From Micromonospora phaseoli (lineage in GTDB: Bacteria; Actinomycetota; Actinomycetes; Mycobacteriales; Micromonosporaceae): 64,000 nucleotides of DNA. A program made the position numbers and the translations under genes. The stretch is taken from contig NZ_FNYV01000004.1 in NCBI RefSeq assembly GCF_900109115.1, positions 372,001 through 436,000 of the forward strand, given 5' to 3'. The number at the start of each line of letters is the position of its first letter. The stretch's first letter is position 1. The notes beneath the pieces are model-generated. The model had not been told where the DNA came from. It saw only the letters and a program-made list of their open reading frames with translations, and did no database searches. Of the stretch, positions 1 to 64,000 are shown one piece after another.

Positions 1-324
1 CTGGCGCCGCACTGCACCGGGCTGACCCCGTCGCAGCTGCTCGCTGCCGCCTTCGCGTCCTGCCTGCACCACGCGGCGGTGGAGGCGGCCGGCGGGATAA
101 CCGACGAGGCGCACACCGTGCAGGTACGCGCGGAGGCGAAGCTCGGCCGCGACGACGACGGCCGGTACCGGGCCGACGTGCACGCGTCGATCTCGTCGGT
201 GGGCCTGACCCGGGAGCAGCTCGCCGAGCTGGTCGAGCACGCCGATCGGCTGTGGCCGTTCTCCAGCGCGGACGGCAGCCGGCACCGGCTCACCGTCACC
301 CCCGCGGAGAACGGGCGGCACTGA
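1..324 (+). CDS. OsmC/Ohr family hydroperoxide resistance protein (5' end cut off)
   Basis: The window edge removes the N-terminus; frame 1 runs open from base 1 to a TGA at 322-324, leaving 107 residues. OsmC/Ohr proteins are cytoplasmic dimers that reduce organic hydroperoxides with a pair of cysteines. The fragment begins just before the helix that carries the first cysteine (LLAAAFASCLHHA, Cys21 of the fragment) and keeps the following beta strands (VQVRAEAKLG, YRADVHASISS) and the C-terminal helix. In Ohr the second cysteine lies in a C-P-[YF]-S turn; here that turn reads LWPFSSA, so a tryptophan replaces it. Either this is an Ohr-like paralogue that works with one cysteine or a non-peroxidase OsmC member. 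Family call is firm, the exact activity is not. Confidence 0.85.
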   Translation: MAPHCTGLTPSQLLAAAFASCLHHAAVEAAGGITDEAHTVQVRAEAKLGRDDDGRYRADVHASISSVGLTREQLAELVEHADRLWPFSSADGSRHRLTVTPAENGRH

Positions 325-611
325 ACCGCGTGCCGCCGGGTGGTCCGAGCGCCCCACCGGGCGGTGCGGTCAGGCCGATGCGTGCTCCCCCGTTCGGGGG
401 AGACCCGCCGCGCTCTTCATCGGCACGCATAAGATCAGCATTTTGCACCACTTTGTCACGGCATTTCCGACATTCTTGTCATGCCGGATACTTGAGCATT
501 ACCCGATATAGAGCGTCTCGCGGAGATTCACCTGACGAATAACCGCGAATTGTGACGCATGCCACCAAGCCAGCCGATGGCAGGCGGCCGTCACCTTTCT
601 AGCCTCGGCGG

Positions 612-1472
612 GTGCATCCCGACGACCAGATCGACCAGCAGCTGACCCCCCAGCCACCGGCGAGCCGTTCGGCTGACGGAGCATCATCCGAAAGGACGAC
701 AGGGCGGCATCGTGCTGCGGCGACCCCGCTTCGCGGCGTCCGCGCCATGCTCGCCTCCACTCCGGTACGGGTGGCCCTGGCCACCGGCGTGACCTGCTGC
801 CTCGGCGCGGCGGCCGTCGTGACGGCAAAGGAGGACGACGAGGCGCCGCCGCCACAGGTGGCCGAAGCGGTGGCCGACCGCGCGCTGGCCGCCCAGGACG
901 AGGCCGCGTCCCGCTCCCTCGATCGCAGCCCCTCCCCCGCCCCGACCAGCCCGAGCCCGAGCCCGACCGCCTCGCCGACGGCCAAGCCGAAGGCCACCCC
1001 CAAGGCGACGAAGAAGAAGCCCACCACGCCGCCCCGCCCCAGGCCGGTCGCCGGACTCAGCCAAGCCCAGATGGACAACGCCAAGGCGATCGTCGACGTC
1101 GGGGTGGACATGAAGATCCCCCGGCAGGGCATGGTCATCGCCGTCGCCACCGCGATGCAGGAGAGCACCCTGCTCAACTACGCCAGCGGCGTGCTGCCCG
1201 AGTCGCAGGAGTACCCACACCAGGCCATCGGCTGGGACCACGACTCGGTGGGGCTGTTCCAGCAGCGCCCGAGCAGCGGTTGGGGCACCGTGCGCGACCT
1301 GATGCGTCCGGCGTACGCGTCCCGCGCGTTCTACGAGGCGCTGCTCCAAGTGCCCGGCTGGCAGCAGATGAGCCTGACCATGGCCGCCCAGGCCGTGCAG
1401 ATCTCCGCCTACCCGTACGCGTACGCCCAGCACGAGGAGCGGGCCGCCACGGTGGTGGCCGCGCTGACCTGA
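612..1472 (+). CDS. Membrane-anchored or secreted lytic-transglycosylase-like protein
   Basis: 286 residues if the GTG at 612 is used. A basic N-terminus is followed by one hydrophobic segment (about residues 52-71), a Pro/Ser/Thr/Lys-rich linker (about 104-146) and a C-terminal globular domain (about 150-286) with the segment VIAVATAMQESTLLNYASG, which resembles the catalytic-glutamate helix of lysozyme-like cell-wall lyases (Glu about 184). GLFQQRPSSGWG follows, as in many actinobacterial proteins of this type. The likely site of action is outside the membrane on peptidoglycan. No clear Shine-Dalgarno precedes GTG 612; an ATG at 747 is the alternative start and would place the signal segment at the very N-terminus. 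The 287 bases upstream contain an AT-richer stretch (about 420-560) that could carry the promoter. Enzyme activity is inferred from the motif only. Confidence 0.75.
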   Translation: MHPDDQIDQQLTPQPPASRSADGASSERTTGRHRAAATPLRGVRAMLASTPVRVALATGVTCCLGAAAVVTAKEDDEAPPPQVAEAVADRALAAQDEAASRSLDRSPSPAPTSPSPSPTASPTAKPKATPKATKKKPTTPPRPRPVAGLSQAQMDNAKAIVDVGVDMKIPRQGMVIAVATAMQESTLLNYASGVLPESQEYPHQAIGWDHDSVGLFQQRPSSGWGTVRDLMRPAYASRAFYEALLQVPGWQQMSLTMAAQAVQISAYPYAYAQHEERAATVVAALT

Positions 1473-1500
1473 TTCGCGGCGCGGCGCGCCGGTGGTCGGG

Positions 1501-1947
1501 TCAGGCCCGCTTGGGCAGCACGACCACCCGGCCGAAGAACTCGTCGATGCGGTGGACCACATCATTGAAGTCGTCGAGGTCGATCGGCTTGGTGACGTAC
1601 GCGTTGGCCTGAAGCGTGTAGCTGCTGACGATGTCGGTGTCCGCGTTCGAGGTGGTCAGCACGACGATCGGAATGGTCCGCAGGTCCTCGTCGCCCTTCA
1701 CCTCACCCAGCACCTGGCGGCCGTCCATCCGCGGCATGTTCAGGTCGAGCAGGATCACGTCGGGGCGCTGGGCGTCACCGTGCCGCCCTTCACGGCGGAG
1801 GAACTCCATCGCCTCGCGGCCGTCGCTGACCACGTCGATGACCTTCTCGACGTCCGAGGTCGCCAACGCCTCCTCGATCATGAGCACGTCGCCTGGATCG
1901 TCGTCCACGACCAGGATGCGAACCGGAGTAAGGGTGCCTGCGCCCAT
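1501..1947 (-). CDS. Single-domain response regulator (Rcp1/CheY type)
   Basis: 148 residues made of one receiver domain with no output domain. The acidic pair is seen in ILVVDDDPGD, the phospho-acceptor aspartate in VILLDLNMPRMDG, the conserved threonine in VVLTTS and the lysine in YVTKPID. The spacing between the beta-3 strand and the start (ALATSDVEKVIDVVSDG) is that of the Rcp1 family, which is often paired with bacteriophytochrome or other light-responsive kinases. It is the last gene of a minus-strand run of four that begins with a SpoIIE-type phosphatase, then a B12-binding light-sensor-like protein and a STAS protein, 57 bases after the STAS stop. No histidine kinase lies beside it, so the phosphodonor is unknown. 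ATG start follows a purine-rich AGGCAGGTAAAG. Confidence 0.93.
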   Translation of the reverse strand: MGAGTLTPVRILVVDDDPGDVLMIEEALATSDVEKVIDVVSDGREAMEFLRREGRHGDAQRPDVILLDLNMPRMDGRQVLGEVKGDEDLRTIPIVVLTTSNADTDIVSSYTLQANAYVTKPIDLDDFNDVVHRIDEFFGRVVVLPKRA

Positions 1948-2004
1948 CTTTACCTGCCTCAGGTCGGCCAGTACGGAACCTGCCGGTCCGTGCTGGCGGG
2001 AAAT

Positions 2005-2364
2005 CTAGCCCATACCCGGGCGGTCGGTGCCCGCCGGGTCCATCCCACCGGATCCGTACCCCAACACCTCGGCGAGGCCGGTGAGCTGCAGTACCCGTTC
2101 CACCCGGCCGGTGGCACCGGTGACCCGCAGCCACCCGCCCTCGGCTGCCGCCCGGTTGTCTCCGCGCACGAAGACGGCGATGCCGGTGGAGTCGCAGAAG
2201 GTGAGGTCCGTCAGGTCGATCAGCAGTCGACGCTCCCCGTCCTCGGCCAGTCGGTCGATGACGGCGTTGAGCTGCGGGGCGCTGCCCATGTCGAGCTCAC
2301 CGGCCAGACGCAGCCGGGCCGGCCCCACGCCGCCGTGATCGGCGTACGTGACGGTGAACGTCAC
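2005..2364 (-). CDS. STAS-domain anti-sigma factor antagonist
   Basis: 119 residues from the GTG at 2364, chosen because GGGAGG sits six bases before it; an upstream TTG at 2409 would add 15 residues without a ribosome site. The fold is a single STAS domain: RLRLAGELDM, LLIDLTDLTFCDSTGIAVFV, then LRVTGATGRVERVLQLTGL. The DSTG motif carries the serine that anti-sigma kinases phosphorylate and that SpoIIE/RsbU phosphatases dephosphorylate, so this protein should bind an RsbW-type anti-sigma factor when dephosphorylated. The phosphatase two genes upstream in the same run is the obvious partner. No RsbW-type kinase gene was found in the window. A 7-base inverted repeat (CGTGACG, 2347-2365) overlaps the start and may be chance. 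Confidence 0.92.
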   Translation of the reverse strand: MTFTVTYADHGGVGPARLRLAGELDMGSAPQLNAVIDRLAEDGERRLLIDLTDLTFCDSTGIAVFVRGDNRAAAEGGWLRVTGATGRVERVLQLTGLAEVLGYGSGGMDPAGTDRPGMG

Positions 2365-2448
2365 GACAACCCTCCCGCCATCCAGAAACGGACGCTTGCT
2401 GTGCGGCAAGTATAAGGTGAGCCTGCGGCGGGCCGGATTTTACGCCCT

Positions 2449-3498
2449 CTACGACGAGATTCGCCGCACCGACACCGGCAACGCCGCCCGCCCCTGCTGG
2501 AGGTAGCCCGTCGCCCGCGGGAAGTCGTGCAGCACCCGGACGTAGTGACCCAGCGTCGCCTCCACCGCGGCGGCCGGCACTCCTCGACTGTCCAGGATAG
2601 TCACCAGCCACTCGACGAACTCGGTGAACAGCGTGCCGTCGTCGACGTACAGCGCGGCGGCCAGGAAATCCAGGATGTAGCCGAGGTCGCTGACGGTCGA
2701 GTCCAGCTGGGCGGGGCTGTAGTCGCCGGCGGCGGGAACCCGCTGCACCAGGTCGGCCAGCGCGCTGTCGATCAGCTCGCCGCGCCGGCTGACCAGTGCG
2801 GCGTACTCGTCGTCAGCCAGGTGCGCCAGGCTCGTCGGCGCACCGGCCCGAAGCGCACGCTCGTCGGCGAGCAGATCCGCGGCGGCCGGCCCGTTCGGCG
2901 CCCACGGCACGCCGAGCCGCCGAGCCCACCGGCCGTCCAGCCCGAAGCCCCGGCCGCCGACCACCACCGGCACGTCCGAACGCCGGCACGCCTCGATCAT
3001 CCGGTGTGCCTGGGGCAACCGCATCGGCAGGGCGCAGGCCAGCGCCACCGCGTGCGCGTCGTACCGGTGCAGGTACGACACCAGGTGGGCGGCGGGCACG
3101 CTGGCACCGAGGAAGGTCACCTGCCAGCCGCGCAGCCGCAGCATCTCCGCGACCAGCCGCGCCGGCAGCGCGTGCCACTCACCGTCCATGCAGGCCACCA
3201 CGATCCGGCCGTGGGTCGCACGGACGTCGGTGCACGCGGCCACGGCCGCCACCACCCGCTCGCTGATGTGAGTGGCCGCGTGTTCCTGGGCGACACTCCA
3301 CTCGTTGCGCGCCCACCGCTCCCCCACCTCGGCCTGCGCCGGGGCGACCAGATCCAGCAGTACCCGGTCGGCCGGCACCCCGGCGTCGAGCAGGTCGTGC
3401 GCCACCTCGACAGCCGCCTGCTCGTCGGCCTCGGCGAGGCAGTGCAGGTAGTGCGGGTACACGGCAGCGGTCGAGATGCCCGTCGTGGTGGCGGTCAC
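2449..3498 (-). CDS. CarH-type cobalamin-binding light-sensor-like protein
   Basis: 349 residues. Residues 1-85 form a helical B12 cap domain, about 96-210 the Rossmann-like B12-binding domain, and about 215-349 an all-helical C-terminal domain I do not recognise. The cap contains W62-x9-E72-H73 (W in GERWARNEWS, EH in VAQEHAATH), the signature of adenosylcobalamin photoreceptors of the CarH/LitR group, where Trp and the Glu-His pair pack over the adenosyl group. The lower-axial histidine is in DGEWHALPARLV (H109), and VTFLGASVP and VVVGGRGFG fit the ligand-binding loops. Unlike CarH there is no MerR DNA-binding domain, so the light or B12 state must be passed on by protein contact. It overlaps the stop of the upstream phosphatase by four bases (GTGA), implying coupled translation and joint function. 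Light sensing is inference from the motif. Confidence 0.88.
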   Translation of the reverse strand: MTATTTGISTAAVYPHYLHCLAEADEQAAVEVAHDLLDAGVPADRVLLDLVAPAQAEVGERWARNEWSVAQEHAATHISERVVAAVAACTDVRATHGRIVVACMDGEWHALPARLVAEMLRLRGWQVTFLGASVPAAHLVSYLHRYDAHAVALACALPMRLPQAHRMIEACRRSDVPVVVGGRGFGLDGRWARRLGVPWAPNGPAAADLLADERALRAGAPTSLAHLADDEYAALVSRRGELIDSALADLVQRVPAAGDYSPAQLDSTVSDLGYILDFLAAALYVDDGTLFTEFVEWLVTILDSRGVPAAAVEATLGHYVRVLHDFPRATGYLQQGRAALPVSVRRISS

Positions 3499-5333
3499 GG
3501 CCCCGTCGACCCCTCCGGCTCCGGCTCGCTCATGGCGGGCACGGCGTGCAGGTGCCGATGCGGCCGGTCACCGGGGCCGACGGCCCGCAGCGCGAGCACC
3601 GCGATGTCGTCGTGGTCGCGCTGAGCCAACCAGTCGCAGGTCACCTGCTCGATCCGCTCGGCCAGGGCCGGCGCCGGCATCCGTTGACACCCGGTGAGCG
3701 CCTGCGTCAGGCGATCGGTGCCGAGCTGCTCGTCGCCCCGCCGACCACCCCGCGCCTCGGTCACCCCGTCGCTGTAGAGCAGACAGGTCTCGCCGGGGGC
3801 CAGCCGGGTGGAGACCTGGCCGATCCGCGGATCCGACACCACACCGATGAGCATGCCGCTCAACGGCAACTGCTCCACCTCACCGGAGGAGCGCAACACC
3901 AGCGGTGCCAGGTGCCCACCACCGGCCAGCGTCAGCCCCAGACCACCGTCGCGATGTGGGCGAACCACGCCCAGCACCATGGTGGCGAAGCGGCCCTGCC
4001 CATGCGCCAGGGTGGTCTCCAGCAGAGCGTCGTTGAGCAGCTGCAGCAGCCTGACGGGGTGCTGCTCGACCCGGTGCAGCGCATGCAGGCACTGGCGCAG
4101 CTGACCGGTGAACACCGCCGCCTCGACCCCCTTGCCGGAGACGTCGCCGAGGAAGAACACCGAGCCGCCGTCGGGCAACCGGTGTGAACCGTAGAAGTCG
4201 CCACCGATGCGCAGGCCGGCCTGCGCCGGGCGGTACGCGGTCCCCCACTGCACGCCCGGCGCGGGCGCCGGCGCCGCCGGTAACAGGCTGGCCTGGAGGG
4301 TGTCGGCCATCTCCGTCTGGTCGCGGTAGAGCAGCGCAGTGGTCAACGCCGCGCCCGCCCGGGCGGCGAAGGCGCGGATCAGGTCGAGGTCCTCCTCGAC
4401 GTACCAGCGGGTGGCCTGCCGGGCGACGAGCAGCACGCCCATGGGCGCGTCGCGGCCGGGCAGCGGCACCAGTCGGGCAGACAGGTCGGCGCCGGGCAGC
4501 CACCCCGCGTCGACGGCCTGTTCCACCAGCCAGTCGACGGCGTGCGGCTCACCACCCCGCAGGCTCTCCACGACCGCCGGGGGCAGCTCGGCGGCGATCA
4601 GCACGCCCCGGTCCACGGTGGGTGACTCGTCGTCGACCCGGCGGGCACGCCACCAACGGGCCCGGCCGGAACGGGGGGCCAGCACCAGCACGGCGACCTC
4701 GGCAAGGGTGGGCACGGCGAGTCGGACCACCGCCGCAGCGGCCCGATCCGGGTGCAGCGGATTGCCGAGCTTCTCGCCGACCACAGCCAGGAAAGCAGAC
4801 CTGGACCGCTCGGCCACCAGCGCGTCGGCACGCTCGACGCTGTCACTGACATCCTCGACGTACCAACAGCTTCGCCCGGCGGACAGCGACGCCCGGCGCA
4901 GACGCAGTCGACGGCCGTGACGGGTCATCTCCGGGTCGAGGGAGCCGAGCCCGTCGAGCGTCCCGCCGACGACGACCTCGGGTAGCAGCCGCTGCGCGAC
5001 CGGGCTGACGTGCATGACGGTGCCGTCGGGACCGCACACCACCAGACCCTCACGAAGGTGCTCGACGACCTCGGGCCAGTCAGCGACGACCTGGGCCTGG
5101 GGTCGATCCAGGGCGGTTGGCCCAAGGGGGGCGCGGGCCGTACCCGAGCGCCACGTCGGGACCCGGGCGACACTCGGCTTGGCAAACCGTCCGTCGCCGG
5201 GGTCGAGGTCCCTGACGTCGGCACCTGTCACCAGCTGAGCCCCACTCCTTCTCGGTAGCGCACCCCGCGTCGAACGGCATGCCTGGTCTCTCGCCTCGCA
5301 CCTCAGCGTACGCAAGTCTCCCGGTACCGCCAC
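3495..5333 (-). CDS. SpoIIE/RsbU-type serine phosphatase with PAS and GAF regions
   Basis: Up to 612 residues. After a non-conserved start come a PAS-like region (about 83-150; EGLVVCGPDGTVMHVSP), a GAF-like region (about 178-345) and a C-terminal PP2C/SpoIIE phosphatase domain (about 375-590). Metal-binding aspartates are in GGDFYGSH, LGDVSGKG, YSDGVTEARGG and DHDDIAVLALR. Such enzymes dephosphorylate STAS anti-sigma antagonists and so release a sigma factor. It is the first gene of the run phosphatase, B12 sensor, STAS, response regulator, and its stop overlaps the B12-sensor start, so it is the likely effector of that sensor. The start is uncertain: GTG 5333 gives the longest frame, GTG 5231 lies 13 bases after AAGGAG and would remove 34 residues of low conservation. 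Confidence 0.93.
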   Translation of the reverse strand: MAVPGDLRTLRCEARDQACRSTRGALPRRSGAQLVTGADVRDLDPGDGRFAKPSVARVPTWRSGTARAPLGPTALDRPQAQVVADWPEVVEHLREGLVVCGPDGTVMHVSPVAQRLLPEVVVGGTLDGLGSLDPEMTRHGRRLRLRRASLSAGRSCWYVEDVSDSVERADALVAERSRSAFLAVVGEKLGNPLHPDRAAAAVVRLAVPTLAEVAVLVLAPRSGRARWWRARRVDDESPTVDRGVLIAAELPPAVVESLRGGEPHAVDWLVEQAVDAGWLPGADLSARLVPLPGRDAPMGVLLVARQATRWYVEEDLDLIRAFAARAGAALTTALLYRDQTEMADTLQASLLPAAPAPAPGVQWGTAYRPAQAGLRIGGDFYGSHRLPDGGSVFFLGDVSGKGVEAAVFTGQLRQCLHALHRVEQHPVRLLQLLNDALLETTLAHGQGRFATMVLGVVRPHRDGGLGLTLAGGGHLAPLVLRSSGEVEQLPLSGMLIGVVSDPRIGQVSTRLAPGETCLLYSDGVTEARGGRRGDEQLGTDRLTQALTGCQRMPAPALAERIEQVTCDWLAQRDHDDIAVLALRAVGPGDRPHRHLHAVPAMSEPEPEGSTGP

Positions 5334-5430
5334 CCGAGCTGCTGCCGGCCGCCCGGCAGGCGCGGCAGTTCAGGGATTGTTACGATCCGTTTGCCCCTGC
5401 CCCGCCCGCCACCCGCGGAAGGCGTGATCG

Positions 5431-5826
5431 TTGCTGTCCCACGGTCGCAGACCCGAGACGACGCCGCTGAGCATCTCCGTTGACCGGTCCGATCCCGACG
5501 AACCCCTCATCCGGGTCGGAGGCGACCTCGCCTACACCAGCGCCGCCCCGCTGCGCATCGAGATCGACCGGCTGCTGAGCACCGCTCCCACCACCGTGGT
5601 GCTTGACTTCGGCGACCTGCAGTTCATCGACAGCACCGGGCTCAGCGTCATCGTGCACGCCTGGCGTGCGGGGCAACAGAACGGCACCAGCCTGCGACTG
5701 CGGTCTATCCCCCGCTTCCTCGACACCATCCTCGACATGACCGGGGTCACCGGCCTGCTCGCCCGCCCGATCGTCGGGAACGAGCCCAGCGGCGCCGGGC
5801 CGGACAGCCAGCCGGTGAGGACGTAG
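5431..5826 (+). CDS. STAS-domain anti-sigma factor antagonist
   Basis: 131 residues from a TTG preceded by GGAAGG about ten bases upstream; no better in-frame start was found. One STAS domain: PLIRVGGDLAY, VVLDFGDLQFIDSTGLSVIV, LDTILDMTGVTGLL. The DSTG serine needed for phosphorylation control is intact. A short Pro/Gly-rich tail follows the domain. It is divergent from the SpoIIE phosphatase gene (about 100 bases between the starts) and lies 43 bases before a second STAS gene on the same strand, so both probably share a promoter in the AT-richer piece near 5376-5400. It is a plausible substrate of the neighbouring phosphatase. Confidence 0.88.
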   Translation: MLSHGRRPETTPLSISVDRSDPDEPLIRVGGDLAYTSAAPLRIEIDRLLSTAPTTVVLDFGDLQFIDSTGLSVIVHAWRAGQQNGTSLRLRSIPRFLDTILDMTGVTGLLARPIVGNEPSGAGPDSQPVRT

Positions 5827-5869
5827 CTTTCCACCCCCGCGAGTTGCATCCCGCCACCGGGCTGGGACC

Positions 5870-6226
5870 ATGGGAGCCATGTCCGCAAAGCTGTTGGTCA
5901 TCGAGGTCAACCGGTCCGGCGTCGGGCGTGCCGAGCTGCGGCTGACCGGCGACCTCGACTTCGACAGCGCTCCGGAGCTCCTCGACGCCGTCGCCGAGCT
6001 GCGTCGCGACGGCTACCACGAGCTGATCATCGACCTGACCGGGGTGGGTCTGTGCGACTCGTCCGGGCTGAGCGCGTTCGTGGTGGCCCACCGCGGTGGC
6101 ACCGCCCCACTCCAACTGGTCGGCCTCAACGCCACGGTGCGCCAACTGCTGGACCGCACCGGCCTGGCCGAGCTGCTCCAGCTCGCCTCCACAGCGGAGA
6201 ACGCCGACGTGCAGGCGGCCGGCTGA
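5870..6226 (+). CDS. STAS-domain anti-sigma factor antagonist
   Basis: 118 residues from ATG 5870; ATG 5879 is equally possible. The STAS domain is complete: AELRLTGDLDFDSAPELLDAV, LIIDLTGVGLCDSSGLSAFV and VRQLLDRTGLAELL, with the phosphorylatable serine in DSSG. Together with the genes at 2005 and 5431 it makes three STAS proteins around one phosphatase, which suggests several anti-sigma/sigma pairs tuned by the same input or STAS proteins of different affinity. A strong hairpin terminator starts 28 bases after the stop. Confidence 0.92.
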   Translation: MGAMSAKLLVIEVNRSGVGRAELRLTGDLDFDSAPELLDAVAELRRDGYHELIIDLTGVGLCDSSGLSAFVVAHRGGTAPLQLVGLNATVRQLLDRTGLAELLQLASTAENADVQAAG

Positions 6227-6253
6227 ACGGACCCGGCCACCCGGACCGGGGGT

Positions 6254-6286
6254 GGCCCCCGACCCTGGGACCAGGGGTCGGGGGCC
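6254..6286. terminator. Bidirectional hairpin terminator
   Basis: Perfect 12-base inverted repeat GGCCCCCGACCC / GGGTCGGGGGCC with a nine-base loop, between the convergent STAS gene and the small hypothetical gene at 6297. No T-run, as is usual in high-GC actinomycetes. Confidence 0.75.
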
Positions 6287-6296
6287 GGAGGATGGC

Positions 6297-6599
6297 TCAG
6301 AGCGTCGGGACCGGGGAGCGCCCCGCGCCGCGTGACTCCGGAGTTGGCTCCGCGTCCTCGGGCAGCCCCGAATCGGGCGTCTGGTACAGATAGCGGACGA
6401 ACTCCGCGCCCGTCCCGTCGTCCTGCGCCCCGGGCCACTGCCCGGCGCAGTCCACGCCGATCACCTCACGGCCGGTGCCGTCGGTCTCTTCCAGCAGCGC
6501 CCACAGGCTCACCGGGTAGCAGCGGGTGCTCTCGGGTGCCAACCGCCAGCGGGCGTACCAGCCGGGTCGAGCGGGGACGATCTCGACTATCCGCTTCAT
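6297..6599 (-). CDS. Small hypothetical protein, 100 residues
   Basis: Start ATG 6599 is supported by GGAAGGGAAGG a few bases upstream; longer versions of the frame reach into the neighbouring gene and lack a ribosome site. The protein is soluble and acidic at the C-terminus, with aromatic clusters (PGWYARWRL, YPVSLWALLEE) followed by VIGVDCAGQWPGA and FVRYLYQTPD. One cysteine. I do not recognise the family. It is divergent from the DUF2267 gene at 6820, with about 220 bases between them, so both may answer to the same stress promoter region. The last 25 residues are Pro/Glu/Ser-rich and probably disordered. Confidence 0.65.
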   Translation of the reverse strand: MKRIVEIVPARPGWYARWRLAPESTRCYPVSLWALLEETDGTGREVIGVDCAGQWPGAQDDGTGAEFVRYLYQTPDSGLPEDAEPTPESRGAGRSPVPTL

Positions 6600-6819
6600 C
6601 ACGACCTTCCCTTCCGCGTGCCTCGGAAGATCTCCGGTCCACTGCGATCGTCGACCCCGCCCGGGTGACCGCCCCTCACCCCGGCCGGATGAAGCCTCGC
6701 CAGCGTTGCCGAACGTCGGCTGCGTCCGCGCCGCACCGACCGTTTCGCTCCCGGTAGCGGTGGGAAGGCCGTCCACGAAGCCAGGGAAGCAGAAGCACCA
6801 GCGGAAGCGAGGTGTCACC

Positions 6820-7797
6820 ATGCGCAAGCAGATGGAGGGCGACAACCAGCGCCGCCGGGCGCTGGCCCGCCAGGCCCGGGAACGCGGCATGCAGGCCGCC
6901 GACACCGGCGCCAGCCTGAGCGCGTCCAAGCAACTCGCCCATCTCGACCAGAACAAGCGCGCCGGACCGCCGCCGGCCGGAAAACGCCACAAACCAGACA
7001 CCAGTCGTGGCGGGCCCGCTCCCCCGCCGGCCGGCGTACCGGAGACTCCCCGTCCTCGCCCGGAGCCGGGCATCGAGGCGCCGGGAGTCACCACCATGGG
7101 CTACCGCGCACTGGTCGAGGACGTCGTGCGCCGCGCCGGCGTCGACTTCCGCACCGCCAAGGTCGGAGTCGAGTCGACGGTCCTCGTCCTGGCCTGGGCG
7201 CTGGAGGCCGCCGAACGCCGCCGGCTGCTGGCGGCCGTCCCCACCTCGCTGCACGACGTCGTCCCGGTCGACGGCATCAAGCGGCGGCAGGATCTCAGCG
7301 GTTTCCTGTCCGAGGTGGGCCGGATCAGCGGGCGTAGCCCCGAGCAGGCCCGTTACCAGGCCGAGGCGACCCTCGCCGCGCTCGCCGCGCACGACCGTGA
7401 CCTGGTCGAATCGCTGCACGTACCGGACGAGCTACGGGAGTTGCTGAACCCGCCGGCGGCCGGCGGCGGCCTGGTCGGCGCGAGCAGCAGCACACCGCCG
7501 TTGTCGGACGCCGAACTGCGCGACGCCCTGCTCGACCTGCCCTACTGGTCCGGTGACGGAGCACTTCTGTCGCGAACCCTGGAGCTGCCGCCGGACAACC
7601 TCGACCGGGTCCTGAACCGCCTCGACCTGCTCCGCGACCAGACCGGCCGCGGGCCACGGATCGGCCGGGCGGACCCGACGACCGCCGTGCTGACCGTGGC
7701 CACCAGCAACGCCGGTGCGGTGACCGGGTTGGACATCGACCTGGCCCACGCGGTCGACGACGCGATCGACGAGGCGGGTGCCGGGATGGCCGGTTGA
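6820..7797 (+). CDS. DUF2267 protein fused to a pterin-dehydratase-like domain
   Basis: 325 residues from ATG 6820 (GAGG lies about eight bases upstream). Residues 1-90 are basic and probably disordered (MRKQMEGDNQRRR start). Residues about 91-210 are a DUF2267 domain (MGYRALVEDVVRRAGVDF, then two helical repeats). Residues about 225-325 match the overall pattern of pterin-4a-carbinolamine dehydratase: LSDAELRDALLDLPYW, then VLTVATSNAGAVTGLDIDLA. In the true enzyme the HHP and THD histidines are catalytic; here those positions read GRGPRI and TSN, so the domain is probably a non-catalytic binding module. Function unknown; DUF2267 genes are often stress-induced in actinomycetes. A second, stand-alone DUF2267 gene lies at 14321. 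Confidence 0.85.
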   Translation: MRKQMEGDNQRRRALARQARERGMQAADTGASLSASKQLAHLDQNKRAGPPPAGKRHKPDTSRGGPAPPPAGVPETPRPRPEPGIEAPGVTTMGYRALVEDVVRRAGVDFRTAKVGVESTVLVLAWALEAAERRRLLAAVPTSLHDVVPVDGIKRRQDLSGFLSEVGRISGRSPEQARYQAEATLAALAAHDRDLVESLHVPDELRELLNPPAAGGGLVGASSSTPPLSDAELRDALLDLPYWSGDGALLSRTLELPPDNLDRVLNRLDLLRDQTGRGPRIGRADPTTAVLTVATSNAGAVTGLDIDLAHAVDDAIDEAGAGMAG

Positions 7798-7818
7798 GCC
7801 GGTCCGGCCACCGGCGGC

Positions 7819-7857
7819 GGCCGTGCGGTGGTGGGTACGCCCACCGACCGCACGGCC
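7819..7857. terminator. Hairpin between convergent genes
   Basis: Ten-base stem GGCCGTGCGG / CCGCACGGCC, extended inside by GGTGGG / CCCACC after a small bulge. It sits between the DUF2267 fusion and the convergent NDH-2 gene and would stop transcription from both sides. Confidence 0.65.
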
Positions 7858-7866
7858 TCCAGCCGG

Positions 7867-9168
7867 TCAGCGGGCCCGGGCGGGAAGCTCGGGTGAGGCA
7901 CTCTCCAGCGGCACGGCGGTGGACGACACCAGCCCGAGCTGCGCCGCCGACCTGGGCAGGGTGGCGTCGAGAAGCCAGTCGGCGCTCACCCGGGCCCGGT
8001 TACCCGGCATCGCCAAAAGATGGTAGCCGCGGGTGACCGCCTTGGCCGCCAGACCGGACAGCGGCACCTTGAGCGGGTTCGCCGCCGCCTGCTTGCCGCC
8101 CAGGTCGACCACCCAACCGAGATCATGATGCTTGTACGGTCGGCGGCGGCCCTGACCATAGGAGGCGGCGATGTTGTGCGCCGCCAGCTTGCCCTGCCGC
8201 TGGGCGTGCTGGGCGGTCATCGTGCAGATCTGCCCGGGTCGGGTCAGGTCCGGCACGGCGGCGGCGTCGCCGCACGCGTACACCTCGGGGAAACCGGGGA
8301 CGTTCAGGTACTCGTCGACGACCAGCCGCCCCTTTTCGGTACGCAGGCCCAACTCCGCCACGAACGGGTCGGGGCGGACGCCGACGCACCAGACCAGCGA
8401 GCAGGTGGGCACGTACTCGCCGTCGGTGAGCTTGACCCCGTCGGAGGTCGCGACCGCCACCGAGGTGCCCATCCGCACGTCGACTCCGCGCCGACGCAGC
8501 ACCCGGTCCGCGGTGACCGACATCCGCTGGTCCAACTCCGGCAGCACGCGGGACGCGATGTCCAGCAGCATCCACCGGGGGCGGATCTTCAGGCGGGGAC
8601 GCTGGGCGGCGAGTTCGTCGGTGAACAGCTGGCCGTGCGCGGCCACCTCGGTCCCGGTGTACCCCGCGCCCACCACCACGAAGGTGGCCCGGGCCTGCTG
8701 CTCGGCCGGATCCTCGGCCTGCTCGGCCAGCTCGATCTGCCGGACCACGTGATCGTGCAGGTAGAGCGCCTCGGGCAGGCCGCGGAAGCCGTGCGCGTAC
8801 TCGGTCACGCCGGGGATGGGTAGCAGCTTGTTGACGCTGCCCACCGCCAGCACCAACCGGTCGTACGCCAACCGGTTGCGGTCGCCCTCCGGCTGGGTGA
8901 AACCGACCCACCGGTTCTGCAGGTCCACATGCTCGGCCTCGCCGATCACCACCCGCACGCCGCCCAGCGTGCCGGTCAGCGGCACGGCGATCCGGCCGGG
9001 CTCGACCACCCCCGCGGCCACCTCCGGCAGCAGCGGCAGGTAGAGGAAGTAGTCGGTCGAGTTGAGCAGGACCACCTCGGCCCGGTCACGGGCCAGCCGG
9101 CTCAACGTCTTCGCCGCGTGGTAACCGGCGAACCCGGCCCCCACGATCACCACACGAGGCTTCGTCAT
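7867..9168 (-). CDS. ndh: Type II NADH dehydrogenase (NDH-2)
   Basis: 433 residues. This membrane-associated flavoprotein passes electrons from NADH to menaquinone without pumping protons. The FAD-binding glycine motif is at the N-terminus (VVIVGAGFAGYHAAK), the NADH-binding motif near residue 165 (VVVGAGYTGTEVAAH), and the second FAD segment in VYACGDAAAVPDL, followed by TAQHAQRQGKLAAHNI. The C-terminal 60 residues are amphipathic and could hold the protein to the membrane. Length and motif order are those of bacterial NDH-2 rather than of sulfide-quinone reductase, which has two redox cysteines missing here. It stands alone, separated from the poly-gamma-glutamate hydrolase-like gene upstream by 57 bases on the same strand. 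Confidence 0.93.
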   Translation of the reverse strand: MTKPRVVIVGAGFAGYHAAKTLSRLARDRAEVVLLNSTDYFLYLPLLPEVAAGVVEPGRIAVPLTGTLGGVRVVIGEAEHVDLQNRWVGFTQPEGDRNRLAYDRLVLAVGSVNKLLPIPGVTEYAHGFRGLPEALYLHDHVVRQIELAEQAEDPAEQQARATFVVVGAGYTGTEVAAHGQLFTDELAAQRPRLKIRPRWMLLDIASRVLPELDQRMSVTADRVLRRRGVDVRMGTSVAVATSDGVKLTDGEYVPTCSLVWCVGVRPDPFVAELGLRTEKGRLVVDEYLNVPGFPEVYACGDAAAVPDLTRPGQICTMTAQHAQRQGKLAAHNIAASYGQGRRRPYKHHDLGWVVDLGGKQAAANPLKVPLSGLAAKAVTRGYHLLAMPGNRARVSADWLLDATLPRSAAQLGLVSSTAVPLESASPELPARAR

Positions 9169-9225
9169 TCCGGCCCGGTTCCCGTCGTACGCGTCGGCAA
9201 ACGTCGCGGCCCGAGCGCCGGAGCC

Positions 9226-10059
9226 TCACCCAGCCGAGCGGTGTTCCAACGCGGCACGCGTGGCGGTGACGAAGCTCCAGAACGGCGGCAGGGTCGTGTG
9301 CCGGCGCTGCGCCCGGGTGTTGGTGCCGAACATCGCGTTGCGTAGCGGCGTGCTGAGTTCCAGTTGGGCACCCGCCTGCGACAGCGTCCGGTTGACGATA
9401 TTCCGCGGATGGACGCCAGCCAGGGCGGTCAGTTCGGGAGCGGTCGCGGCGTCCAACGCCAGAATGCCGAGGGCCGCATACTCCTGGAGCAGGTAGGTGC
9501 GCAGGGCGACGTCGAGCCCGCCGACTGCGACGGCCGGTGTGCCATCGGGCAGGCCGAGCTGGCCGGCCGTGCAGCCGTGCAGGGAGACCGCGTACCGGGC
9601 ACCGCCGGAGAGGGACTCCGCCTGCGGGTCGTCGCACCCAGTCGAGGTCACGTGCAGCTCGCCGTTGTTGGCGGCCCGCAGGCCCTCGAACATCCAGTAG
9701 TCGTACACGGCGCCAGCCGACTGCGTCGGTGCGAGCGTGGCCGGATGGTAGCCAGCCACCCCGAGGCAAAGCTCGGACGTGCCCACCTCGATGCCGCCGC
9801 CGTGCGGAGCGAGCACGGCGGTGGTCGGGAACCCGGCCGTGCCCACCAGGTCGTCGTCGAGCGCGCCGTGCCGCCGGAACCGCCGGGCGTAGTCCACGCC
9901 CTCGACGAGCGTGGGACTGGCGTACAACTCGCTGTTGGTCTGGTAGAGGTCATCCGAGACCGCGACGGCCGGTCGCGGCGCCACGGTGAGCAGGGCCGGT
10001 CCCGCGACGGCCGCCGCGGACAGAGCGGTCAACACGGTCCGTCGCCTGATCCTCGTCAT
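9226..10059 (-). CDS. Tat-exported poly-gamma-glutamate hydrolase family protein
   Basis: 277 residues. The N-terminus has an RRRT twin-arginine motif followed by a hydrophobic stretch and AVA, a Tat signal peptide with cleavage near residue 33. The mature part matches the phage PghP/YmaC-type poly-gamma-glutamate hydrolase family: APHGGGIEVGTSELC (His86, Glu91), HVTSTGCDDPQAESL and VSLHG, which supply the zinc ligands in the family. The expected activity is hydrolysis of gamma-glutamyl bonds outside the cell. The family is best known from phages and Bacillus; here the protein has two extra cysteines that could form a disulfide after export. No neighbouring capsule gene explains its substrate. 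The fold call is good, the substrate is inferred. Confidence 0.8.
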   Translation of the reverse strand: MTRIRRRTVLTALSAAAVAGPALLTVAPRPAVAVSDDLYQTNSELYASPTLVEGVDYARRFRRHGALDDDLVGTAGFPTTAVLAPHGGGIEVGTSELCLGVAGYHPATLAPTQSAGAVYDYWMFEGLRAANNGELHVTSTGCDDPQAESLSGGARYAVSLHGCTAGQLGLPDGTPAVAVGGLDVALRTYLLQEYAALGILALDAATAPELTALAGVHPRNIVNRTLSQAGAQLELSTPLRNAMFGTNTRAQRRHTTLPPFWSFVTATRAALEHRSAG

Positions 10060-10161
10060 CCATCCCCTCCGTCATCCGAAGGGCGATGCTAGTCGCTGCC
10101 GCAGAACGAGAGGATCCCGCCGGACAAGTCCGTAATCGTATGTTTCGTCCCGGATCCCGGT

Positions 10162-10437
10162 CTAGCGGTCGGGCGACATCGGGAACTGCAGGAAGGTGGC
10201 GCCACGCAGGTCGAGCCAGGCCCGATCAGGTGCACGCACCAGCCGCAGCATCACCTCGACACAGGTCGGGCAGCGCGCCACCAGGCCCGGCGCGTGCGAG
10301 TAGACCCGGAGCCCGGCGACCGGGCCGGGCGTGCCGCAGTGGGCACACCGGGCGGTGGCGCTGCTCAGGTCGACCGCGAACACCTCCCCCAGCGGGCCGT
10401 CGAGCATGTTGCCGTCCACGTAGGGCAGCGCGGTCAT
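10162..10437 (-). CDS. DUF6510-type zinc-ribbon protein
   Basis: 91 residues with two CxxC pairs (CAHCGTPG and CPTCVEVM) about 30 residues apart, as in a zinc ribbon, and an N-terminal LPYVDGNMLDGPLGEVFAVD that is typical of the small actinobacterial family I know as DUF6510. It is the last gene of a three-gene run: molybdopterin oxidoreductase, flavin reductase, then this gene twelve bases later. The constant company suggests a small accessory or electron-carrier role (a metal site other than zinc is possible), but no function is established. Confidence 0.8.
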   Translation of the reverse strand: MTALPYVDGNMLDGPLGEVFAVDLSSATARCAHCGTPGPVAGLRVYSHAPGLVARCPTCVEVMLRLVRAPDRAWLDLRGATFLQFPMSPDR

Positions 10438-10449
10438 CCGCGGCTCCTC

Positions 10450-11184
10450 TCAGCCGGTAGGGCCGAAACGTTCGGTGCGTACCCGCCGCGCCGGGTGGCC
10501 CAGCCCGACGAGCAGATCGGAGACGGTCTCCACGAAACCGGTGGGGCCGCAGACGTACACCAGCGGCTCCAGCGCCGGCGGCCAGCCGTGGCTGTTGACG
10601 TCGGCGAGACCGAGTCGGTGCGGCTCGCCGCGCCACCCCTCGGGCGCCTCGCGGGTGTAGACGTACGCCACGTCGAGGCCCGCGTCGTCGCGCACCCGCC
10701 GACGCAACTCCTGCGCGTAGAAGACGTCGGTCGGGCTGCGTACCGAGTAGATCAGCCGGAACGGGGCGCGGTTGCCGGCCGCCCGCCGGGCCCGGATCAT
10801 GGCCATCAACGGCACCACCCCCGATCCACCGGCGACCAGCAGCACCGGTTCGGTCTGCTGCGCCCGCCAGACGAACCAGCCGCCGATGGGGCCGCGTACC
10901 TCGATCGGGTCGCCCTCGCCGTAACCCTCCACCAGGAACGACGACACCTCGCCCTCGGGCACCCGCTGGACGGTGACCTCGATCCGGTCGCCGTCCGCCG
11001 GCCCGGCCAACGAGTAGGACCGGGCGGCCTGGTACCCGTCGGGCGCGGTCAGCCGGATGTCGACATGCTGTCCGGGCAGGTGGCCCGGCCAGCCGGGCAC
11101 CTCCAGCACCAGGGTCTGCGCCGTCGGCGTCTCCACCCGGCGGTCCACCAACCGGGCCGTCTGCCAGCGCATCCGCCCGCTCAA
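10450..11184 (-). CDS. Ferredoxin-reductase-type FAD/NAD(P)H oxidoreductase
   Basis: 244 residues with the two domains of the ferredoxin-NADP reductase family: a FAD-binding barrel (ARSYSLAGP, Arg55 contacts the flavin) and an NAD(P)-binding domain (VAGGSGVVPLMAMI and VYVCGPTGFVE). There is no 2Fe-2S domain at either end, so electrons must leave by a separate partner. Its start overlaps the stop of the molybdopterin oxidoreductase gene by four bases (ATGA), which strongly suggests that the two work as one unit, the flavoprotein feeding or draining electrons from the Mo site. The zinc-ribbon gene follows directly. Confidence 0.9.
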   Translation of the reverse strand: MSGRMRWQTARLVDRRVETPTAQTLVLEVPGWPGHLPGQHVDIRLTAPDGYQAARSYSLAGPADGDRIEVTVQRVPEGEVSSFLVEGYGEGDPIEVRGPIGGWFVWRAQQTEPVLLVAGGSGVVPLMAMIRARRAAGNRAPFRLIYSVRSPTDVFYAQELRRRVRDDAGLDVAYVYTREAPEGWRGEPHRLGLADVNSHGWPPALEPLVYVCGPTGFVETVSDLLVGLGHPARRVRTERFGPTG

Positions 11185-11780
11185 TCGCCCTGGTACCGCT
11201 GCTCACGCCACGGGTCACCGTAGTCGTGGTAGCCGGCGGTCTCCCAGAAACCGGGGGTGTCCTCGATCGTCAGGTGGAGGCCGCGCACCCACTTCGCCGA
11301 CTTCCAGAAGTAGAGGTGGGGCACCAGCAGCCGGGCCGGGCCACCATGCTCGGCGGGCAGGTCGTCGCCGTCGTAGGTGTGCACCAGCCACGCCTGGCCG
11401 TCACGTAGGTCGTCCAGCGGCAGGTTGGTGGTGTAGCCACCGTAGGAGTGGGCCAGGGCGTAGTCCGCCGCGCTCTCCACGCCGTCGAGCAGGGTGTCCA
11501 ACGAGACTCCCCGCCAGGTGGTGCCGAGCTTCGACCACCGGGTGACGCAGTGGATGTCGACGGTCGGCGTCTCCTGCGGCAGGGCCATCAGCTCGGCCCA
11601 ACTCCACCGGTGTTCGGTACCGGTTTCGGTGCTGATCACGAACTCCCACTGGTCCTGTGGGACCTTCGGGGTCGGGCCGGCGGAGAGCACCGGAAAGTCC
11701 GGCGTCAGGTACTGGCCGGGAGGCAGATCCGGCGTACCGGAACGCGGCCGGCCCTGGAATCCCGGGGTGACGATGCCCAC
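11181..11780 (-). CDS. Sulfite-oxidase-fold molybdopterin oxidoreductase
   Basis: 199 residues, only the molybdopterin-binding core of the sulfite oxidase/MsrP superfamily, without the dimerisation or haem domains. The Mo-ligating cysteine is Cys78 in VDIHCVTRWSK, followed by WRGVSLDTLLDG and LPAEHGGPARLLVPHLYFWKSAKWV, all standard for the fold. No Tat or Sec signal is visible, so unlike MsrP the protein should stay in the cytoplasm. It is first in an operon with a flavin reductase (overlap ATGA) and a DUF6510 protein; a cytoplasmic Mo enzyme reduced by NAD(P)H through this flavoprotein is the simplest reading. Substrate unknown. Confidence 0.9.
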   Translation of the reverse strand: MGIVTPGFQGRPRSGTPDLPPGQYLTPDFPVLSAGPTPKVPQDQWEFVISTETGTEHRWSWAELMALPQETPTVDIHCVTRWSKLGTTWRGVSLDTLLDGVESAADYALAHSYGGYTTNLPLDDLRDGQAWLVHTYDGDDLPAEHGGPARLLVPHLYFWKSAKWVRGLHLTIEDTPGFWETAGYHDYGDPWREQRYQGD

Positions 11781-11858
11781 CGCTCAGTCGTACCACGTCC
11801 CGCACCGCCGCGGGTGTATTCGCCGGCCCAGGCCCACCAGGCCCGGACCGGCCGCGGC

Positions 11859-12875
11859 TCACTTGCGCTCGGTGACGACTTCCTTCGAGCCCGGCACCAC
11901 GTTGCGGGTGGCCCGCAGGCTGGTGAGGGTGACGACGGTCAACACGACGATGATGACCAGGAGCGAGATCTCGGTGGGGATCACCGGCACGCCCTCCCAG
12001 ATGCCGTGCGCCCAGTGCAGGCCGAGCTTGACGCCGATGAAGGCCAGGATGATCGCCAGGCCGTAGGTGAGGTGGACCAGGCGGCTCAGCGCCGCGTGCA
12101 GCACGAAGTACAGCGCCCGCAGTCCGAGCAGGGCAAAGGCGTTGGTGGCGAAGACGAGGTACGGGTCCTCGGTGATGCCGTAGACCGCCGGCACCGAGTC
12201 GACGGCGAAGACCACGTCGGTGGCGAGCACCGCCACCACCACCAGGGCGAGGGGGGTGAGCGCCCGTCGCCCGTCGACCCGCACGGTCATCTTGGTGCCG
12301 TGGTACTCGTGGACCACCGGCATGAACCGACGCAGCAGCCGCACCGAGCGCATGTTGGTGATGTCCACCGCCTGCTCGTGACCGGTGAACGCGTCACGCA
12401 GCAGCTTGGCCGCGGTGACCAGCAGGATCAGCGCGAAGATCAGGAAAGCGAAATCGAGGGTCTGCAGGGCGGCCGCGCCGAGAGCGATGAAGATGCCGCG
12501 CAGCACCAGCGCGCCGGTGATGCCGAACAGCAGCACCCGCTGGGCCAGCACGCTCGGTACCGCGAAGGCGGCCAGCAGCAGCATGAAGACGAAGAGGTTG
12601 TCGACCGACAGCGACTTCTCGACCAGGTATCCGGCGTAGAAGTCGAGGCCCTGGTCCGAGCCGTAGCGTTGCCAGACCCAGACACCGAAGGCCATCGGCA
12701 GGGCTATGTAGAAGGCGGACCAGCCGAGCGCCTCCTTGAGTGAGACCTCGTGCGGGCGGCGCGTGACCAGGAAATCCAGCGCCAGCAGGACGAGCACGCC
12801 AAGGATGGTGATAGCCCAGAGCGAGGGCGTACCCACCGACTGCAGGCTGTCAGCGGCGTAGGACAACTCGGACAT
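11859..12875 (-). CDS. TerC/Alx-family membrane protein, probable manganese exporter
   Basis: 338 residues with about nine membrane helices. The family signatures are SVDNLFVFMLLLAAF in the first half and DVVFAVDSVPAVYGIT in the second; the aspartates in these helices form the metal path. Alx/TerC proteins have been linked to Mn2+ export. The upstream leader contains a yybP-ykoY manganese riboswitch (12903-13002), which makes the manganese role likely. The ribosome site GGAGG (12885-12881) is next to and partly inside a hairpin that competes with the riboswitch. The C-terminus is charged and cytoplasmic. Confidence 0.92.
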   Translation of the reverse strand: MSELSYAADSLQSVGTPSLWAITILGVLVLLALDFLVTRRPHEVSLKEALGWSAFYIALPMAFGVWVWQRYGSDQGLDFYAGYLVEKSLSVDNLFVFMLLLAAFAVPSVLAQRVLLFGITGALVLRGIFIALGAAALQTLDFAFLIFALILLVTAAKLLRDAFTGHEQAVDITNMRSVRLLRRFMPVVHEYHGTKMTVRVDGRRALTPLALVVVAVLATDVVFAVDSVPAVYGITEDPYLVFATNAFALLGLRALYFVLHAALSRLVHLTYGLAIILAFIGVKLGLHWAHGIWEGVPVIPTEISLLVIIVVLTVVTLTSLRATRNVVPGSKEVVTERK

Positions 12876-12882
12876 GGGGCCT

Positions 12883-12908
12883 CCTCGAACACCGTGTCAT
12901 GTTCGAGG
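12883..12908 (-). promoter_or_regulatory. Hairpin overlapping the terC ribosome site (riboswitch expression platform)
   Basis: A perfect nine-base inverted repeat (CCTCGAACA / TGTTCGAGG on the transcript strand) with an eight-base loop. Its first arm uses the CCTCG that closes helix P1 of the manganese aptamer, and its second arm covers the first bases of the GAGGAGG ribosome site. P1 and this hairpin cannot form together, so Mn2+ binding should free the ribosome site. Confidence 0.7.
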
Positions 12909-13002
12909 TCTCCTTCACCCACTTTTCGTGGGCAACCACCCGAGGCACGCCCGGGCGCGCCGTACTGACCGGCATGGTTCGTGGGAAGTACTCCCCTCGT
13001 GC
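12903..13002 (-). ncRNA. yybP-ykoY manganese riboswitch upstream of terC
   Basis: On the minus strand the leader holds the two conserved pieces of the yybP-ykoY class: GAGGGGAGTA at the 5' side (12989-13000) and GGAGACCTCG at the 3' side (12903-12912), which pair through CGAGG / CCTCG to close P1. Between them are short GC-rich helices and a CGGTCAGTACGG loop. These riboswitches bind Mn2+ and turn on manganese exporters. A second copy precedes the GDT1-type gene at 27746. Confidence 0.85.
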
Positions 13003-13131
13003 TGCCAAGGTTAGGGCAGCCGGATCCCGGCCGCCACGCGGGGCGCACCCGAACCGGTGTCCCCGGTCACGCAGCAGCGCGAACGGGTGACGACCGTCAC
13101 CGACCAGGACGTGAGCGCCTATCGTGGTCGG

Positions 13132-14298
13132 GTGACCGCAGAGCTGCCAGCCGGCCCCCTGGACGGCGTACGCGTGGTGGAGATCGCCGGAATCGGGCCG
13201 GGCCCGTTCGCCGCGATGATGCTGGCCGACCTCGGCGCGGACGTGATCCGGGTGGATCGGGTGACCGACGTGAACAACGCCGCGTTCGGCACCCCGCACC
13301 CCGATCTGCTCAACCGGGGACGCCGCTCGATCGGCGTCGACCTGAAGTCCCCTGGCGGCCGGGAGGTGGTGCTCTCGTTGGTCGAGGGCGCCGACGCCCT
13401 CATCGAGGGTTTCCGGCCCGGGGTGACCGAACGACTCGGCCTCGGCCCGGCCGACTGCCACGAGGTCAACCGGCGGCTGATCTACGGCCGGATGACCGGA
13501 TGGGGCCAGGACGGCCCGAACGCCCCGTACGCCGGGCACGACATCGACTACCTGGCCCTGACCGGCGCGTTGCACGGCATCGGACGGGCCGGGGAGCGAC
13601 CGGTACCACCGATGAACCTGCTCGGCGACTTCGGTGGCGGCGGGATGATGCTCGCCCTGGGCGTCGTCTCCGCGCTGTACGCGGTGCGCGGCGGTGCGGC
13701 GGGTCAGGTGATCGACGCGGCGATCGTGGACGGGGTCGCGGTACTCAGCACCCAGATCCACGCGCTGCGACAGCTCGGCATGTGGCACGACCCGCGCGGG
13801 GTCAACCTGCTCGACGGCGGCGCACCGTTCTACGACACGTACGAGTGCGCCGACGGTAGGCATCTCGCGGTCGGCGCGCTGGAGCCGCGCTTCTACGACG
13901 AACTGGTCCGGCGCACCGGCTTCCCCCTGCCGCCGGACGAGGCGGCCGACCGCACCGACCCGGCGAACTGGCCGGCCCTGCGTGCCGCCTGGTCGCGCCT
14001 GTTCCACACCCGGACCCGGGACGAGTGGACGGCCCTGCTCACCGCCTCCGACGCCTGCGTGGCGCCCGTGCTGGACTGGCGGGAGGCGTCGGAGCACCCG
14101 CACCTGGCCGCCCGCCACACGTTCCTGGTCCGCGACGGGGTCGTCCAGCCGGCACCCGCGCCCCGGTTCTCCGGCACCCCGACGTCGGTGCGTCGGCCAC
14201 CTCCCTGGCCGGGCGAGCACACCGACGAGGTGCTCGCCGAGACGGGCTACGGCCGGGACCGGGTGGCGGAGCTACGGAGCGCCGGCGCGGTCGGCTGA
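13132..14298 (+). CDS. CaiB/BaiF CoA-transferase family protein (alpha-methylacyl-CoA racemase type)
   Basis: 388 residues from GTG 13132. The N-terminal block LDGVRVVEIAGIGPGPFA and MLADLGADVIRVDR is the family hallmark, followed by RRSIGVDLKSPGGREVV, GRMTGWGQDGP and AGHDIDYLALTGALHGIG. The last segment groups it with alpha-methylacyl-CoA racemases rather than with carnitine or formyl-CoA transferases, so the likely job is epimerising 2-methylacyl-CoA during branched-chain fatty acid degradation. The start is uncertain: GTG 13057 and 13087 are in frame but have no ribosome site and add residues unlike the family; the 13132 start matches the usual N-terminal distance. It is divergent from the terC riboswitch leader. 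Confidence 0.88.
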   Translation: MTAELPAGPLDGVRVVEIAGIGPGPFAAMMLADLGADVIRVDRVTDVNNAAFGTPHPDLLNRGRRSIGVDLKSPGGREVVLSLVEGADALIEGFRPGVTERLGLGPADCHEVNRRLIYGRMTGWGQDGPNAPYAGHDIDYLALTGALHGIGRAGERPVPPMNLLGDFGGGGMMLALGVVSALYAVRGGAAGQVIDAAIVDGVAVLSTQIHALRQLGMWHDPRGVNLLDGGAPFYDTYECADGRHLAVGALEPRFYDELVRRTGFPLPPDEAADRTDPANWPALRAAWSRLFHTRTRDEWTALLTASDACVAPVLDWREASEHPHLAARHTFLVRDGVVQPAPAPRFSGTPTSVRRPPPWPGEHTDEVLAETGYGRDRVAELRSAGAVG

Positions 14299-14320
14299 GC
14301 GGCGCACAGTGACCGGCGGC

Positions 14321-14731
14321 TCAACGACGGCGCAGGGTCGCGCCGGGCGCCAGGGCCGGCTCGACCATGTCCCGGTAGTCGCGAGGCATCTGGACCACCA
14401 GTTCGTCGAACTCGCCGCCGCTGACCGCCTCCCGGACGGTGATGAAGACCGCCCGGATCGCGTCCCGGGCGGCCGGCTCCTGGACCCCGGCACGAACGGC
14501 CACCCGGGCGACGAACTCGGCGGCACCGAAACGCTCCGCCGCCTCGATGTCCGGCGTCGGGCGCAGCGGCAGCCGCAGCGGCTCGGGCAGCTGGACGGCC
14601 AGATCCAGCACCTCGCCACCGGTCAGCCGCTCGGCGAGCGTCTCCAGCGTCGCCCGGGTCAACTCCACCGCCCGCTGCCACGATGTGCCGGCGCGCCGGG
14701 CGACCTGGTCGACGAACGTGTCGTAGTTCAT
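14321..14731 (-). CDS. DUF2267 protein
   Basis: 136 residues, a complete stand-alone DUF2267 domain made of two similar helical halves (MNYDTFVDQVARRAGTSW and FGAAEFVARVAVRAGVQ), each ending in a leucine/proline-rich turn (LPEPLRLPL, MPRDYRDMVE). Function unknown. ATG 14731 follows GGAGGGGG. The promoter region, about 25 bases upstream, carries GTTT-N15-GGGTAA, one base off the SigB-type pattern, and faces the DUF2795 gene, which has its own such promoter. Both proteins may therefore belong to one stress regulon. Confidence 0.9.
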   Translation of the reverse strand: MNYDTFVDQVARRAGTSWQRAVELTRATLETLAERLTGGEVLDLAVQLPEPLRLPLRPTPDIEAAERFGAAEFVARVAVRAGVQEPAARDAIRAVFITVREAVSGGEFDELVVQMPRDYRDMVEPALAPGATLRRR

Positions 14732-14755
14732 CGCGTACCCCCTCCGGTGAGGCGG

Positions 14756-14780
14756 TTACCCGCCGGGCAGCAGCGGAAAC
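14756..14780 (-). promoter_or_regulatory. SigB-like promoter of the DUF2267 gene
   Basis: On the minus strand GTTT (14780-14777), a 15-base spacer and GGGTAA (14761-14756). The actinomycete SigB-group pattern is GNNT-N14-16-GGGTAY; only the last base differs. The predicted start of transcription leaves a leader of about 18 bases before ATG 14731. Confidence 0.45.
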
Positions 14781-14804
14781 GGCGGCCCCGTTTTCCCATG
14801 GCGG

Positions 14805-14829
14805 GCGTGACGCGTCCCCGGACGGGTAT
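14805..14829 (+). promoter_or_regulatory. SigB-like promoter of the DUF2795 gene
   Basis: GCGT (14805-14808), 15-base spacer, GGGTAT (14824-14829): full agreement with GNNT-N14-16-GGGTAY, about 43 bases before ATG 14872. Confidence 0.55.
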
Positions 14830-14871
14830 TCGCGCCCGGTCGTGGCCGGAAAGCCGGGAGGAGCCCACACC

Positions 14872-15144
14872 ATGGCCAGTTATGCCGACGTCCTGCAGTA
14901 CCTGTCCAGCCTGGACTATCCCGCCGGGAAGGACGACGTGGTACGCGAGGCCGAGCGCGAGGGAGCCCCGCCGGACGTGCTGCGGGCGCTGCGCGGGCTG
15001 CCTCCGGTGGACTACGCCAACGGCACCGAGGTGGCCCGTTCGGCCGACATCGAAGCGGCCCCCGAGATCACCGACGCGCAGCGCGGCGCGCAGGGTCGTG
15101 ACAAGCGTCACCAGCGGGTGTCGCAGCACCTGCGCAGTATCTGA
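14872..15144 (+). CDS. DUF2795 protein
   Basis: 90 residues. The N-terminal part (YADVLQYLSSLDYPAGKDDVV and DVLRALRGLPPVDYANGTEV) is the small helical DUF2795 unit found across actinomycetes; the remainder is charged and ends with an RDKRHQR basic patch. GGGAGGAG lies eight bases before the ATG. Function unknown; the SigB-like promoter upstream and the divergent DUF2267 neighbour suggest a stress-time role. Confidence 0.88.
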   Translation: MASYADVLQYLSSLDYPAGKDDVVREAEREGAPPDVLRALRGLPPVDYANGTEVARSADIEAAPEITDAQRGAQGRDKRHQRVSQHLRSI

Positions 15145-15449
15145 CCCGGCTACCGGGCCGGGGTCGGCGCCCTCGCGGGCCCACCCGGCCCGGTTGCCGC
15201 GCGTCACGCCGGCGGCGGGCCGCTCCGGCCGCGCCGCTGCGGCGGGCGCCCCGGCCGCGAACCGCGACCGGGAGCGCCCTGCATAGCCGCCTGCCCTGGC
15301 GACACACCGGACCCGAACCGGGTCGCGGCCACCAGGCGGCCGACAGCCACCCGAACCAGGTGGCTGGTGCTACTGCGACAAGATTACCGCACGCCATCGT
15401 CCGAACGGACAGGGGGTGCCGACAAAGAGCTCGGGCCTGCTCAGGCGGT
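15145..15449. other. 305-base gene-free stretch between DUF2795 and pirin genes
   Basis: The two flanking genes converge. The stretch is GC-rich with several short inverted repeats (AGCCACC / GGTGGCT at 15345-15365; CGGGCCTG / CAGGCCCG at 15432-15458, the latter reaching into the pirin stop). These can serve as terminators. No open frame with a ribosome site and no RNA gene was recognised. Confidence 0.5.
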
Positions 15450-16421
15450 TCAGGCCCGGAAGCCGCCGGCCCGGTCGCGGGCCTTGAGCCGGGTGGTGGG
15501 CAGGGCCGGCGCGGGTAGCGGCGGATCCGGGTCCTCGGCAACCACGCCGAACCGTCGCCCGGCCATCCAGTCCTCCCGGGCGGTGACGATCTCCTCGTGG
15601 CTGCGGCCGACGAAGTTCCACCACATCACCAGCGGCTCCTCGAAGGGCGCGCCGCCCAGCAGCATCAGTCGGGTGCCGGGCTCGCCGCGTACGGCGAACG
15701 ACTCCCGGCCCGCGCCGAGCCAGAGCAGCGCCCCCGGCGCCACCGGCACCCCGTCGACCTCGGCGCTGCCGTCGAGGGCCAGCAGCGCGTACTCGAAGTC
15801 GGGCCGCAGCGGCAGCCCGACCGGTCCCGGACCGGCCAGCTCCAACTGCGCACCGAGCAGCGGGGTGTACACCCGGGCCGGCGAGCGTTCGCCGCCGAAC
15901 TCCCCGACCAGCAGGGTCACCTCCAGCTCCCCGTCGCGCCACCGCGGCAGCTCGGCGTGGTGGGCGAAGTCAGCCGCGCCGGCCCGGGCCGGATCCGGCA
16001 ACGCCACCCACAGCTGCACTCCGTGCATCAGCGGCGGATGCTCCGCCGGCGAACGCTCGGAGTGCGCGATGCCGTCGCCGGAGGTCATGACGTTCAGCTG
16101 GCCGGGGCGGATCGGCTGCACGTTGCCGAGGCTGTCGCGGTGCAGGATCTCGCCGTCGAGCAGCCAGGTCACGGTCTGCAGGCCGGTGTGCGGGTGCGGC
16201 GGCACCTCCATGCCCGGTCGTTGCGCCACGTCGTCGGGGCCGAAGTGGTCGACGAAACACCAGGCGCCGACCATTCGGCGGGCGCGCTGCGGCAACAGCC
16301 GGCGCACGGTGGTGTAGCGGCCCAGCGGCACGTCGTGCCCCGGAAGCAGGACGCTGCCCGGGTCGGCGGTCGCCACACCGGGCGGTCGGGTCTGCGCGGG
16401 CATCGACTCGATACGCTCCAC
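15450..16421 (-). CDS. Pirin family protein
   Basis: 323 residues with two cupin barrels. The iron ligands of pirin are seen in VPPHPHTGLQTVTW (two His) and GDGIAHSERSP (His and Glu), followed by HGVQLWVALP. Bacterial pirins act as quercetinases or as redox-linked regulators of metabolic enzymes; which applies here is not visible. The GTG at 16421 gives the longest frame; ATG 16403 is an alternative that removes six residues. The gene stands alone; no divergent LysR regulator, common for pirins in proteobacteria, is present. Confidence 0.92.
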   Translation of the reverse strand: MERIESMPAQTRPPGVATADPGSVLLPGHDVPLGRYTTVRRLLPQRARRMVGAWCFVDHFGPDDVAQRPGMEVPPHPHTGLQTVTWLLDGEILHRDSLGNVQPIRPGQLNVMTSGDGIAHSERSPAEHPPLMHGVQLWVALPDPARAGAADFAHHAELPRWRDGELEVTLLVGEFGGERSPARVYTPLLGAQLELAGPGPVGLPLRPDFEYALLALDGSAEVDGVPVAPGALLWLGAGRESFAVRGEPGTRLMLLGGAPFEEPLVMWWNFVGRSHEEIVTAREDWMAGRRFGVVAEDPDPPLPAPALPTTRLKARDRAGGFRA

Positions 16422-16492
16422 GGGCCGACTCTACGCCCGATCCGGCTGCCTGCCTCGCCGCCGCGGCCCATCGGCAGTGGTCGGAGTGCAGC

Positions 16493-17431
16493 TCACTGGC
16501 CGCGTACGGCGACGATGTTCGCGCCGGCCACCAGGTCCAGGAAGATCCGGTCGGTGGCCCGGTCCCAGCCCGGTGAGCTGAGCACCGTACCTGGTGGGAT
16601 ACCGCCGTGGCGCTGGTCGTACAGCTCGACTCCGCCGGCACCGGCCGCGGCCCTGACCCTTACCGGGACCCCGCCGGCCACCGTGACGTCGAACTGGTTG
16701 ACGCCGCCGGTCACCCGCACCACGAGCGATCCGTCGACCCGGGGCAGCCGCAGGTCGGTGCGGGTGGCCCCACCGGCCAGCTCCAGTCCGGACAGCCGGC
16801 CGGCGCCGAGGTCGATCCGCCGCTCGTTGGCCCCGCCGGTGATCCGCAGATCCCAGGACACCCGGGCGTTCAGCAGCACCTCGACGGCGCCCGGTTCCAC
16901 GCCGGTCCGCTCCAGCCGCAGCAGCAGTGTGTCGCCGGCCAACTCGGGGCGGGCCCGCGCACCGGACCCGGCAGGGCTGACGATCCGGTACAGCTCCTCC
17001 CCCAGCTCCGTGATCCGCAGGTCGAACCGGGTCACTCCGTCGACCAGTTCGAAGGCGGCGCGCTGCCGGCCGTTGAGCGGTGCGGTCTCGACCTCGTCGG
17101 GGCTCTCCCGCGCGGCCCGCGCCGCGCCGCCCAGTCCACTGTTGTCGCCAGGAGCGGTCGGCACGGTGACCACCGGTCCCGGCGCATCGCCGGAGAAGAC
17201 CCGGCCGAGCCGGTGCGGGTCGGAGACGATCGTCATCACGGCGACGGCACCCAGGCCGAGCACCAGGACCGCGGCGGCGGCCAGCAGCCGGGCGCCCGGC
17301 GACCAGGTCGGCCGATCCGGTGGCGGATCGTCGCCGACGGTGCTGAGGGCCACCGAGGACACCTCGATCTGCGGCACCGTGGCCGGCTCCGAAGGTGTTC
17401 GACTCTTTCCGTCCCGCCGCGAATCGGCCAT
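16493..17431 (-). CDS. Single-pass membrane protein with external beta-repeat domain
   Basis: 312 residues; ATG 17431 follows GGAAGGGG. A 45-residue cytoplasmic head leads to one membrane helix (about 47-68; LLAAAAVLVLGLGAVAVM), a Gly/Pro-rich spacer and a C-terminal region (about 120-312) built of short repeating strands such as DLRITGGANERRIDLGAG, LELAGGATRTDLRLP and VVRVTGGVNQFDVTVAGG. The periodicity resembles the right-handed beta solenoid of DUF4097/toast-rack proteins, so an adhesive or envelope-stress sensing surface is likely, but I cannot name the family. It may share a transcript with the pirin gene 71 bases downstream. Confidence 0.72.
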   Translation of the reverse strand: MADSRRDGKSRTPSEPATVPQIEVSSVALSTVGDDPPPDRPTWSPGARLLAAAAVLVLGLGAVAVMTIVSDPHRLGRVFSGDAPGPVVTVPTAPGDNSGLGGAARAARESPDEVETAPLNGRQRAAFELVDGVTRFDLRITELGEELYRIVSPAGSGARARPELAGDTLLLRLERTGVEPGAVEVLLNARVSWDLRITGGANERRIDLGAGRLSGLELAGGATRTDLRLPRVDGSLVVRVTGGVNQFDVTVAGGVPVRVRAAAGAGGVELYDQRHGGIPPGTVLSSPGWDRATDRIFLDLVAGANIVAVRGQ

Positions 17432-17491
17432 CGGTGTCCCCTTCCACGGTCCCCTACCGTGGGGTACGTGCCAGGTAGCGGGACGGATCAG

Positions 17492-17833
17492 TCAGTCGGC
17501 CGCCGAACCGCTGGCAGCGGGCCGATCGTCCATCCGTCCGGTGACCTTGCCGGCGCAGCGCCCCAGCGCCGCCCGGGCGTCCAGGCCCAGGCTCTCGATC
17601 GCCACCAGGGCGGTGAACGCGGCGTCCGCCAGCTCCGCCGCCACGTCCTCGCGGGTGTGGGTGACGCCCTTGCGCGGGTTCTGTCCGAGTAGGCCGATCC
17701 AGGCGCCGGCCACCTCGCCTGCCTCCTCGGTCAGCTTCAACATGCGGCAGGTCAGCTCCGCCTCCCCGGTGCCGTTCGCCTCATCCAACCAGCCACGCGC
17801 CGCCCGTACCGCCTGCCAGATCGTCTCGTCCAC
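17492..17833 (-). CDS. MazG-like nucleotide pyrophosphohydrolase
   Basis: 113 residues if GTG 17833 is used; a TTG at 17911 would add 26 residues rich in Pro/Gly/Ser and would nearly reach the gdhA ribosome site, so it is less likely. The all-alpha NTP-pyrophosphatase metal motif is present as TEEAGEVAGAW (EExxE) and, about 30 residues later, AAELADAAFTAL (ExxD). Such enzymes hydrolyse non-canonical or excess NTPs to NMP and pyrophosphate. The short C-terminal tail is disordered. It is divergent from gdhA with about 105 bases between the starts. Confidence 0.82.
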   Translation of the reverse strand: MDETIWQAVRAARGWLDEANGTGEAELTCRMLKLTEEAGEVAGAWIGLLGQNPRKGVTHTREDVAAELADAAFTALVAIESLGLDARAALGRCAGKVTGRMDDRPAASGSAAD

Positions 17834-17901
17834 GCCGGTCAGTGAACCGGACGGCGGCGCAGAGCCGTATCCGGGGGCGGCCGGCGCGGTGGCGCGGGTG
17901 A

Positions 17902-19284
<1,383 letters not shown>

Positions 19285-19307
19285 GCCCGGACAAGGGTGG
19301 ACAGACG

Positions 19308-19348
19308 GATACCGGTGCCCGCCGGAGGGAACGGCGGGCACCGGTATC
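19308..19348. terminator. Bidirectional hairpin terminator after gdhA
   Basis: A 17-base perfect stem (GATACCGGTGCCCGCCG and its complement) with a seven-base loop, lying between the convergent gdhA and LPXTG genes. Confidence 0.85.
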
Positions 19349-19380
19349 AATTCGGTCCGGGCCCTGCCCGGAGGGTTGGA

Positions 19381-20007
19381 CTAGTGCACGCCACCCGCAC
19401 CGAAGCGGTTGCGCCGCCGCCAGAGCACCGTGCCGAGCAGCAGGACCATACCGGTGGCGACAAGCCCGCCACCGACCTTCATCGGCGTGTCCAGGCTGCT
19501 GCCGGTGACCGGCAGGTGCGGCTTCTTCTTGCGCAGCACCCGCAGCTCGGTCGACGCAGTGCGCCCGGACTCCCGGCCGGTGCCGGTGAACGTGAGCAGA
19601 CCGGTCACCGACGGGGTGTAGCTACGGGTGAAGACACCCTCGGAGTTGGTCTGGGCGGTGAAGCTCAGCGGCGCGCTGGCCTGGAAGGCGACCGGTGTCA
19701 TGGCGACGGTGCTGCCGTCGCTACGGCGGGCCGTGCCGGCGGCCGGTGCCGCCAGCGGTGTCACCGTTACCACGATGTCCACCGTCTCGTTCGGCCCATA
19801 GTTGCGGCCGGTGAGGATGACCGTCTCACCGAGGAAGATGGTGGGTCGGTTCACCGTCAGCGAGGCGAGCACCGGCGGGTAGGGCGGTGGCTGGGGCGTA
19901 CCGGTGACTGTTGGCGCCGGCTGCGGCTGTGCCGCCCCCGCCGTGGTCGGCACGGCCACTACGGCCAGACCGACCGTGAGTGCCATGATGATGCGGGATA
20001 GCCGCAT
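19381..20007 (-). CDS. LPXTG-type sortase-anchored surface protein
   Basis: 208 residues; ATG 20007 follows AGGAGGGA. A Sec signal peptide (about 1-27, ending AGAA) leads to a Pro-rich spacer and an Ig-like beta domain (about 45-150; VNRPTIFLGETVILTGRNYG). The C-terminus has the sorting signal LPVTGSS, a membrane helix and an RRRNR charged tail, so a sortase would link the protein to peptidoglycan. It lies 13 bases after the DUF4012 gene and ends the run glycosyltransferase, DUF4012, LPXTG protein, suggesting a wall-bound component of the same surface system. Confidence 0.88.
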   Translation of the reverse strand: MRLSRIIMALTVGLAVVAVPTTAGAAQPQPAPTVTGTPQPPPYPPVLASLTVNRPTIFLGETVILTGRNYGPNETVDIVVTVTPLAAPAAGTARRSDGSTVAMTPVAFQASAPLSFTAQTNSEGVFTRSYTPSVTGLLTFTGTGRESGRTASTELRVLRKKKPHLPVTGSSLDTPMKVGGGLVATGMVLLLGTVLWRRRNRFGAGGVH

Positions 20008-20020
20008 GGTTCGTTCCCTC

Positions 20021-21805
20021 CTACTGAGAACAGCTTGGTGCGGTAACAACATGGGTGGTCCATGGGGTGGCGGTCGGCGTCAGCCATAGATCAGCCGCTC
20101 CGCTGTCCGTCTTGCCGGTCAGCAGTGAGACCTCCAGCGTTCGGATCCCACCCGGTCCGACCTCGACATTCACCGTGGCGACCTGCCGGCGCCGCTCGGT
20201 GCCGTTGCCCACCGAGGTCTCGGCACCGTCGAGGCGGGTGTCGAGCACCGCCCCGCCGGCCGGGCCGTACACGGAGACGAGTGTCCGGACGGTGTACGGG
20301 TCTCCTGCCTGCGCTAGGCCGAGGACCGACTCGCTGAGCCCTGACGCCGGTGCGGTGGACCGGAGCGTCACCCGAAGGTTCAGCTCCCGGCGGCCGTCGG
20401 CGTGGCAGTCGCCGACCACCAAGTCGGCAGTTTGCCGCAGGTAGTAGCCGAGCTTCGCGCCGCTGCCGTCGTTGAGGAACACGCCGACCGTCGGCACGGT
20501 GTCCTGTTCCGGAAGCGTCCCGGCCATCCGGCTGTCACCGAACATCCGCTGTTCCTCCGGTCGGGCACTCCAGAACAATATCCGACCTTCGCGTATAGAG
20601 CGGTCGAATGCGGACAACAAGCCATTCGGGTGGACGTTTCTCGAGAAAAGTGTGTCGAAGACCGTGGCCGCCGCAGCCGCGAAGAAGCCGTCCTGCTCCT
20701 TCGGGCTCATCCGCTGGTAGGCGTCGCTGAGCAGGGTCCTGACCACGTTCTCGGCGCTCAGCGACACTCCGCCCGGAACCCGCACCGGCCCGGTGGCCTG
20801 CAGCAGGTAAGACAGCATCACCGGGTCGACGGCAAGGACGCCGTCGACGGTTTCGTCGCTGTACCGCCGGTACATCTCCCGGTACAGCGACGCGGCGGTC
20901 GGGAAGTGCGGGCTGAGGTTGACGTCCGCGGGATAGATGCCGGGCAGCTCCCCCCATAGGGCACGCTGCTCCGCCGGGATCTTCAGCGGCGTGACGAAAT
21001 GGCCGAGGTTCGAGCTGCTGCCCTGGGCGCCCATCTTGATCCGGCCCTTTTCCGCCTCGATTACGGCGTACGCGCCGAACATGCCGCCGGTGGCCCGCAG
21101 CTCCGCGGAGTTCTGCGATACCAGCAGGTATCGCCGTGGGCCGTCCACCCCGAGCAACGGTGGAAGTAGCCGGCTGGCCCGGTCGGCCGCAGAGGTCATC
21201 GCCGCCAGCTTGTCGATCTCGCCGCGAAGCTCCTCCAGCCCCCGCCGAACCTGCCCGGCCAGCCGGTCACCCGGGATCCCGGCCAGGTCGGTCCGGGTCC
21301 GCTGCACCGTCGCGTCCACCGCGACCAGGTCGTCGGTGACGGCCCGCAGCCCCGTCAGATCCAACCGCCCCTCCCGAGGCACCAGGCCACCGAGGTCTAC
21401 GCGCAGCAACGCCGGGAACGCCTGCCGGGCGAGATCGTCGATGGCGACGGCGATCTGCCGGACCACCGAGAAGTTCGCCCCGGCGGCGGGCACCTGCCGG
21501 CCGAGCCACCAGCCGGGATCCCCGGTGGCCCGCCGGGCCGCACCGGACTGCTCCTGCAACGCGGCGAGCGTCCGCTGCGCGCGAGCGGTGTCGCCGCCGA
21601 CCAGGTGGGCACTGAGCTCACCGGCCAGTCCAGCCGCGTTGACCAGGTGACCACGGGCCTGCCACGCCCGGAAGCCAACCCAACCGGCGAGGCCGAGCAG
21701 CAGCGAACTGACCACCAGCGTGGTGAGCAGGGCGCGGCGCAGCCGGGCACGACGGCGCCGGCGGGCACGGCTGCGCCGCCGACGCGGACTCTCGCTCTCG
21801 GTCAC
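20021..21805 (-). CDS. DUF4012 membrane protein
   Basis: 594 residues; GTG 21805 is chosen because GGAG stands six bases before it. A strongly basic head (RRRRSRARRRRRARLRR) precedes one membrane helix (about 30-48); the rest is extracellular. The DUF4012 core is seen in YLLVSQNSAELRATGGMFGAY and GVLAVDPVMLSYLLQATGPV, a pattern shared with LytR-CpsA-like polymer-handling proteins of actinomycetes only in location, not in motif. Many DUF4012 genes sit in exopolysaccharide loci next to glycosyltransferases and tyrosine autokinases, as here. A role in polysaccharide export or attachment is inferred from this context. Confidence 0.87.
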   Translation of the reverse strand: MTESESPRRRRSRARRRRRARLRRALLTTLVVSSLLLGLAGWVGFRAWQARGHLVNAAGLAGELSAHLVGGDTARAQRTLAALQEQSGAARRATGDPGWWLGRQVPAAGANFSVVRQIAVAIDDLARQAFPALLRVDLGGLVPREGRLDLTGLRAVTDDLVAVDATVQRTRTDLAGIPGDRLAGQVRRGLEELRGEIDKLAAMTSAADRASRLLPPLLGVDGPRRYLLVSQNSAELRATGGMFGAYAVIEAEKGRIKMGAQGSSSNLGHFVTPLKIPAEQRALWGELPGIYPADVNLSPHFPTAASLYREMYRRYSDETVDGVLAVDPVMLSYLLQATGPVRVPGGVSLSAENVVRTLLSDAYQRMSPKEQDGFFAAAAATVFDTLFSRNVHPNGLLSAFDRSIREGRILFWSARPEEQRMFGDSRMAGTLPEQDTVPTVGVFLNDGSGAKLGYYLRQTADLVVGDCHADGRRELNLRVTLRSTAPASGLSESVLGLAQAGDPYTVRTLVSVYGPAGGAVLDTRLDGAETSVGNGTERRRQVATVNVEVGPGGIRTLEVSLLTGKTDSGAADLWLTPTATPWTTHVVTAPSCSQ

Positions 21806-21886
21806 ACCACACTCCAATCTCAAAACGGACAGAAGACCATATTGTTCTTAACACTTAACGACCGGAATAAGGTGCCAATGACGGCA

Positions 21887-23143
21887 TTAGGCGTTATGAG
21901 AAACTCGGTCATGATTCAGGTTCTGCCGGACGTTGCCGGCCGCCGCGACCTCCCGCAGCAGTCCCTCGATCCGATCCACCCCGGCCGACAAGGACATCTC
22001 CCGCAGGTACGCCTCCCGCCCACGCCGGCCCATCTCGGCCCGCGCCGACGCGGGGATGTGCGCCGCCAGCCAGAACCGGTCCGCCAGGCTGGCCCAGTCC
22101 TCCGGCGGGCAGGAAAGCCCGGCCCGGGCCCGCTCGACCAGGGCGGCCGTGTCCCCACCGGCGGAGGCGACCACCGGCGAGCCACAGGAGAGGGCAGCCT
22201 GGAGCTTGGCCGGCACGGTGCTGCGCAACGCCGGTAGATCACGCAGGACGACCAACTGGTAGTCGGCGGCGGCGTACAACTCGGGCATGTCCAGCGGCGA
22301 GCGCCGTTCGACGAAGCGCACGTTGTCGGCGCCCAGCTCGGCGGCGAGCCCCCGCACCCGCCGCTCGTCCACACCCGAGCCCACCAGGACCAGGTCCATG
22401 CTGCTGTCCAACGCCGCCGCGGCACGTACCGCCGTCTCCAGCCCCTGCCTGGGCCCGATGGTGCCGGCGTGCATGAACACGCACCGCTCGTCCCGGCGGA
22501 CCAGCCGGCGCGCGGCCGAACTCGCCGTGGCCGGCTGGAAGATCCGCTCCTCGGTCCAGTTGAGCACCACCCGCACCCGGTCCGCGTCGGCACCGACCGA
22601 GACGACGGCGTCGCGCAGCGACGGGGTGGTCACCGCGATCGCGCCCGCCGCCCGGTAGGTGCGGAGCATGGCCGCGCGGGCCCGCGCCGCCCATCGGTCC
22701 TCCTCGGCGCCCACTGGCACATCCCCGGCCCACAGGTCCGGCACGTGCAGCACGACCGGCACCCGGCCGAGCCGTCGCAGCAGGGCCGCCGAGGCAAACG
22801 CCGTGTCCGGCGGCTGGTACACGTACAGCACGTCGACATCGGCAAGGTACCGACGCCCGACGAGCGCCGCGCTGGTGGCGAACGAGAGCCAGGAGGCCAA
22901 CCGGCCGCGTGGGCCGCCGTCACCGGTGCGGTAGCGCGGCACCCGCCGCACGGTCAGCCCTCGACTGCGGCTCTCGTGGTGCCAGCGCTGACGCCAGCCC
23001 GGGTAGACATGTCCGCCGGGGTAGTCCGGAAAGCCGGTCAGCACCCGCACCTCGTGGCCTCGGGCGGCCAACTCCTCGGCCAGGCTGCCGGGGAGGAACG
23101 CCGGCTCCGGCGGAAAGTGGTATGTCAGGATGCCGATGCGCAC
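21887..23143 (-). CDS. GT4 family glycosyltransferase
   Basis: 418 residues from GTG 23143, preceded by GGAAGGGGG. Both Rossmann domains of the GT-B fold are present: an acceptor domain starting VRIGILTYHFPPEP with GHEVRVLTGFPDYPGG, and a donor domain with FMHAGTIGPRQGLETAVRAAA and the nucleotide-sugar contacts ELYAAADYQLVVLRDLPALRSTVPAK, followed by SCGSPVVASAGGDTAALVE. WbuB-like proteins share this pattern. It is cytoplasmic and probably adds a sugar to a lipid-linked surface polysaccharide. First gene of the run with DUF4012 and the LPXTG protein; divergent from the phosphatase at 23306. Confidence 0.9.
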   Translation of the reverse strand: MRIGILTYHFPPEPAFLPGSLAEELAARGHEVRVLTGFPDYPGGHVYPGWRQRWHHESRSRGLTVRRVPRYRTGDGGPRGRLASWLSFATSAALVGRRYLADVDVLYVYQPPDTAFASAALLRRLGRVPVVLHVPDLWAGDVPVGAEEDRWAARARAAMLRTYRAAGAIAVTTPSLRDAVVSVGADADRVRVVLNWTEERIFQPATASSAARRLVRRDERCVFMHAGTIGPRQGLETAVRAAAALDSSMDLVLVGSGVDERRVRGLAAELGADNVRFVERRSPLDMPELYAAADYQLVVLRDLPALRSTVPAKLQAALSCGSPVVASAGGDTAALVERARAGLSCPPEDWASLADRFWLAAHIPASARAEMGRRGREAYLREMSLSAGVDRIEGLLREVAAAGNVRQNLNHDRVSHNA

Positions 23144-23305
23144 CGCCGCACCCCCTTCCCGGCCCACCGGTCCGGCGCGGCGGCCGGGACCGGAGGCACC
23201 ATGGCTGCGTACGATGCGGGCAACCCCTCCTGGGGCGGGCGCCGAGGGCCTCCGCCCCCCGTCGCGGCGCTACCGCCCGCGACCGCGTCGTCGAGAGGGT
23301 TCCCG

Positions 23306-23860
23306 ATGGTCAACGGGTTGCTGTTCGTCTGCCACGCCAACCTGTGCCGGTCGCCGATGGCCGAGTACGCCGCCCGCCGCCTGCTCGCCGGGCAGCCGGT
23401 GAGCGTGAGCAGCGCCGGCACCGACGCCCTGGAGGGTGGGACCATGCACCCGTACGCGGCGGAGATCGCGGCCGAGACCGGAGAGGACCCGGCGACGTTC
23501 CGCACCCGGCGGCTCGCCCCCGAACACCTCACCAGCGCTGCGCTGGTGCTCACCGCCACCCGCCGCCAACGGTCGATCTGCACCGCGCTGGCGCCTGCGG
23601 CGCTGCACCACACCTTCACGTTGCGCCAGTTCGGCCGGCTCGCGGCAGCGGTCGAGCCACCGACGGAGGCTCTCGACGATTCGCTGGCCGCCGCGGTCGC
23701 GGCGGCCAGTCTGGCCCGAGGGCGACTGCAGCCCGCCCCGGCCAACGACGACGACCTACGGGACCCCGTCGGCGGGACGCGGGCCGACTTCCGCCGCTGC
23801 GCGGAGGAGATCGACCGGTCCCTGCGCCCCCTGGCGACCCTCATCGCGGCAGCCGGGTGA
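23306..23860 (+). CDS. Low-molecular-weight protein tyrosine phosphatase-like protein
   Basis: 184 residues from ATG 23306, which follows GAGAGGG. The P-loop is VCHANLCRSPMAE: nucleophile Cys9 and Arg15 with the following serine, in the C-x5-R-S pattern; the general-acid aspartate is probably in LRDPVGG. The usual glycine after the first cysteine position is replaced (CHAN rather than CxGN), a change also seen in some Wzb-type enzymes. Such phosphatases reset BY-kinases. Its last 20 bases overlap the 3' end of the convergent tyrosine autokinase gene, its likely substrate, so the two mRNAs are complementary at their ends. Confidence 0.85.
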   Translation: MVNGLLFVCHANLCRSPMAEYAARRLLAGQPVSVSSAGTDALEGGTMHPYAAEIAAETGEDPATFRTRRLAPEHLTSAALVLTATRRQRSICTALAPAALHHTFTLRQFGRLAAAVEPPTEALDDSLAAAVAAASLARGRLQPAPANDDDLRDPVGGTRADFRRCAEEIDRSLRPLATLIAAAG

Positions 23861-25322
23861 GTTCCTGGGTGTGGTCGCTGACCTCGCTGACTTCACTGGC
23901 CTCACGGGCGGCGGCCCGCTTGGCGTGGCGGCCACCCGCGGCCCGGTCCGCCGGCATCGACGACGAAATCGTCCCGGTCGCCACCCGGTAGGCCTCGTAC
24001 TGGTACGCGTCGGCCTTGGGCACCTTGGCCATGTTGAGCACACAGCCGAGCAGCCGTACCGACACCGAGTGCAGCGCCCGGGCCGCCGCGGCCACCTGGG
24101 CCCGGGAGGTGCGGCCCTGCTGGCTGATCAGCAGCGCCCCGTCGGCCTGCACGGCGACCACCACACCGTCCGTCACCGCCAGCAGCGGCGCGGTGTCGAT
24201 GATGACGATGTCGGCGGACTCGCGCAGCGCCAGCAGCAGCTCCGACATGGCCTTGGAGCCGAGCAGTTCGCTCGGGTTGGGCGGTGCGGAGCCGCTGGGC
24301 AGCACGAGCAGCGACTTGTCGCCCCACCGCTGGACCACGTCGCCGACCAGCACGTCACCGACCAGCACGTCGGTCAGTCCGACTCCGGAGTCGATACCCA
24401 GATAGTCGCCGACCTTCGGCCGGCGCAGGTCGGCGTCGACCAGTAGGACCCGCCAGCCCGCCTCGGCGAGGGCGATCGCCAGGTTGCACGACATCGTGGT
24501 CTTGCCCTCGCCCTGCAGGGCGCTGGTGACCGCGATCACCCGCGCCGGCTCGTGCACGTCGACGAAGCGCAGGTTGGTCCGAAGCTTGCGGACCGCCTCG
24601 GCCCGGGCTGAGTTCGCGGCGGCACCGACGATCAGCGGGGCCGACCGCGCGGTGGTGTCGAGCGGGATCTCGCCGAGCAGCGGACTGCCGGTCACCCGCT
24701 GCAGACCCGCGGCGTTGCGCAGCCGCACGTCGGCCATGTCGCGCAGGATCGCCAGGCCCACGCCGAGCAGCAGGCCGAGCAGGGTACCGATGGCGGCGTT
24801 CCGGAGCGGCTTCGGCGAGACGGGGGTGGGAGTGACCCGCGGCCCGCTGACGACCTCGATCTTGATCGGACCGGGGCTGCCGTCCGGCCGTGTCTCGACC
24901 TTCTGCACGAGTTCGACGAACTTGGCCGAGAGCGCCTCGGTCACCCGCAACGCCCGGGTCTGGTCGGTGTCGGTCACCGACGCCCGCAGCAGGACCGTGC
25001 CGGTCTCGGTGGAGGTGCTGACCCGACCCTGGATCTCCTCGGAGGTCAACCCGAGCTGCCTGTCGGCCGCCGCGGCCTGCGCCAGCCGGTCGCTGGTCAG
25101 CAACTCCGCGTAGGACATCACACGCTGCTGGAGGAAGAGGCTGCCCTGGTAGGCGTCTGTGACGCCCTGACTCGGCATGGTGACGAAGAAGGTGACGGAG
25201 GCAACGTAGCGGGGCTGGGCCCGGACGGTCACCAGAGCGGTCACTCCCAGGGCAACGATGAGGGTCACCAGGACGATCCACCAGTGCCGGCGCACGACTC
25301 GTAGTTGGCGGTACAGGTCCAT
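23841..25322 (-). CDS. Wzz-type chain-length/tyrosine autokinase fusion (BY-kinase)
   Basis: 493 residues. The N-terminal Wzz part has two membrane helices (about 14-32 and 174-194) around an external domain; the cytoplasmic kinase has Walker A SALQGEGKTT (about 267-276), Walker A' LLVDADLRRP (about 293-302) and Walker B IVIIDTAP (about 372-379). A short tyrosine cluster (AYQYEAY) near residue 450 is the probable autophosphorylation tail. The protein controls polymer length and export of a surface polysaccharide. GGAGG stands eight bases before the ATG. A five-residue DVLVG unit is repeated in tandem (24343-24372). It faces and overlaps the phosphatase gene at 23306. Confidence 0.93.
   Translation of the reverse strand: MDLYRQLRVVRRHWWIVLVTLIVALGVTALVTVRAQPRYVASVTFFVTMPSQGVTDAYQGSLFLQQRVMSYAELLTSDRLAQAAAADRQLGLTSEEIQGRVSTSTETGTVLLRASVTDTDQTRALRVTEALSAKFVELVQKVETRPDGSPGPIKIEVVSGPRVTPTPVSPKPLRNAAIGTLLGLLLGVGLAILRDMADVRLRNAAGLQRVTGSPLLGEIPLDTTARSAPLIVGAAANSARAEAVRKLRTNLRFVDVHEPARVIAVTSALQGEGKTTMSCNLAIALAEAGWRVLLVDADLRRPKVGDYLGIDSGVGLTDVLVGDVLVGDVVQRWGDKSLLVLPSGSAPPNPSELLGSKAMSELLLALRESADIVIIDTAPLLAVTDGVVVAVQADGALLISQQGRTSRAQVAAAARALHSVSVRLLGCVLNMAKVPKADAYQYEAYRVATGTISSSMPADRAAGGRHAKRAAAREASEVSEVSDHTQELTRLPR
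24343..24372 (-). repeat. Tandem 15-base in-frame duplication in the autokinase gene
   Basis: Two adjoining units, CCGACCAGCACGTCA and CCGACCAGCACGTCG, encode DVLVG twice in the loop between Walker A' and Walker B. Likely slippage product; may be a neutral length variant. Confidence 0.7.
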
Positions 25323-25693
25323 CAGGCTGGCCTCCGTACCGGGCCGGTAACGCCAATAAAATTCACGAAAACCCCCAAGGTCGATTCAATCTCGTGAAAC
25401 CATTAAAGCGGCTCGTGCGGCTTATGTCCGGAGTTAGGTATTTTCTACGTAGCGGACCCTGCCCGGAATAACCAACCGGACCGGAGGTCCGTCGGAATCG
25501 CTTCGGGCACCGAAAAATCGCGGCATCTTCGTGGAGCGGTACGGGCGGCCCGCCACCGCGATGTGGGAAGACTCGCCGTCACCCCGCTCGCGACGACCGT
25601 CGGCACTGGATAGGGTTTCGCACGGGTGTGCCGGGAAGCCTGGTCGGCGACGACCCCGTGCTGCCCTCCGACCGACGAAGTGAGACACCACGC
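25323..25693. other. 371-base divergent promoter region between autokinase and nhaA
   Basis: Clearly AT-richer than its surroundings over the first 120 bases (runs such as AATAAAATTCACG), the likely promoter of the polysaccharide autokinase gene. A 15-base palindrome CGGACC-GGA-GGTCCG lies at 25477-25491 and could be an operator. No convincing gene is present; frames here lack ribosome sites. Confidence 0.5.
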
Positions 25694-27025
25694 ATGACCG
25701 ACCAGACCCCTCCCCCCGAGCCCCGCGGCGTGCGCCGTCTCTTCGCGCGTACCTCCTGGCCGGAGGCCCGCTTCCTGGCCGACGTGCTGCGCACCGAGAC
25801 CGTTGGCGGTGTGCTCCTGCTGCTCGGTGCCGTAGCCGCGCTGATCTGGGCGAACTCACCCTGGGGCGACGCCTACACGGAGCTCGGACGGTGGGTGCCC
25901 TGGTCCGGCGGCGAGGCCCTGCACCTCGACCTCGACCTCACCGCCTGGGCCGCCGACGGCCTGCTGGCGATCTTCTTCTTCGTGGTCGGGCTGGAGTTGA
26001 AACGCGAGTTCGTCGCCGGTGAGCTGCGCGACCCGCGCCGGGCGGCGCTGCCGGTGGTGGCGGCGATCGGCGGCATGGTGGTACCGGCGCTGATCTACGT
26101 CGGCGTCAGCGTCGCCGGCGGCGGCGAGGGGGTACGGGGCTGGGCCATCCCGACCGCCACCGACATCGCCTTCGCCCTGGCGGTGCTGGCCGTCATCGGG
26201 GCCTACCTGCCCCAGGGACTGCGTGCCTTCCTGCTCACCCTGGCCGTGGTCGACGACCTGCTCGCGATCACCATCATCGCGATCTTCTACACCGACGACT
26301 TCAGTGTGCTCCCGCTGCTCGGCTCCCTGGTGCCGATCGCCCTGTTCGGTCTGCTGGTGCAGCGCCGCCGCACCTGGTGGTGGGCGCTCATCCCGCTGGC
26401 GCTCGTGGCCTGGACGCTGGTGCACTCCTCCGGTGTCCACGCCACGGTGGCCGGCGTGCTGCTCGGCTTCACCGTGCCGGTGCTCGCCGGCAAGGGCGGC
26501 GACGGTCGTCGCCCGAGGCCCGGCCTCGCCGAGCACCTGGAGCACAAGTGGCGGCCGATCTCGGCCGGATTCGCCGTACCGGTCTTCGCGTTCTTCGCCG
26601 CCGGGGTCTCGCTGCGCGGCGCGGACCTGGGCGCGTTGGTCACCGACCCGATCGTCCTCGGCGTGGTGCTCGGCCTGGTGGTCGGCAAGTGCGTCGGCAT
26701 CGTCGGCTCCACGTTCCTGCTGGCCCGATTCACCCGGGCCAGCCTGGACGACGACATCACCTGGTCGGATCTGCTCGGCGTGTCCTTCCTGGCCGGTATC
26801 GGCTTCACCGTGTCGCTGCTGATCGGCGAGCTGGCCTTCGGCTCCGACGGCGTCGAGGGCGACAACGTGAAGGCCGCGGTGCTGGCCGGCTCGCTGATCT
26901 CCGCTCTGCTGGCCACCGTGGTGCTACGCAAGCGCAACAAGGTGTACCGGGCGATCGCGTTGAAGGAGCAGGTCGACCTCAACCAGGACGGCGTGCCGGA
27001 CGTCTACCAGAAGCCCGGCGGCTGA
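25694..27025 (+). CDS. nhaA: Na+/H+ antiporter NhaA
   Basis: 443 residues from ATG 25694; the frame is open further upstream but those residues are not NhaA-like. About twelve membrane helices. The ion-binding pair of aspartates is in [13 protein letters not shown], and [17 protein letters not shown] is the broken-helix segment of the family. [28 protein letters not shown] matches the cytoplasmic funnel. It exports Na+ in exchange for H+ at alkaline pH. A 50-residue cytoplasmic tail ends in [16 protein letters not shown], an EF-hand-like acidic loop unusual for the family. A strong terminator follows. Confidence 0.95.
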
Positions 27026-27036
27026 CCGGCCCGTGC

Positions 27037-27339
27037 TCACGCCCCGGACGCCCGGCCGACCTGCTCGGCCGGGCGTCCGGCATCCGTCGGCCGCAACCGC
27101 CGGAAATCCTGTACCAACGCGGTGCGCAGCAGTAGGCGCAGCGCGATGATCACCACGACTCCAGCCAACTGTGGCAGGGACGGTTCCCCGGTCAGCCGTA
27201 ACAGGCCGGCGGCCACGAGCATGTCGAGCAGCACCTGCAGGGCCGTCGACCGGGAACCGGTGGAGACCAACGCGATCGCCGCGGCGAGCACACCCAGGGC
27301 GGTGACCACGGCGGACAGCGTCCCGGTCAGCCCGGTCAC
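27037..27339 (-). CDS. Small membrane protein of unknown function
   Basis: 100 residues with three predicted membrane helices (about 5-25, 33-47, 53-72) and a cytoplasmic basic tail. It overlaps the stop of the upstream DUF1622 gene by four bases (ATGA), so the two are translated together. The C-terminal codons run through the hairpin terminator of nhaA, which would force readthrough or early termination of this message. I do not recognise the family; the close coupling suggests a second subunit for the DUF1622 protein. Confidence 0.72.
   Translation of the reverse strand: MTGLTGTLSAVVTALGVLAAAIALVSTGSRSTALQVLLDMLVAAGLLRLTGEPSLPQLAGVVVIIALRLLLRTALVQDFRRLRPTDAGRPAEQVGRASGA
27044..27080. terminator. 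Hairpin terminator of nhaA, inside the 3' end of the facing gene
   Basis: Perfect 16-base stem (CCGGACGCCCGGCCGA and complement) with a five-base loop, 19 bases after the nhaA stop; it also encodes the last residues of the small membrane protein on the other strand. Confidence 0.75.
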
Positions 27340-27698
27340 CCCGCCCGCTCCGGCTGGCCGACCTGCCGCTGCTCCTGGGCGATCTCCCGAGCCAGGACGT
27401 AGTTGAGCACGGTCCGGATGGTCGCGATGCCGGCGAGCTGGCCGATCTGCGCGAAGGTCGGCGTCAGCGCGGTACGCAGGATGTCCGCCGCCAGCTGGAA
27501 CTCCAGCCCCAGGACGAGGAAGCGACCCAGGGAGAGCCGGATCCGGGTGAACACCGCGGCATCACGATGGCGCAACCCGTCGATGACGAACCGCAGCGCC
27601 GCCCAGACCACCCCGACGACGATCACCACCACACCGACGAGCTCCACCGCGGTCACCACCAGGTGATGACCGTGACGGAGGCTCCCCTCGACGTCCAC
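27336..27698 (-). CDS. DUF1622 membrane protein
   Basis: 120 residues with two or three membrane helices (about 13-36 and 56-72, with a third weaker one near 85). The signature VWAALRFVIDGL, RIRLSLGRFLVLGLEFQLAADILRTALTP and IRTVLNYVLAREI is that of DUF1622. GTG 27698 is preceded by GCGAAG. The function is unknown; members are frequent beside cation transporters. The short partner gene overlaps its stop. Confidence 0.87.
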   Translation of the reverse strand: MDVEGSLRHGHHLVVTAVELVGVVVIVVGVVWAALRFVIDGLRHRDAAVFTRIRLSLGRFLVLGLEFQLAADILRTALTPTFAQIGQLAGIATIRTVLNYVLAREIAQEQRQVGQPERAG

Positions 27699-27745
27699 CT
27701 TCGCGCCTTACCCGGCCGGTGCCCGGGTAGTCTGCGCGCGACGCC

Positions 27746-28333
27746 TCAGCGCAGCTGAGCGACCGCCTCGACGAGCAACCAGACGCCGCTGATGGCGAAG
27801 AGCGCGGCGGCGCCGTACTTGATGGTCCGTTCCGGCAGTTTCCGGCCGAGCAGCCGGCCCACGACGATGGCCAACGCGTCGGCGGCCACCATGCCGATGG
27901 TCGAGCCGACCCAGGTGCCGAACCAGCCGTACTGGGTGGCCAGCGTGATCGTGGCGAGCATCGTCTTGTCGCCCAGCTCGGCGAGGAAGAACGCGACGCC
28001 GACCGCCAGCACCGCCGACTTGCCGCCCTTGGCGGCCTTGCGCTTCTCCTCCTCGGTGAGGGTGTCCCCCCGCAGGGTCCACAGGCCGAAGCCGATGAAG
28101 GCCAGACCCGCGAACAGCGAGATCCAGCCGGTCGGCAGGGCGGCGCCCAGGCCGACGCCGATCGCCACCGAGGCCAGGTGCACCACGGCGGTGGCGACGG
28201 TGATGCCGATCAGGATCGGCACGGTGCGATATCTGGTGGCGAAGGCCAGGGCCATCAGCTGGGACTTGTCGCCCAGCTCGGCAACGAAGATCACGCCGAA
28301 ACTGACCGCCAGCGCGACGAGGAAGCCCTCCAT
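27746..28333 (-). CDS. GDT1/TMEM165 (UPF0016) family manganese exporter
   Basis: 195 residues with six membrane helices in two inverted halves. Each half has the family motif E-x-G-D-[KR]-[TS]: VAELGDKSQLMALAFATRY and LAELGDKTMLATITLATQY. The family moves Mn2+ or Ca2+ out of the cytoplasm; bacterial members (MneA/MntX type) export manganese. The leader carries a yybP-ykoY manganese riboswitch (28401-28494), so expression should rise with Mn2+. GGAAGGA stands five bases before the ATG. Together with TerC at 11859 the window holds two unrelated exporters under the same riboswitch class. Confidence 0.93.
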   Translation of the reverse strand: MEGFLVALAVSFGVIFVAELGDKSQLMALAFATRYRTVPILIGITVATAVVHLASVAIGVGLGAALPTGWISLFAGLAFIGFGLWTLRGDTLTEEEKRKAAKGGKSAVLAVGVAFFLAELGDKTMLATITLATQYGWFGTWVGSTIGMVAADALAIVVGRLLGRKLPERTIKYGAAALFAISGVWLLVEAVAQLR

Positions 28334-28373
28334 GGTGTCCTTCCGGATCAGGCCGGGAGGAGGAACGGGGAGG

Positions 28374-28406
28374 CCCTCGACCCGGCTGTCAAGCCTGGGT
28401 CGAAGG
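28374..28406 (-). terminator. Hairpin competing with riboswitch helix P1
   Basis: On the transcript CCTTCGACCC pairs with GGGTCGAGGG (ten pairs, one G-U) and the stem extends inward by AGCC / GGCT. Its first arm uses the CCTTCG that closes P1 of the manganese aptamer. It stands 40 bases before the start codon and leaves the ribosome site free, so it is probably a transcription terminator that Mn2+ binding prevents. Confidence 0.65.
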
Positions 28407-28494
28407 TCTCGCCCGCCTCGTGGAACGAGGCCACGTGGCCGGATGCGGAACGCACCAGTATGTCGACCACGACGTTGCGGGCTACTCCCCTTCG
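28401..28494 (-). ncRNA. yybP-ykoY manganese riboswitch upstream of the GDT1-type gene
   Basis: The minus-strand leader has CGAAGGGGAGTAG at the 5' side (28482-28494) and GAGACCTTCG at the 3' side (28401-28410), joined by the six-base P1 helix CGAAGG / CCTTCG; GGTCGACATACTGG lies between them. All conserved positions of the class are met, better than in the terC copy. Confidence 0.9.
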
Positions 28495-28565
28495 CTGCCG
28501 CCAGCCTACCCGCCCCAGCCCGCTGCGGCGCGGCGGGGGGAGACCCACTCGCGCCGCCGGACGGC

Positions 28566-29531
28566 TCAGTCGGCCTGCGCCAGGGTCACCCCGAACAGGC
28601 CGTCCGGGTCGGTCCAGAACCGCTCGGCGCGGAAGCCCGCCGTGGCCAGTTCGGCGGCGATCCCCTCCGGGCGGAACTTCGCCGACACCTCGGTACGCAA
28701 CTCCTCCCCCTCGGCGAAGCCGACGTCCAGGTCGAGCACCCGGACCCGGACCGGCCGCTCGGCCCGCAGCCGCATCTCGATCCACTCCTGCTCCGGATCC
28801 CAGCGGGCGACGTGGCTGAACGCCTCCGGGTCCAAGTCGGTGCCGAGTTCCCGGTTGAGCACCCGCAACACGTTGCGGTTGAACTCGGCGGTCACTCCCG
28901 CCGCGTCGTCGTACGCGGGCACGATCACCGCCGGGTCCTTCACCAGGTCGGTGCCGACCAGCAGCCAGTCACCCGCTTCCAACGCGGCCCGCATCCCGGC
29001 GAGGAACCCGGCCCGTTCGCCGGGCAGCAGGTTGCCGATGGTGCCGCCGAGGAAGATCACCAGCCGCCGCCCGCCGGTCGGCAGGCGGTCCAGGTGACGG
29101 GTGAAGTCCCCGACGATGCCACGTACCCGCAGCCGGGGGTAGTCGGCGGCGAGGGCGGCGGTGGAGCCCTCCAGGGCGCTGACCGACACGTCCAGCGGCA
29201 CGAACGTACCCAGGTCGCCATGCTGGGTGAAGGCGTCCAGCAGCAGGCGGGTCTTCTCCGACGACCCGGAACCAAGCTCGATGAGGGTCTTGGCCCCGGT
29301 CAACTCGACGATCTCGGCCGCCCGTTGCGCCAGCACGGCGCGCTCGGCCCGGGTGGGGTAGTACTCGGGCAGCCGGGTGATCTCGTCGAACAGCTCGCTG
29401 CCCCGGGTGTCGTAGAACCACTTCGGCGGCAGCCACTTCTCCCGCGCGGTCAGCCCGACCCGCACGTCCCGTCGCAGGCTGCGAGCGATGTCCTGGTCGT
29501 CGAGGTGGATCTCGAGCGGCTCGGCGCCCAT
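28566..29531 (-). CDS. egtD: L-histidine N-alpha-methyltransferase EgtD
   Basis: 321 residues from ATG 29531, preceded by GGAAGGGG. EgtD trimethylates histidine to hercynine with S-adenosylmethionine, the first step of ergothioneine synthesis. The SAM site is LIELGSGSSEKTRLLL; FLGGTIGNLLPGER and the N-terminal KWFYDTRGSELFDEIT are family signatures, and the substrate tyrosine segment (PEYYPTRAE) is present. Last gene of egtABCD, 44 bases after egtC. A PLP-dependent EgtE, the usual fifth gene, does not follow; the next gene downstream is the GDT1 exporter. Confidence 0.96.
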   Translation of the reverse strand: MGAEPLEIHLDDQDIARSLRRDVRVGLTAREKWLPPKWFYDTRGSELFDEITRLPEYYPTRAERAVLAQRAAEIVELTGAKTLIELGSGSSEKTRLLLDAFTQHGDLGTFVPLDVSVSALEGSTAALAADYPRLRVRGIVGDFTRHLDRLPTGGRRLVIFLGGTIGNLLPGERAGFLAGMRAALEAGDWLLVGTDLVKDPAVIVPAYDDAAGVTAEFNRNVLRVLNRELGTDLDPEAFSHVARWDPEQEWIEMRLRAERPVRVRVLDLDVGFAEGEELRTEVSAKFRPEGIAAELATAGFRAERFWTDPDGLFGVTLAQAD

Positions 29532-29575
29532 CTGGTTCCCCTTCCGTCGTGCCCGTCGGATGCGGTCGGGCCGGT

Positions 29576-30319
29576 TCACCACGTCAGCGCACGCTGACGT
29601 ACCTCGGTCACGGTGGCTTCCACGAGCTGCCCCTCGGGCACCTCCCGCCAGCCCGGCTCGTCGTCGTGCGGTTCGGAGGCCACCAGCACCGAGGCCGGCG
29701 TGGCGCGCACCGACAGGGCGTGCCCGACCGCGCTGGCGACCACCGTCTGCCCGTCGGTGAGCAGCAGGTTGAGTCGCGAGCCGGGAGCCGCCGCCACCAC
29801 CGCGCTGACCGTCGCGGTGATCGCCTCAGCCGGCGCGGCCCCCGCCCGCAGCCGATCACGGACCAGCGCCCACAGCAGCGCCGAGTCGGTGGCCGCGTCG
29901 AGGGTGAGCAGATCCCGCACGGGCAGCGCGGCGGCGAGCGGAACCATCGAGTCCGGCCAACCTCGCACCACGCCGTTGTGGCTGAACAACCAGCGCCCCT
30001 CGGCGAACGGCGCGGCGGCGGCCTCGACGACCGCCATGCCGACCGTGGCCGAGCGGACCGCGGCCAGCACCGCACCGGCCGAGGTGGCCGCCGCGAGTTC
30101 GGCGATGGTGGGGTCGCTCCAGATCGGTTGGGCACGTCGATACCGCACCGGGGTGTCACCGCCCGGGTACCAGCCCACGCCGAAGCCGTCGGCGTTGATC
30201 GTGCCACCGCCGCGCATGTCGCGCGGTGCCCAGGACTGCCGCAGCAGCGAGTGCGGCGGGTCGAACAGTAGCTCCCGCAGGGTCACCGGTGGTCCGAGGT
30301 ACGCCAGGTGCCGGCACAT
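29576..30319 (-). CDS. egtC: Ergothioneine biosynthesis amidohydrolase EgtC
   Basis: 247 residues starting M-C-R-H-L-A-Y-L-G, so removal of Met exposes the catalytic Cys2 of a class II Ntn amidotransferase. NADGFGVGWYP, WLFSHNGVVRGW and DSALLWALVRDRL complete the fold. EgtC removes the glutamate from gamma-glutamyl-hercynyl-cysteine sulfoxide. It starts 22 bases after the egtB stop. The presence of EgtA and EgtC shows the mycobacterial gamma-glutamylcysteine route rather than the fungal cysteine route. Confidence 0.95.
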   Translation of the reverse strand: MCRHLAYLGPPVTLRELLFDPPHSLLRQSWAPRDMRGGGTINADGFGVGWYPGGDTPVRYRRAQPIWSDPTIAELAAATSAGAVLAAVRSATVGMAVVEAAAAPFAEGRWLFSHNGVVRGWPDSMVPLAAALPVRDLLTLDAATDSALLWALVRDRLRAGAAPAEAITATVSAVVAAAPGSRLNLLLTDGQTVVASAVGHALSVRATPASVLVASEPHDDEPGWREVPEGQLVEATVTEVRQRALTW

Positions 30320-30341
30320 CAGGCGACCCGGTCCACGACCG

Positions 30342-31694
30342 TCACCGCTGAGCCTCCCCCGGGGCGGCGTCCCGGGCGCACCGGAAGCCGCTGAAGATCT
30401 GCCGGCGGATGGGGTAGTCCCAGTTGCGGAACGTGCCCCGGCAGGCGGCCCGGTCGGTGCCGAACGAACCGCCGCGCAGGACCTGGTAGTCGTCGCCGAA
30501 GAAGACCTCGGAGTACTCCCGGTAGGGGAAGGCCGCGAAGCCCGGGTACCCCCGTAGCGGCGTCGACGTCCACTCCCACACGTCACCGATGAGCTGGTGC
30601 ACCCCCAACGGGGAGGCGCCGGCGGGATAGGCGCCGACCGGCGCCGGCCACAGGTGCCGCTGGCCCAGGTTGGCGTGCGCCGAGGTCGGCTCGTCGTCCC
30701 CCCACGGATAGCGGCGGGAACGGCCGGTCGTCGGGTCCCAGCGGGCCGCCTTCTCCCACTCCGCCTCGGTCGGCAGCCGCCTGCCCGCCCAGGCGGCGTA
30801 CGCCTGTGCCTCGTGGTAGCAGACGTGCACCACCGGCTCGTCGTCGCGGACCCGGTCCCACCGCCCGAAGCGTTGGTACGCCCACCCGTCGCCGTCGCGT
30901 CGCCAGTGCATCGGCGCGCTCAGCCCGGCCTGGCGACGGTGCCGCCAGCCCGCCTCGGTCCACCAGCGGGGATCGTCGTACCCGCCGTCGGCGATGAACG
31001 CGCGGTACGCCCCGTTGGTCACCGGTGCGGCGTCGATGACGTACGCGGGCAGATCGACCTGGTGGGCCGGGCGCTCGTTGTCCAACGCCCACGGGTCGGT
31101 GTCGGTGCCCATCACGAACCGACCACCGGGCACCAGCACCTCACCAGGCACCAGCGCCTCACCGGGCACCGGCCGGGTCGGCTCGGGCGGCGGCGGCGCA
31201 TGCAGCACCGCGGGGCCGGCGCGCAGTTGATGGGTGGCCAGCATGGTCTCGTCGTGCTGCTGCTCGTGCTGCACGATCATGCCGAAGGCGAAGCCGTCGG
31301 CGACCAACCGGCGGCTGTCGAAGGCCACCCGGTCCAACAGGTCGTACACCTTCTCGCGGACCGTGGCCACGTACGCCCGCGCCTGCTCAGGTGGCAGCAA
31401 CGGCAGTGCGGGACGGTCCCGGCGCGGCTGTTTGAACGCGTCGTACAGGTCGTCGATGTCGCAGCGGACCGGCTCCCGCCCACCGACGTCGCGAACCAGC
31501 CAGAGCTCCTCCTGGTTGCCCACGTGAGCCAGGTCCCAGACCAGTGGCGACATCAACGGCGAGTGCTGGCGCATCAGGTCGTCGTCGTCCACCGCCTCGG
31601 TCAACAGGGCGGTGCGCGCCCTGGTCCGCTCCAGCTCGGCCGCGATCCGGCCACGTAGGTCCTCGGAACTCCGGTCGGTGATGGTGTCGGTCAC
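30342..31694 (-). CDS. egtB: Iron-dependent sulfoxide synthase EgtB
   Basis: 450 residues from GTG 31694, which follows GAGAGGAG. The N-terminal DinB-like part holds the three iron histidines in WDLAHVGNQEELW and HEQQHDETM; the C-terminal formylglycine-enzyme-like domain has VPGGRFVMGTD, PAYVIDAAPVTNGAYRAFI, LPTEAEWEKAARW and GGSFGTDRAACRGTFRNW. EgtB joins gamma-glutamylcysteine to hercynine with O2. Its start overlaps the egtA stop (GTGA). The linker between the two domains contains a threefold 18-base repeat (31125-31178). Confidence 0.96.
   Translation of the reverse strand: MTDTITDRSSEDLRGRIAAELERTRARTALLTEAVDDDDLMRQHSPLMSPLVWDLAHVGNQEELWLVRDVGGREPVRCDIDDLYDAFKQPRRDRPALPLLPPEQARAYVATVREKVYDLLDRVAFDSRRLVADGFAFGMIVQHEQQHDETMLATHQLRAGPAVLHAPPPPEPTRPVPGEALVPGEVLVPGGRFVMGTDTDPWALDNERPAHQVDLPAYVIDAAPVTNGAYRAFIADGGYDDPRWWTEAGWRHRRQAGLSAPMHWRRDGDGWAYQRFGRWDRVRDDEPVVHVCYHEAQAYAAWAGRRLPTEAEWEKAARWDPTTGRSRRYPWGDDEPTSAHANLGQRHLWPAPVGAYPAGASPLGVHQLIGDVWEWTSTPLRGYPGFAAFPYREYSEVFFGDDYQVLRGGSFGTDRAACRGTFRNWDYPIRRQIFSGFRCARDAAPGEAQR
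31125..31178 (-). repeat. Threefold 18-base repeat in the egtB linker
   Basis: Three adjoining imperfect units beginning ACCGGGCACC or ACCAGGCACC encode PVPGEALVPGEVLVPGG between the iron-binding and the FGE-like domain; probably a flexible linker that varies in length. Confidence 0.65.
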
Positions 31695-32926
31695 CGGTGA
31701 CTCCTCTCCGCGGCGTCGCGCCGCCGTCGTACCCCCTGGTCGATCTCGTCGTGCAGGGCCGGTGGCAGGTCCAGCCGGGGCAGCGCCGCCCGGGCCAGGT
31801 CGAACAGGTCGACGGCCGCCCTGGCCAGAGTGGGATCGCGCAGGCCGTGTCGAGCGGCGGCGTGCCAGCGGTCGGCCGCCGACCCGGCCGCCGTCGACGC
31901 GGCGGCAACGGTGTCGGGACCGCTGAGCAACGCGCCGAGCACCGCCAGCGGCAGGATCCAGTCCCGCCCGGGCTGCGCGTCGAGGTAACGCAGTTCGAGG
32001 TACCCACGTGGGCGTACCGGCGGGAAGAGCGTGCTGACGTGGTATTCGAGGTCGTCGACGTCGGGCGGTCGGGGCAACGCGCCGTCGACCCAGTCGGCGA
32101 ACGTCACGTCCAGCGGCGGCGTCCAGTCCCCGTCGTCGCGGCGGACACAGAGCAGCGGGGCGGCCAGCACGTACGCGGTCCAGGCGGCGACCGGGTCCGC
32201 GCCGGCCCGGCCCGGCCGCCAGACCGGGGCGGTGCGGGCCGGATCGATGCGTGACCAGGCCCCCATCCGGGCCGATGCCCAGCCGGTGTTCCGGCCCGCG
32301 TGCCGACCGGCGGTGGCGAAGGCCGCCAGCAGTGGCGGACCGACGGCGTGCACCAGTTCCCACCGGGCCGCGAACTGCTCGGGCTGCCCGGCGTCGAGGC
32401 AGATCTGCAGGCCGGCGGTGCTGTACATCATCGTCCGCCCGTCCGGTCCCTGCCGGTCGAAGACGCGGCGCATGGTCCGGTATCGCGGCGTGTCCACCAC
32501 TGGCTGCGGGTGTCGGTACGGATCGATGCCCGTGCGGCCGAGGGTCAGACCGGCGGCGTCCAGCAGACGGGTGACCTGGTCGATATCGGCCTGGGTGGCT
32601 TCGATCAGAGCGGCGACGGAGGCTCGCGGCGGGCTGGAGATCTCCAGTTGCCCGCCGGGCTCGACGGTCGTCGTGCTGCCCCGGAGCAGTCGCAGGGCGG
32701 GGCTGGTCGGGTCCAGCGTGGTGGGGCTGTACGGCCCCAACGCCGCGCGTATTCGCTCGGCGTCGATGGGATCGCCCGGGTCGACGGTCTCGTGGACCGT
32801 CCATTCGAGCTCGACCCCGGTGTACGTGGGTGGACCGGTCTTGAAGCAGATGCGGGCCAGGTGTCGAGCGGCGGCGGCGCGATCCCGCAACACCGGGACT
32901 CGGTCCACCTCCGGCGACGTCACCAT
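31691..32926 (-). CDS. egtA: Glutamate-cysteine ligase EgtA
   Basis: 411 residues from ATG 32926, which follows GAAGGGAG. Belongs to the GCS2 type of glutamate-cysteine ligase: TGVELEWTVHE holds the metal-binding glutamates, GQLEISSPP the second acidic site, YSTAGLQICLDAG and RGYLELRYLDAQPGRDW the substrate region. It supplies gamma-glutamylcysteine to EgtB. It is the first gene of egtABCD; the operon promoter should lie in the 120 bases before it, where I see no clear motif. Confidence 0.94.
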   Translation of the reverse strand: MVTSPEVDRVPVLRDRAAAARHLARICFKTGPPTYTGVELEWTVHETVDPGDPIDAERIRAALGPYSPTTLDPTSPALRLLRGSTTTVEPGGQLEISSPPRASVAALIEATQADIDQVTRLLDAAGLTLGRTGIDPYRHPQPVVDTPRYRTMRRVFDRQGPDGRTMMYSTAGLQICLDAGQPEQFAARWELVHAVGPPLLAAFATAGRHAGRNTGWASARMGAWSRIDPARTAPVWRPGRAGADPVAAWTAYVLAAPLLCVRRDDGDWTPPLDVTFADWVDGALPRPPDVDDLEYHVSTLFPPVRPRGYLELRYLDAQPGRDWILPLAVLGALLSGPDTVAAASTAAGSAADRWHAAARHGLRDPTLARAAVDLFDLARAALPRLDLPPALHDEIDQGVRRRRDAAERSHR

Positions 32927-33048
32927 GCAACGGCTCCCTTCGCGAAGCGGAACGTCGACCACCGTAACCCGACCCGGTGACATTCGCGCCGGGCCGACAG
33001 CTCCGCCCTCACCGTTGTATCAGGGGCCAGGCAACCGTCGAACGGAAT

Positions 33049-33804
33049 TCACGATCCGGCCAGCAGATCCCGGCAGTACGCCTCGACGTGCTCCGTACCG
33101 CCGGCCTCGGCCACCAACTCGGCGAAGGCAGAGGTCCGCAGGGCCCGCTCCCGTTGCCGCTCCGACTTGGCCAGGTAGGCCCGGCAGAGACCGGTCCGGT
33201 CGGTCGTGCTGGCCGAGTTGCCGGGGCCGACGTAGCCGGACGCCTCGGTATCCGGCAGCGGCGACCCGCTGGGCGAGGGCGTGGCGGGTGCCGGCGTGCC
33301 GGAGGTCGAACCGCCGGACGGGTCGGTGCTCGGGCGGTCGGTCGGCTCGCCTGCGGGGTCACCGGTGCGCCCGTCGTCACCCGGGGTGGACGTCGGCGCG
33401 GACGGGTCGGTGCTCGGCGCGGACGGGCTGGTGGCCGCAGGCCGCGGCGCTGGCGGCTGCTCGGGACGGTCCAGGCCGGACGCGGCCAGGGCGGCGCCCG
33501 CGGTAGCGGTGGCCGCCAGCGCGGCGATCCAGGCCACCGCACCGGCCGTGATCCGACGACGCGGCGACCGGGCCCCCGGAGAGGCGACCGGGCTGCCCTG
33601 ACGGGCCGCGCGGAACGCCGCGAGCGCCGCCTCCTCGCCGGCGAGTTCCCGCTCGCGGGGTGGGGCGGCAGCCGCCCGCAACAGGCCGGCGAGCGGGTTC
33701 GGCGGACCGGGTGGCGACTGGCGCGACCCGGGCTGGGCACCGTCCAACAGCCGGTCGTGATCGATCCGGACCGACCGGCGCAGCATCAGACGCAGTCCCC
33801 GCAT
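33049..33804 (-). CDS. Single-pass membrane protein downstream of the ECF sigma factor
   Basis: 251 residues from ATG 33804, one base after the sigma-factor stop. A cytoplasmic part of about 90 residues (MRGLRLMLRRSVRIDHDRLLDG, AGEEAALAAFRAAR), a membrane helix (about 93-115), a Pro/Ser/Thr/Gly-rich external linker of about 90 residues and a conserved C-terminal helical piece with two cysteines (TGLCRAYLAKSERQRERAL, HVEAYCRDLL) that could form a disulfide. Position and topology fit an anti-sigma factor, but the zinc-binding HxxxCxxC motif of ZAS proteins is absent. The call as sigma regulator is inference from the translational coupling. Confidence 0.75.
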   Translation of the reverse strand: MRGLRLMLRRSVRIDHDRLLDGAQPGSRQSPPGPPNPLAGLLRAAAAPPRERELAGEEAALAAFRAARQGSPVASPGARSPRRRITAGAVAWIAALAATATAGAALAASGLDRPEQPPAPRPAATSPSAPSTDPSAPTSTPGDDGRTGDPAGEPTDRPSTDPSGGSTSGTPAPATPSPSGSPLPDTEASGYVGPGNSASTTDRTGLCRAYLAKSERQRERALRTSAFAELVAEAGGTEHVEAYCRDLLAGS

Positions 33805-33805
33805 G

Positions 33806-34450
33806 TCAGCCGTCCACCGGCTCGGTCTGCGGCGTCTGCGGCGGGCGACCGGCACGTGGGCGCCGCCGGGCGTCGGGCTGCGGCGGCACCTCCGCGACGA
33901 ACGGCGCAGTGGCGCCACCCTGCTGGTCCAGCAACGCCGCCAACCGCCGCAGTCCCCGGTGGGCGGCGGTGCGTACCGCGCCGGCCCGGCGGCCAAGCAC
34001 CCGCCCGGCGGTCTCCGCGTCGAGCCCGACCACCGCGCGCAACAGGACCGCCTCGGCCTCCCGGGGCGGCAGGCTGGCGATCATCGCCAGGGCCGCCTCG
34101 GTGCCGAGGCTCTCCCCGGCCCGTTCCGCGGTGTCCGCGTCCCCGGCCAACTCGCTGAGTTCCTGCACCGGCACTGGCAGGGCCGGGCGGCGACGCTGTC
34201 GACGCAGGTGGTCCATGGCCCGGTTGCGGGCGATGGTGACGACCCAGGCCCGGAACTCTCCACCGGTGAAGGACGGCAGGTCGCGGGCGACCTGCAACCA
34301 CGTCTCCGACGCGACGTCCTCGGCGTCCACCCCGACCAGGGCCGTCAGGTAGCGCAGCAGGCCGGGCTGGAGGCTTCGGTACAGGGAGCGGAAGGCGTCC
34401 TCGTCGCCGGCCTGAGCGGCAGCGACCACCTCGCTCAACTCACCGGCCAT
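33806..34450 (-). CDS. ECF-type RNA polymerase sigma factor
   Basis: 214 residues. Sigma region 2 is EDVASETWLQVARDLPSF with RAWVVTIARNRAMDHLRRQRR, region 4 is LPPREAEAVLLRAVVGLDAETAGRVLGRRAGAV. The extra 35 residues after region 4 are Pro/Arg-rich (PQPDARRRPRAGRPPQTPQ). The TGA stop is followed after one base by the ATG of a membrane protein, a typical sigma/anti-sigma arrangement. It is divergent from the Ser/Thr kinase at 34942 with 491 bases between them, so the kinase could be a target or a controller of this sigma. Confidence 0.92.
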   Translation of the reverse strand: MAGELSEVVAAAQAGDEDAFRSLYRSLQPGLLRYLTALVGVDAEDVASETWLQVARDLPSFTGGEFRAWVVTIARNRAMDHLRRQRRRPALPVPVQELSELAGDADTAERAGESLGTEAALAMIASLPPREAEAVLLRAVVGLDAETAGRVLGRRAGAVRTAAHRGLRRLAALLDQQGGATAPFVAEVPPQPDARRRPRAGRPPQTPQTEPVDG

Positions 34451-34941
34451 GGCTGCGCCGCTTTCCTGACCGCCGGAGCGTCACGCACCGTCCGCCGGTG
34501 GTCGCGGACGTGGCGTCGGCGCGGTCCTCGATCCGGACCTCTTCCCGCACCCGGCCCCCGTCGCGTCGTTCGTCCCGGACCGCCACGGCCCGGAGACGGA
34601 TCCTTCCCGACGACGCCGGAGACCACAACCACGCGAGCGGAGTGCCCCCCGGCTCGACCGGATCCGGCTAACGTTAGGAGCACCGTGCGGCCCGGGACAA
34701 GCCTCGGTGGCCACACTCGCAGTGAGAATTGTCTACCGTTTCGACTGCGGTTCGCCGTAACAGGACGAGGGCCCGCGACGCTACGGTCGGCCAGGACAAC
34801 GGACGGAACGCTCGGCGGAGGCAGCGCCGTGACCCCCCGCGTACGACAGGTCACGGCCAGGCACCGAGGTCGCGAGGGACGGCCGCTACGCCCGGACCCG
34901 CCGGCGCGCCCTTTGGTGCCCGCTGTGGGTACGGTGGTGCC
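34451..34941. other. 491-base divergent intergenic region, sigma factor to kinase
   Basis: GC-rich and free of a credible gene; open frames on both strands have no ribosome site and use atypical codons. AT-richer islands at 34670-34690 (CTAACGTTAG, a ten-base palindrome at 34672-34676 centre) and 34720-34760 (GAGAATTGTCTACCG) are the best promoter candidates for the sigma gene and the kinase gene. Confidence 0.45.
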
Positions 34942-36291
34942 GTGTTGTCATCGGAGGTCGTACTCAGCGGTCGGTACCGCTTGGACGAGCGGGTCGCCAC
35001 CGGCGGCATGGGCGACGTCTGGCGAGCGACCGACCTGATCCTCGGCCGGCAGGTCGCGGTCAAGGTGCTGCTTCCCTCGCTGGTCTCCGATCCCGACTTC
35101 ATCGCCCGGTTCCGCGCGGAGGCTCGGATCATGGCGGCGTTGCGCCATCCGGGCATCGTGCAGGTGTTCGACTGCGGCGAGGACGATCTGCCCGGCGGCG
35201 GCCGGGCCGACTACCTGGTGATGGAGTTCGTCACCGGCCAGCCGCTGTCCAAGCGGATCGAGGCCGAGGGGCGCCTGGACGTGGGCGTGGCGATGTCGGT
35301 CGTGGCGCAGGCCGCGCAGGCGTTGCACGCCGCGCACCTCGGCGGGATCGTGCACCGGGACGTGAAGCCGAGCAACCTGCTGGTGCAGGAGGACGGCACG
35401 GTCGTGCTGGTCGACTTCGGCGTGGCCCGCTCGACAAATGTGACGAGCATCACCAGCACGAACGCGGTGCCCGGCACCGCCCTCTACATGGCCCCCGAGC
35501 AGGCCGCCGGACGTCCGGTCTCCGGAGCGACCGACCTGTACGCGCTCGGTGCGGTCGGCTACTGCTGTCTGACCGGCGGTCCGCCGTTCACCGGTGACAA
35601 CCCGCTCCAGGTCGCCGTCCGGCACCTCGACGACCCGCCGCCGGAGCTGCCGTCCGACATCCCGGAAGCGGTGCGGGTGCTGATCGGCCGCGCGCTGGAG
35701 AAGGATCCAGCCGACCGGTTCAGCAGCGGTGCGGCGATGGCGGAGGCCGCGCGGGCCGCCGTTTCGGACAGTTCCCTGCCCACCGTGCTGGTCCCGGCCG
35801 CCTCGGCGCTGCGTGACGCGGGACCGGACACCCGCAGCGACCTGCCGATGCTGGACGCCCCGCCACCCGCCCGGCGGCGGCGCGGCACGCTCGTCGGCGC
35901 GCTCACCGCCGTGCTGGTCGGACTGACGGCCCTCGGCGCCGCACTCGGGGCCGCCCGGGAGGCCGACACCCCGGCGGTCAAACTGCCGACCACCGCGCCG
36001 ACCGTCGAGTCCACCGCGGAAGTGGAAGCGCCGCCGAGCCAGGAGGAGAGCAGCCCCGCCCGGGTGCCGCCGCTGAAGCCGGCCAACTCCACCTCCGGTC
36101 CCGTCGAGTCGACGTCGCCGGAGCCGACCACGCCACAGCCCACCGAGCCGAGCGCACCCGAGTCTCCGGAGCCGACCACGCCGAGCCCCGAGCCGACGAG
36201 GAGCAGCGCCGCGCCCACCACGTCGGCTCCGCCACCGACCTCCGACCCGCCGACGACCGAGCCGACCGAGATCACCAACGGCGGCGGCTGA
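34942..36291 (+). CDS. PknB-like Ser/Thr protein kinase with extracellular PT-rich tail
   Basis: 449 residues from GTG 34942. Kinase domain residues 11-270: glycine loop ATGGMGDVW, Lys41 in VAVKVLL, HRDVKPSN, VDFGVARS and YMAPEQ. A basic stop-transfer RRRR precedes one membrane helix (about 315-338). The last 111 residues outside are almost pure Pro/Ser/Thr/Glu, with no PASTA domain, so it is not PknB itself but one of the variable actinomycete kinases. The external tail may sit in the wall. No substrate is evident; the neighbours are an ECF sigma gene (divergent) and a sugar-nucleotide dehydrogenase gene. Confidence 0.92.
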   Translation: MLSSEVVLSGRYRLDERVATGGMGDVWRATDLILGRQVAVKVLLPSLVSDPDFIARFRAEARIMAALRHPGIVQVFDCGEDDLPGGGRADYLVMEFVTGQPLSKRIEAEGRLDVGVAMSVVAQAAQALHAAHLGGIVHRDVKPSNLLVQEDGTVVLVDFGVARSTNVTSITSTNAVPGTALYMAPEQAAGRPVSGATDLYALGAVGYCCLTGGPPFTGDNPLQVAVRHLDDPPPELPSDIPEAVRVLIGRALEKDPADRFSSGAAMAEAARAAVSDSSLPTVLVPAASALRDAGPDTRSDLPMLDAPPPARRRRGTLVGALTAVLVGLTALGAALGAAREADTPAVKLPTTAPTVESTAEVEAPPSQEESSPARVPPLKPANSTSGPVESTSPEPTTPQPTEPSAPESPEPTTPSPEPTRSSAAPTTSAPPPTSDPPTTEPTEITNGGG

Positions 36292-36397
36292 GCCACATCC
36301 GCCCCACGCTCCCCTGATTCCCCGAAACGGACGTACGGCACCACACTGCGCTCTAGGCTCCTCACCAGCAGTTATCTTCTACTGTTCAGGAGCTCGG

Positions 36398-37660
36398 GTG
36401 CGCGTGGAGAAGTTGGTCGTCATCGGGCAGGGCTACGTCGGTCTGCCGCTGGCCATGCGGGCCGTCGAAGCCGGGCTGAACGTGGTCGGTCTGGACGTCG
36501 ACGCCGACCGGGTCAAGCGGCTCGCCTCGGGCGAGCCGTATGTCGCGGACATCCCCGCCGATCGCCTCGGCCGGGCACTGGCCAGCGGCCGCTACCACCC
36601 GAGCACCGAGTACGCCGAGGCCAAGGACTTCGACATCTGCGTCATCACCGTGCCCACGCCGCTGCGCGACGGCACCCCCGACCTGAGCTTCGTGGAACAG
36701 GCCGGCGCGGGCATCGGGCCGTACCTGCGGCCGGGCTGCACGGTGATCCTCGAGTCGACCACCTACCCGGGCACCACGGAGGAGCTGTTGCGACCGCTGC
36801 TGGAGTCGGCCAGCGGGCTGCGCAGCCCCGGCGACTTCCACCTCGGCTACAGCCCGGAACGGATCGACCCGGGCAACCAGACGTGGCAGCTGACGAACAC
36901 CCCGAAGGTGGTCTCCGGCGTGGACGACGCCTCGCTGGCCCGGGTCGACGCGTTCTACCGACGGCTGGTGGAGCGTACGGTGCCGGTGGACTCGACCCGG
37001 GTCGCCGAGCTGACGAAGCTGATCGAGAACACCTTCCGCCAGGTCAACATCGCTCTGGTCAACGAGCTGACCATGCTCTCGCACCAGTTGGACATCGACG
37101 TGTGGCAGGCGATCGACGCGGCGGCGACCAAGCCGTTCGGCTTCATGCCGTTCCGGCCCGGACCCGGCGTCGGCGGGCACTGCCTGCCGATCGACCCCTG
37201 CTACCTGTCCTGGCAGGTCAAGCGCCGACTCGGCCGGCAGTTCCGGTTCATCGAGCTGGCCAACGACGTCAACCACGAGATGCCCGAGCATGTCGCGCAG
37301 CGGGTGATGGCGGGGCTCAACCGGTCCGGCCGGTCGGTCAACGGTTCCCGGCTGCTCCTGCTCGGCCTGGCGTACAAGCGCAACACCGGGGACATGCGCG
37401 ACTCCCCGGCCGTCGACGTGGCCCGCCGGCTGCGGGAGCTCGGCGCGGAGATCCGCGCGGTCGAGCCGTACGCCGAGGCACACCATCTCCCCGACGGGGT
37501 ACTGACGGTGGACCTGACCGAGCGCGAGGTCAGCGCGGCCGACGGCGTGGTGGTGGTCACCGACCACGACGTGTTCGACTACGACCTGGTCGTCCGGCAC
37601 GCCCGCTACGTCTTCGACACCCGCAACCGCTGCACCGGCCCCACCGTCGAACGCCTGTAA
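36398..37660 (+). CDS. Nucleotide-sugar dehydrogenase (UDP-HexNAc type)
   Basis: 420 residues; GTG 36398 follows CAGGAG. The NAD site is VVIGQGYVGLPLAMRAV, the catalytic cysteine is Cys262 in GVGGHCLPIDPCYLSW, and LTKLIENTFRQVNIALVNEL plus LAYKRNTGDMRDSPA complete the UDP-glucose/GDP-mannose dehydrogenase family. The CLPIDPCYL version of the motif points to WbpA-like oxidation of UDP-N-acetyl sugars to uronic acids rather than to UDP-glucose. The product would feed surface polysaccharide synthesis. It stands alone here; the polysaccharide genes at 19-25 kb are the closest users. Confidence 0.93.
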   Translation: MRVEKLVVIGQGYVGLPLAMRAVEAGLNVVGLDVDADRVKRLASGEPYVADIPADRLGRALASGRYHPSTEYAEAKDFDICVITVPTPLRDGTPDLSFVEQAGAGIGPYLRPGCTVILESTTYPGTTEELLRPLLESASGLRSPGDFHLGYSPERIDPGNQTWQLTNTPKVVSGVDDASLARVDAFYRRLVERTVPVDSTRVAELTKLIENTFRQVNIALVNELTMLSHQLDIDVWQAIDAAATKPFGFMPFRPGPGVGGHCLPIDPCYLSWQVKRRLGRQFRFIELANDVNHEMPEHVAQRVMAGLNRSGRSVNGSRLLLLGLAYKRNTGDMRDSPAVDVARRLRELGAEIRAVEPYAEAHHLPDGVLTVDLTEREVSAADGVVVVTDHDVFDYDLVVRHARYVFDTRNRCTGPTVERL

Positions 37661-37665
37661 CCCAG

Positions 37666-38260
37666 CTACTGGTCGGCGAGCGCCTCCACCACGGGCAGCG
37701 CCAGGGCCCGCCGGGCCGGCAGCACCGACGCGGCGAGCGCCGCCAGCACCGCGACGGCGAGGACGCCGCCGAGCTGTGCCCACGGCACGACCAGCGTGAA
37801 GTCACCGGCGAGCCGGGCCAGCAACGCCATCGCCCCGGCGGTGACCGCGGTGCCCAGCGCGACACCGAGCACCGCGCCGACCAGCGCGGTGAGCACCGCC
37901 AGCCCGAGCAGCGCCACCACGAACGCCAGCAGCATGTCCACGGTGCCGGTGAGCATTCGCTTGTACGCCGCCTGGTCCATCAGGTTGACGGTCGGGTAGT
38001 CCACCAGGACCTCCTCGATGGCGGTTCGGGCCGCGGCGGCGGAGACCCCGTCGGCCGGATCGATCTCCGCCAGTTGGCCCCGCTCGTCGGGAAAGAGCCG
38101 GGTGAAGTCGGCGTCGACCAGCTCGACCACGTGGTCCGCCGGCAGCGGACCGTCGACGCCCCCCGAACCGGTGCCGACGACCACGGCCGCCACCTCGAAC
38201 GGCTGGCCGCCCAGGGTCACCGAGGGCTGCCTCCGACGACTCAGAACCACCATGCGGGAC
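37666..38260 (-). pseudogene. Remnant of an FtsX-type ABC transporter permease
   Basis: The C-terminal end of an ABC permease can be read: a periplasmic piece (VTLGGQPFEVAAVVVG, IDPADGVSAAAARTAIEEVL, MDQAAYKRMLTGTVDMLLAF) then membrane helices and the terminal SVLPARRALALPVVEALAD. The N-terminal half is missing upstream, where the frame only continues through unrelated sequence. In addition the helix LLGLAVLTALVG runs directly into AVLGVALGTAVTAGA; in intact relatives a segment of about 40 residues (second helix partner and the ERTRE loop) separates them. Deletion between two ALVG-coding direct repeats would explain the join. No ATPase gene is adjacent. Probably non-functional. Confidence 0.72.
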
Positions 38261-38400
38261 CGGCGGGCCGAGGACCGACGGGGGCGCGCAGGCACGGCGA
38301 TCGATGTGACGACGATCGGCGATCGTCTCGTCACGTGGTCATGCCACACCCCGTGAGGGTCGAGGTCGCAGCGATCGCATCCATCGACGACGAGGGTCAT

Positions 38401-38418
38401 ATGTGACTCAGGTCACAT
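38401..38418 (+). promoter_or_regulatory. CRP-type operator upstream of the LVIVD gene
   Basis: ATGTGAC-TCAG-GTCACAT: seven-base perfect arms giving exactly TGTGA-N6-TCACA, the CRP/GlxR consensus. It lies 63 bases before the ATG at 38482 and 140 bases after the pseudogene remnant (on the other strand), so it should act on the LVIVD gene. Confidence 0.7.
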
Positions 38419-38481
38419 CGATGAATCTCTTCTGGGAGTAAGGTACGGCCATCGTCATCCCCCTTTCGAAGGGCATCGCCG

Positions 38482-39939
38482 ATGGTCGGATTGACCCTGC
38501 CACGGGGGCGGCAACTGCGCATCATCAGTGTGGCCGCCACCGGGCTCCTCCTCACCAGTATCGCCGTTGCCCCACCCGGCAACGCACAGACGGTCTCGCA
38601 GCTGAGCACCGAATCCACCGCGGCCGTCGAGGCACCACTCGGTGTCGACGAGATCGCCAGCAGCCCCAACCTCAAACTGATCGCCAACCTGCCGAAGCAG
38701 GCGCCGTTCGACACCACCGCGGCACTCGGCACCGACATCGCCTTCCAGGGCAGGTACGCCTTCGTCGGCAACTACGACGGCTTCGTCATCTACGACGTCG
38801 CCAAGCCGAGCAAGCCGAAGATCGTGTCGCAGGTGCTCTGCCCGGGCGCGCAGAACGACATCTCCGTCCACGGTGACCTGCTCTTCCTGTCGACCGACGC
38901 GTCCCGCAACGACGACTCGTGCAGCAGCACCTCCCAGTCCGCCACGATCAAGGAATCGTGGGAGGGCATCAAGATCTTCGACATCAAGAACAAGACCAGT
39001 CCTCGGTACATCAAGGCTGTCGAGACGGCGTGCGGCTCGCACACCCACACCCTGGTGCCGGCGAAGGACAAGAAGTCGGTCTACCTCTACGTCTCCTCGT
39101 ACAGCCCGAACGCCACCTTCCCGGACTGCCAGCCGCCGCACGACTCGATCAGCATCGTCAAGGTGCCGCTGAAAAAGCCGACCGACGCGGCGGTCGTGGC
39201 CACGCCGAACCTCTTCCCCGACGGCGGCTACGAGGGTCGCACCGGCGGCTCGGCGACCAGCGGATGCCACGACATCACCGCCTACCCGGCCAAGGACCTC
39301 GCGGCCGGCGCCTGCATGGGCGACGGGGTGCTGCTGGACATCAGCAAGCGGGAGGCACCGAGGGTGCTGCACACGGTGCGGGACACGACCAACTTCGCGT
39401 TCTGGCACTCGGCCACCTTCAACAACCGCGGCACCAAGGTCGTCTTCACCGACGAACTGGGCGGCGGCGGTGGCGCGACCTGCAACGAGGCCGTCGGCCC
39501 GGACCGCGGCGCCAACGCCATCTACGACCTCACCGGCAAGGGCGACAAGCGCAAGCTGGAGTTCCGTAGCTACTACAAGATCCCGCGGACCAACAGCGCC
39601 ACCGAGAACTGCGTGGCGCACAACGGCTCGCTGATCCCGGTGCTCGGCAAGGACATCATGGTCCAGGCGTGGTATCAGGGCGGCGTCTCGGTGTGGGACT
39701 TCACCAACTCCCGCAAGCCGAAGGAGCTCGGCTACTGGGAGCGCGGGCCGCTGTCGGACACCCAGCTCATCGTGGGTGGCTCCTGGTCGGCCTACTACTA
39801 CAACGGGCACATCTACTCCTCGGACATCCAGAAGGGGCTGGACGTGCTCGAACTCAACGACTGGCGGACGTGGACGGCCAAACTGGTCCACTACCGCGAG
39901 TTGAACGTCCAGACCCAGCCCAGCTACCTGAGCTGGTAG
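38482..39939 (+). CDS. Secreted LVIVD-repeat protein
   Basis: 485 residues; ATG 38482 follows GAAGGG by ten bases. A Sec signal peptide ends near residue 36 (GNAQT). The mature part is a beta-propeller of LVIVD-type repeats, seen as YAFVGNYDGFVIYDVAKPSKPK, LLFLSTDASR, GIKIFDIKNKTSPRYI and GVSVWDFTNSRKPKELG. Several conserved histidines (CGSHTHTLVP, SGCHDITAY, FAFWHSATF, CVAHNGSL) lie at blade tops and could bind metal. The family has no settled function. A CRP-type site upstream suggests cAMP or nutrient control, and a strong terminator follows. Confidence 0.87.
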   Translation: MVGLTLPRGRQLRIISVAATGLLLTSIAVAPPGNAQTVSQLSTESTAAVEAPLGVDEIASSPNLKLIANLPKQAPFDTTAALGTDIAFQGRYAFVGNYDGFVIYDVAKPSKPKIVSQVLCPGAQNDISVHGDLLFLSTDASRNDDSCSSTSQSATIKESWEGIKIFDIKNKTSPRYIKAVETACGSHTHTLVPAKDKKSVYLYVSSYSPNATFPDCQPPHDSISIVKVPLKKPTDAAVVATPNLFPDGGYEGRTGGSATSGCHDITAYPAKDLAAGACMGDGVLLDISKREAPRVLHTVRDTTNFAFWHSATFNNRGTKVVFTDELGGGGGATCNEAVGPDRGANAIYDLTGKGDKRKLEFRSYYKIPRTNSATENCVAHNGSLIPVLGKDIMVQAWYQGGVSVWDFTNSRKPKELGYWERGPLSDTQLIVGGSWSAYYYNGHIYSSDIQKGLDVLELNDWRTWTAKLVHYRELNVQTQPSYLSW

Positions 39940-39954
39940 GACCAGCACACCCCA

Positions 39955-39995
39955 CCGGGCCCGGCCCTCCCGCACGCCAGGAGGGCCGGGCCCGG
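39955..39995 (+). terminator. Terminator of the LVIVD gene
   Basis: 16-base perfect stem (CCGGGCCCGGCCCTCC and complement) with a nine-base loop, 15 bases after the stop. Confidence 0.88.
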
Positions 39996-40035
39996 TCGCG
40001 TACCGGCGGAGGCCAACAGCCGCACCAGCGGTCAC

Positions 40036-40060
40036 GTTTCCTCTCCCCCGTCACGGGTAC
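40036..40060 (+). promoter_or_regulatory. SigB-like promoter of the DUF2188 gene
   Basis: GTTT (40036-40039), 15-base spacer, GGGTAC (40055-40060): full match to GNNT-N14-16-GGGTAY, 31 bases before ATG 40092. Confidence 0.6.
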
Positions 40061-40091
40061 CTCGTCCGTCACGCAGGAAAGGGGTCGTGAC

Positions 40092-40313
40092 ATGAAGCGC
40101 AACGAGTACCACGTGGTACCCGACGGCGGCGGCTGGAAGGTCGAGCAGGGCAGCACCGTCGTCGGTACGTACGACACGAAGCAGCAGGCGGTGGAGGCCG
40201 GGCGCGGGGTGGCGCACGGCAACGAGCCCAGCCAGCTCGTGGTGCACACCGCGGACGGGAAGATCGAGACCGAGTACACCTACCGGGACGACCCGTACCC
40301 GCCCGCCGGCTGA
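40092..40313 (+). CDS. DUF2188 protein
   Basis: 73 residues: RNEYHVVPDGGGWKVEQGS, VVGTYDTKQQAVEAGRGVAHG and SQLVVHTADGKIETEYTY match DUF2188, a small two-strand/one-helix protein common in actinomycetes and other stress-tolerant bacteria. Function unknown. AGGAAAGGGG stands nine bases before the ATG, and a SigB-like promoter lies just upstream, so induction by general stress is likely. A 19-base-stem hairpin follows the stop. Confidence 0.9.
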   Translation: MKRNEYHVVPDGGGWKVEQGSTVVGTYDTKQQAVEAGRGVAHGNEPSQLVVHTADGKIETEYTYRDDPYPPAG

Positions 40314-40324
40314 GCGGGCCAGAC

Positions 40325-40379
40325 CGACGGCGTCCTGCCGGCACCACCGATCACGGGTGTTGCCGGCAGGACGCCGTCG
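40325..40379 (+). terminator. Terminator of the DUF2188 gene
   Basis: 19-base perfect stem (CGACGGCGTCCTGCCGGCA and complement) around a 17-base loop that holds a further small repeat; 11 bases after the stop. Confidence 0.85.
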
Positions 40380-40470
40380 CGGCTCCGGCACCGCTACCGA
40401 CCGTATCGGCCGTCACCTGCAACGACACCGAAACCGGCGGGGCACCCAGGGCGTGCCAGGATGCCGGGCC

Positions 40471-41694
40471 GTGACCTCCACCGGGGATGCCCCGCCCGCC
40501 CCGACCCGAGCTACTCGCAGCCGGCCCCATCCGCTCGATGCGATCGCCGTGGCGCTCGCCGTGGCCGGGGCCGGCTGCGTGGGGACCGGACTGCTGCCCG
40601 GCCCCGACGCCGCCGCCGTCCTCGGCCGGGTCCTGCCGCTGCTGCTCTTCCTCGGCACCGTGGTGGTCCTCGCCGAGCTGACCGCCGCGGCCGGCGTCTT
40701 CGACGTGCTCGCCACCCGGCTGGCCGTCGCGGCCCGGGGCAGCTGGCCCGGGCTCTTCGCGCTCTGCGTCGGATTCGCCGCCACCACCACGATCGCGCTC
40801 AACCTGGACACCACCGCGGTGCTGCTCACCCCGGTGCTGCTCACCCTGGCGGTCACCCTGCGCACGCCGGTGGCACCGCTGGCGGTCACCACCGTCTGGC
40901 TGGCCAACACGGCGAGCCTCATGCTGCCGGTGTCCAACCTGACCAACCTGCTCGCCGCGGACCGGATCGGGCTCGACCCGCTGGCGTACGCGGAGGTCAT
41001 GTGGCTGCCCCAGCTGGCGGTCCTCGCGGTCACCACGATCCTGCTCTGGTACTGCTGGTGGCGCCGGGACCGGCCGGCCGGCGGCCGGTTCCCGGCACCG
41101 GCGGTACACCGTCCGGCCGATCCGGTGCTGTATCGCACCGCGCTCGCGGCCTGCCTGCTCTTCGTCGGCGCGATCCTGGCCGGCGCGCCGGTCGGTCTCG
41201 CCTCGGCGATCGCGGCCGGTCTGCTGGTGCTCGGCTTCGCGATCCGCTCCCCCGGCACGCTGCGCCCGGCGCTGCTGCCCTGGCGGCTACTGCTCTTCGT
41301 CACCGGCCTCTTCCTGGTTGTCCAGACCATCGGCCAACACGGGCTCAACGACCTGGTGGCGTGGTTGGCCGGGCACGACGGTGGGGTGCTGGGCGTGCTG
41401 CGGGCGGGCGCCACCGGCGCGCTGTTGGCCAACCTGGTGAACAACCTGCCCGCCTACCTGGCCGGCGAGGCGGTGCTGCCCGTCGACGACCGGCAGCGAC
41501 TGCTCGCGCTGCTGGTCGGCACCAACGTGGGACCGCTCGCGCTGCCGTGGGCGTCCCTGGCCACGCTGCTGTGGCTGGAGCGGTGCCGGGCCGCCCGCGT
41601 GCAGGTCCCGGTGGCCCGTTTCCTGGTGACCAGCGCCGCCGTGGCGGTGCTCGGCACCCTCGCCGGGGTCGGCGCGCTGTTGCTCACCGGCTGA
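40471..41694 (+). CDS. ArsB/NhaD-type (SLC13-like) permease
   Basis: 407 residues from GTG 40471, which has AGGA ten bases upstream; the frame is open for 38 more codons without membrane-protein character. Ten to eleven membrane helices in two halves. TIALNLDTTAVLLTPVLL and LANLVNNLPAYLAGEAVL are the paired DTT/NNxP re-entrant motifs of the ion-transporter superfamily that includes ArsB, NhaD and citrate carriers. No ars genes are nearby, so arsenite is not implied; Na+, anion or dicarboxylate transport are all possible. A terminator separates it from the MerR regulator facing it. Confidence 0.85.
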   Translation: MTSTGDAPPAPTRATRSRPHPLDAIAVALAVAGAGCVGTGLLPGPDAAAVLGRVLPLLLFLGTVVVLAELTAAAGVFDVLATRLAVAARGSWPGLFALCVGFAATTTIALNLDTTAVLLTPVLLTLAVTLRTPVAPLAVTTVWLANTASLMLPVSNLTNLLAADRIGLDPLAYAEVMWLPQLAVLAVTTILLWYCWWRRDRPAGGRFPAPAVHRPADPVLYRTALAACLLFVGAILAGAPVGLASAIAAGLLVLGFAIRSPGTLRPALLPWRLLLFVTGLFLVVQTIGQHGLNDLVAWLAGHDGGVLGVLRAGATGALLANLVNNLPAYLAGEAVLPVDDRQRLLALLVGTNVGPLALPWASLATLLWLERCRAARVQVPVARFLVTSAAVAVLGTLAGVGALLLTG

Positions 41695-41704
41695 CACTGG
41701 CGAC

Positions 41705-41742
41705 CGGACGGCCGCCCACCACCAGGGGCAGGCGGCCGTCCG
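41705..41742. terminator. Bidirectional hairpin terminator
   Basis: 12-base perfect stem CGGACGGCCGCC / GGCGGCCGTCCG with a 14-base loop, between the convergent permease and MerR genes. Confidence 0.8.
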
Positions 41743-41743
41743 T

Positions 41744-42565
41744 TCAGGCCCGACGCACCGGCAGTTGCAGCTCGGTGACGCCCTTGTCAGCCTCCTCGGG
41801 CCAGTACTCCAGATACATCTCGCGGGCGTAGCCGTCCGTCCGCCAGTCGTTCTCCTCGATCCAACGCGCCAGTATCTGCAGGCTCAGGTCGGCCGAGTCC
41901 ATCGAGCCGTGGTGGATCGTCGTCGCCGCCGTCATCGCCGGGAGGTCCACCACGGAGAAGTCGTGGGCCGCCGTCGGGCCGACCTCGACCCCTATCCCGG
42001 CGTGCACGACGACGGCCTCACCATCGTCAGCCGGGTCGTACCAGGCCAGCGCCGGCCCGACCGGGCGGACTCCGGCGGCATCCAGCCGGCGGAACAGCTC
42101 CGGGTAGAGCGGGGTCAACACCGGGCCGATGTCCGCGCCGTCGTAGCTGCGGGCGACCGCGCTCAGCTCGGCGACCCGGACCGGCGGGATTTCTTTGAGC
42201 ACAACATCCTGGCTGGTCATCCGACCCTCCGTTTCGATCATGTGGAGCCTCGCCTCGACGCTGGACAGTCGGGCGGTGTCCGCCGCCAGCTGCGCCTCCA
42301 GTTGGGCCCGGCGCAGCCGCAGCATGCCGCGCAGCTCCGGCAGAGCGACGGCGTCGTCGAGGATCACCCGCACCTGTTCCAGGGTCAGACCCAGGTCCTT
42401 GAGGGCGATCACCCGATTGAGCCGACCCAGCTGGGCGGCGGTGTAGTAGCGGTAGCCGCTGCGCGGGTCGACGGCGGCCGGAGGTAGCAGCCCGATGCTG
42501 TCGTAGTGCCGCAGCATCCGTACCGACACCCGACCCAGGTTGGCGAAGTCTCCGATGGTGAACAT
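41744..42565 (-). CDS. MerR-family regulator with GyrI-like ligand domain
   Basis: 273 residues. The MerR winged helix is at the N-terminus (FTIGDFANLGRVSVRMLRHYD and SGYRYYTAAQLGRLNRVIALKDLG), followed by a long coiled helix (LRGMLRLRRAQLEAQLAADTARL) and a GyrI-like ligand domain (about 120-272) with VPPVRV-like entry and TIHHGSMDSADLS. This is the BmrR/BltR layout of drug or lipophilic-ligand sensors. The promoter region just upstream holds a palindrome directly after TTGACT, the usual MerR arrangement, so the gene is probably autoregulated. No efflux pump is adjacent except the permease behind it. Confidence 0.9.
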   Translation of the reverse strand: MFTIGDFANLGRVSVRMLRHYDSIGLLPPAAVDPRSGYRYYTAAQLGRLNRVIALKDLGLTLEQVRVILDDAVALPELRGMLRLRRAQLEAQLAADTARLSSVEARLHMIETEGRMTSQDVVLKEIPPVRVAELSAVARSYDGADIGPVLTPLYPELFRRLDAAGVRPVGPALAWYDPADDGEAVVVHAGIGVEVGPTAAHDFSVVDLPAMTAATTIHHGSMDSADLSLQILARWIEENDWRTDGYAREMYLEYWPEEADKGVTELQLPVRRA

Positions 42566-42584
42566 GGTCCCTCCACGGTCGGCG

Positions 42585-42605
42585 CTGACACCGTGTCAGA
42601 GTCAA
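42585..42605 (-). promoter_or_regulatory. MerR-type operator in the regulator promoter
   Basis: On the minus strand TTGACT (-35 like, 42605-42600) is followed at once by the palindrome CTGACAC-G-GTGTCAG (42599-42585). MerR proteins bind such a dyad inside a long -35/-10 spacer. It ends 19 bases before the ATG. Confidence 0.65.
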
Positions 42606-42632
42606 CCGTGCGCCGACCGGGCGGGCACCGGC

Positions 42633-44243
42633 TCAGCCGGGCAGCGGTGCCTCGTCACCCCGGTTGCGGCGCGGGGAGACCAGTCGGCGCACCATCGGGG
42701 TGGCATTCCACCTCGCCGCGCCGACCAGGTCGCGGGCGTGTTCCAGCACGGTGTAGTCGGGCCGCGCCCGACCGGCGGCGAGCGCGGCGTCCAGGTCGTT
42801 GCCGCAGCGCATCAGCACGCTGTCGAAGTCGCGGCGGACCGGCTCCAGCAGGTGGTACCCGAACGAGCGGTGCAACCGGGCGAAGAGCGGCTTGTACAGC
42901 CGGGCCCGCTCGTGCAGCCCCGACGAGTACGACATCGGGTTCTTCGGCCGACGCCGGATGTAGTCGGGCAGTATGTCGGCGAAGGCCCGGCGGACGATCC
43001 ACTTCTCCTGACCGTCACGCATCTTCAGCTCGATCGGCAGCCGCATCGCCAGCTCGACCAGGGCCAGGTCCAGGAACGGCACCCGTGCCTCCACGCCGAA
43101 ACCCATGCTCGTCCGGTCGACGCGCTGCAACTCCGTACGGCACAGGTTTCGGATCTTGTGCAGGAAGAGCCGCCGGGACGCCTCCGGCCCGACCTCGTGG
43201 TACATCGGGTAGCCACCGAACAGTTCGTCGGAACCGTCGCCGGTGAGCACCACCTTGACCCCCAGGTCCCGCAGCCGCCGGAAGATCGGCACCGAGACGA
43301 CCGCGTTGATGATGTCGCCGTACTCGGTCAGCTCGGAGACTCCGATCGCCTCCCGGACGTCGGCCAGCCGGATGTCGCGCGGGCGCAGCTCGACCACCTC
43401 GTGTGGCACCCCGAGGTCCTTCGCCAACCGCCGGGCGTACGCCAGGTCGGGACTGCCCGGTGCCCCGACGGTGACCGCGACGCAGTCCGGGTGCAGCTGT
43501 GCCGCGTGCAGCAACGCCAGCGAGCTGTCCAGGCCGCCGGAGAGCACCACACCCACCGTGAGATCGGTGTCCAGCCGCACCCGGATGCTGTCGGTGAGGG
43601 CGGCACGGACGAGCAGGGCGGCCTCGTCCGGGTCGTCCACCATCGGCAGGTCCGCGCCGAGCGCGAGCAGGTCCACGTACGGACGCAGCCGGACCTGCCG
43701 GTCGGCGTCGGCCCAGCCGTGATGCCCCGGGGGCACCTCGACCACCGGCGCGCCCACCCGGACCAACGCCTTCACCTCGCTCGCCACGTGCAGGCATCCG
43801 GGGCTGCGCGACCAGTACAGCGGCTTCACCCCGAGCGGATCCCGCGCCAGGTACGCCCGACCGGTGGCCCGATCCACGATGGCGAAGGCGTACTCACCGC
43901 GCAGCCGGGTCACCACCTGGTCACCCCACTGCTCGAACGCGGCGAGCACCACCTCGGTGTCGCTGGCACTGCGGAACTCGTGCCCGAGTTCGGTCAGCTC
44001 GGCGCGCAGCTCGTGGTGGTTGAAGACCTCGCCGTTGTAGCAGAGCAGCCAGCGCTCGCCGACGGAGACCCACGGCTGCACGGCACGTTCCCGGTCCACC
44101 ACCCGCAACCGCCGGACCCCGGCGAGCAGGCCGCTTTCGTACCGGGTCTCGGTGACCTCACCGCGCGGGGAGAGCGTGCCGAGCATCCGCCGGAAGATCG
44201 CCGGATCGGCCTCTGGGCCGAGGCTGAGCACAATTCCGCACAT
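42633..44243 (-). CDS. Glutamine-dependent asparagine synthetase-like amidotransferase
   Basis: 536 residues with the class II glutaminase at the N-terminus (MCGIVLSLG, catalytic Cys2; YNGEVFNHHELRAEL) and the ATP-pyrophosphatase synthetase domain (VVLSGGLDSSLALLHAA, LTGDGSDELFGGYPMY, GFGVEARVPFLDLALVELA). Either it makes free asparagine (AsnB) or, like LtsA/AsnB1-type enzymes, amidates a cell-wall precursor. Shorter than AsnB of E. coli-type (about 550) but complete. It starts three bases after the stop of a gene for an M15-like peptidase, which favours the cell-wall reading. Confidence 0.9.
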   Translation of the reverse strand: MCGIVLSLGPEADPAIFRRMLGTLSPRGEVTETRYESGLLAGVRRLRVVDRERAVQPWVSVGERWLLCYNGEVFNHHELRAELTELGHEFRSASDTEVVLAAFEQWGDQVVTRLRGEYAFAIVDRATGRAYLARDPLGVKPLYWSRSPGCLHVASEVKALVRVGAPVVEVPPGHHGWADADRQVRLRPYVDLLALGADLPMVDDPDEAALLVRAALTDSIRVRLDTDLTVGVVLSGGLDSSLALLHAAQLHPDCVAVTVGAPGSPDLAYARRLAKDLGVPHEVVELRPRDIRLADVREAIGVSELTEYGDIINAVVSVPIFRRLRDLGVKVVLTGDGSDELFGGYPMYHEVGPEASRRLFLHKIRNLCRTELQRVDRTSMGFGVEARVPFLDLALVELAMRLPIELKMRDGQEKWIVRRAFADILPDYIRRRPKNPMSYSSGLHERARLYKPLFARLHRSFGYHLLEPVRRDFDSVLMRCGNDLDAALAAGRARPDYTVLEHARDLVGAARWNATPMVRRLVSPRRNRGDEAPLPG

Positions 44244-44246
44244 CGT

Positions 44247-45203
44247 TCAGATCCCCATCTCGGCTTCGTACGCCCGACGCAGCCGCAGGGTCGCGGACGG
44301 CGCGAGACAGATGTGCCACGCCTGCCCCTCGTCGACCACGTTGATCTCTCCGGCCCGTTGCCTGCTCAGCAACAGCCCGGCCAGGGTGTCCCGCACGCCG
44401 AAGCGGCCGAACCACTCCATCTCCACGTCCGCCGCCCAGCCCAGGCAGTGCCCGCTGGGCACCATCGCGGCGTACCCGAGGCGCCGCAACCGGTACTGGT
44501 GCTCGGCGCTGCGGACCAGGCTGGTCACCCACAGCGGCGGGGTGCCCGCCGGGGTGGCGGCGGCGAACTCCCGGCCGATGTCGTTGAGCAGGGCGACCAC
44601 CTCACGGCGGGCCCGGCGGAAGAGCAACCCGGCGGTACGCGGGGTGGCGTCGGGCAACATCCGACGGCGCACGGCGCGTACCCCCCGGCCGACGACCGTG
44701 CGGGGCTGCTCGGTGTAGCGGAACCGCAGCAGGTCCCGGCGTCGCAGCCATTCCAGGTCGACCAGTTCGGTGCTGTGGTGCACCTCCGTGTCGGTGAGGA
44801 AGGTCGACGCGTCGCGCCACCACATCACGTCGACGCGGGACAGCAGGTAGATGCGGACCAGGGCGGCGAGGTCGCCGGCGGAGCTGCGCGCGTTCGGCTG
44901 GTACCGCGCCATCTCCAGCAGCAGGGTCTCGCGGGCGCCGATCAGGCCCTGCGAGGTCGCTTCGAGCACCTTGGCGATGGCCGGCTCCCGCAGTCGCTGG
45001 TCGATCAGCACCTGACGGGCGTTCGTGCTGGCCGCCTGGGCGAGCGCACCCACCTCGACCAGCAGTTCGGCGACGGCCTCGCGGTAGGCCTCCAGGTCGG
45101 GCGGGGCGGCGGTGAGCGGGCGTACGCTGCCACGCGGACGACGTCGGGCCGGAGTGACAGGCGGACCGGACTGATGTCCCGGGCTTCGGCTGGGCACTCG
45201 CAT
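44247..45203 (-). CDS. DUF5715 protein with D,D-peptidase (M15-like) motif
   Basis: 318 residues; ATG 45203 follows GAGAGGA. The N-terminal half is helical with long charged stretches and no signal peptide. The C-terminal half has VTSLVRSAEHQYRL, SGHCLGWAADVEMEWF and INVVDEGQAWHICL. S-x-H-x-x-G-x-A-x-D followed by W-H is the zinc motif of the M15/VanX-type D-Ala-D-Ala peptidases, so a zinc hydrolase fold is likely. Cytoplasmic location would fit a precursor-peptide or D-Ala-D-Ala hydrolase. Co-transcribed with the amidotransferase three bases downstream. Confidence 0.8.
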   Translation of the reverse strand: MRVPSRSPGHQSGPPVTPARRRPRGSVRPLTAAPPDLEAYREAVAELLVEVGALAQAASTNARQVLIDQRLREPAIAKVLEATSQGLIGARETLLLEMARYQPNARSSAGDLAALVRIYLLSRVDVMWWRDASTFLTDTEVHHSTELVDLEWLRRRDLLRFRYTEQPRTVVGRGVRAVRRRMLPDATPRTAGLLFRRARREVVALLNDIGREFAAATPAGTPPLWVTSLVRSAEHQYRLRRLGYAAMVPSGHCLGWAADVEMEWFGRFGVRDTLAGLLLSRQRAGEINVVDEGQAWHICLAPSATLRLRRAYEAEMGI

Positions 45204-45392
45204 GGTCGGTCCTCTCTGCCGGTGCGACGATCGCCTGTTGCAGACAGTAACCACGCGAATCGGGATAAGTGCGAGCAGCACTCCTATATCCCTCTAAGGC
45301 GTGGCAGAAGCGGCGTAGATGTCACGTGTCGCGCAGTGGCAGACACGCACCCGACTCAGGCGGTAATCACGGCGTTGACCACACTGAACACT

Positions 45393-45412
45393 CATGTACC
45401 ATCCGGTACATG
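45393..45412 (+). promoter_or_regulatory. TetR operator 1, over the start of the SRPBCC gene
   Basis: CATGTACC-ATCC-GGTACATG: eight-base perfect arms. The same arms and spacing recur at 47403-47422 in front of the tetR gene. The right arm contains the ATG start codon of the SRPBCC gene at 45410. Confidence 0.8.
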
Positions 45413-45844
45413 TCGATAGTGGTTGATCAGCCCGTTCGCGCCGACCGCACCTCCCTGTGGAGAGCGGTGAGCGCCCTCGATCGCTGGGCCGAGTTGTTAC
45501 CCACCGTCAACGAGGTCAGGCGGGTCGACGGTCCCGGGCCGATCACGGTCGGGAGTCGCTTCCTGGTTCGCCAGCCAGGGCTGGCGGCCGCCACGTACCA
45601 GGTGACCGACTGGCGTCCCGAGGCCGGCTTCACCTGGGCAGCCCGCACCGCGGGCGTGCGGACCACGGCGACGCACGTCCTGCATCCGGAGGGCGACACC
45701 ACCCGGCTGCAACTGCGCATCGACTGGGACGGCCCCGGCTCCCGGCTCGTGCGGGTGCTCTTCGCCAGGCGGACCCGACGGCTGCTCGAGCAGGAGGCCG
45801 CGACCTTCGCCAGCCTGGCCGAGCGCGGCCACGGCGAGGTGTGA
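45410..45844 (+). CDS. SRPBCC (START/Bet v 1-like) family protein
   Basis: 144 residues with the helix-grip fold: MSIVVDQPVRADRTSLW, LDRWAELLPTVNEVRRVDG, GSRFLVRQPGLAAATYQVTDW and a long C-terminal helix (RLVRVLFARRTRRLLEQEA). Family members bind a hydrophobic ligand; some are polyketide cyclases or ligand carriers, others control membrane lipids. The start codon lies inside a TetR operator and no ribosome site precedes it, so the message may be leaderless. It overlaps no gene but is followed after five bases by the SMP-30 gene, so the two form an operon. Confidence 0.88.
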   Translation: MSIVVDQPVRADRTSLWRAVSALDRWAELLPTVNEVRRVDGPGPITVGSRFLVRQPGLAAATYQVTDWRPEAGFTWAARTAGVRTTATHVLHPEGDTTRLQLRIDWDGPGSRLVRVLFARRTRRLLEQEAATFASLAERGHGEV

Positions 45845-45849
45845 CGCCG

Positions 45850-46758
45850 ATGTCGACCGTCGAACGGGTACCGACCCAGTGGGAGGTACTGGACGAGCGG
45901 TTCCGAGCGGTGCGGGGTGACCACGTCGTGCAGCGGCTGTTCGACGGCGGACGCTGGCTGGAGGGGCCGGCCTACTCCCCCGCGTGGCGCTGCCTGCTGT
46001 TCAGTGACATCCCGAACGACCGGGTGCTGCGCTGGGACGAGGTGTCCGGCCGGTGCGATGTCTTCCAGACCCCCGCCGGCTACGCCAACGGCCGCACCCT
46101 CGATAGGCGCGGCCGCGTCGTCACCTGCGAGCACGGACCCCGTCGGGTGACCCGCACCGAGCCCGACGGGTCGCAGACCGTCGTGGCGGACCGCTGGCGC
46201 GGCAAGCGGTTCAACAGTCCGAACGACGTCGTGGAGACCGCGGACGGCTCGTTGTGGTTCACCGACCCGAGCTACGGCATCGACAGCGACTACGAGGGCC
46301 ACCGGGCGGAGCCGGAACTGGACGGCTGCCACGTCTACCGCTGCTCACCCGACGGCCGCGTGGACCGGGTAGCCGACGACTTCCAACGGCCCAACGGTCT
46401 CGCGTTCTCCGCGGACGAGCGCCGGCTGTACATCGTCGACACCCAGCGCCGGCACCTGCGGCACTTCGATGTCGGACCGGACTGGGCGCTACGCGACCGC
46501 GGCGTACTCGCCGACTGTGACGCCGGGTCGTTCGACGGGATCCGGCTGGACAGCGCGGGCCGGCTCTGGGTCGCCGCCCACGACGGCGTGCACTGTCTCG
46601 ACCAGGACGGGACCATGCTCGGCAAGCTCCGACTGCCGGAGATCTGCTCGAACCTCACCTTCGGTGGCCGCAAGCGCAACGTGCTGTTCGTGACGGCAAC
46701 CACCTCGGTCTACTCGCTCGCGCTCAACGTCACCGGTGCCGGGCCGACGGGCGGGTGA
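45850..46758 (+). CDS. SMP-30/gluconolactonase family lactonase
   Basis: 302 residues forming the six-blade propeller of the SMP-30 family. Metal ligands are in WLEGPAYSP (Glu), TPAGYANGRT, RFNSPNDVVE (Asn) and AGSFDGIRLD (Asp), matching calcium-dependent lactonases that open sugar or other lactones. It follows the SRPBCC gene by five bases and is controlled by the TetR operator upstream of it. A ligand-binding SRPBCC plus a lactonase under a TetR repressor suggests breakdown of a small hydrophobic lactone, perhaps a signal or antibiotic; that is inference. Confidence 0.93.
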   Translation: MSTVERVPTQWEVLDERFRAVRGDHVVQRLFDGGRWLEGPAYSPAWRCLLFSDIPNDRVLRWDEVSGRCDVFQTPAGYANGRTLDRRGRVVTCEHGPRRVTRTEPDGSQTVVADRWRGKRFNSPNDVVETADGSLWFTDPSYGIDSDYEGHRAEPELDGCHVYRCSPDGRVDRVADDFQRPNGLAFSADERRLYIVDTQRRHLRHFDVGPDWALRDRGVLADCDAGSFDGIRLDSAGRLWVAAHDGVHCLDQDGTMLGKLRLPEICSNLTFGGRKRNVLFVTATTSVYSLALNVTGAGPTGG

Positions 46759-46794
46759 CCCCACCGCCGCGACCACGGCCACACCGCGGCGAGG

Positions 46795-47379
46795 TCACCC
46801 GGCACGGCGGGACGGCCGCGTCGAGTCCAGAAAGGCCGCCATCGTCGCGTCGGCGGTGGCCCGGTCACCGGTCAGGGCAAGCTCGAACAGCACGCCCCGG
46901 GTCATCGCCATCGCCATCCGCGCCTGAGCCTGGGCCTGGGCGGGCGGGTGGCCGACGTCCTCGAAGAACTGACCGAGCCGGTCGGTCCAGACGACGATCC
47001 AGGTACGCAGCGAACTCGCCCACGCGTGCCCCTGCATCGCCGCCGCCGACATCTCGAAGAACAACGGCGCGAACGCGCGGTCGTCGGCGAGCCGGACCCA
47101 GAATTGCCAGGCCCCGTCGTACGGGTCGTCGGCCGCCTCACGTGGCAGCGACTCGAGAAACTCCTGCTGGTCCCGCCAGATGGCCTCGACCATCGCGGTG
47201 AGCAACCCGGCGCGAGAGCCGAAGTGGTAGATGAGCATCCGGTGACTCGTGCCGATCTGCGCGGCGAGGGTACGCAGGCTGGTGTCCCCGACGCCGTTGG
47301 CCGCGAACCATGCGATCGCCCGCCGCAGGAGCGCCTCCTGCGGACCTGTGGCGGGCTCTGCGACGGTCACGACAGGCAT
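46795..47379 (-). CDS. TetR-family repressor
   Basis: 194 residues from ATG 47379; the frame is open upstream but those 57 codons read through the operator and are not TetR-like. The HTH is TSLRTLAAQIGTSHRMLIYHFGSRAGLLTA; the helical ligand domain follows. It is convergent with the lactonase gene and its own promoter holds operator 2, identical in arms to operator 1 before the SRPBCC gene, so it should repress both units. Ligand unknown; the ligand pocket would be expected to take the lactonase substrate. Confidence 0.92.
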   Translation of the reverse strand: MPVVTVAEPATGPQEALLRRAIAWFAANGVGDTSLRTLAAQIGTSHRMLIYHFGSRAGLLTAMVEAIWRDQQEFLESLPREAADDPYDGAWQFWVRLADDRAFAPLFFEMSAAAMQGHAWASSLRTWIVVWTDRLGQFFEDVGHPPAQAQAQARMAMAMTRGVLFELALTGDRATADATMAAFLDSTRPSRRAG

Positions 47380-47402
47380 GCTACGGCCACCACCGCCACC
47401 CG

Positions 47403-47422
47403 CATGTACCGTTCGGTACATG
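47403..47422 (-). promoter_or_regulatory. TetR operator 2, in the tetR promoter
   Basis: CATGTACC-GTTC-GGTACATG: eight-base perfect arms, identical to operator 1 at 45393-45412; 24 bases before the ATG of the TetR gene. Confidence 0.82.
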
Positions 47423-47434
47423 ACCCTGCGGCGT

Positions 47435-48040
47435 TCACAACCAGCCGCACTCCCGGGCCACGCGTACCGCCTCGGCCCGGCTGTCGACGCCCAGCTTCTG
47501 CACGGCGATCGCCAGGTAGTTACGGACGGTGCCACTGGACAGGTGGGCACGGCGGGCGACCGAGGCGACCGGTGCCCCGTCCTGGGCCAGTCGCAGCGTC
47601 TCCAACTCGCGGGGGGTCAGCGGGCACGGCGGGATGGTGAGCGCGTCCGCCGCGAGCGCCGGGTCGACGTACCGGCCGCCGGCGTGCACCCGGCGGATGA
47701 CGTCGGCCAGCGCACCACCGGGCGAGCCCTTGGGCAGGAAGCCCCGGGCCCCGGCAGCCAACGCCCGGGTCAGGTGCGGCGGGCGACCCTGGCCGGTGAG
47801 GATGACCACCGCGCAGTCCGGCAGCGCCCGGGCCAGTTCGGCGGCCACCTGGAACCCGTCCCGGCGGGGCATGGCCAGGTCGACCACTGCCACGTCGGGC
47901 CGGTGCGCGAGGGCGGCGGTCACCGCCGACTCCCCGTCGGCGGCCTGCGCGACGACCGTCAGGTCCGCCTCGAGATCGAGCAGCGCGGCGAGGGCGGTAC
48001 GGATCAGTTCCTCGTCGTCGGCGAGCAGAACGCGGATCAT
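47435..48040 (-). CDS. NarL/LuxR-type response regulator
   Basis: 201 residues: receiver domain (IRVLLADDEELIRTALAALL, phospho-acceptor Asp in VAVVDLAMPRRDG, FLPKGSPGG) and a C-terminal LuxR helix-turn-helix (LTPRELETLRLAQDG, HLSSGTVRNYLAIAVQKLGV). It activates or represses target promoters after phosphorylation by the sensor kinase upstream, whose stop its start overlaps by four bases (ATGA). DesR-like systems of this size often sense membrane or wall state. Confidence 0.93.
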   Translation of the reverse strand: MIRVLLADDEELIRTALAALLDLEADLTVVAQAADGESAVTAALAHRPDVAVVDLAMPRRDGFQVAAELARALPDCAVVILTGQGRPPHLTRALAAGARGFLPKGSPGGALADVIRRVHAGGRYVDPALAADALTIPPCPLTPRELETLRLAQDGAPVASVARRAHLSSGTVRNYLAIAVQKLGVDSRAEAVRVARECGWL

Positions 48041-49188
48041 GCGGCGGTCGGCACGGTCGCCTCGACGGTGAAGACACCGTCGGCGCAGCGGGTGCGCAGC
48101 TGCCCGCCGGCCCCGGCCAGCCGGTCGGCCAGACCGCGCAGGCCGTGGCTGTGCCGGTCCGGCAACGCCGGGGCGGTCACGCCGTCGTTGGTCACGGTCA
48201 TCCGCGCCACGTGCTCCTCCTGGATGATCTCGATCCGACACCAGCCGGCCCGGCTGTGGCGCAGCACGTTGGTACCGGCCTCGCGAAGCACCGCCGCGAG
48301 CTGGATCGCCGCCTCCGAGGGCAGCTCGCCGGCCGGTGGTACGACCGTGCACCGCACCCCGGACGAGCGCAGCACCTCACCGACGGCGGTGAGCTGCTCG
48401 GCGAGGTCGACCCGACGGTAGCCGTGCACGGTGCGGCGCAGCTCGGTCAGGGCCGTGGCGGCCAGCCGCTGCGCCTCACCCGCCTCCCGGCCCGCCCGTG
48501 CGGGGTCGTCCGCCGCGAGCCGGGCGGCCAGTTCGGACTTGAGCGCGATGACGGTCAGGTGGTGCCCGAGCAGGTCGTGCACGTCACCGGCGAAACGCAG
48601 CCGCTCCTGCGCGGCGACCAGCCGGGCCTGCGCCGCCCGCCCCTGTCCGGCCTGGACGAGCAGCCGAAAGAACCACACCTGGAAGCCGTTCACGGCGGCG
48701 ACACTCAGGCCGACGCCGCCGGTGATCAACAACGCCCGGCCGACCGACGCTCCGGTCGCGGCGGCGACCGCCGCCGCGACCGCGGCGACACCGGCCGCCG
48801 CTGGTGCCGCCGCCCGCAACGGAGCCAGCAACGGGACTCCCCCGACGACGGCCGCGCCGAGCCAAGCCCAGGTGGGCCACGCGCCGACGGCGACCGGTGC
48901 CACCAGTGGCACGCTGAGCACTGTCACGCCGACGTAGCCGAGCCGCAGCCGCAGCCGACCGGGCGGTTCGGGCGTCACCGCGGCGTACAGCGCCACCGCC
49001 AGGACCAGCGCGAACGCGACCAGCCCGACGGTGCCCGCCGCCAGCCGCCACCGGTCCGGCTCCCGGGTCAGGCCGACCGCCGGCAGGAGCAGGGTGGCCG
49101 CCATGCCGCAGGCCAGGGAGACCAGGGTCGCGGCGCGGGCGCGGGACAGGGCCGCTCCCCCACCCGGCACCGCCACCTCCGCCACCAC
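48037..49188 (-). CDS. DesK-type sensor histidine kinase
   Basis: 383 residues with five to six N-terminal membrane helices (about 15-185), a dimerisation/phospho-acceptor helix (FAGDVHDLLGHHLTVIA, catalytic His about 205) of the HisKA_3 type, and an ATP domain with AAVLREAGTNVLRHS and SHGLRGLADRLAGAGG. No periplasmic sensor domain, so it probably senses the membrane itself. First gene of the two-component pair; divergent from the membrane protein gene at 49307. GTG 49188 is the longest start; the true start could be a few codons later. Confidence 0.9.
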   Translation of the reverse strand: MVAEVAVPGGGAALSRARAATLVSLACGMAATLLLPAVGLTREPDRWRLAAGTVGLVAFALVLAVALYAAVTPEPPGRLRLRLGYVGVTVLSVPLVAPVAVGAWPTWAWLGAAVVGGVPLLAPLRAAAPAAAGVAAVAAAVAAATGASVGRALLITGGVGLSVAAVNGFQVWFFRLLVQAGQGRAAQARLVAAQERLRFAGDVHDLLGHHLTVIALKSELAARLAADDPARAGREAGEAQRLAATALTELRRTVHGYRRVDLAEQLTAVGEVLRSSGVRCTVVPPAGELPSEAAIQLAAVLREAGTNVLRHSRAGWCRIEIIQEEHVARMTVTNDGVTAPALPDRHSHGLRGLADRLAGAGGQLRTRCADGVFTVEATVPTAA

Positions 49189-49306
49189 GGTCGCCAGGGT
49201 AGAACGCTACGTCGTGCCGGTGGACCCGCCGGTGTGCCCGGTCCGCCCGTGCGTTTCACCCGGCCGACCGGTGACACCAGGCGGATGGTTCCCGCGCCCG
49301 GCGGCG

Positions 49307-50194
49307 ATGACGCTCGATGGCATGACACAGCTGAACTCGACGGCCGCCGCCACGACAACCCCCGATCGCCGGGCCGGGCCGCGGCGGCACCTCCGACACC
49401 GGCACCTGGTCCGGCACCTGCTGGAGATGCTGCTGGCCATGGTCGCCGGGATGCTGGTGCTCGGCCCGGCACGCGCCGCCCTGGGTACGGCGTTCGGGCT
49501 GGCCCCGGCCTCGCCCGGAGTCGGCGCGCTGCTGATGGCCACCGACATGAGCGTCGGCATGGCGGTGTGGATGTGGTACCGCGGGCACAGCGTCGCCGCG
49601 CTCGGCGAAATGGTGCTGGCCATGTACGCGCCGGTCCTGCTGCTGCTCGTACCCTGGGCAGCCGGGCTGCTCGACGCCGACGCCCTGTCGACCGGTGCCC
49701 ACCTGCTGATGGTGCCGGCGATGATCGCGGTGGCGCTGCGCCGCCGGCACGAATACACCGGGCACCCCATCGCCCGGCCCGCCCCGCGACACCCGCTGCC
49801 GCGGGTGCTGGCACACCGCTGGCCGGCCGGGCTGGCCCTGCTGATGACCGCCGACAACTGGACCTCGCCCGCACCGTTGGCCGCGTACACGCTGCTGGTC
49901 CTGCCGATCGGCTACCTGGTGATCGGCAGCTTCCGCCGACAGTGGGGCGTACCCGGGAACCTTCGGCTCCAGCTCGCCGGTCTGGCGGGTTGGTCGGCGC
50001 TGGCCCTGCTCGCCGTGTCGGTCGGCGGCAGCGCCGGGCAGTGGCTGGTGGCGGTCGGCTGGCTGGCCCACGCGGGATGGGACCTGTACCACCACCGCAC
50101 CCGACAGGTGGTCCCACGCGGCTACGCAGAGTGTTGCGCGGTCATCGACGCCGTGCTGGGGATCACCATCATGTTGGCGCTGGTCACCGGCTGA
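49307..50194 (+). CDS. Multi-pass membrane protein of unknown family
   Basis: 295 residues from ATG 49307 (ATG 49322 is also possible). After a basic head rich in His/Arg come seven predicted membrane helices, with short Met-rich ones (LLMATDMSVGMAVWMWYRG, LGEMVLAMYAPVL) followed by LSTGAHLLMVPAMIAVALRRRHEYTG. The last helix pair has WDLYHHRTRQVVPRGYAECCAVIDAVLG. I cannot assign a function. Being divergent from the two-component genes, it is a candidate target of that regulator. Confidence 0.72.
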   Translation: MTLDGMTQLNSTAAATTTPDRRAGPRRHLRHRHLVRHLLEMLLAMVAGMLVLGPARAALGTAFGLAPASPGVGALLMATDMSVGMAVWMWYRGHSVAALGEMVLAMYAPVLLLLVPWAAGLLDADALSTGAHLLMVPAMIAVALRRRHEYTGHPIARPAPRHPLPRVLAHRWPAGLALLMTADNWTSPAPLAAYTLLVLPIGYLVIGSFRRQWGVPGNLRLQLAGLAGWSALALLAVSVGGSAGQWLVAVGWLAHAGWDLYHHRTRQVVPRGYAECCAVIDAVLGITIMLALVTG

Positions 50195-50206
50195 GACGGT
50201 CCCACG

Positions 50207-50237
50207 GGGGGTCCGCCGGCACGGGGCGGCGGACCCC
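50207..50237 (+). terminator. Terminator of the membrane protein gene
   Basis: 11-base stem GGGGTCCGCCG / CGGCGGACCCC with a nine-base loop, 13 bases after the stop. Confidence 0.7.
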
Positions 50238-50245
50238 GCGCGTCG

Positions 50246-50303
50246 TCCGGTGGTCGGCCTCGCTTGTTCCGGTGGCCCGGCCTCGCTTGTTCCGGTGGTC
50301 GGC
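50246..50303 (+). repeat. Short tandem repeat upstream of the helicase gene
   Basis: Two and a half adjoining units of 22-23 bases, each starting TCCGGTGG[TC]C and ending CGCTTGT (50246-50267, 50268-50290, partial 50291-50303). They end 37 bases before the helicase start and may alter promoter spacing or be remains of slippage. Confidence 0.75.
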
Positions 50304-50339
50304 GCAGCGGGCGAGATGGCGTAATGAAAAGCTTGACCC

Positions 50340-52052
50340 ATGAGTTCCACGCCCGTATCGCCCGACCCGTCCACCGACCACCCCGCCTTCGCGGATCTCG
50401 GCCTGCGGCCCGAACTGCTCGCCGCGCTCGCCGCGCTCGGCTACGAGGAGCCCACGCCGATCCAGCGCGAGGCGATCCCTCCGCTGCTGGACGGCCGGGA
50501 CCTGCTCGGGCAGGCGGCGACGGGCACCGGCAAGACGGCGGCGTTCGCACTGCCGCTGCTGCAACGGATGCCGGACGATCGGACGGGCGACCCGCTGGCC
50601 CTGGTGCTGGTGCCGACGCGGGAACTCGCGGTGCAGGTGTCGGAGGCGTTCCACCGCTACGGCAAGGATCTCGGCGCCCGGGTGCTACCCATCTACGGCG
50701 GTCAGCCGATCGGCCGGCAGCTGCGGGCGTTGGACATCGGGGTTGACGTGGTGGTGGCCACCCCCGGCCGGGCACTGGACCACATCGCCCGGGGCACGCT
50801 GCGGCTGGGCAACATCGCCGCGGTGGTGCTCGACGAGGCGGACGAGATGCTCGACATGGGCTTCGCCGAGGACATCGACGCGATCCTGGAACACGCCCCC
50901 GAGCAACGCCAGACGGTGCTCTTCTCCGCCACCATGCCGGGGCGGATCGACGGCATGGCCCGGGCCCACCTGAGCGATCCGGTGCGGATCCTCATCGCCC
51001 GCGAGCAGGCGGTGGCCGGCGAGGCGCCCCGGGTACGGCAGAGCGCCTACCTGGTGTCCCGGGCGCACAAGCCGGCGGCGCTGGGCCGGGTGCTGGACGT
51101 CGAGTCGCCGACCGCGGCGATCGTGTTCTGCCGCAGCCGGGAGGAGGTCGACCGGCTCACCGAGACGATGAACGGTCGCGGGTACCGGGCCGAGGCGCTG
51201 CACGGCGGGATGAGCCAGGAGCAGCGCGACCGGGTGATGGGACGGCTCCGGTCCGGCACCGCCGACCTGTTGGTCGCCACCGACGTGGCGGCCCGTGGGC
51301 TGGACGTCGAGCAGCTCAGCCACGTGGTCAACTACGACGTGCCGTCGGCTCCGGAGTCGTACGTGCACCGCATCGGCCGGGTGGGCCGGGCCGGCCGGGA
51401 GGGGGTGGCGATCACCCTGGCCGAGCCCCGGGAGCATCGGATGCTCAAGACCATCGAGCGGGTCACCGGGCAACGGATCATGATTGACAAGATCCCCACC
51501 GTCGCCGACCTGCGTACCCGTCGACTGGAGCTCACCCAGGCCGCGCTGCGGGAGAGCCTGCTGGAGGACGACCTGGACCCGTTCCGGGTCATCGTCGAGA
51601 CGCTCAGCGACGAGTTCGACCTGATGGAGGTGGCGCTCGCCGCGGTGAAACTGTCCCACGAGGCGACCCTGCCCGGCTCCGACGACGCCGAGGAAGAGAT
51701 CCCGCAGGTCGCGGTCCGCTCACCCCGGGAGGGGCGGGAGACGCGGGACGGCCGACCGGGGTACGAGGGCCGGGGAGAACGCCGACCGGCGCGTCCCCGC
51801 GCCAGCGGCACCACCCAGGTCTTCATCGGCCTCGGCCGGCGCGCCGGGGTACGCCCGCAGGACCTGGTGGGCGCGATCACCGGCGAGACCGGTATCCGCG
51901 GCCGGGACATCGGCTCGATCGAGATCGCCGACCGGTTCTCCCTGGTCGAGGTGCCGAACTCGGTCGCCGACGAGGTCATCGCCGGACTGCGCGGCAGCAC
52001 CATCAAGGGCCGCAAGGCCACCGTCCGCCGCGACCGCGACGACAGCCGCTGA
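50340..52052 (+). CDS. DEAD-box RNA helicase (CsdA/DeaD-like)
   Basis: 570 residues. Helicase motifs in order: Q motif (FADLGLRPELLAALAALGY, TPIQ), ATGTGKT, PTREL, GG, TPGR, DEAD, SAT, ARGLDV, HRIGRVGRAGR. After residue 400 comes a charged linker and a C-terminal DbpA/CsdA-type RNA-binding domain (TQVFIGLGRRAGVRPQDLVGA to SLVEVPNSVADEVI, about 496-565), preceded by a RGG-like Arg/Gly/Glu-rich stretch. It unwinds structured RNA, as in ribosome assembly and cold adaptation. ATG 50340 has only a weak ribosome site; the tandem repeat lies just upstream. Confidence 0.93.
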   Translation: MSSTPVSPDPSTDHPAFADLGLRPELLAALAALGYEEPTPIQREAIPPLLDGRDLLGQAATGTGKTAAFALPLLQRMPDDRTGDPLALVLVPTRELAVQVSEAFHRYGKDLGARVLPIYGGQPIGRQLRALDIGVDVVVATPGRALDHIARGTLRLGNIAAVVLDEADEMLDMGFAEDIDAILEHAPEQRQTVLFSATMPGRIDGMARAHLSDPVRILIAREQAVAGEAPRVRQSAYLVSRAHKPAALGRVLDVESPTAAIVFCRSREEVDRLTETMNGRGYRAEALHGGMSQEQRDRVMGRLRSGTADLLVATDVAARGLDVEQLSHVVNYDVPSAPESYVHRIGRVGRAGREGVAITLAEPREHRMLKTIERVTGQRIMIDKIPTVADLRTRRLELTQAALRESLLEDDLDPFRVIVETLSDEFDLMEVALAAVKLSHEATLPGSDDAEEEIPQVAVRSPREGRETRDGRPGYEGRGERRPARPRASGTTQVFIGLGRRAGVRPQDLVGAITGETGIRGRDIGSIEIADRFSLVEVPNSVADEVIAGLRGSTIKGRKATVRRDRDDSR

Positions 52053-52068
52053 GGCGAGGCGGGAGTTT

Positions 52069-52123
52069 GTTAACAGGGGCCCCCTGCTATACGCCAGGCG
52101 TTAACAGGGGGCCCCTCCTTACA
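52069..52123. repeat. Paired intergenic repeat typical of Micromonospora
   Basis: Two copies of gTTAACAGGGG[CG]CCCC (52069-52091 and 52100-52123) with TATA/TTACA ends, each core self-complementary (AGGGGCCCCT) and able to pair with the other. Placed between the convergent helicase and lon genes, so it can also act as a bidirectional terminator. Similar motifs recur in intergenic regions of Micromonospora genomes as I remember them; not checked. Confidence 0.75.
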
Positions 52124-52125
52124 CC

Positions 52126-54462
52126 TCAGGCGGCGGTGAGGTGCTGGCCGCCCAGCGATGCCGGGTCGATCTCGGCCGGACGTAGCGCCAAGGCGAGCAC
52201 GTCCGCGACATCGGCCAGGGTGTGCACGGTCAGCGCCTCGCGTACCTCGGTCGGCAGGTCGTCGAGGTCCGGCTCGTTGCGGGCCGGGATCACCACCTCG
52301 GTCAGGCCGGCCCGGTGCGCGGCGAGCAGCTTCTGCTTCACCCCGCCGATGGGCAGCACCCGACCGGAGAGGGTCACCTCGCCGGTCATCCCGAACTCGG
52401 GGCGTACCGGCCGGCCGCTGGCCAGCGACGCCAGGGCGGTGACCATGGTGATGCCGGCGCTGGGGCCGTCCTTGGGCACCGCGCCCGCCGGGACGTGCAG
52501 GTGGATCCGCCGCCCGGCGAGGGCGTTCGGGTCCAGGCCGAGCCGGCGGCCGTTGGCGCGCAGGTAGGAGAGCGCGATGTGCGCCGACTCCTTCATCACG
52601 TCACCGAGCTGGCCGGTGAGGGTCAGCCCTGGGTCACCCTCCATGCTGGTCGCCTCGATGAAGAGCACGTCTCCGCCGGCGCCGGTGACCGCGAGGCCGG
52701 TGGCCACGCCCGGCACCGCGGTGCGCTCCGCAGACTCCGGCGTGTGCTTCGGGCGGCCGAGGTAACGGACCAGGTCGTCCACGCCGACCCGGACCGGCGT
52801 CGGATCGCCGGTCAGGGCGACCGCGACCTTCCGCATGATCTTCGCGAGGGCTCGCTCCAGCTGCCGTACGCCGGCCTCCCGGGTGTACTCCCCCGCGACG
52901 CGACCCAGCGCCGCGGCGTCGACGTCCACCTCGTCGGCGGTCAGCCCGGCCCGCTCCCGCTGCCGGGGCAGCAGGTGGTCGCGGGCGATGGCGACCTTCT
53001 CGTCCTCCGTGTAGCCGTCCAGGGTGACCAGTTCCATCCGGTCCAGCAGCGGGCCGGGGATGGTCTCCACCACGTTGGCGGTGGACAGGAACAGCACGTC
53101 GGACAGGTCGAGGTCGACCTCCAGGTAGTGGTCCCGGAAGGTGTGGTTCTGCGCCGGGTCGAGCACCTCCAGCAGGGCGGCGGCCGGATCGCCCGCGTAC
53201 CCCACGGAGAGCTTGTCGACCTCGTCGAGCAGCACCACCGGGTTCATCGAACCCGCCTCGCGCAGCGCCCGGACGATACGACCGGGCAATGCGCCGACAT
53301 AGGTACGCCGGTGGCCCCGGATCTCCGCCTCGTCCCGGATGCCGCCGAGGCTGACCCGGACGAACTTCCGCCCGAGCGCCCGGGCGACCGACTCGCCGAG
53401 GCTGGTCTTGCCGACGCCGGGCGGGCCGGCCAGGGCGAGCACGGCACCGGAGCCGCGACCGCCGACCACGCCGAGGTCGCGCTCGGCCCGCCGGTTACGC
53501 ACCGCGAGATACTCCAGGATGCGGTCCTTCACGTCGGCCAGGCCGGCGTGGTCGGCGTCGAGCACGGCCCGCGCCGCGGCCAGGTCGGTGTTGTCTTCGG
53601 TACGCGTGCCCCACGGCATCTCCAGCACCGTGTCGAGCCAGGTGCGGATCCAGCCGGCCTCGGGGGATGCGTCGCTGGCCCGCTCCAGCTTGCCGACCTC
53701 GCGCAGCGCGGCCTCGCGTACCTTCTCCGGCAGGTCAGCGGCCTCGACGCGGGCCCGGTAGTCGGCGGAGCCGTCCGGCGCGTCCTCGCCGAGCTCCTTG
53801 CGGATCGCGGCGAGCTGCTGTCGCAGCAGGAACTCCCGCTGCGACTTCTCCAGCCCGTCGCGCACATCGGAGTTGATCTGCTCGGTGACCTCCTGCTCGG
53901 CCAGATGGTCCTTCACCCAGCCGACGAGCAGTTCCAGCCGGGCCGCGACGTCCGGCGCGGCCAGCAGTTCGGTCTTCTGCGCCAGGGTGAGCCAGGGCGC
54001 GTACCCGGCCGCGTCGGCCAACTCGGAGAGGTCGGTCATCCGCTCCATCGCGTCGATGACCTGCCACGCGCCCCGCTGTTGAAGAACGGAGGTCATCAGG
54101 GCGCGATACTCGCGGGCGAGCTCCCGCGCCTTGCCGGCCGGGGCCGGTTCGTCGAGTTCGGTCGCCTCGACCCAGAGCGCCGCGCCGGGACCGGGCACGC
54201 CGGAACCGATTCGGGCACGGCCGAGGCCGCGGATCACCGCGGCCGGCTCGCCGCTGGGCAGCCGGCCGACCTTCTCGATCGTGGCGATCGCGCCGACGGG
54301 GCCGTACTCGCCGTCCAGGCGCGGCACGGCGAGTAGCTTGCGGTCGCCGGTGGCCCGGGCCGCGTCGACCGCGGCCTGAGTGGTCGGGTCGAGGGTCACC
54401 GGGATGACCATGCCGGGCAGCAGTACGGCGTCGGTCAGTGGAAGTACCGGAAGAGTTGCCAT
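52126..54462 (-). CDS. lon: ATP-dependent protease Lon
   Basis: 778 residues from ATG 54462. N-terminal substrate domain (MATLPVLPLTDAVLLPGMV), AAA+ module with GPPGVGKTSLG (Walker A) and VVLLDEVDKLS (Walker B), and the serine protease domain with KDGPSAGITM (catalytic Ser) and the downstream Lys segment (GGVKQKLLAAHRAGL). Cytoplasmic removal of damaged and regulatory proteins. Complete length. A HAIR-type inverted repeat stands just before the start, in agreement with control of lon by the HspR heat-shock repressor in Streptomyces. Confidence 0.97.
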   Translation of the reverse strand: MATLPVLPLTDAVLLPGMVIPVTLDPTTQAAVDAARATGDRKLLAVPRLDGEYGPVGAIATIEKVGRLPSGEPAAVIRGLGRARIGSGVPGPGAALWVEATELDEPAPAGKARELAREYRALMTSVLQQRGAWQVIDAMERMTDLSELADAAGYAPWLTLAQKTELLAAPDVAARLELLVGWVKDHLAEQEVTEQINSDVRDGLEKSQREFLLRQQLAAIRKELGEDAPDGSADYRARVEAADLPEKVREAALREVGKLERASDASPEAGWIRTWLDTVLEMPWGTRTEDNTDLAAARAVLDADHAGLADVKDRILEYLAVRNRRAERDLGVVGGRGSGAVLALAGPPGVGKTSLGESVARALGRKFVRVSLGGIRDEAEIRGHRRTYVGALPGRIVRALREAGSMNPVVLLDEVDKLSVGYAGDPAAALLEVLDPAQNHTFRDHYLEVDLDLSDVLFLSTANVVETIPGPLLDRMELVTLDGYTEDEKVAIARDHLLPRQRERAGLTADEVDVDAAALGRVAGEYTREAGVRQLERALAKIMRKVAVALTGDPTPVRVGVDDLVRYLGRPKHTPESAERTAVPGVATGLAVTGAGGDVLFIEATSMEGDPGLTLTGQLGDVMKESAHIALSYLRANGRRLGLDPNALAGRRIHLHVPAGAVPKDGPSAGITMVTALASLASGRPVRPEFGMTGEVTLSGRVLPIGGVKQKLLAAHRAGLTEVVIPARNEPDLDDLPTEVREALTVHTLADVADVLALALRPAEIDPASLGGQHLTAA

Positions 54463-54484
54463 CGAACACCTGCTATCGCATCGA

Positions 54485-54505
54485 GTTGAGCGTGTACGGC
54501 TCAAG
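54485..54505 (-). promoter_or_regulatory. HAIR-like HspR operator before lon
   Basis: TTGAGC-GTGTACG-GCTCAA (54486-54504) with flanking G/G: the arms match CTTGAGT-N7-ACTCAAG except at the inner base pair. It lies 24-43 bases before the lon start. Confidence 0.65.
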
Positions 54506-54738
54506 CTCGAACGGAGCGCGGTTGTTCCTCGGTGTGGCCTGGAACACAGGACCGCTCACCGCGGGCCGGTGAGCGGACGGCCCGTGCCGGTCCACCACGC
54601 CCACGGCGCGACATCCGAAATCGAGAATTCTGTTGGCGCGCAAAACGCGGACCGCCGCAAGGCGCGCTTTGTTGCGCAATTGCGGGGCGATGAGTCAAAC
54701 TTTGACCACACCCCGCCAGACACAGGGAGTAATTGACG

Positions 54739-55086
54739 ATGGCTAAAAAAGTAATCACGGTGCTGACCGACGACCTCGACGGCGGAAAGGCCGACCGTAC
54801 GGTCGAGTTCAGCCTGGATGGCGTGGCGTACACGATCGACGTGTCCGACGAGAACGCGGGTGTCCTGCGCAAGGCGCTGGATCCGTTTATCGATGCTGGC
54901 CGTCGACTTGGCCGTGGGGGCCCCGACACCAGCCGCACGCCGCGCCGCGCCAGCGGTTCGCCGGCGCCGGGAATGAACCGTGAGCAGAACCGCGCCGTCC
55001 GGGAATGGGCGGTCAAGAACGGATACAAAATCTCCGAACGGGGTCGCATCCCGGTCGAGGTGGTCGAGGCGTACAAGAGCCGCTGA
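54739..55086 (+). CDS. lsr2: Lsr2 family nucleoid protein
   Basis: 115 residues from ATG 54739 (a TTG two codons earlier gives MTM). The N-terminal dimer part is AKKVITVLTDDLDGGKADRTVEFSLDG-like (broken here), and the C-terminal DNA-binding part is NREQNRAVREWAVKNGYKIS then RGRIPVEVVEAY, whose RGR works like an AT-hook in the minor groove. Lsr2 silences AT-rich and foreign DNA. It is divergent from lon, 276 bases away. A near-perfect 19-base hairpin terminator follows. Confidence 0.95.
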   Translation: MAKKVITVLTDDLDGGKADRTVEFSLDGVAYTIDVSDENAGVLRKALDPFIDAGRRLGRGGPDTSRTPRRASGSPAPGMNREQNRAVREWAVKNGYKISERGRIPVEVVEAYKSR

Positions 55087-55170
55087 GCAGGGGTACACCG
55101 GTCTGGCGCGGTAAGGCCCTGTGGCCCAGGTCGCCGACGTTCGAAATGGGTCGCTCGGCCCCGAACATGC

Positions 55171-55210
55171 GTGTGGGGCCGTCCGGAAGGTCTTCCGGAC
55201 GGCCCCACAC
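55171..55210. terminator. Bidirectional hairpin terminator
   Basis: 19-base perfect stem (GTGTGGGGCCGTCCGGAAG and complement) with a two-base loop GT, between lsr2 and the convergent secreted-protein gene. Confidence 0.9.
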
Positions 55211-55232
55211 ACATGGCGTCAGTTGATTGACA

Positions 55233-56519
55233 TCAGTTGACCTGGATCCGCACCGCGTCGAACGCGGGGGTCTGGTTCGCCCGCTCCGACATCGGGATAC
55301 GGTGCGAACCGTCACCGGCCCAGACCGCGCACTGCGCGATACCGGAATCCGGCAGGCCCGGAACCTGGATGGTCACCTCGTCCGGCTGGGCACCACCGCC
55401 GCCGTCCTCGGTGGCGACGAAGAAGGCCGGTACCGGCTCCGGCGCCGGCGCCTCGTTGACGTTGGGCAGCATCCGGCACGCGGTGTGGAAGTGGCCGCGG
55501 GTCAGGCCCTGCTCGTTGAGCAGCGAGCTCTCCAGGTAGTAGCCGCCCTGGCCGGCCGGGAGGAACCGGTCCCGGATCAGGTTGCGGGTGCTGATCCGGA
55601 GTGCGAAGCCCTCGTTGCGGTTGACCTGCTGCGGAGAGTCGGTGATCAGCAGCGACGGGTTGTTGGCCGCGGAACCGACCTCGCCGAAGGCGGTGGTGAT
55701 GCAGCGGTTGCCGTTCTGGAAACCGTCGTGCCGCTGCAGCTGGCTGTTGTCGCAGTTGTTGGCGAGCACGTCGAGGCCGTTGTTGTTGCCTCCGCCGTTG
55801 TTGCCTCCGCCGTTGTTGCCGCCACCGTCGTTGCCGCCACCGTTGTCGTTGCCGCCACCGTTGTTGCCGCCGTTGTTGCCGCCGTTGGTGTTGTCGACCG
55901 GGCGGACCTGGCAGGTGGCGAGATTGGCCAGACCGCGCGGCCGGGGGCCGAACCGGTCGATGGCGATGGTGATCCGGTCGAGGGTCGCCCGACGCTTGCT
56001 GGCCAGCGGGCCGAGGATGCTGTTGTTGATGAACGCCTGACCCCTGTTGCCCTCGGCCGCGAGTCGCTGGTCGGCCTCGGTGATCTGGGTCTGCAGGGCG
56101 TTCAGGTTGCGGTCCACCTCGGCGCGGGCCCGGTCGGGCACCTGCGGCAGCCGACCGACCACATCGGGACAGGCAACGGCGACAGCGCCGGTGGTCGCGC
56201 CGCCGGTGCCGGTGCGGGTCTCCTGGCACTCCTCGACAGTCTGCTGCCCATCACCCCAGTGGTTGGTCACCCAGCGGCCGTTCTGCCAGGTGCGGGTGGT
56301 GGTGACGCCGCGACCGGTCGGTGCGGTGGCACCGGGGCTCGGTTCCACGCAGTCGGCCGACACCGGACGCTGCTGGTTGTTCTGCCGTCGGTCACCGGCC
56401 GACGAGATCTGGGTCACGGCGACCACGCCGCCGAAGACAGCGAGCGTGGCGCCAACGGCCAGAAGTCGCTTGGTCCGCGCGCTACCGGATGGTCGGCGCG
56501 ACCGGGTTGACCTGCGCAT
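55233..56519 (-). CDS. Secreted protein with Asn/Gly-rich repeat region
   Basis: 428 residues; ATG 56519 follows AAGGAGA. A basic head and one hydrophobic segment (about 17-40; LAVGATLAVFGGVVAV) give a signal peptide or anchor. A Trp-rich N-terminal module (TRTWQNGRWVTNHWGDGQQ), a helical part (RAEVDRNLNALQTQITEADQRL), then about 40 residues of NNGG/GGGND repeats (55780-55890) lead to a C-terminal domain (GFALRISTRNLIRDRFLPAG, LTRGHFHTACRMLP). Several cysteines suggest disulfides. Family unknown to me; similar proteins occur across actinomycetes. Confidence 0.8.
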   Translation of the reverse strand: MRRSTRSRRPSGSARTKRLLAVGATLAVFGGVVAVTQISSAGDRRQNNQQRPVSADCVEPSPGATAPTGRGVTTTRTWQNGRWVTNHWGDGQQTVEECQETRTGTGGATTGAVAVACPDVVGRLPQVPDRARAEVDRNLNALQTQITEADQRLAAEGNRGQAFINNSILGPLASKRRATLDRITIAIDRFGPRPRGLANLATCQVRPVDNTNGGNNGGNNGGGNDNGGGNDGGGNNGGGNNGGGNNNGLDVLANNCDNSQLQRHDGFQNGNRCITTAFGEVGSAANNPSLLITDSPQQVNRNEGFALRISTRNLIRDRFLPAGQGGYYLESSLLNEQGLTRGHFHTACRMLPNVNEAPAPEPVPAFFVATEDGGGGAQPDEVTIQVPGLPDSGIAQCAVWAGDGSHRIPMSERANQTPAFDAVRIQVN

Positions 56520-56820
56520 CGAATTGCTCTCCTTCTCGATCCGGTACCTGATTCGTGACTCGACGGACCGAACGGAATCCTGGTGGCGTGCTCGACGGGG
56601 ACCGTCCGAACACGCCGATGGCACGTCGACGAGCGACGATGCCCTTTCCGCACCGTCTCCCGCGCCTACCGGTGCGGGTTGGGGAGATCCTGTCCATTCC
56701 CGGTGAGGTACGGCCCCGCCACGACAGCGGTTCAAAGGGTGGTGACTTTTTTTCGAGGTTCTCTTTCCGCGTCCGAGCCGCTACCGTCCGCCCCGGGACG
56801 ACTACCGCACCGAGGCGTAG
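56520..56820. other. 301-base gene-free stretch before the secreted-protein gene
   Basis: Lies between two minus-strand genes and must hold the promoter of the secreted-protein gene and the leader. A CTTTTTTTC run (on the plus strand) at about 56746-56754 marks an AT-richer spot. No riboswitch or RNA gene was recognised and no frame is credible. Confidence 0.45.
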
Positions 56821-57678
56821 TCAGTCCTGGCAGAGGTGGTCGTAGGCGAAGGTGTCCACGAGATCGTCCTGGCGGGCCCGCAACCCCCGGATTGCGCGGA
56901 GCAGCTCCTCGCGAGAAACGAGCGTCGGCGTCTCCGTCTCCAGTTTCCTCAGCCGTTCGCCGACGGCGAGCACGGCCAGGTCTTCGGCGAACCGGGCCAG
57001 ATCAATTCCGCAGTGCAGCCCGTACGCGCACAGCGTCACCCGCTCCACCAGGAAGCCACCGGGACGCACCTCGGCCCAACTCCATCCCTCGGCCGGCCCC
57101 TGTGCCCAGTACACGTGCAGTCCGCGCAGGATCGGATCCGTCAGCCGCCGCGCCACATACGCCTCGACCGCCTCGACCCGGGCGAGCACGCCGAGGTCGT
57201 TGACCGCGCCGTCGCGCCCGTCGGGCAGCCGGCCGACAATGTCGCGAAACTCGACGTACGACTGCGCCGACGCGTCGGCGCCCTCGGCGTACCGGCGGGC
57301 ATCGATCACGTAGCCGGCGATCCGCGGCCCGTGCTCGGCGGCCCGCAGGGTGGCGGAGGCGATCCGCAGCAGCGGCAGACCGATCGCCGTGACCACCGCC
57401 TCCGTGGTCCGCTCGGCGCGCCGGGCAGCCGAATCCGGCGACGGTGGACGGAGTTCGACGGCGAACTCCGGTCGTCCGGTGTCCGCCGCGCAGACCACCT
57501 GGTCGAGCAGCGTGCGGCTGGCCGTGCTCCACTGGTTGCCGGTGAGTCCCGGTGGACGGCGCCGGAGCAGTTCACCCAGGCGCAGGCCGGCATGGACCCG
57601 CCGCTGGGTCGAGAGCAGCGCGGGGCCGCGACCGGCGCCGGTAGGCACCGTCGACAGCCAGGAGTCGTCACCGGTCAT
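56821..57678 (-). CDS. DUF2726-like PD-(D/E)XK-fold protein
   Basis: 285 residues from ATG 57678. The N-terminal half matches the layout of DUF2726: STQRRVHAGLRLGELLRRR, LLDQVVCAADTGRPEFAVELRPPS and AIGLPLLRIASATLRA, the pattern usually read as F-D-x-V-V / P-x-x-A-V-E-x-D / G-L-P-L-L-R-V with a nuclease-like fold. The usual acidic positions are weakened (LLDQVV, VELRPPS), so catalysis is doubtful. The C-terminal half is helical (VSREELLRAIRGLRARQDDL) and ends in YDHLCQD. Divergent from the metal-receptor-like gene at 57721, with 42 bases between. Confidence 0.72.
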   Translation of the reverse strand: MTGDDSWLSTVPTGAGRGPALLSTQRRVHAGLRLGELLRRRPPGLTGNQWSTASRTLLDQVVCAADTGRPEFAVELRPPSPDSAARRAERTTEAVVTAIGLPLLRIASATLRAAEHGPRIAGYVIDARRYAEGADASAQSYVEFRDIVGRLPDGRDGAVNDLGVLARVEAVEAYVARRLTDPILRGLHVYWAQGPAEGWSWAEVRPGGFLVERVTLCAYGLHCGIDLARFAEDLAVLAVGERLRKLETETPTLVSREELLRAIRGLRARQDDLVDTFAYDHLCQD

Positions 57679-57720
57679 CGTCGTATCCACCCAATCCTGC
57701 TGCCGACCGCCGAGTCTAGG

Positions 57721-58548
57721 ATGACGATCATTCCGGTCGGCTCCCCCGGTGGGGCCGTCGACAGGCCGATGGCGAGCCACCCGGGCCCGACCGTGGCCCC
57801 CGGCGCCGAGGAGGTGGACGGGGTGCGGGTGGTCTCCCTGGTGCCGTCGCTGACCGAGGCGGTGGCGGTGACCCTCCCCGGGTTGCTGGTGGGAGCCACC
57901 GACTGGTGCACCCATCCGGCCGACCTGGATGTGCCGCGGGTGGGCGGCAGCAAGTTTCCCGACCTGGACCGGATCCGGGCCCTCCGCCCCGACCTGGTCC
58001 TGCTCAACATCGAGGAGAACCGCCGCGAGGACGCCGCTGCCCTGGCCGCCGCCGGGGTGCCGATCCGGGTGACCTACCCGCGCACCGTCGACGGGGCGCT
58101 GACCGAGCTGGCCGACCTGCTCCGCGACCTGGGTACGCCCGCCGAGCCCGACTGGCTGGCCACGGCCCGACAGGCCTGGACCGCGCCGGCCGGTACGACG
58201 GTCGCGCGCCGCGCGGTGGTGCCGGTCTGGCGGCGACCCTGGGTGGTGCTCGGCGCCGACACCTTCGCCGGCGACGTGCTGCGCCGGCTCGGCGTGTACA
58301 ACCTGTACGCCGAGCAGCCGGAACGGTATCCCCGGCCGAACCTCGACCAGATGCTGATGGCGGAGCCGGATCTGGTGGTGCTGCCGGACGAGCCGTACCG
58401 GTTCACCGGCGACGACGGGCCGGAGGCGTTCGCCGGCATGCCCTGCGCCCTGGTGTCCGGACGGCACCTGACCTGGTACGGCCCGTCGCTGGCCGAGGCC
58501 CGCGGGGTGCTTACCGCCCAGCTCGCCGACCCGATCGTCGCCGGTTGA
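57721..58548 (+). CDS. TroA/BtuF-like helical-backbone receptor without signal peptide
   Basis: 275 residues from ATG 57721 (ATG 57769 possible). The two small domains joined by a long helix are seen as RVVSLVPSLTEAV, VGATDWCTHPADLDVPRVGG, RALRPDLVLLNIEENRREDAAAL and, in the second half, VVLGADTFAGDVLRRLGVYNLYAEQPERYPRPNLDQML and PDLVVLPDEPYRFT. This is the BtuF/HemT fold of cobalamin- or haem-binding receptors, but there is no Sec, Tat or lipobox signal and no ABC transporter nearby, so it is probably a cytoplasmic cobalamin-binding protein. The hairpin terminator overlaps its stop. Confidence 0.82.
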   Translation: MTIIPVGSPGGAVDRPMASHPGPTVAPGAEEVDGVRVVSLVPSLTEAVAVTLPGLLVGATDWCTHPADLDVPRVGGSKFPDLDRIRALRPDLVLLNIEENRREDAAALAAAGVPIRVTYPRTVDGALTELADLLRDLGTPAEPDWLATARQAWTAPAGTTVARRAVVPVWRRPWVVLGADTFAGDVLRRLGVYNLYAEQPERYPRPNLDQMLMAEPDLVVLPDEPYRFTGDDGPEAFAGMPCALVSGRHLTWYGPSLAEARGVLTAQLADPIVAG

Positions 58549-58583
58549 CCGGGCGGACAGGGGTCGAAGGTCCCGCCCGGTCA
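58546..58583 (+). terminator. Terminator overlapping the stop of the receptor-like gene
   Basis: 11-base stem TGACCGGGCGG / CCGCCCGGTCA starting at the TGA stop, 16-base loop. Confidence 0.7.
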
Positions 58584-58677
58584 GGGACCGGTCGGCCCTG
58601 ACCGCGACGCACCTCCGGGAGTCCAATAGAAGTGCCACCGGGACAGCGGTGCGAAGCAGCGAAGGGACGTGGACACG

Positions 58678-59241
58678 ATGACCGCGACGACCAAGCGGAA
58701 CACCGCCGCCGTCAACACCCCGGGGGCCGAGACCATCCGGGAGCAGACCACCCGGCAGCAGGCCACCCGATACCTGCTCGGCGGGCTCCGCCTGGCGCTG
58801 GGCTGGATCTTCCTCTGGGCCTTCCTGGACAAGATGTTCGGCCTGGGGTTCGCCACCGAGGCGAAGAACGCCTGGATCGACGGGGGCAGCCCGACCAAGG
58901 GCTTCCTGAGCTTCGGCGCCGCCGGCCCGTTCCAGGGCTTCTACAACAGCATCGCCGGCGCAGCCTGGGCCGACTGGCTGTTCATGATCGGTCTCGCGGC
59001 CATCGGCACGGCCTTGATGCTCGGCATCGGGGTACGCGTCGCCGCCGCCGCCGGTGGCCTGATGCTGGTGCTGATGTGGACGGCCGTCCTGCCTCCCGAG
59101 AACAACCCCTTCATGGACGACCACCTGATCTACGCCGGCGTGCTGGCCCTGCTCGCGGTGACCAACGCCGGTGACAACTGGGGCCTCGGCCGCACCTGGG
59201 CGCGGCTGCCGATCGTCCAGCGCTTCGGCTGGCTCCGCTGA
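58678..59241 (+). CDS. DoxX-type membrane protein
   Basis: 187 residues from ATG 58678; GAAGGGA stands ten bases upstream, while GTG 58669 would be too close to it. Four membrane helices (about 34-52, 85-103, 111-130, 147-163) with RLALGWIFLWAFLDKMFGLGF at the start and FMDDHLIYAGVLALLAVTN at the end, the DoxX/DoxD pattern. Roles reported for the family include thiosulfate oxidation and membrane-associated oxidoreductase complexes; here no partner gene is present. The C-terminus (WARLPIVQRFGWLR) is basic. Confidence 0.85.
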   Translation: MTATTKRNTAAVNTPGAETIREQTTRQQATRYLLGGLRLALGWIFLWAFLDKMFGLGFATEAKNAWIDGGSPTKGFLSFGAAGPFQGFYNSIAGAAWADWLFMIGLAAIGTALMLGIGVRVAAAAGGLMLVLMWTAVLPPENNPFMDDHLIYAGVLALLAVTNAGDNWGLGRTWARLPIVQRFGWLR

Positions 59242-59258
59242 CCTGATCGCCTCCCCGC

Positions 59259-59292
59259 GCGGCGGGCGTCACCTCCCGGTGGCGCCCGCCGC
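59259..59292 (+). terminator. Terminator of the DoxX-type gene
   Basis: 15-base stem GCGGCGGGCGTCACC / GGTGGCGCCCGCCGC (one G-T pair) with a four-base loop, 18 bases after the stop. Confidence 0.82.
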
Positions 59293-59414
59293 ACTGTGCG
59301 CCGGCCGCCGTCTCGTATCGGCGGCCACCGAGGTCACGACCATCCGGTGGGCCTGCCGGCCGCAGCATCCGGCACAATCATGCTGACCGAAACCGACGTC
59401 CCAGGAGAATCCGC

Positions 59415-59795
59415 ATGAACCAGGCAGCGAGCAAGCCCGAGATCGGTCCGATCGAGGGTGCCCCGCCGGCTGACCTCGTGATCGAGGACATCAGCGTGGG
59501 CGAGGGTCCCGAGGCCCAGCCCGGCCAGGTGGCCCGCGTGCACTACGTCGGGGTTTCCCACTCCACCGGAGCCGAGTTCGACGCGTCCTGGAACCGGGGC
59601 GAGGCGTTCGAGTTCCCGCTCGGCGGCGGGCGGGTCATCGACGGTTGGGACCAGGGCGTGGTGGGGATGCGGGTCGGTGGCCGGCGCAAGCTGACCATCC
59701 CGCCGCACCTCGGGTACGGCAGCCGGGGTGCCGGTGGCGTCATCAAGCCCAACGAGACCCTGGTCTTCGTGGTCGACCTGCTCGGCGTCCGCTGA
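59415..59795 (+). CDS. FKBP-type peptidyl-prolyl isomerase
   Basis: 126 residues, one FKBP domain (about 20-126): VHYVGVSHSTGAEFDASWNRG, FEFPLGGGRVIDGWDQGVVGM, GGRRKLTIPPHLGYGSRGAG and LVFVVDLLGVR. The active-site aromatics and the aspartate in EFDASW are in place, so it should isomerise Xaa-Pro bonds and may bind FK506-like macrolides. No signal peptide; cytoplasmic. AGGAGA precedes the ATG. A hairpin terminator separates it from the STAS gene facing it. Confidence 0.96.
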   Translation: MNQAASKPEIGPIEGAPPADLVIEDISVGEGPEAQPGQVARVHYVGVSHSTGAEFDASWNRGEAFEFPLGGGRVIDGWDQGVVGMRVGGRRKLTIPPHLGYGSRGAGGVIKPNETLVFVVDLLGVR

Positions 59796-59800
59796 CCCGC

Positions 59801-59836
59801 GTGTCCGGCGCCGGCCCCGTGCCCGGCGCCGGACAC
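59801..59836. terminator. Bidirectional hairpin terminator
   Basis: 14-base stem GTGTCCGGCGCCGG / CCGGCGCCGGACAC with an eight-base loop between the convergent FKBP and STAS genes. Confidence 0.82.
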
Positions 59837-59851
59837 TCCGGTCGCCGCGGG

Positions 59852-60202
59852 TCAGGCCGCCGCGAGCACCCGCTCGGGTGCCGCACCGATGACCGGGATG
59901 ATCCGGCGCAGGCCGGTTGCGTACAGCACCCGCTCCACCACGGGCGGCGGATCGACCAGCACCAACTCGCCGCCCTGGGCCCGCACCCAGAGCCGGGCCG
60001 CGACCAGCGTGCGCACCCCGGTGGCGGAGAGCAGCCGGACACCAGAGAGATCCACCCGCAGCTCCGGGCGGCTGGGAGCCGCCCACAGCGCGGCACGGAA
60101 CATGGCGACGGTGGCGATGTCGACCACGCCGACCACTCGAACGCACACCGCGTCGTCGGAGACCTCGGTCTCGACGTGGAACCGCTCCTCGCGCTCTCGC
60201 AT
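59852..60202 (-). CDS. STAS-domain protein without phospho-acceptor serine
   Basis: 116 residues, one STAS domain: VCVRVVGVVDIATVAMFRAAL, LRVDLSGVRLLSATGVRTLVAA and VVERVLYATGLRRIIPV. Where the other three STAS proteins of this window have DS[ST]G, this one has SATG: the aspartate is Ser and the acceptor serine is Ala. It may therefore be permanently active as an antagonist or serve another contact. Cysteine near the start (DDAVCVRV). It stands alone, with the L,D-transpeptidase gene about 200 bases downstream on the same strand. Confidence 0.9.
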   Translation of the reverse strand: MREREERFHVETEVSDDAVCVRVVGVVDIATVAMFRAALWAAPSRPELRVDLSGVRLLSATGVRTLVAARLWVRAQGGELVLVDPPPVVERVLYATGLRRIIPVIGAAPERVLAAA

Positions 60203-60353
60203 GAGCTGAACCTATCCCCCGGCACCGACACTTCCACCCTGCGCAGAGGTGGTTCCGGGTAAGCCCAGGGCATGACCCTCAGCAGTGACGCGTCCACCCT
60301 AGGGACGATCCCCCGTCAGGGTCGCCACGGCCGGCGGGCACGGTCGTGGCGAG

Positions 60354-60385
60354 GCCGGGCCGGCCCGCGAGGGACCCGGCCCGGC
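60354..60385 (-). terminator. Terminator of the L,D-transpeptidase gene
   Basis: Ten-base stem GCCGGGCCGG / CCGGCCCGGC with a 12-base loop, 14 bases after the stop of the minus-strand gene. Confidence 0.7.
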
Positions 60386-60399
60386 ACGTACCGTCCTGG

Positions 60400-61659
60400 T
60401 CAGCCGCCGCTGGCTGACGGCTGCGGTTCGGGTGAGCCACCGGCCACCGCGCCCGGATCCAGCGCCTGGGTGGGCGCGGGCCGCAGCCCGGCGGGTACGG
60501 GCAGCGCGCTGCCCTTGGCGAACTGCTCCCAACTGACGTTCCAGGCCGTCCAGCCGTTGCCCTCGTTGAGTTCGACCTCGGTCCCCTTGACGGTGACCAG
60601 GTCGCCGACCTGGGTGATGCCCATCAGCCAGTCCGCGTTGGCCGCGGAGAGGTTGGTGCACCCGTGCGACACGTTGGTGTACCCCTGGTCCCCCTCCGAC
60701 CAGGGCGCCCCATGGATGAACTCGCCGCCCCAGGTGAGCCGCTGCGCGTCTTCGACATCCACCACATAGGGGTCGGCCGAGCCGCGCGTGTCGAACGTGG
60801 TGAACTCGTGCTTGTCCATGATCACCATCTTGCCGCTGGAGGTCGGGGTGCTCGGTTTGCCGAGGCTGACCGGCAACTTCCGGAGCAGCTTGCCGTCGCG
60901 GATCACCGACATCTGCTTGGTCGCATTGTCGATCTCCAACTCGACCTGCCGGCCGATCTTCGAGGTCGCCCGCCGGTCGGCGTCACCGACGCTCTCCTTG
61001 CCGATCGGCAGGCCCTCCAGCGCCGAGCGGACGCTGATCTTCGTACCGGGCCGCCAGAAATCGGGTGCCCGGTAGTACACCTGACTACCGTCGGACACCC
61101 AGGACCAGGTCCCCGGCTGCGGCGGATCCGTCTTCACGAACAAACGGCGCTGCACATCCGTCCTGGCCTCTTCTGGAATTGGCGGGTCGAAGGCGACGGT
61201 TACCGGCATCGCGGTACCGTACGTCCGATCCCCGGCGAAATACAGCACGCTCGTGATGGCCGGTTTAGATGATTTCGGCTGGGTCGTGAAGGTGGTCTTG
61301 CGGGTGATGGTGGTCCCCGAATCCCCGGTCGCGGTCACCTCTGCGGTGTAGGTCCGCTTCGGCTCCAGGACCTTGCTCGGCACCCACCCGGTGCCGTCCT
61401 CGCGGGGCTCGGCCGCCACCGCCGCACCCTTGTCGTCGGTGATCCGCACGGCGGTGACCCGCCCATGTTTGACCACGGTGCCGATCTCGCCGCTGAGCGG
61501 TACGTCCCGGGTGCCCTCGGCCGGTGTGACGGCCAATTCCGGGTTGGTCCGCGCCTCGGCCGACTGCCCGGGCCTGCGGTCGCTGGTGCACGCGCCCAGC
61601 GCCAGCGGCGCCGCCGCCACACCCACCGCCAACAGCGTCAGTCGCCGCCTCAACCTCAT
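60400..61659 (-). CDS. L,D-transpeptidase lipoprotein
   Basis: 419 residues. The signal peptide ends in a lipobox (LALGAC, Cys24), so the protein is a membrane lipoprotein outside the cell. Two Ig-like domains (about 40-145 and 150-240) precede the YkuD catalytic domain with VSLGKPSTPTSSGKMVIMD, FIHGAPWSEG and VSHGCTNLSAANADWL, where His and Cys of SHGC are catalytic. It makes 3-3 peptidoglycan cross-links, the mycobacterial LdtMt2 layout. The last 45 residues are Pro/Gly/Ser-rich after WNVSWEQFAKG, the conserved tail of the family. Confidence 0.95.
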   Translation of the reverse strand: MRLRRRLTLLAVGVAAAPLALGACTSDRRPGQSAEARTNPELAVTPAEGTRDVPLSGEIGTVVKHGRVTAVRITDDKGAAVAAEPREDGTGWVPSKVLEPKRTYTAEVTATGDSGTTITRKTTFTTQPKSSKPAITSVLYFAGDRTYGTAMPVTVAFDPPIPEEARTDVQRRLFVKTDPPQPGTWSWVSDGSQVYYRAPDFWRPGTKISVRSALEGLPIGKESVGDADRRATSKIGRQVELEIDNATKQMSVIRDGKLLRKLPVSLGKPSTPTSSGKMVIMDKHEFTTFDTRGSADPYVVDVEDAQRLTWGGEFIHGAPWSEGDQGYTNVSHGCTNLSAANADWLMGITQVGDLVTVKGTEVELNEGNGWTAWNVSWEQFAKGSALPVPAGLRPAPTQALDPGAVAGGSPEPQPSASGG

Positions 61660-61861
61660 GATGCGTCCCCCCGTTTATCGCCGCGTCCTCCGCCATATTC
61701 TCCCGGCTCGCCGCCGACGTTTCCGCAATTTCCCGCAAGAGCGGAAAGACTGCCGGGCGAACGTTTTTCCGTATTCGCACACGACGAGGGAGGAATACCA
61801 CCGGAGGGCGGGACAGGCGATAGCCGGCGGGCTGCGGCGAACGGCCCCTTTGCCGCCTTGA

Positions 61862-61902
61862 GAGGTTCACGTCCAGACTCATCCGGACTGGACGTGAACC
61901 TC
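61862..61902 (-). terminator. Terminator of the 2-oxoacid dehydrogenase operon
   Basis: 15-base perfect stem GAGGTTCACGTCCAG / CTGGACGTGAACCTC with an 11-base loop, 17 bases after the E2 stop on the minus strand. Confidence 0.88.
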
Positions 61903-61918
61903 CCGGTCGAGACGGTTG

Positions 61919-63388
61919 TCAGACGTTGGCGATCAGCAGCGCCGGCTGCTCGACGCAGTCCGCGACGTGCCGCAGGAAGCCACCGGCGACCCCGCCGTCG
62001 CAGACCCGGTGGTCGAAGGTGAGGCTCAACTGCGTCACCTTCCGGACCGCCAGCTGGCCGTCGACGACCCATGGCTTGTCCACGATCCGACCCACGCCGA
62101 GCAGTGCCGCCTCGGGGAGGTTGATGATCGGGGTCGAGCCGTCGACGCCGAACACCCCGTAGTTGTTCAGCGTGAAGGTCCCGCCGGTGAGCCGGGTCGG
62201 TGGCAGGTCTCCGGCCCGGGCCGCCGCCGTGGTGGCCGCGAGTTCGGCCGCCAGCTCCGCGGTGGTGAGCCGGTCGGCGTCGCGCAGCACCGGCACGACC
62301 AGGCCCCGGTCGGTCTGGGCGGCGATGCCCAGGTGCACCCCGGCGGACTGGATGATCCGCTGCGCCTCGGTGTCGACCCGGGCATTGAGCTGCGGGTAGC
62401 GGCGCAACCCGGACAGGCAGATCCGCGCGAGCAGGGCCAGGATGCTCACCGGCTGGTCCGGCCGGGCGGTGTTGATCGCGGCCCGGGTCTCCAGCAGCGC
62501 GGTGGCGTCGGCGTCCACCCAGATGGTCACCTCCGGGATCTCCCGCCGGCTGCGCGACAGCTTGTCCGCGATCGCCCGGCGGATGCCGGTCAACGGGATG
62601 ACCAGATCCTGGATACCGGCCGTAGCGGCGGCGAGCTGCGCCGGATGCTCCGCCGACGCTGCCGGCAGGTCCGGCACCGCGGTCAGCCGGGCCGCCCCAC
62701 TCACGCCGGCCACCGCGTTCTGGCCGGCCGCCCCGGTGACGTCAGCCGCTGCCTCCACGTCGGCCCGCCGGACGACACCGCCAGGGCCGCTGCCGCGCAC
62801 CGTCGCCAGGTCCACCCCACGCTCGCGGGCCAACCGCCGCACGATCGGCGAGATGACCAGGGGCTGCGCCGCCCCAGGCCGACCGGGCTCGCGCCCGGCT
62901 GCCGCCGCAGGGGGCAGGCCGGGACCGGGCGGGGTCGCCGCGCGGCCAGGCGAGGCCGCCGTCAGGCTGGGCGAGGCCGCCGGTGCGCCGCTCACGACCG
63001 GCGCGTGCGTGGCGGGTGCGAGCCGAGGCCGTCGGCGGCGGGAGCCGCCGTGGCCGGTGCCGTACCCGATCAGGACGTTGCCGGAGCCGGCCCGCTCCTC
63101 CTCGCGGTAGACGGCGTGACCGGTGGGTTCGGTCGCGTCGACGGCGACCGGCTCGGCGACGGTGATCAGTGGTTGGCCGACCGGGCGCACCTCACCCTCC
63201 GCGCCGTGCAGGGCGACGACCCGGCCGGCGTACGGGCAGGGCACGTCGACGACGGCCTTCGCGGTCTCGACCTCGACCACGGTCTGGTCGACGGTGACGG
63301 TGTCGCCGACCGCGACCCGCCACCGCACGATCTCCGCCTCGCTGAGTCCTTCGCCGAGGTCGGGCAGGAGAAAATCACGCTCGGTCAT
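61919..63388 (-). CDS. 2-oxoacid dehydrogenase E2 acyltransferase
   Basis: 489 residues from ATG 63388. N-terminal lipoyl domain (FLLPDLGEGLSEAEIV; lipoylated Lys in VETAKAVVDV), a long Ala/Pro/Gly linker, a peripheral-subunit-binding domain (ISPIVRRLARERGVDLATVRGSGPGG) and the catalytic domain with the active His/Asp in LTFDHRVCDGG. The GEGLSEAEIV lipoyl type and one lipoyl domain favour the branched-chain (BkdC-type) complex over pyruvate. Its start overlaps the E1-beta stop (ATGA). The segment SRRRRPRLA between lipoyl and linker is strongly basic. Confidence 0.94.
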   Translation of the reverse strand: MTERDFLLPDLGEGLSEAEIVRWRVAVGDTVTVDQTVVEVETAKAVVDVPCPYAGRVVALHGAEGEVRPVGQPLITVAEPVAVDATEPTGHAVYREEERAGSGNVLIGYGTGHGGSRRRRPRLAPATHAPVVSGAPAASPSLTAASPGRAATPPGPGLPPAAAAGREPGRPGAAQPLVISPIVRRLARERGVDLATVRGSGPGGVVRRADVEAAADVTGAAGQNAVAGVSGAARLTAVPDLPAASAEHPAQLAAATAGIQDLVIPLTGIRRAIADKLSRSRREIPEVTIWVDADATALLETRAAINTARPDQPVSILALLARICLSGLRRYPQLNARVDTEAQRIIQSAGVHLGIAAQTDRGLVVPVLRDADRLTTAELAAELAATTAAARAGDLPPTRLTGGTFTLNNYGVFGVDGSTPIINLPEAALLGVGRIVDKPWVVDGQLAVRKVTQLSLTFDHRVCDGGVAGGFLRHVADCVEQPALLIANV

Positions 63389-64000
63389 GCCGCGCTGCCC
63401 TCGGTCAGCCAACGCGGATCCGGCTGGTCCTCCCACTGCAACCGGGCCACCGCGTCCAGTACGCGGTCGACCGAGGGCAGGTGGGTGTGCTCCAGCATCG
63501 GCGCCGGGTACGGGATGTCCAGCCCGGAGACCCGCAGCACCGGCGCGTGCAGCGCGTGGAAGCAACGCTCCTGCACCCGGGCGGCGATCTCCGCGCCGAC
63601 CCCGGCGAAGCCCTGCGCCTCCTGCACCACCACGCAACGGCCGGTACGCCGGACCGAGGCGGCGATCGTGGCGTCGTCGAACGGCACGATCGTGCGTACG
63701 TCGACCACCTCGAGGTCCCAGCCCTCCTCACGGGCGGCCTCGGCGGCCTCCAGCGCGACCGGGACCGCCGGACCGTACGCGACCAGGGTGGCGTCACGTC
63801 CGGGCCGGCGCACGACCGCCCGGCCGAACGGCTCGGTGCGCGCCGGCAGCGACGTTTCGGCGCCGGCGAAGTAGAGCTTCTTCGGCTCCATGAACACCAC
63901 CGGGTCGAGGTCCTCGATCGCCTCCCGCAGCAGCGAGTACGCGTCGTCCACCGTCGCCGGAGTGACCACCTTCAGACCCGGGGTGTGCGCGTAGTACGCC
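63385..64000 (-). CDS. 2-oxoacid dehydrogenase E1 beta subunit (5' end beyond the window)
   Basis: The last 204 codons are visible; the frame stays open to base 64000, where it reads AYYAHTPGLKVVTPATVDDAY, the conserved E1-beta segment before the transketolase C-terminal domain. FMEPKKLYF, YGPAVPVALEAAEAA, VVDVRTIVPFDDATI and LPYPAPMLE-like PYPAPMLEHTHLP follow, typical for branched-chain or acetoin-type E1 beta. It works with an E1 alpha (presumably upstream outside the window) and the E2 encoded next; the overlap ATGA shows coupled translation. Confidence 0.93.
   Translation of the reverse strand, partial: AYYAHTPGLKVVTPATVDDAYSLLREAIEDLDPVVFMEPKKLYFAGAETSLPARTEPFGRAVVRRPGRDATLVAYGPAVPVALEAAEAAREEGWDLEVVDVRTIVPFDDATIAASVRRTGRCVVVQEAQGFAGVGAEIAARVQERCFHALHAPVLRVSGLDIPYPAPMLEHTHLPSVDRVLDAVARLQWEDQPDPRWLTEGSAA

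Follow-up and report, generated by a model that had tools for sequence, protein, structure and literature searches.

A 20-bp palindrome that probably joins a TetR operator, a −10 box and a start codon in Micromonospora phaseoli and its relatives

In Micromonospora phaseoli, a 20-bp palindrome near a tetR gene probably serves at once as the operator of the repressor and as the −10 box, transcription start and start codon of the gene that it controls. It lies in a stretch of 64,000 nucleotides of contig NZ_FNYV01000004.1 (the window), next to an SRPBCC gene, an SMP-30/gluconolactonase (SGL) gene and tetR (Table 1). From sequence comparison we infer TetR binding, repression, the transcript ends, the ligand and the function, and we hold the explanation as a whole to be highly probable. 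TetR would be a repressor that is released by a ligand and whose operator is CATGTACC-N4-GGTACATG (core TGTACC-N4-GGTACA). For the target gene, the single palindrome would include a −10 box (TACCAT), the point where transcription begins and the codon where translation begins. The SRPBCC mRNA would start on the A of ATG 45410 or beside it, with no leader, and since it starts there, the bound dimer would cover the promoter from −10 through +3 and shut it. In this genome, a second operator over the −35 region of tetR may add autoregulation. A small molecule would free TetR, and SRPBCC and the SMP-30-type hydrolase would be turned on. The SRPBCC protein is probably a binder of a hydrophobic ligand or an enzyme, and together the two proteins would most likely detoxify or break down the inducing molecule.

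Table 1. Features of the tetR locus and their positions in the window; regulatory elements are predictions.
Feature	Position	Strand	Remarks
−35-like hexamer TTGACC	45375..45380	+	16 nt ahead of the −10 box; read from the sequence
Operator 1, CATGTACC-ATCC-GGTACATG	45393..45412	.	Overlaps the −10 box and the SRPBCC start codon; kept in the family
−10 box TACCAT	45397..45402	+	In operator 1, 7 nt ahead of the ATG
SRPBCC (Polyketide_cyc2) gene	45410..45844	+	144 aa; start codon formed by the last 3 bases of operator 1
SMP-30/gluconolactonase (SGL) gene	45850..46758	+	302 aa; 5 nt past the SRPBCC stop
tetR gene	46795..47370	−	191 aa from GTG 47370; alternative start ATG 47379
−10 box TAGCAT of a probable leaderless tetR promoter	47378..47383	−	From the sequence and relatives
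Operator 2, CATGTACC-GTTC-GGTACATG	47403..47422	.	About −33 to −52 of the putative tetR promoter

Both palindromes are present where the preliminary description had placed them. It had called the two operators identical. This is true of the arms, but the spacers differ in 2 of 4 bases. It had also judged a chance origin unlikely, and the counts agree: the two palindromes are the only matches in the window with up to 3 mismatches, and 100 dinucleotide shuffles scored in the same way gave a mean of 0.06 matches, with none reaching two. In the genome of the strain (6.5 Mb, 30 contigs), the only 2 intact copies are those of the window; the pattern is not common across the genome independently of TetR. 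The next-best site has 2 mismatches. This site (C19:331343; L060:6344-6363) reads TACCGT, 7 nt and the ATG of a 120-aa frame, and it looks like an ordinary leaderless promoter.

Comparison of genomes shows that the candidate operator is conserved, is tied to TetR and is placed on start codons, and that the genes behind it have been swapped. We fetched TetR loci by homology of the protein, ignoring operators. The set of 92 consisted of the best 80 of 217 relatives and 12 loci of the genus, which came from the 24 genomes with a TetR match among 151 genomes of the genus, M. phaseoli included. Another 12 genus loci that duplicated named ones were left out, as was L058, which had been fetched by the pattern. 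The proposed tie between palindrome and TetR held in this set: a perfect core lay within 2.5 kb of the TetR match in 80 of the 92 loci and a core with at most one mismatch in 90, and over whole loci the counts were 80 and 91. As a control, 179 half-site-permuted palindromes were scored over the 92 whole loci. They occurred perfectly in a mean of 0.017 loci (maximum 1) and with at most one mismatch in a mean of 1.1 loci (maximum 10). When one representative was taken per greedy 60% identity cluster (n = 20), the core was perfect in 15 and within one mismatch in all 20. Twelve loci have no SRPBCC match, and in 10 of these a palindrome with at most one mismatch still lies near TetR, which indicates that the palindrome follows TetR and not SRPBCC.

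The reverse search gave the same pairing. The intact 20-mer occurs in 7 of the 151 genus genomes, each time with a TetR homolog adjoining it, which in G100 is a fragment at a contig end. Five of 296 phylum genomes contain the 18-mer TGTACC-N4-GGTACATG, M. phaseoli being one of them, and the other 4 have TetR beside it; the reversed control pattern scored once in this search. The loci in which the palindrome accompanies TetR carry 30 genus names. Only L070 and L104 yielded no operator with at most one mismatch within 2.5 kb of the TetR match; in L104 only the C-terminal part of tetR is left, and the syntenic site lacks the hydrolase gene. Separately, a Sphingobium plasmid (L195, from a proteobacterium) has a TetR that is 34% identical, and one-mismatch operator-like sites occur within the locus.

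In the orientation of the target, the consensus is TGTACC-AT-N-T-GGTAC-ATG. A profile search found 79 SRPBCC genes near these TetR genes. An operator lies near the 5′ end of 75 of them, and 59 of the 75 start in frame at its terminal ATG. The profile was built from operator-started proteins, although the frame test also allows for other starts. Among the 16 that start outside the operator, the terminal ATG of L118 and a GTG of L101 are out of frame, and the rest have no start codon at this place. In L057, a 139-aa frame fused to the operator has ATA at the position of the expected ATG; the start test scored this locus as having no operator. The tetR gene starts in the operator at 19 of the 92 loci, or at 21 when L086 and L111 are added, where the profile had picked another TetR gene. 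At least 73 of the 92 loci have some gene that starts at the operator. Three of the four annotated plasmid records (L192, L193, L194) put the start codon of SRPBCC or TetR on an operator end; in L195 the annotated TetR start is not at the operator.

The preliminary description had read the operator ATG as the SRPBCC start codon in a message without a ribosome site. Indeed, no ribosome site is evident in the upstream stretch TACCATCCGGTAC, and the proportion of in-frame starts among relatives makes a leaderless message from this ATG likely. The symmetry of the palindrome leaves position 6 of the −10 hexamer free, yet 54 of 59 SRPBCC starts and 19 of 19 TetR starts have T there. The mirror base of this T is present in 8 of 59 and 5 of 19, respectively. 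Selection for a −10 box would produce this asymmetry. The −35 hexamer is not conserved among relatives (weak column conservation). In the AlphaFold2 model of the SRPBCC protein (mean pLDDT 95.3), the first strand spans residues 2–9.

In some relatives the elements of the palindrome come apart. An alpha/beta hydrolase (identified by a Pfam run on the protein of L064) follows the operator in the syntenic loci L035 and L061–L064 and also in L065, which is more distant. The hydrolase gene has its own ATG and, ahead of it, a purine-rich stretch resembling a ribosome site. The terminal triplets of these six operators, from L035 to L065, are ATA, AAC, ATG, ATG, ATG and ATT. Thus, the ATG is lost in 3 of 6; TACCAT is kept in 5 of 6, and L065 has TACCAC. 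At the distal SGL locus, the operator ahead of SRPBCC-SGL has one or two core mismatches in L154–L156, and in L157 SRPBCC is deleted and SGL is fused in frame to the operator ATG. The palindrome has decayed in L158 and L160, where TACCAT or TAGCAT, the 7-nt gap and the ATG remain, and the right end of the operator is lost in L159. In the genomes G136 and G040, TetR was not found at E 1e-20. The link between operator decay and TetR loss is imperfect: the distal SGL gene of G041 has lost the left arm of the operator despite a full-length tetR, and G098 keeps the operator despite a truncated tetR.

Both SRPBCC and tetR start in the operator, divergently, at five loci. Three of them (L108, L109, L125) use two overlapping operators. 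In the two Phytohabitans loci (L135:4975-4994, L139:4975-4994), the genes start at opposite ends of one palindrome, with 14 bp between the start codons. The centre of this palindrome is a symmetrical ATAT, so TACCAT can be read on either strand. Most other palindromes have an asymmetrical centre. Overlapping pairs of operators with a 16-bp period, some of them imperfect, occur in L108, L109, L111, L118, L125, L127, L136, L138 and L140. Their spacing suggests two dimers side by side.

The TetR protein of the window matches TetR_N (PF00440) with 33.4 bits (cutoff 24). Its orthologs have TAGCAT-N6/7-GTG in common at the gene start, so we place the start of tetR at GTG 47370-47368, which is probably the true start, outside the operator. 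The alternatives are ATG 47379-47377 and an in-frame ATG (47421-47419) inside operator 2; the latter was rejected because the −10-spaced GTG shared by orthologs lies further in. With the start at GTG 47370, operator 2 would cover the −35 region of tetR. The search for an operator near the 5′ end of tetR was negative in the five syntenic orthologs L035 and L061–L064; therefore, a separate operator for autoregulation appears to have been gained locally. Two operators also occur in Saccharomonospora piscinae (L073). Among solved TetR structures the best match is 2hyt (E 1.3e-7), and 2yvh is also close (E 7.2e-6). The 24 solved matches at E ≤ 0.01 include no protein labelled CprB or ArpA, the gamma-butyrolactone receptors, although several carry generic names only.

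Any long sequence contains palindromes by chance, and a palindrome may also be structural DNA, such as a terminator or a hairpin. The shuffles, the genome counts and the permuted-palindrome controls leave practically no room for such an origin here, and the conservation data already refute it. It is also conceivable that the palindromes serve a different regulator, either a paralog of TetR or some other protein, and that the neighbouring TetR is incidental. Paralogs can share operators, and the tie described above is one of sequence. However, the palindrome follows TetR across the 30 genus names and in both search directions, and the M. phaseoli genome contains one match to the TetR of the window at E 1e-20, so we regard another regulator as very improbable.

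A further possibility concerns the start of the message. SRPBCC may be transcribed with a leader from an upstream promoter, TetR being an ordinary roadblock or promoter blocker and the operator ATG reflecting arms that end in CATG. The in-frame GTG at 45269, 141 nt upstream, would suit such a message, and leadered targets do exist in orthologs, where they start about 45 nt past the operator. We nevertheless consider it unlikely. The terminal ATG is in frame in 59 SRPBCC genes and out of frame in 1, the −10 T persists where symmetry does not call for it, and a ribosome site is not evident. Moreover, the geometry of −10 box, 7 nt and ATG outlasts the loss of the palindrome, and the first strand of the SRPBCC model begins at residue 2.

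The two target proteins were characterised by profile and structure searches. The SGL protein matches its profile (PF08450) with 164.3 bits (cutoff 26.3). It resembles the SMP-30/gluconolactonase proteins 3e5z and 3dr2, its closest solved matches, both in alignment (about 270 residues, E 1e-60 and 1.6e-54) and in motif residues: in lEGPa, fNSPND, rPNGLaF and fDGi, the E, N, N and D are kept in both structures. We take this Glu, Asn, Asn and Asp to be the metal-site residues, with roles assigned after regucalcin. The SRPBCC protein matches PF10604 with 46.8 bits (cutoff 27.4). Its top Foldseek matches are 7wa9, 3q63 and plant PYL receptors, and the 50 listed out of 349 solved matches (E ≤ 0.001) all belong to the SRPBCC proteins, with many plant abscisic-acid receptors among them; this likeness does not fix the function. 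None of SRPBCC, SGL and TetR has an NCBIfam match at the curated cutoff. An Rv0910-type toxin (NF047960) was rejected at 24.9 bits against a cutoff of 100.

The pairing of SRPBCC with SMP-30 had been taken to point to a hydrophobic lactone. The wider set does not support this: an SGL relative lies beside TetR at only 2 of the 92 loci (best 80 of 217 relatives plus 12), namely that of M. phaseoli and L073, and elsewhere the operator stands ahead of a lone SRPBCC gene, an alpha/beta hydrolase gene or an FAD monooxygenase gene. SGL was thus rejected as a constant partner, the usual partner being SRPBCC. Because the five syntenic relatives carry the alpha/beta hydrolase instead, the lactonase is, by comparison of loci, a passenger and not a signature, and a lactone ligand is unsupported. 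A second SGL paralog, 59% identical, lies at C20:1276-2166 of the same genome; within the 3.7 kb examined around it there is no operator within 2 core mismatches.

FAD monooxygenases start at the operator ATG in L067 and L075, and on the Pseudonocardia alni plasmid pPaSha1 (L193) the TetR-SRPBCC pair stands beside genes annotated as FAD oxidoreductase, FAD monooxygenase, cupin and alpha/beta hydrolase. These neighbours suggest that an aromatic or polyketide-like compound is broken down or detoxified, and our guess is that the operon of the window serves this purpose. No family that would name a pathway is common among 98 neighbour proteins searched: FAD_binding_3 and DAO occur in 7 each, Pyr_redox_2 in 6 and alpha/beta hydrolase in 3. 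These 98 are 97 of 152 listed neighbours and one L064 protein re-cut to its own start; those left out by eye include the neighbours of the window and of L067.

The locus of the window is syntenic with that of the five relatives L035 and L061–L064, in the order DEAD helicase, tetR, target, DUF5715-like gene and AsnB-like gene, and the hydrolase of these relatives takes the place of SRPBCC-SGL. At 42633-45203, an AsnB-like glutamine-dependent synthase adjoins a weak DUF5715 match, and the pair is syntenic in six relatives. The hydrolase had no match in the M. phaseoli genome at E 1e-15, in a search run without a positive control. In L154–L156, SRPBCC-SGL sits behind a gene that by eye is protease-like. 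The M. phaseoli genome aligns with these loci across this gene but no further, and the 1.5 kb examined beyond it contains nothing that matches the operon. Thus, three of the five syntenic relatives have the operon in trans to tetR and M. phaseoli has it in cis, and perhaps it moved from trans to cis; independent gain and loss would look alike. A more general idea, which we offer tentatively and would not rely on, is that the palindrome is a portable cassette. Any gene joined to its end would fall under TetR, as with the two divergent leaderless genes of Phytohabitans. Cargo (SRPBCC, SGL, tetR, FAD monooxygenase) would be exchanged, and targets would pass between trans and cis, as the operon of the window seems to have done.

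Leaderless operons repressed by TetR proteins are already known, and the principle is not new. According to PMC3017554, AcuR of Rhodobacter sphaeroides is a TetR-family repressor of the acuR-acuI-dddL operon, its operator, an 8-bp inverted repeat, overlaps the promoter as is proposed here, and the transcript begins exactly at the AUG with no ribosome site, as predicted for SRPBCC. The same paper describes the arrangement as conserved in other bacteria, as is the proposed one here. The arms differ (TAATAGAC-n6-GTCTATTA in AcuR, CATGTACC-n4-GGTACATG in the window), and so do the genes, which concern acrylate and DMSP; the leaderless gene there is the regulator itself (PMC3017554). Here, unlike in AcuR, the start codon appears to lie within an arm of the palindrome, and it is usually the target whose message would lack a leader. 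The Rv3160c-Rv3161c system of Mycobacterium tuberculosis also has an actinobacterial TetR repressor with a palindromic operator and an adjoining oxygenase, and the repressor is thought to block the −10 site. Its palindromes are longer, nested and start 29 bp upstream of the operon, and the consulted passages of PMC7810876 do not speak of a start codon within this operator. One of the closer TetR proteins of solved structure is CgmR of Corynebacterium glutamicum (2yvh; named so in PMC4150764), for which there is a structure with bound DNA. It is a multidrug regulator, and its alignment is weak and confined to residues 25-143. Related literature includes a survey of Streptomyces TetR proteins (PMC3511530) and work on CprB (PMC4150764). 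Searches on TetR combined with SRPBCC, polyketide cyclase or leaderless start codons, and on CgmR, found no paper about this regulator among the titles and abstract starts listed, subscription journals being mostly outside their scope, and a search by the operator letters gave nothing relevant among the matches listed.

A TetR subfamily with no paper in the literature searched thus gains a concrete operator and a candidate regulon in many actinobacteria. It offers a comparative case in which a repressor site, a promoter and a start codon appear to have been selected together in 20 bp, and in which natural variants separate these three constraints. It also provides an example of target genes being exchanged while the syntenic site stays the same.
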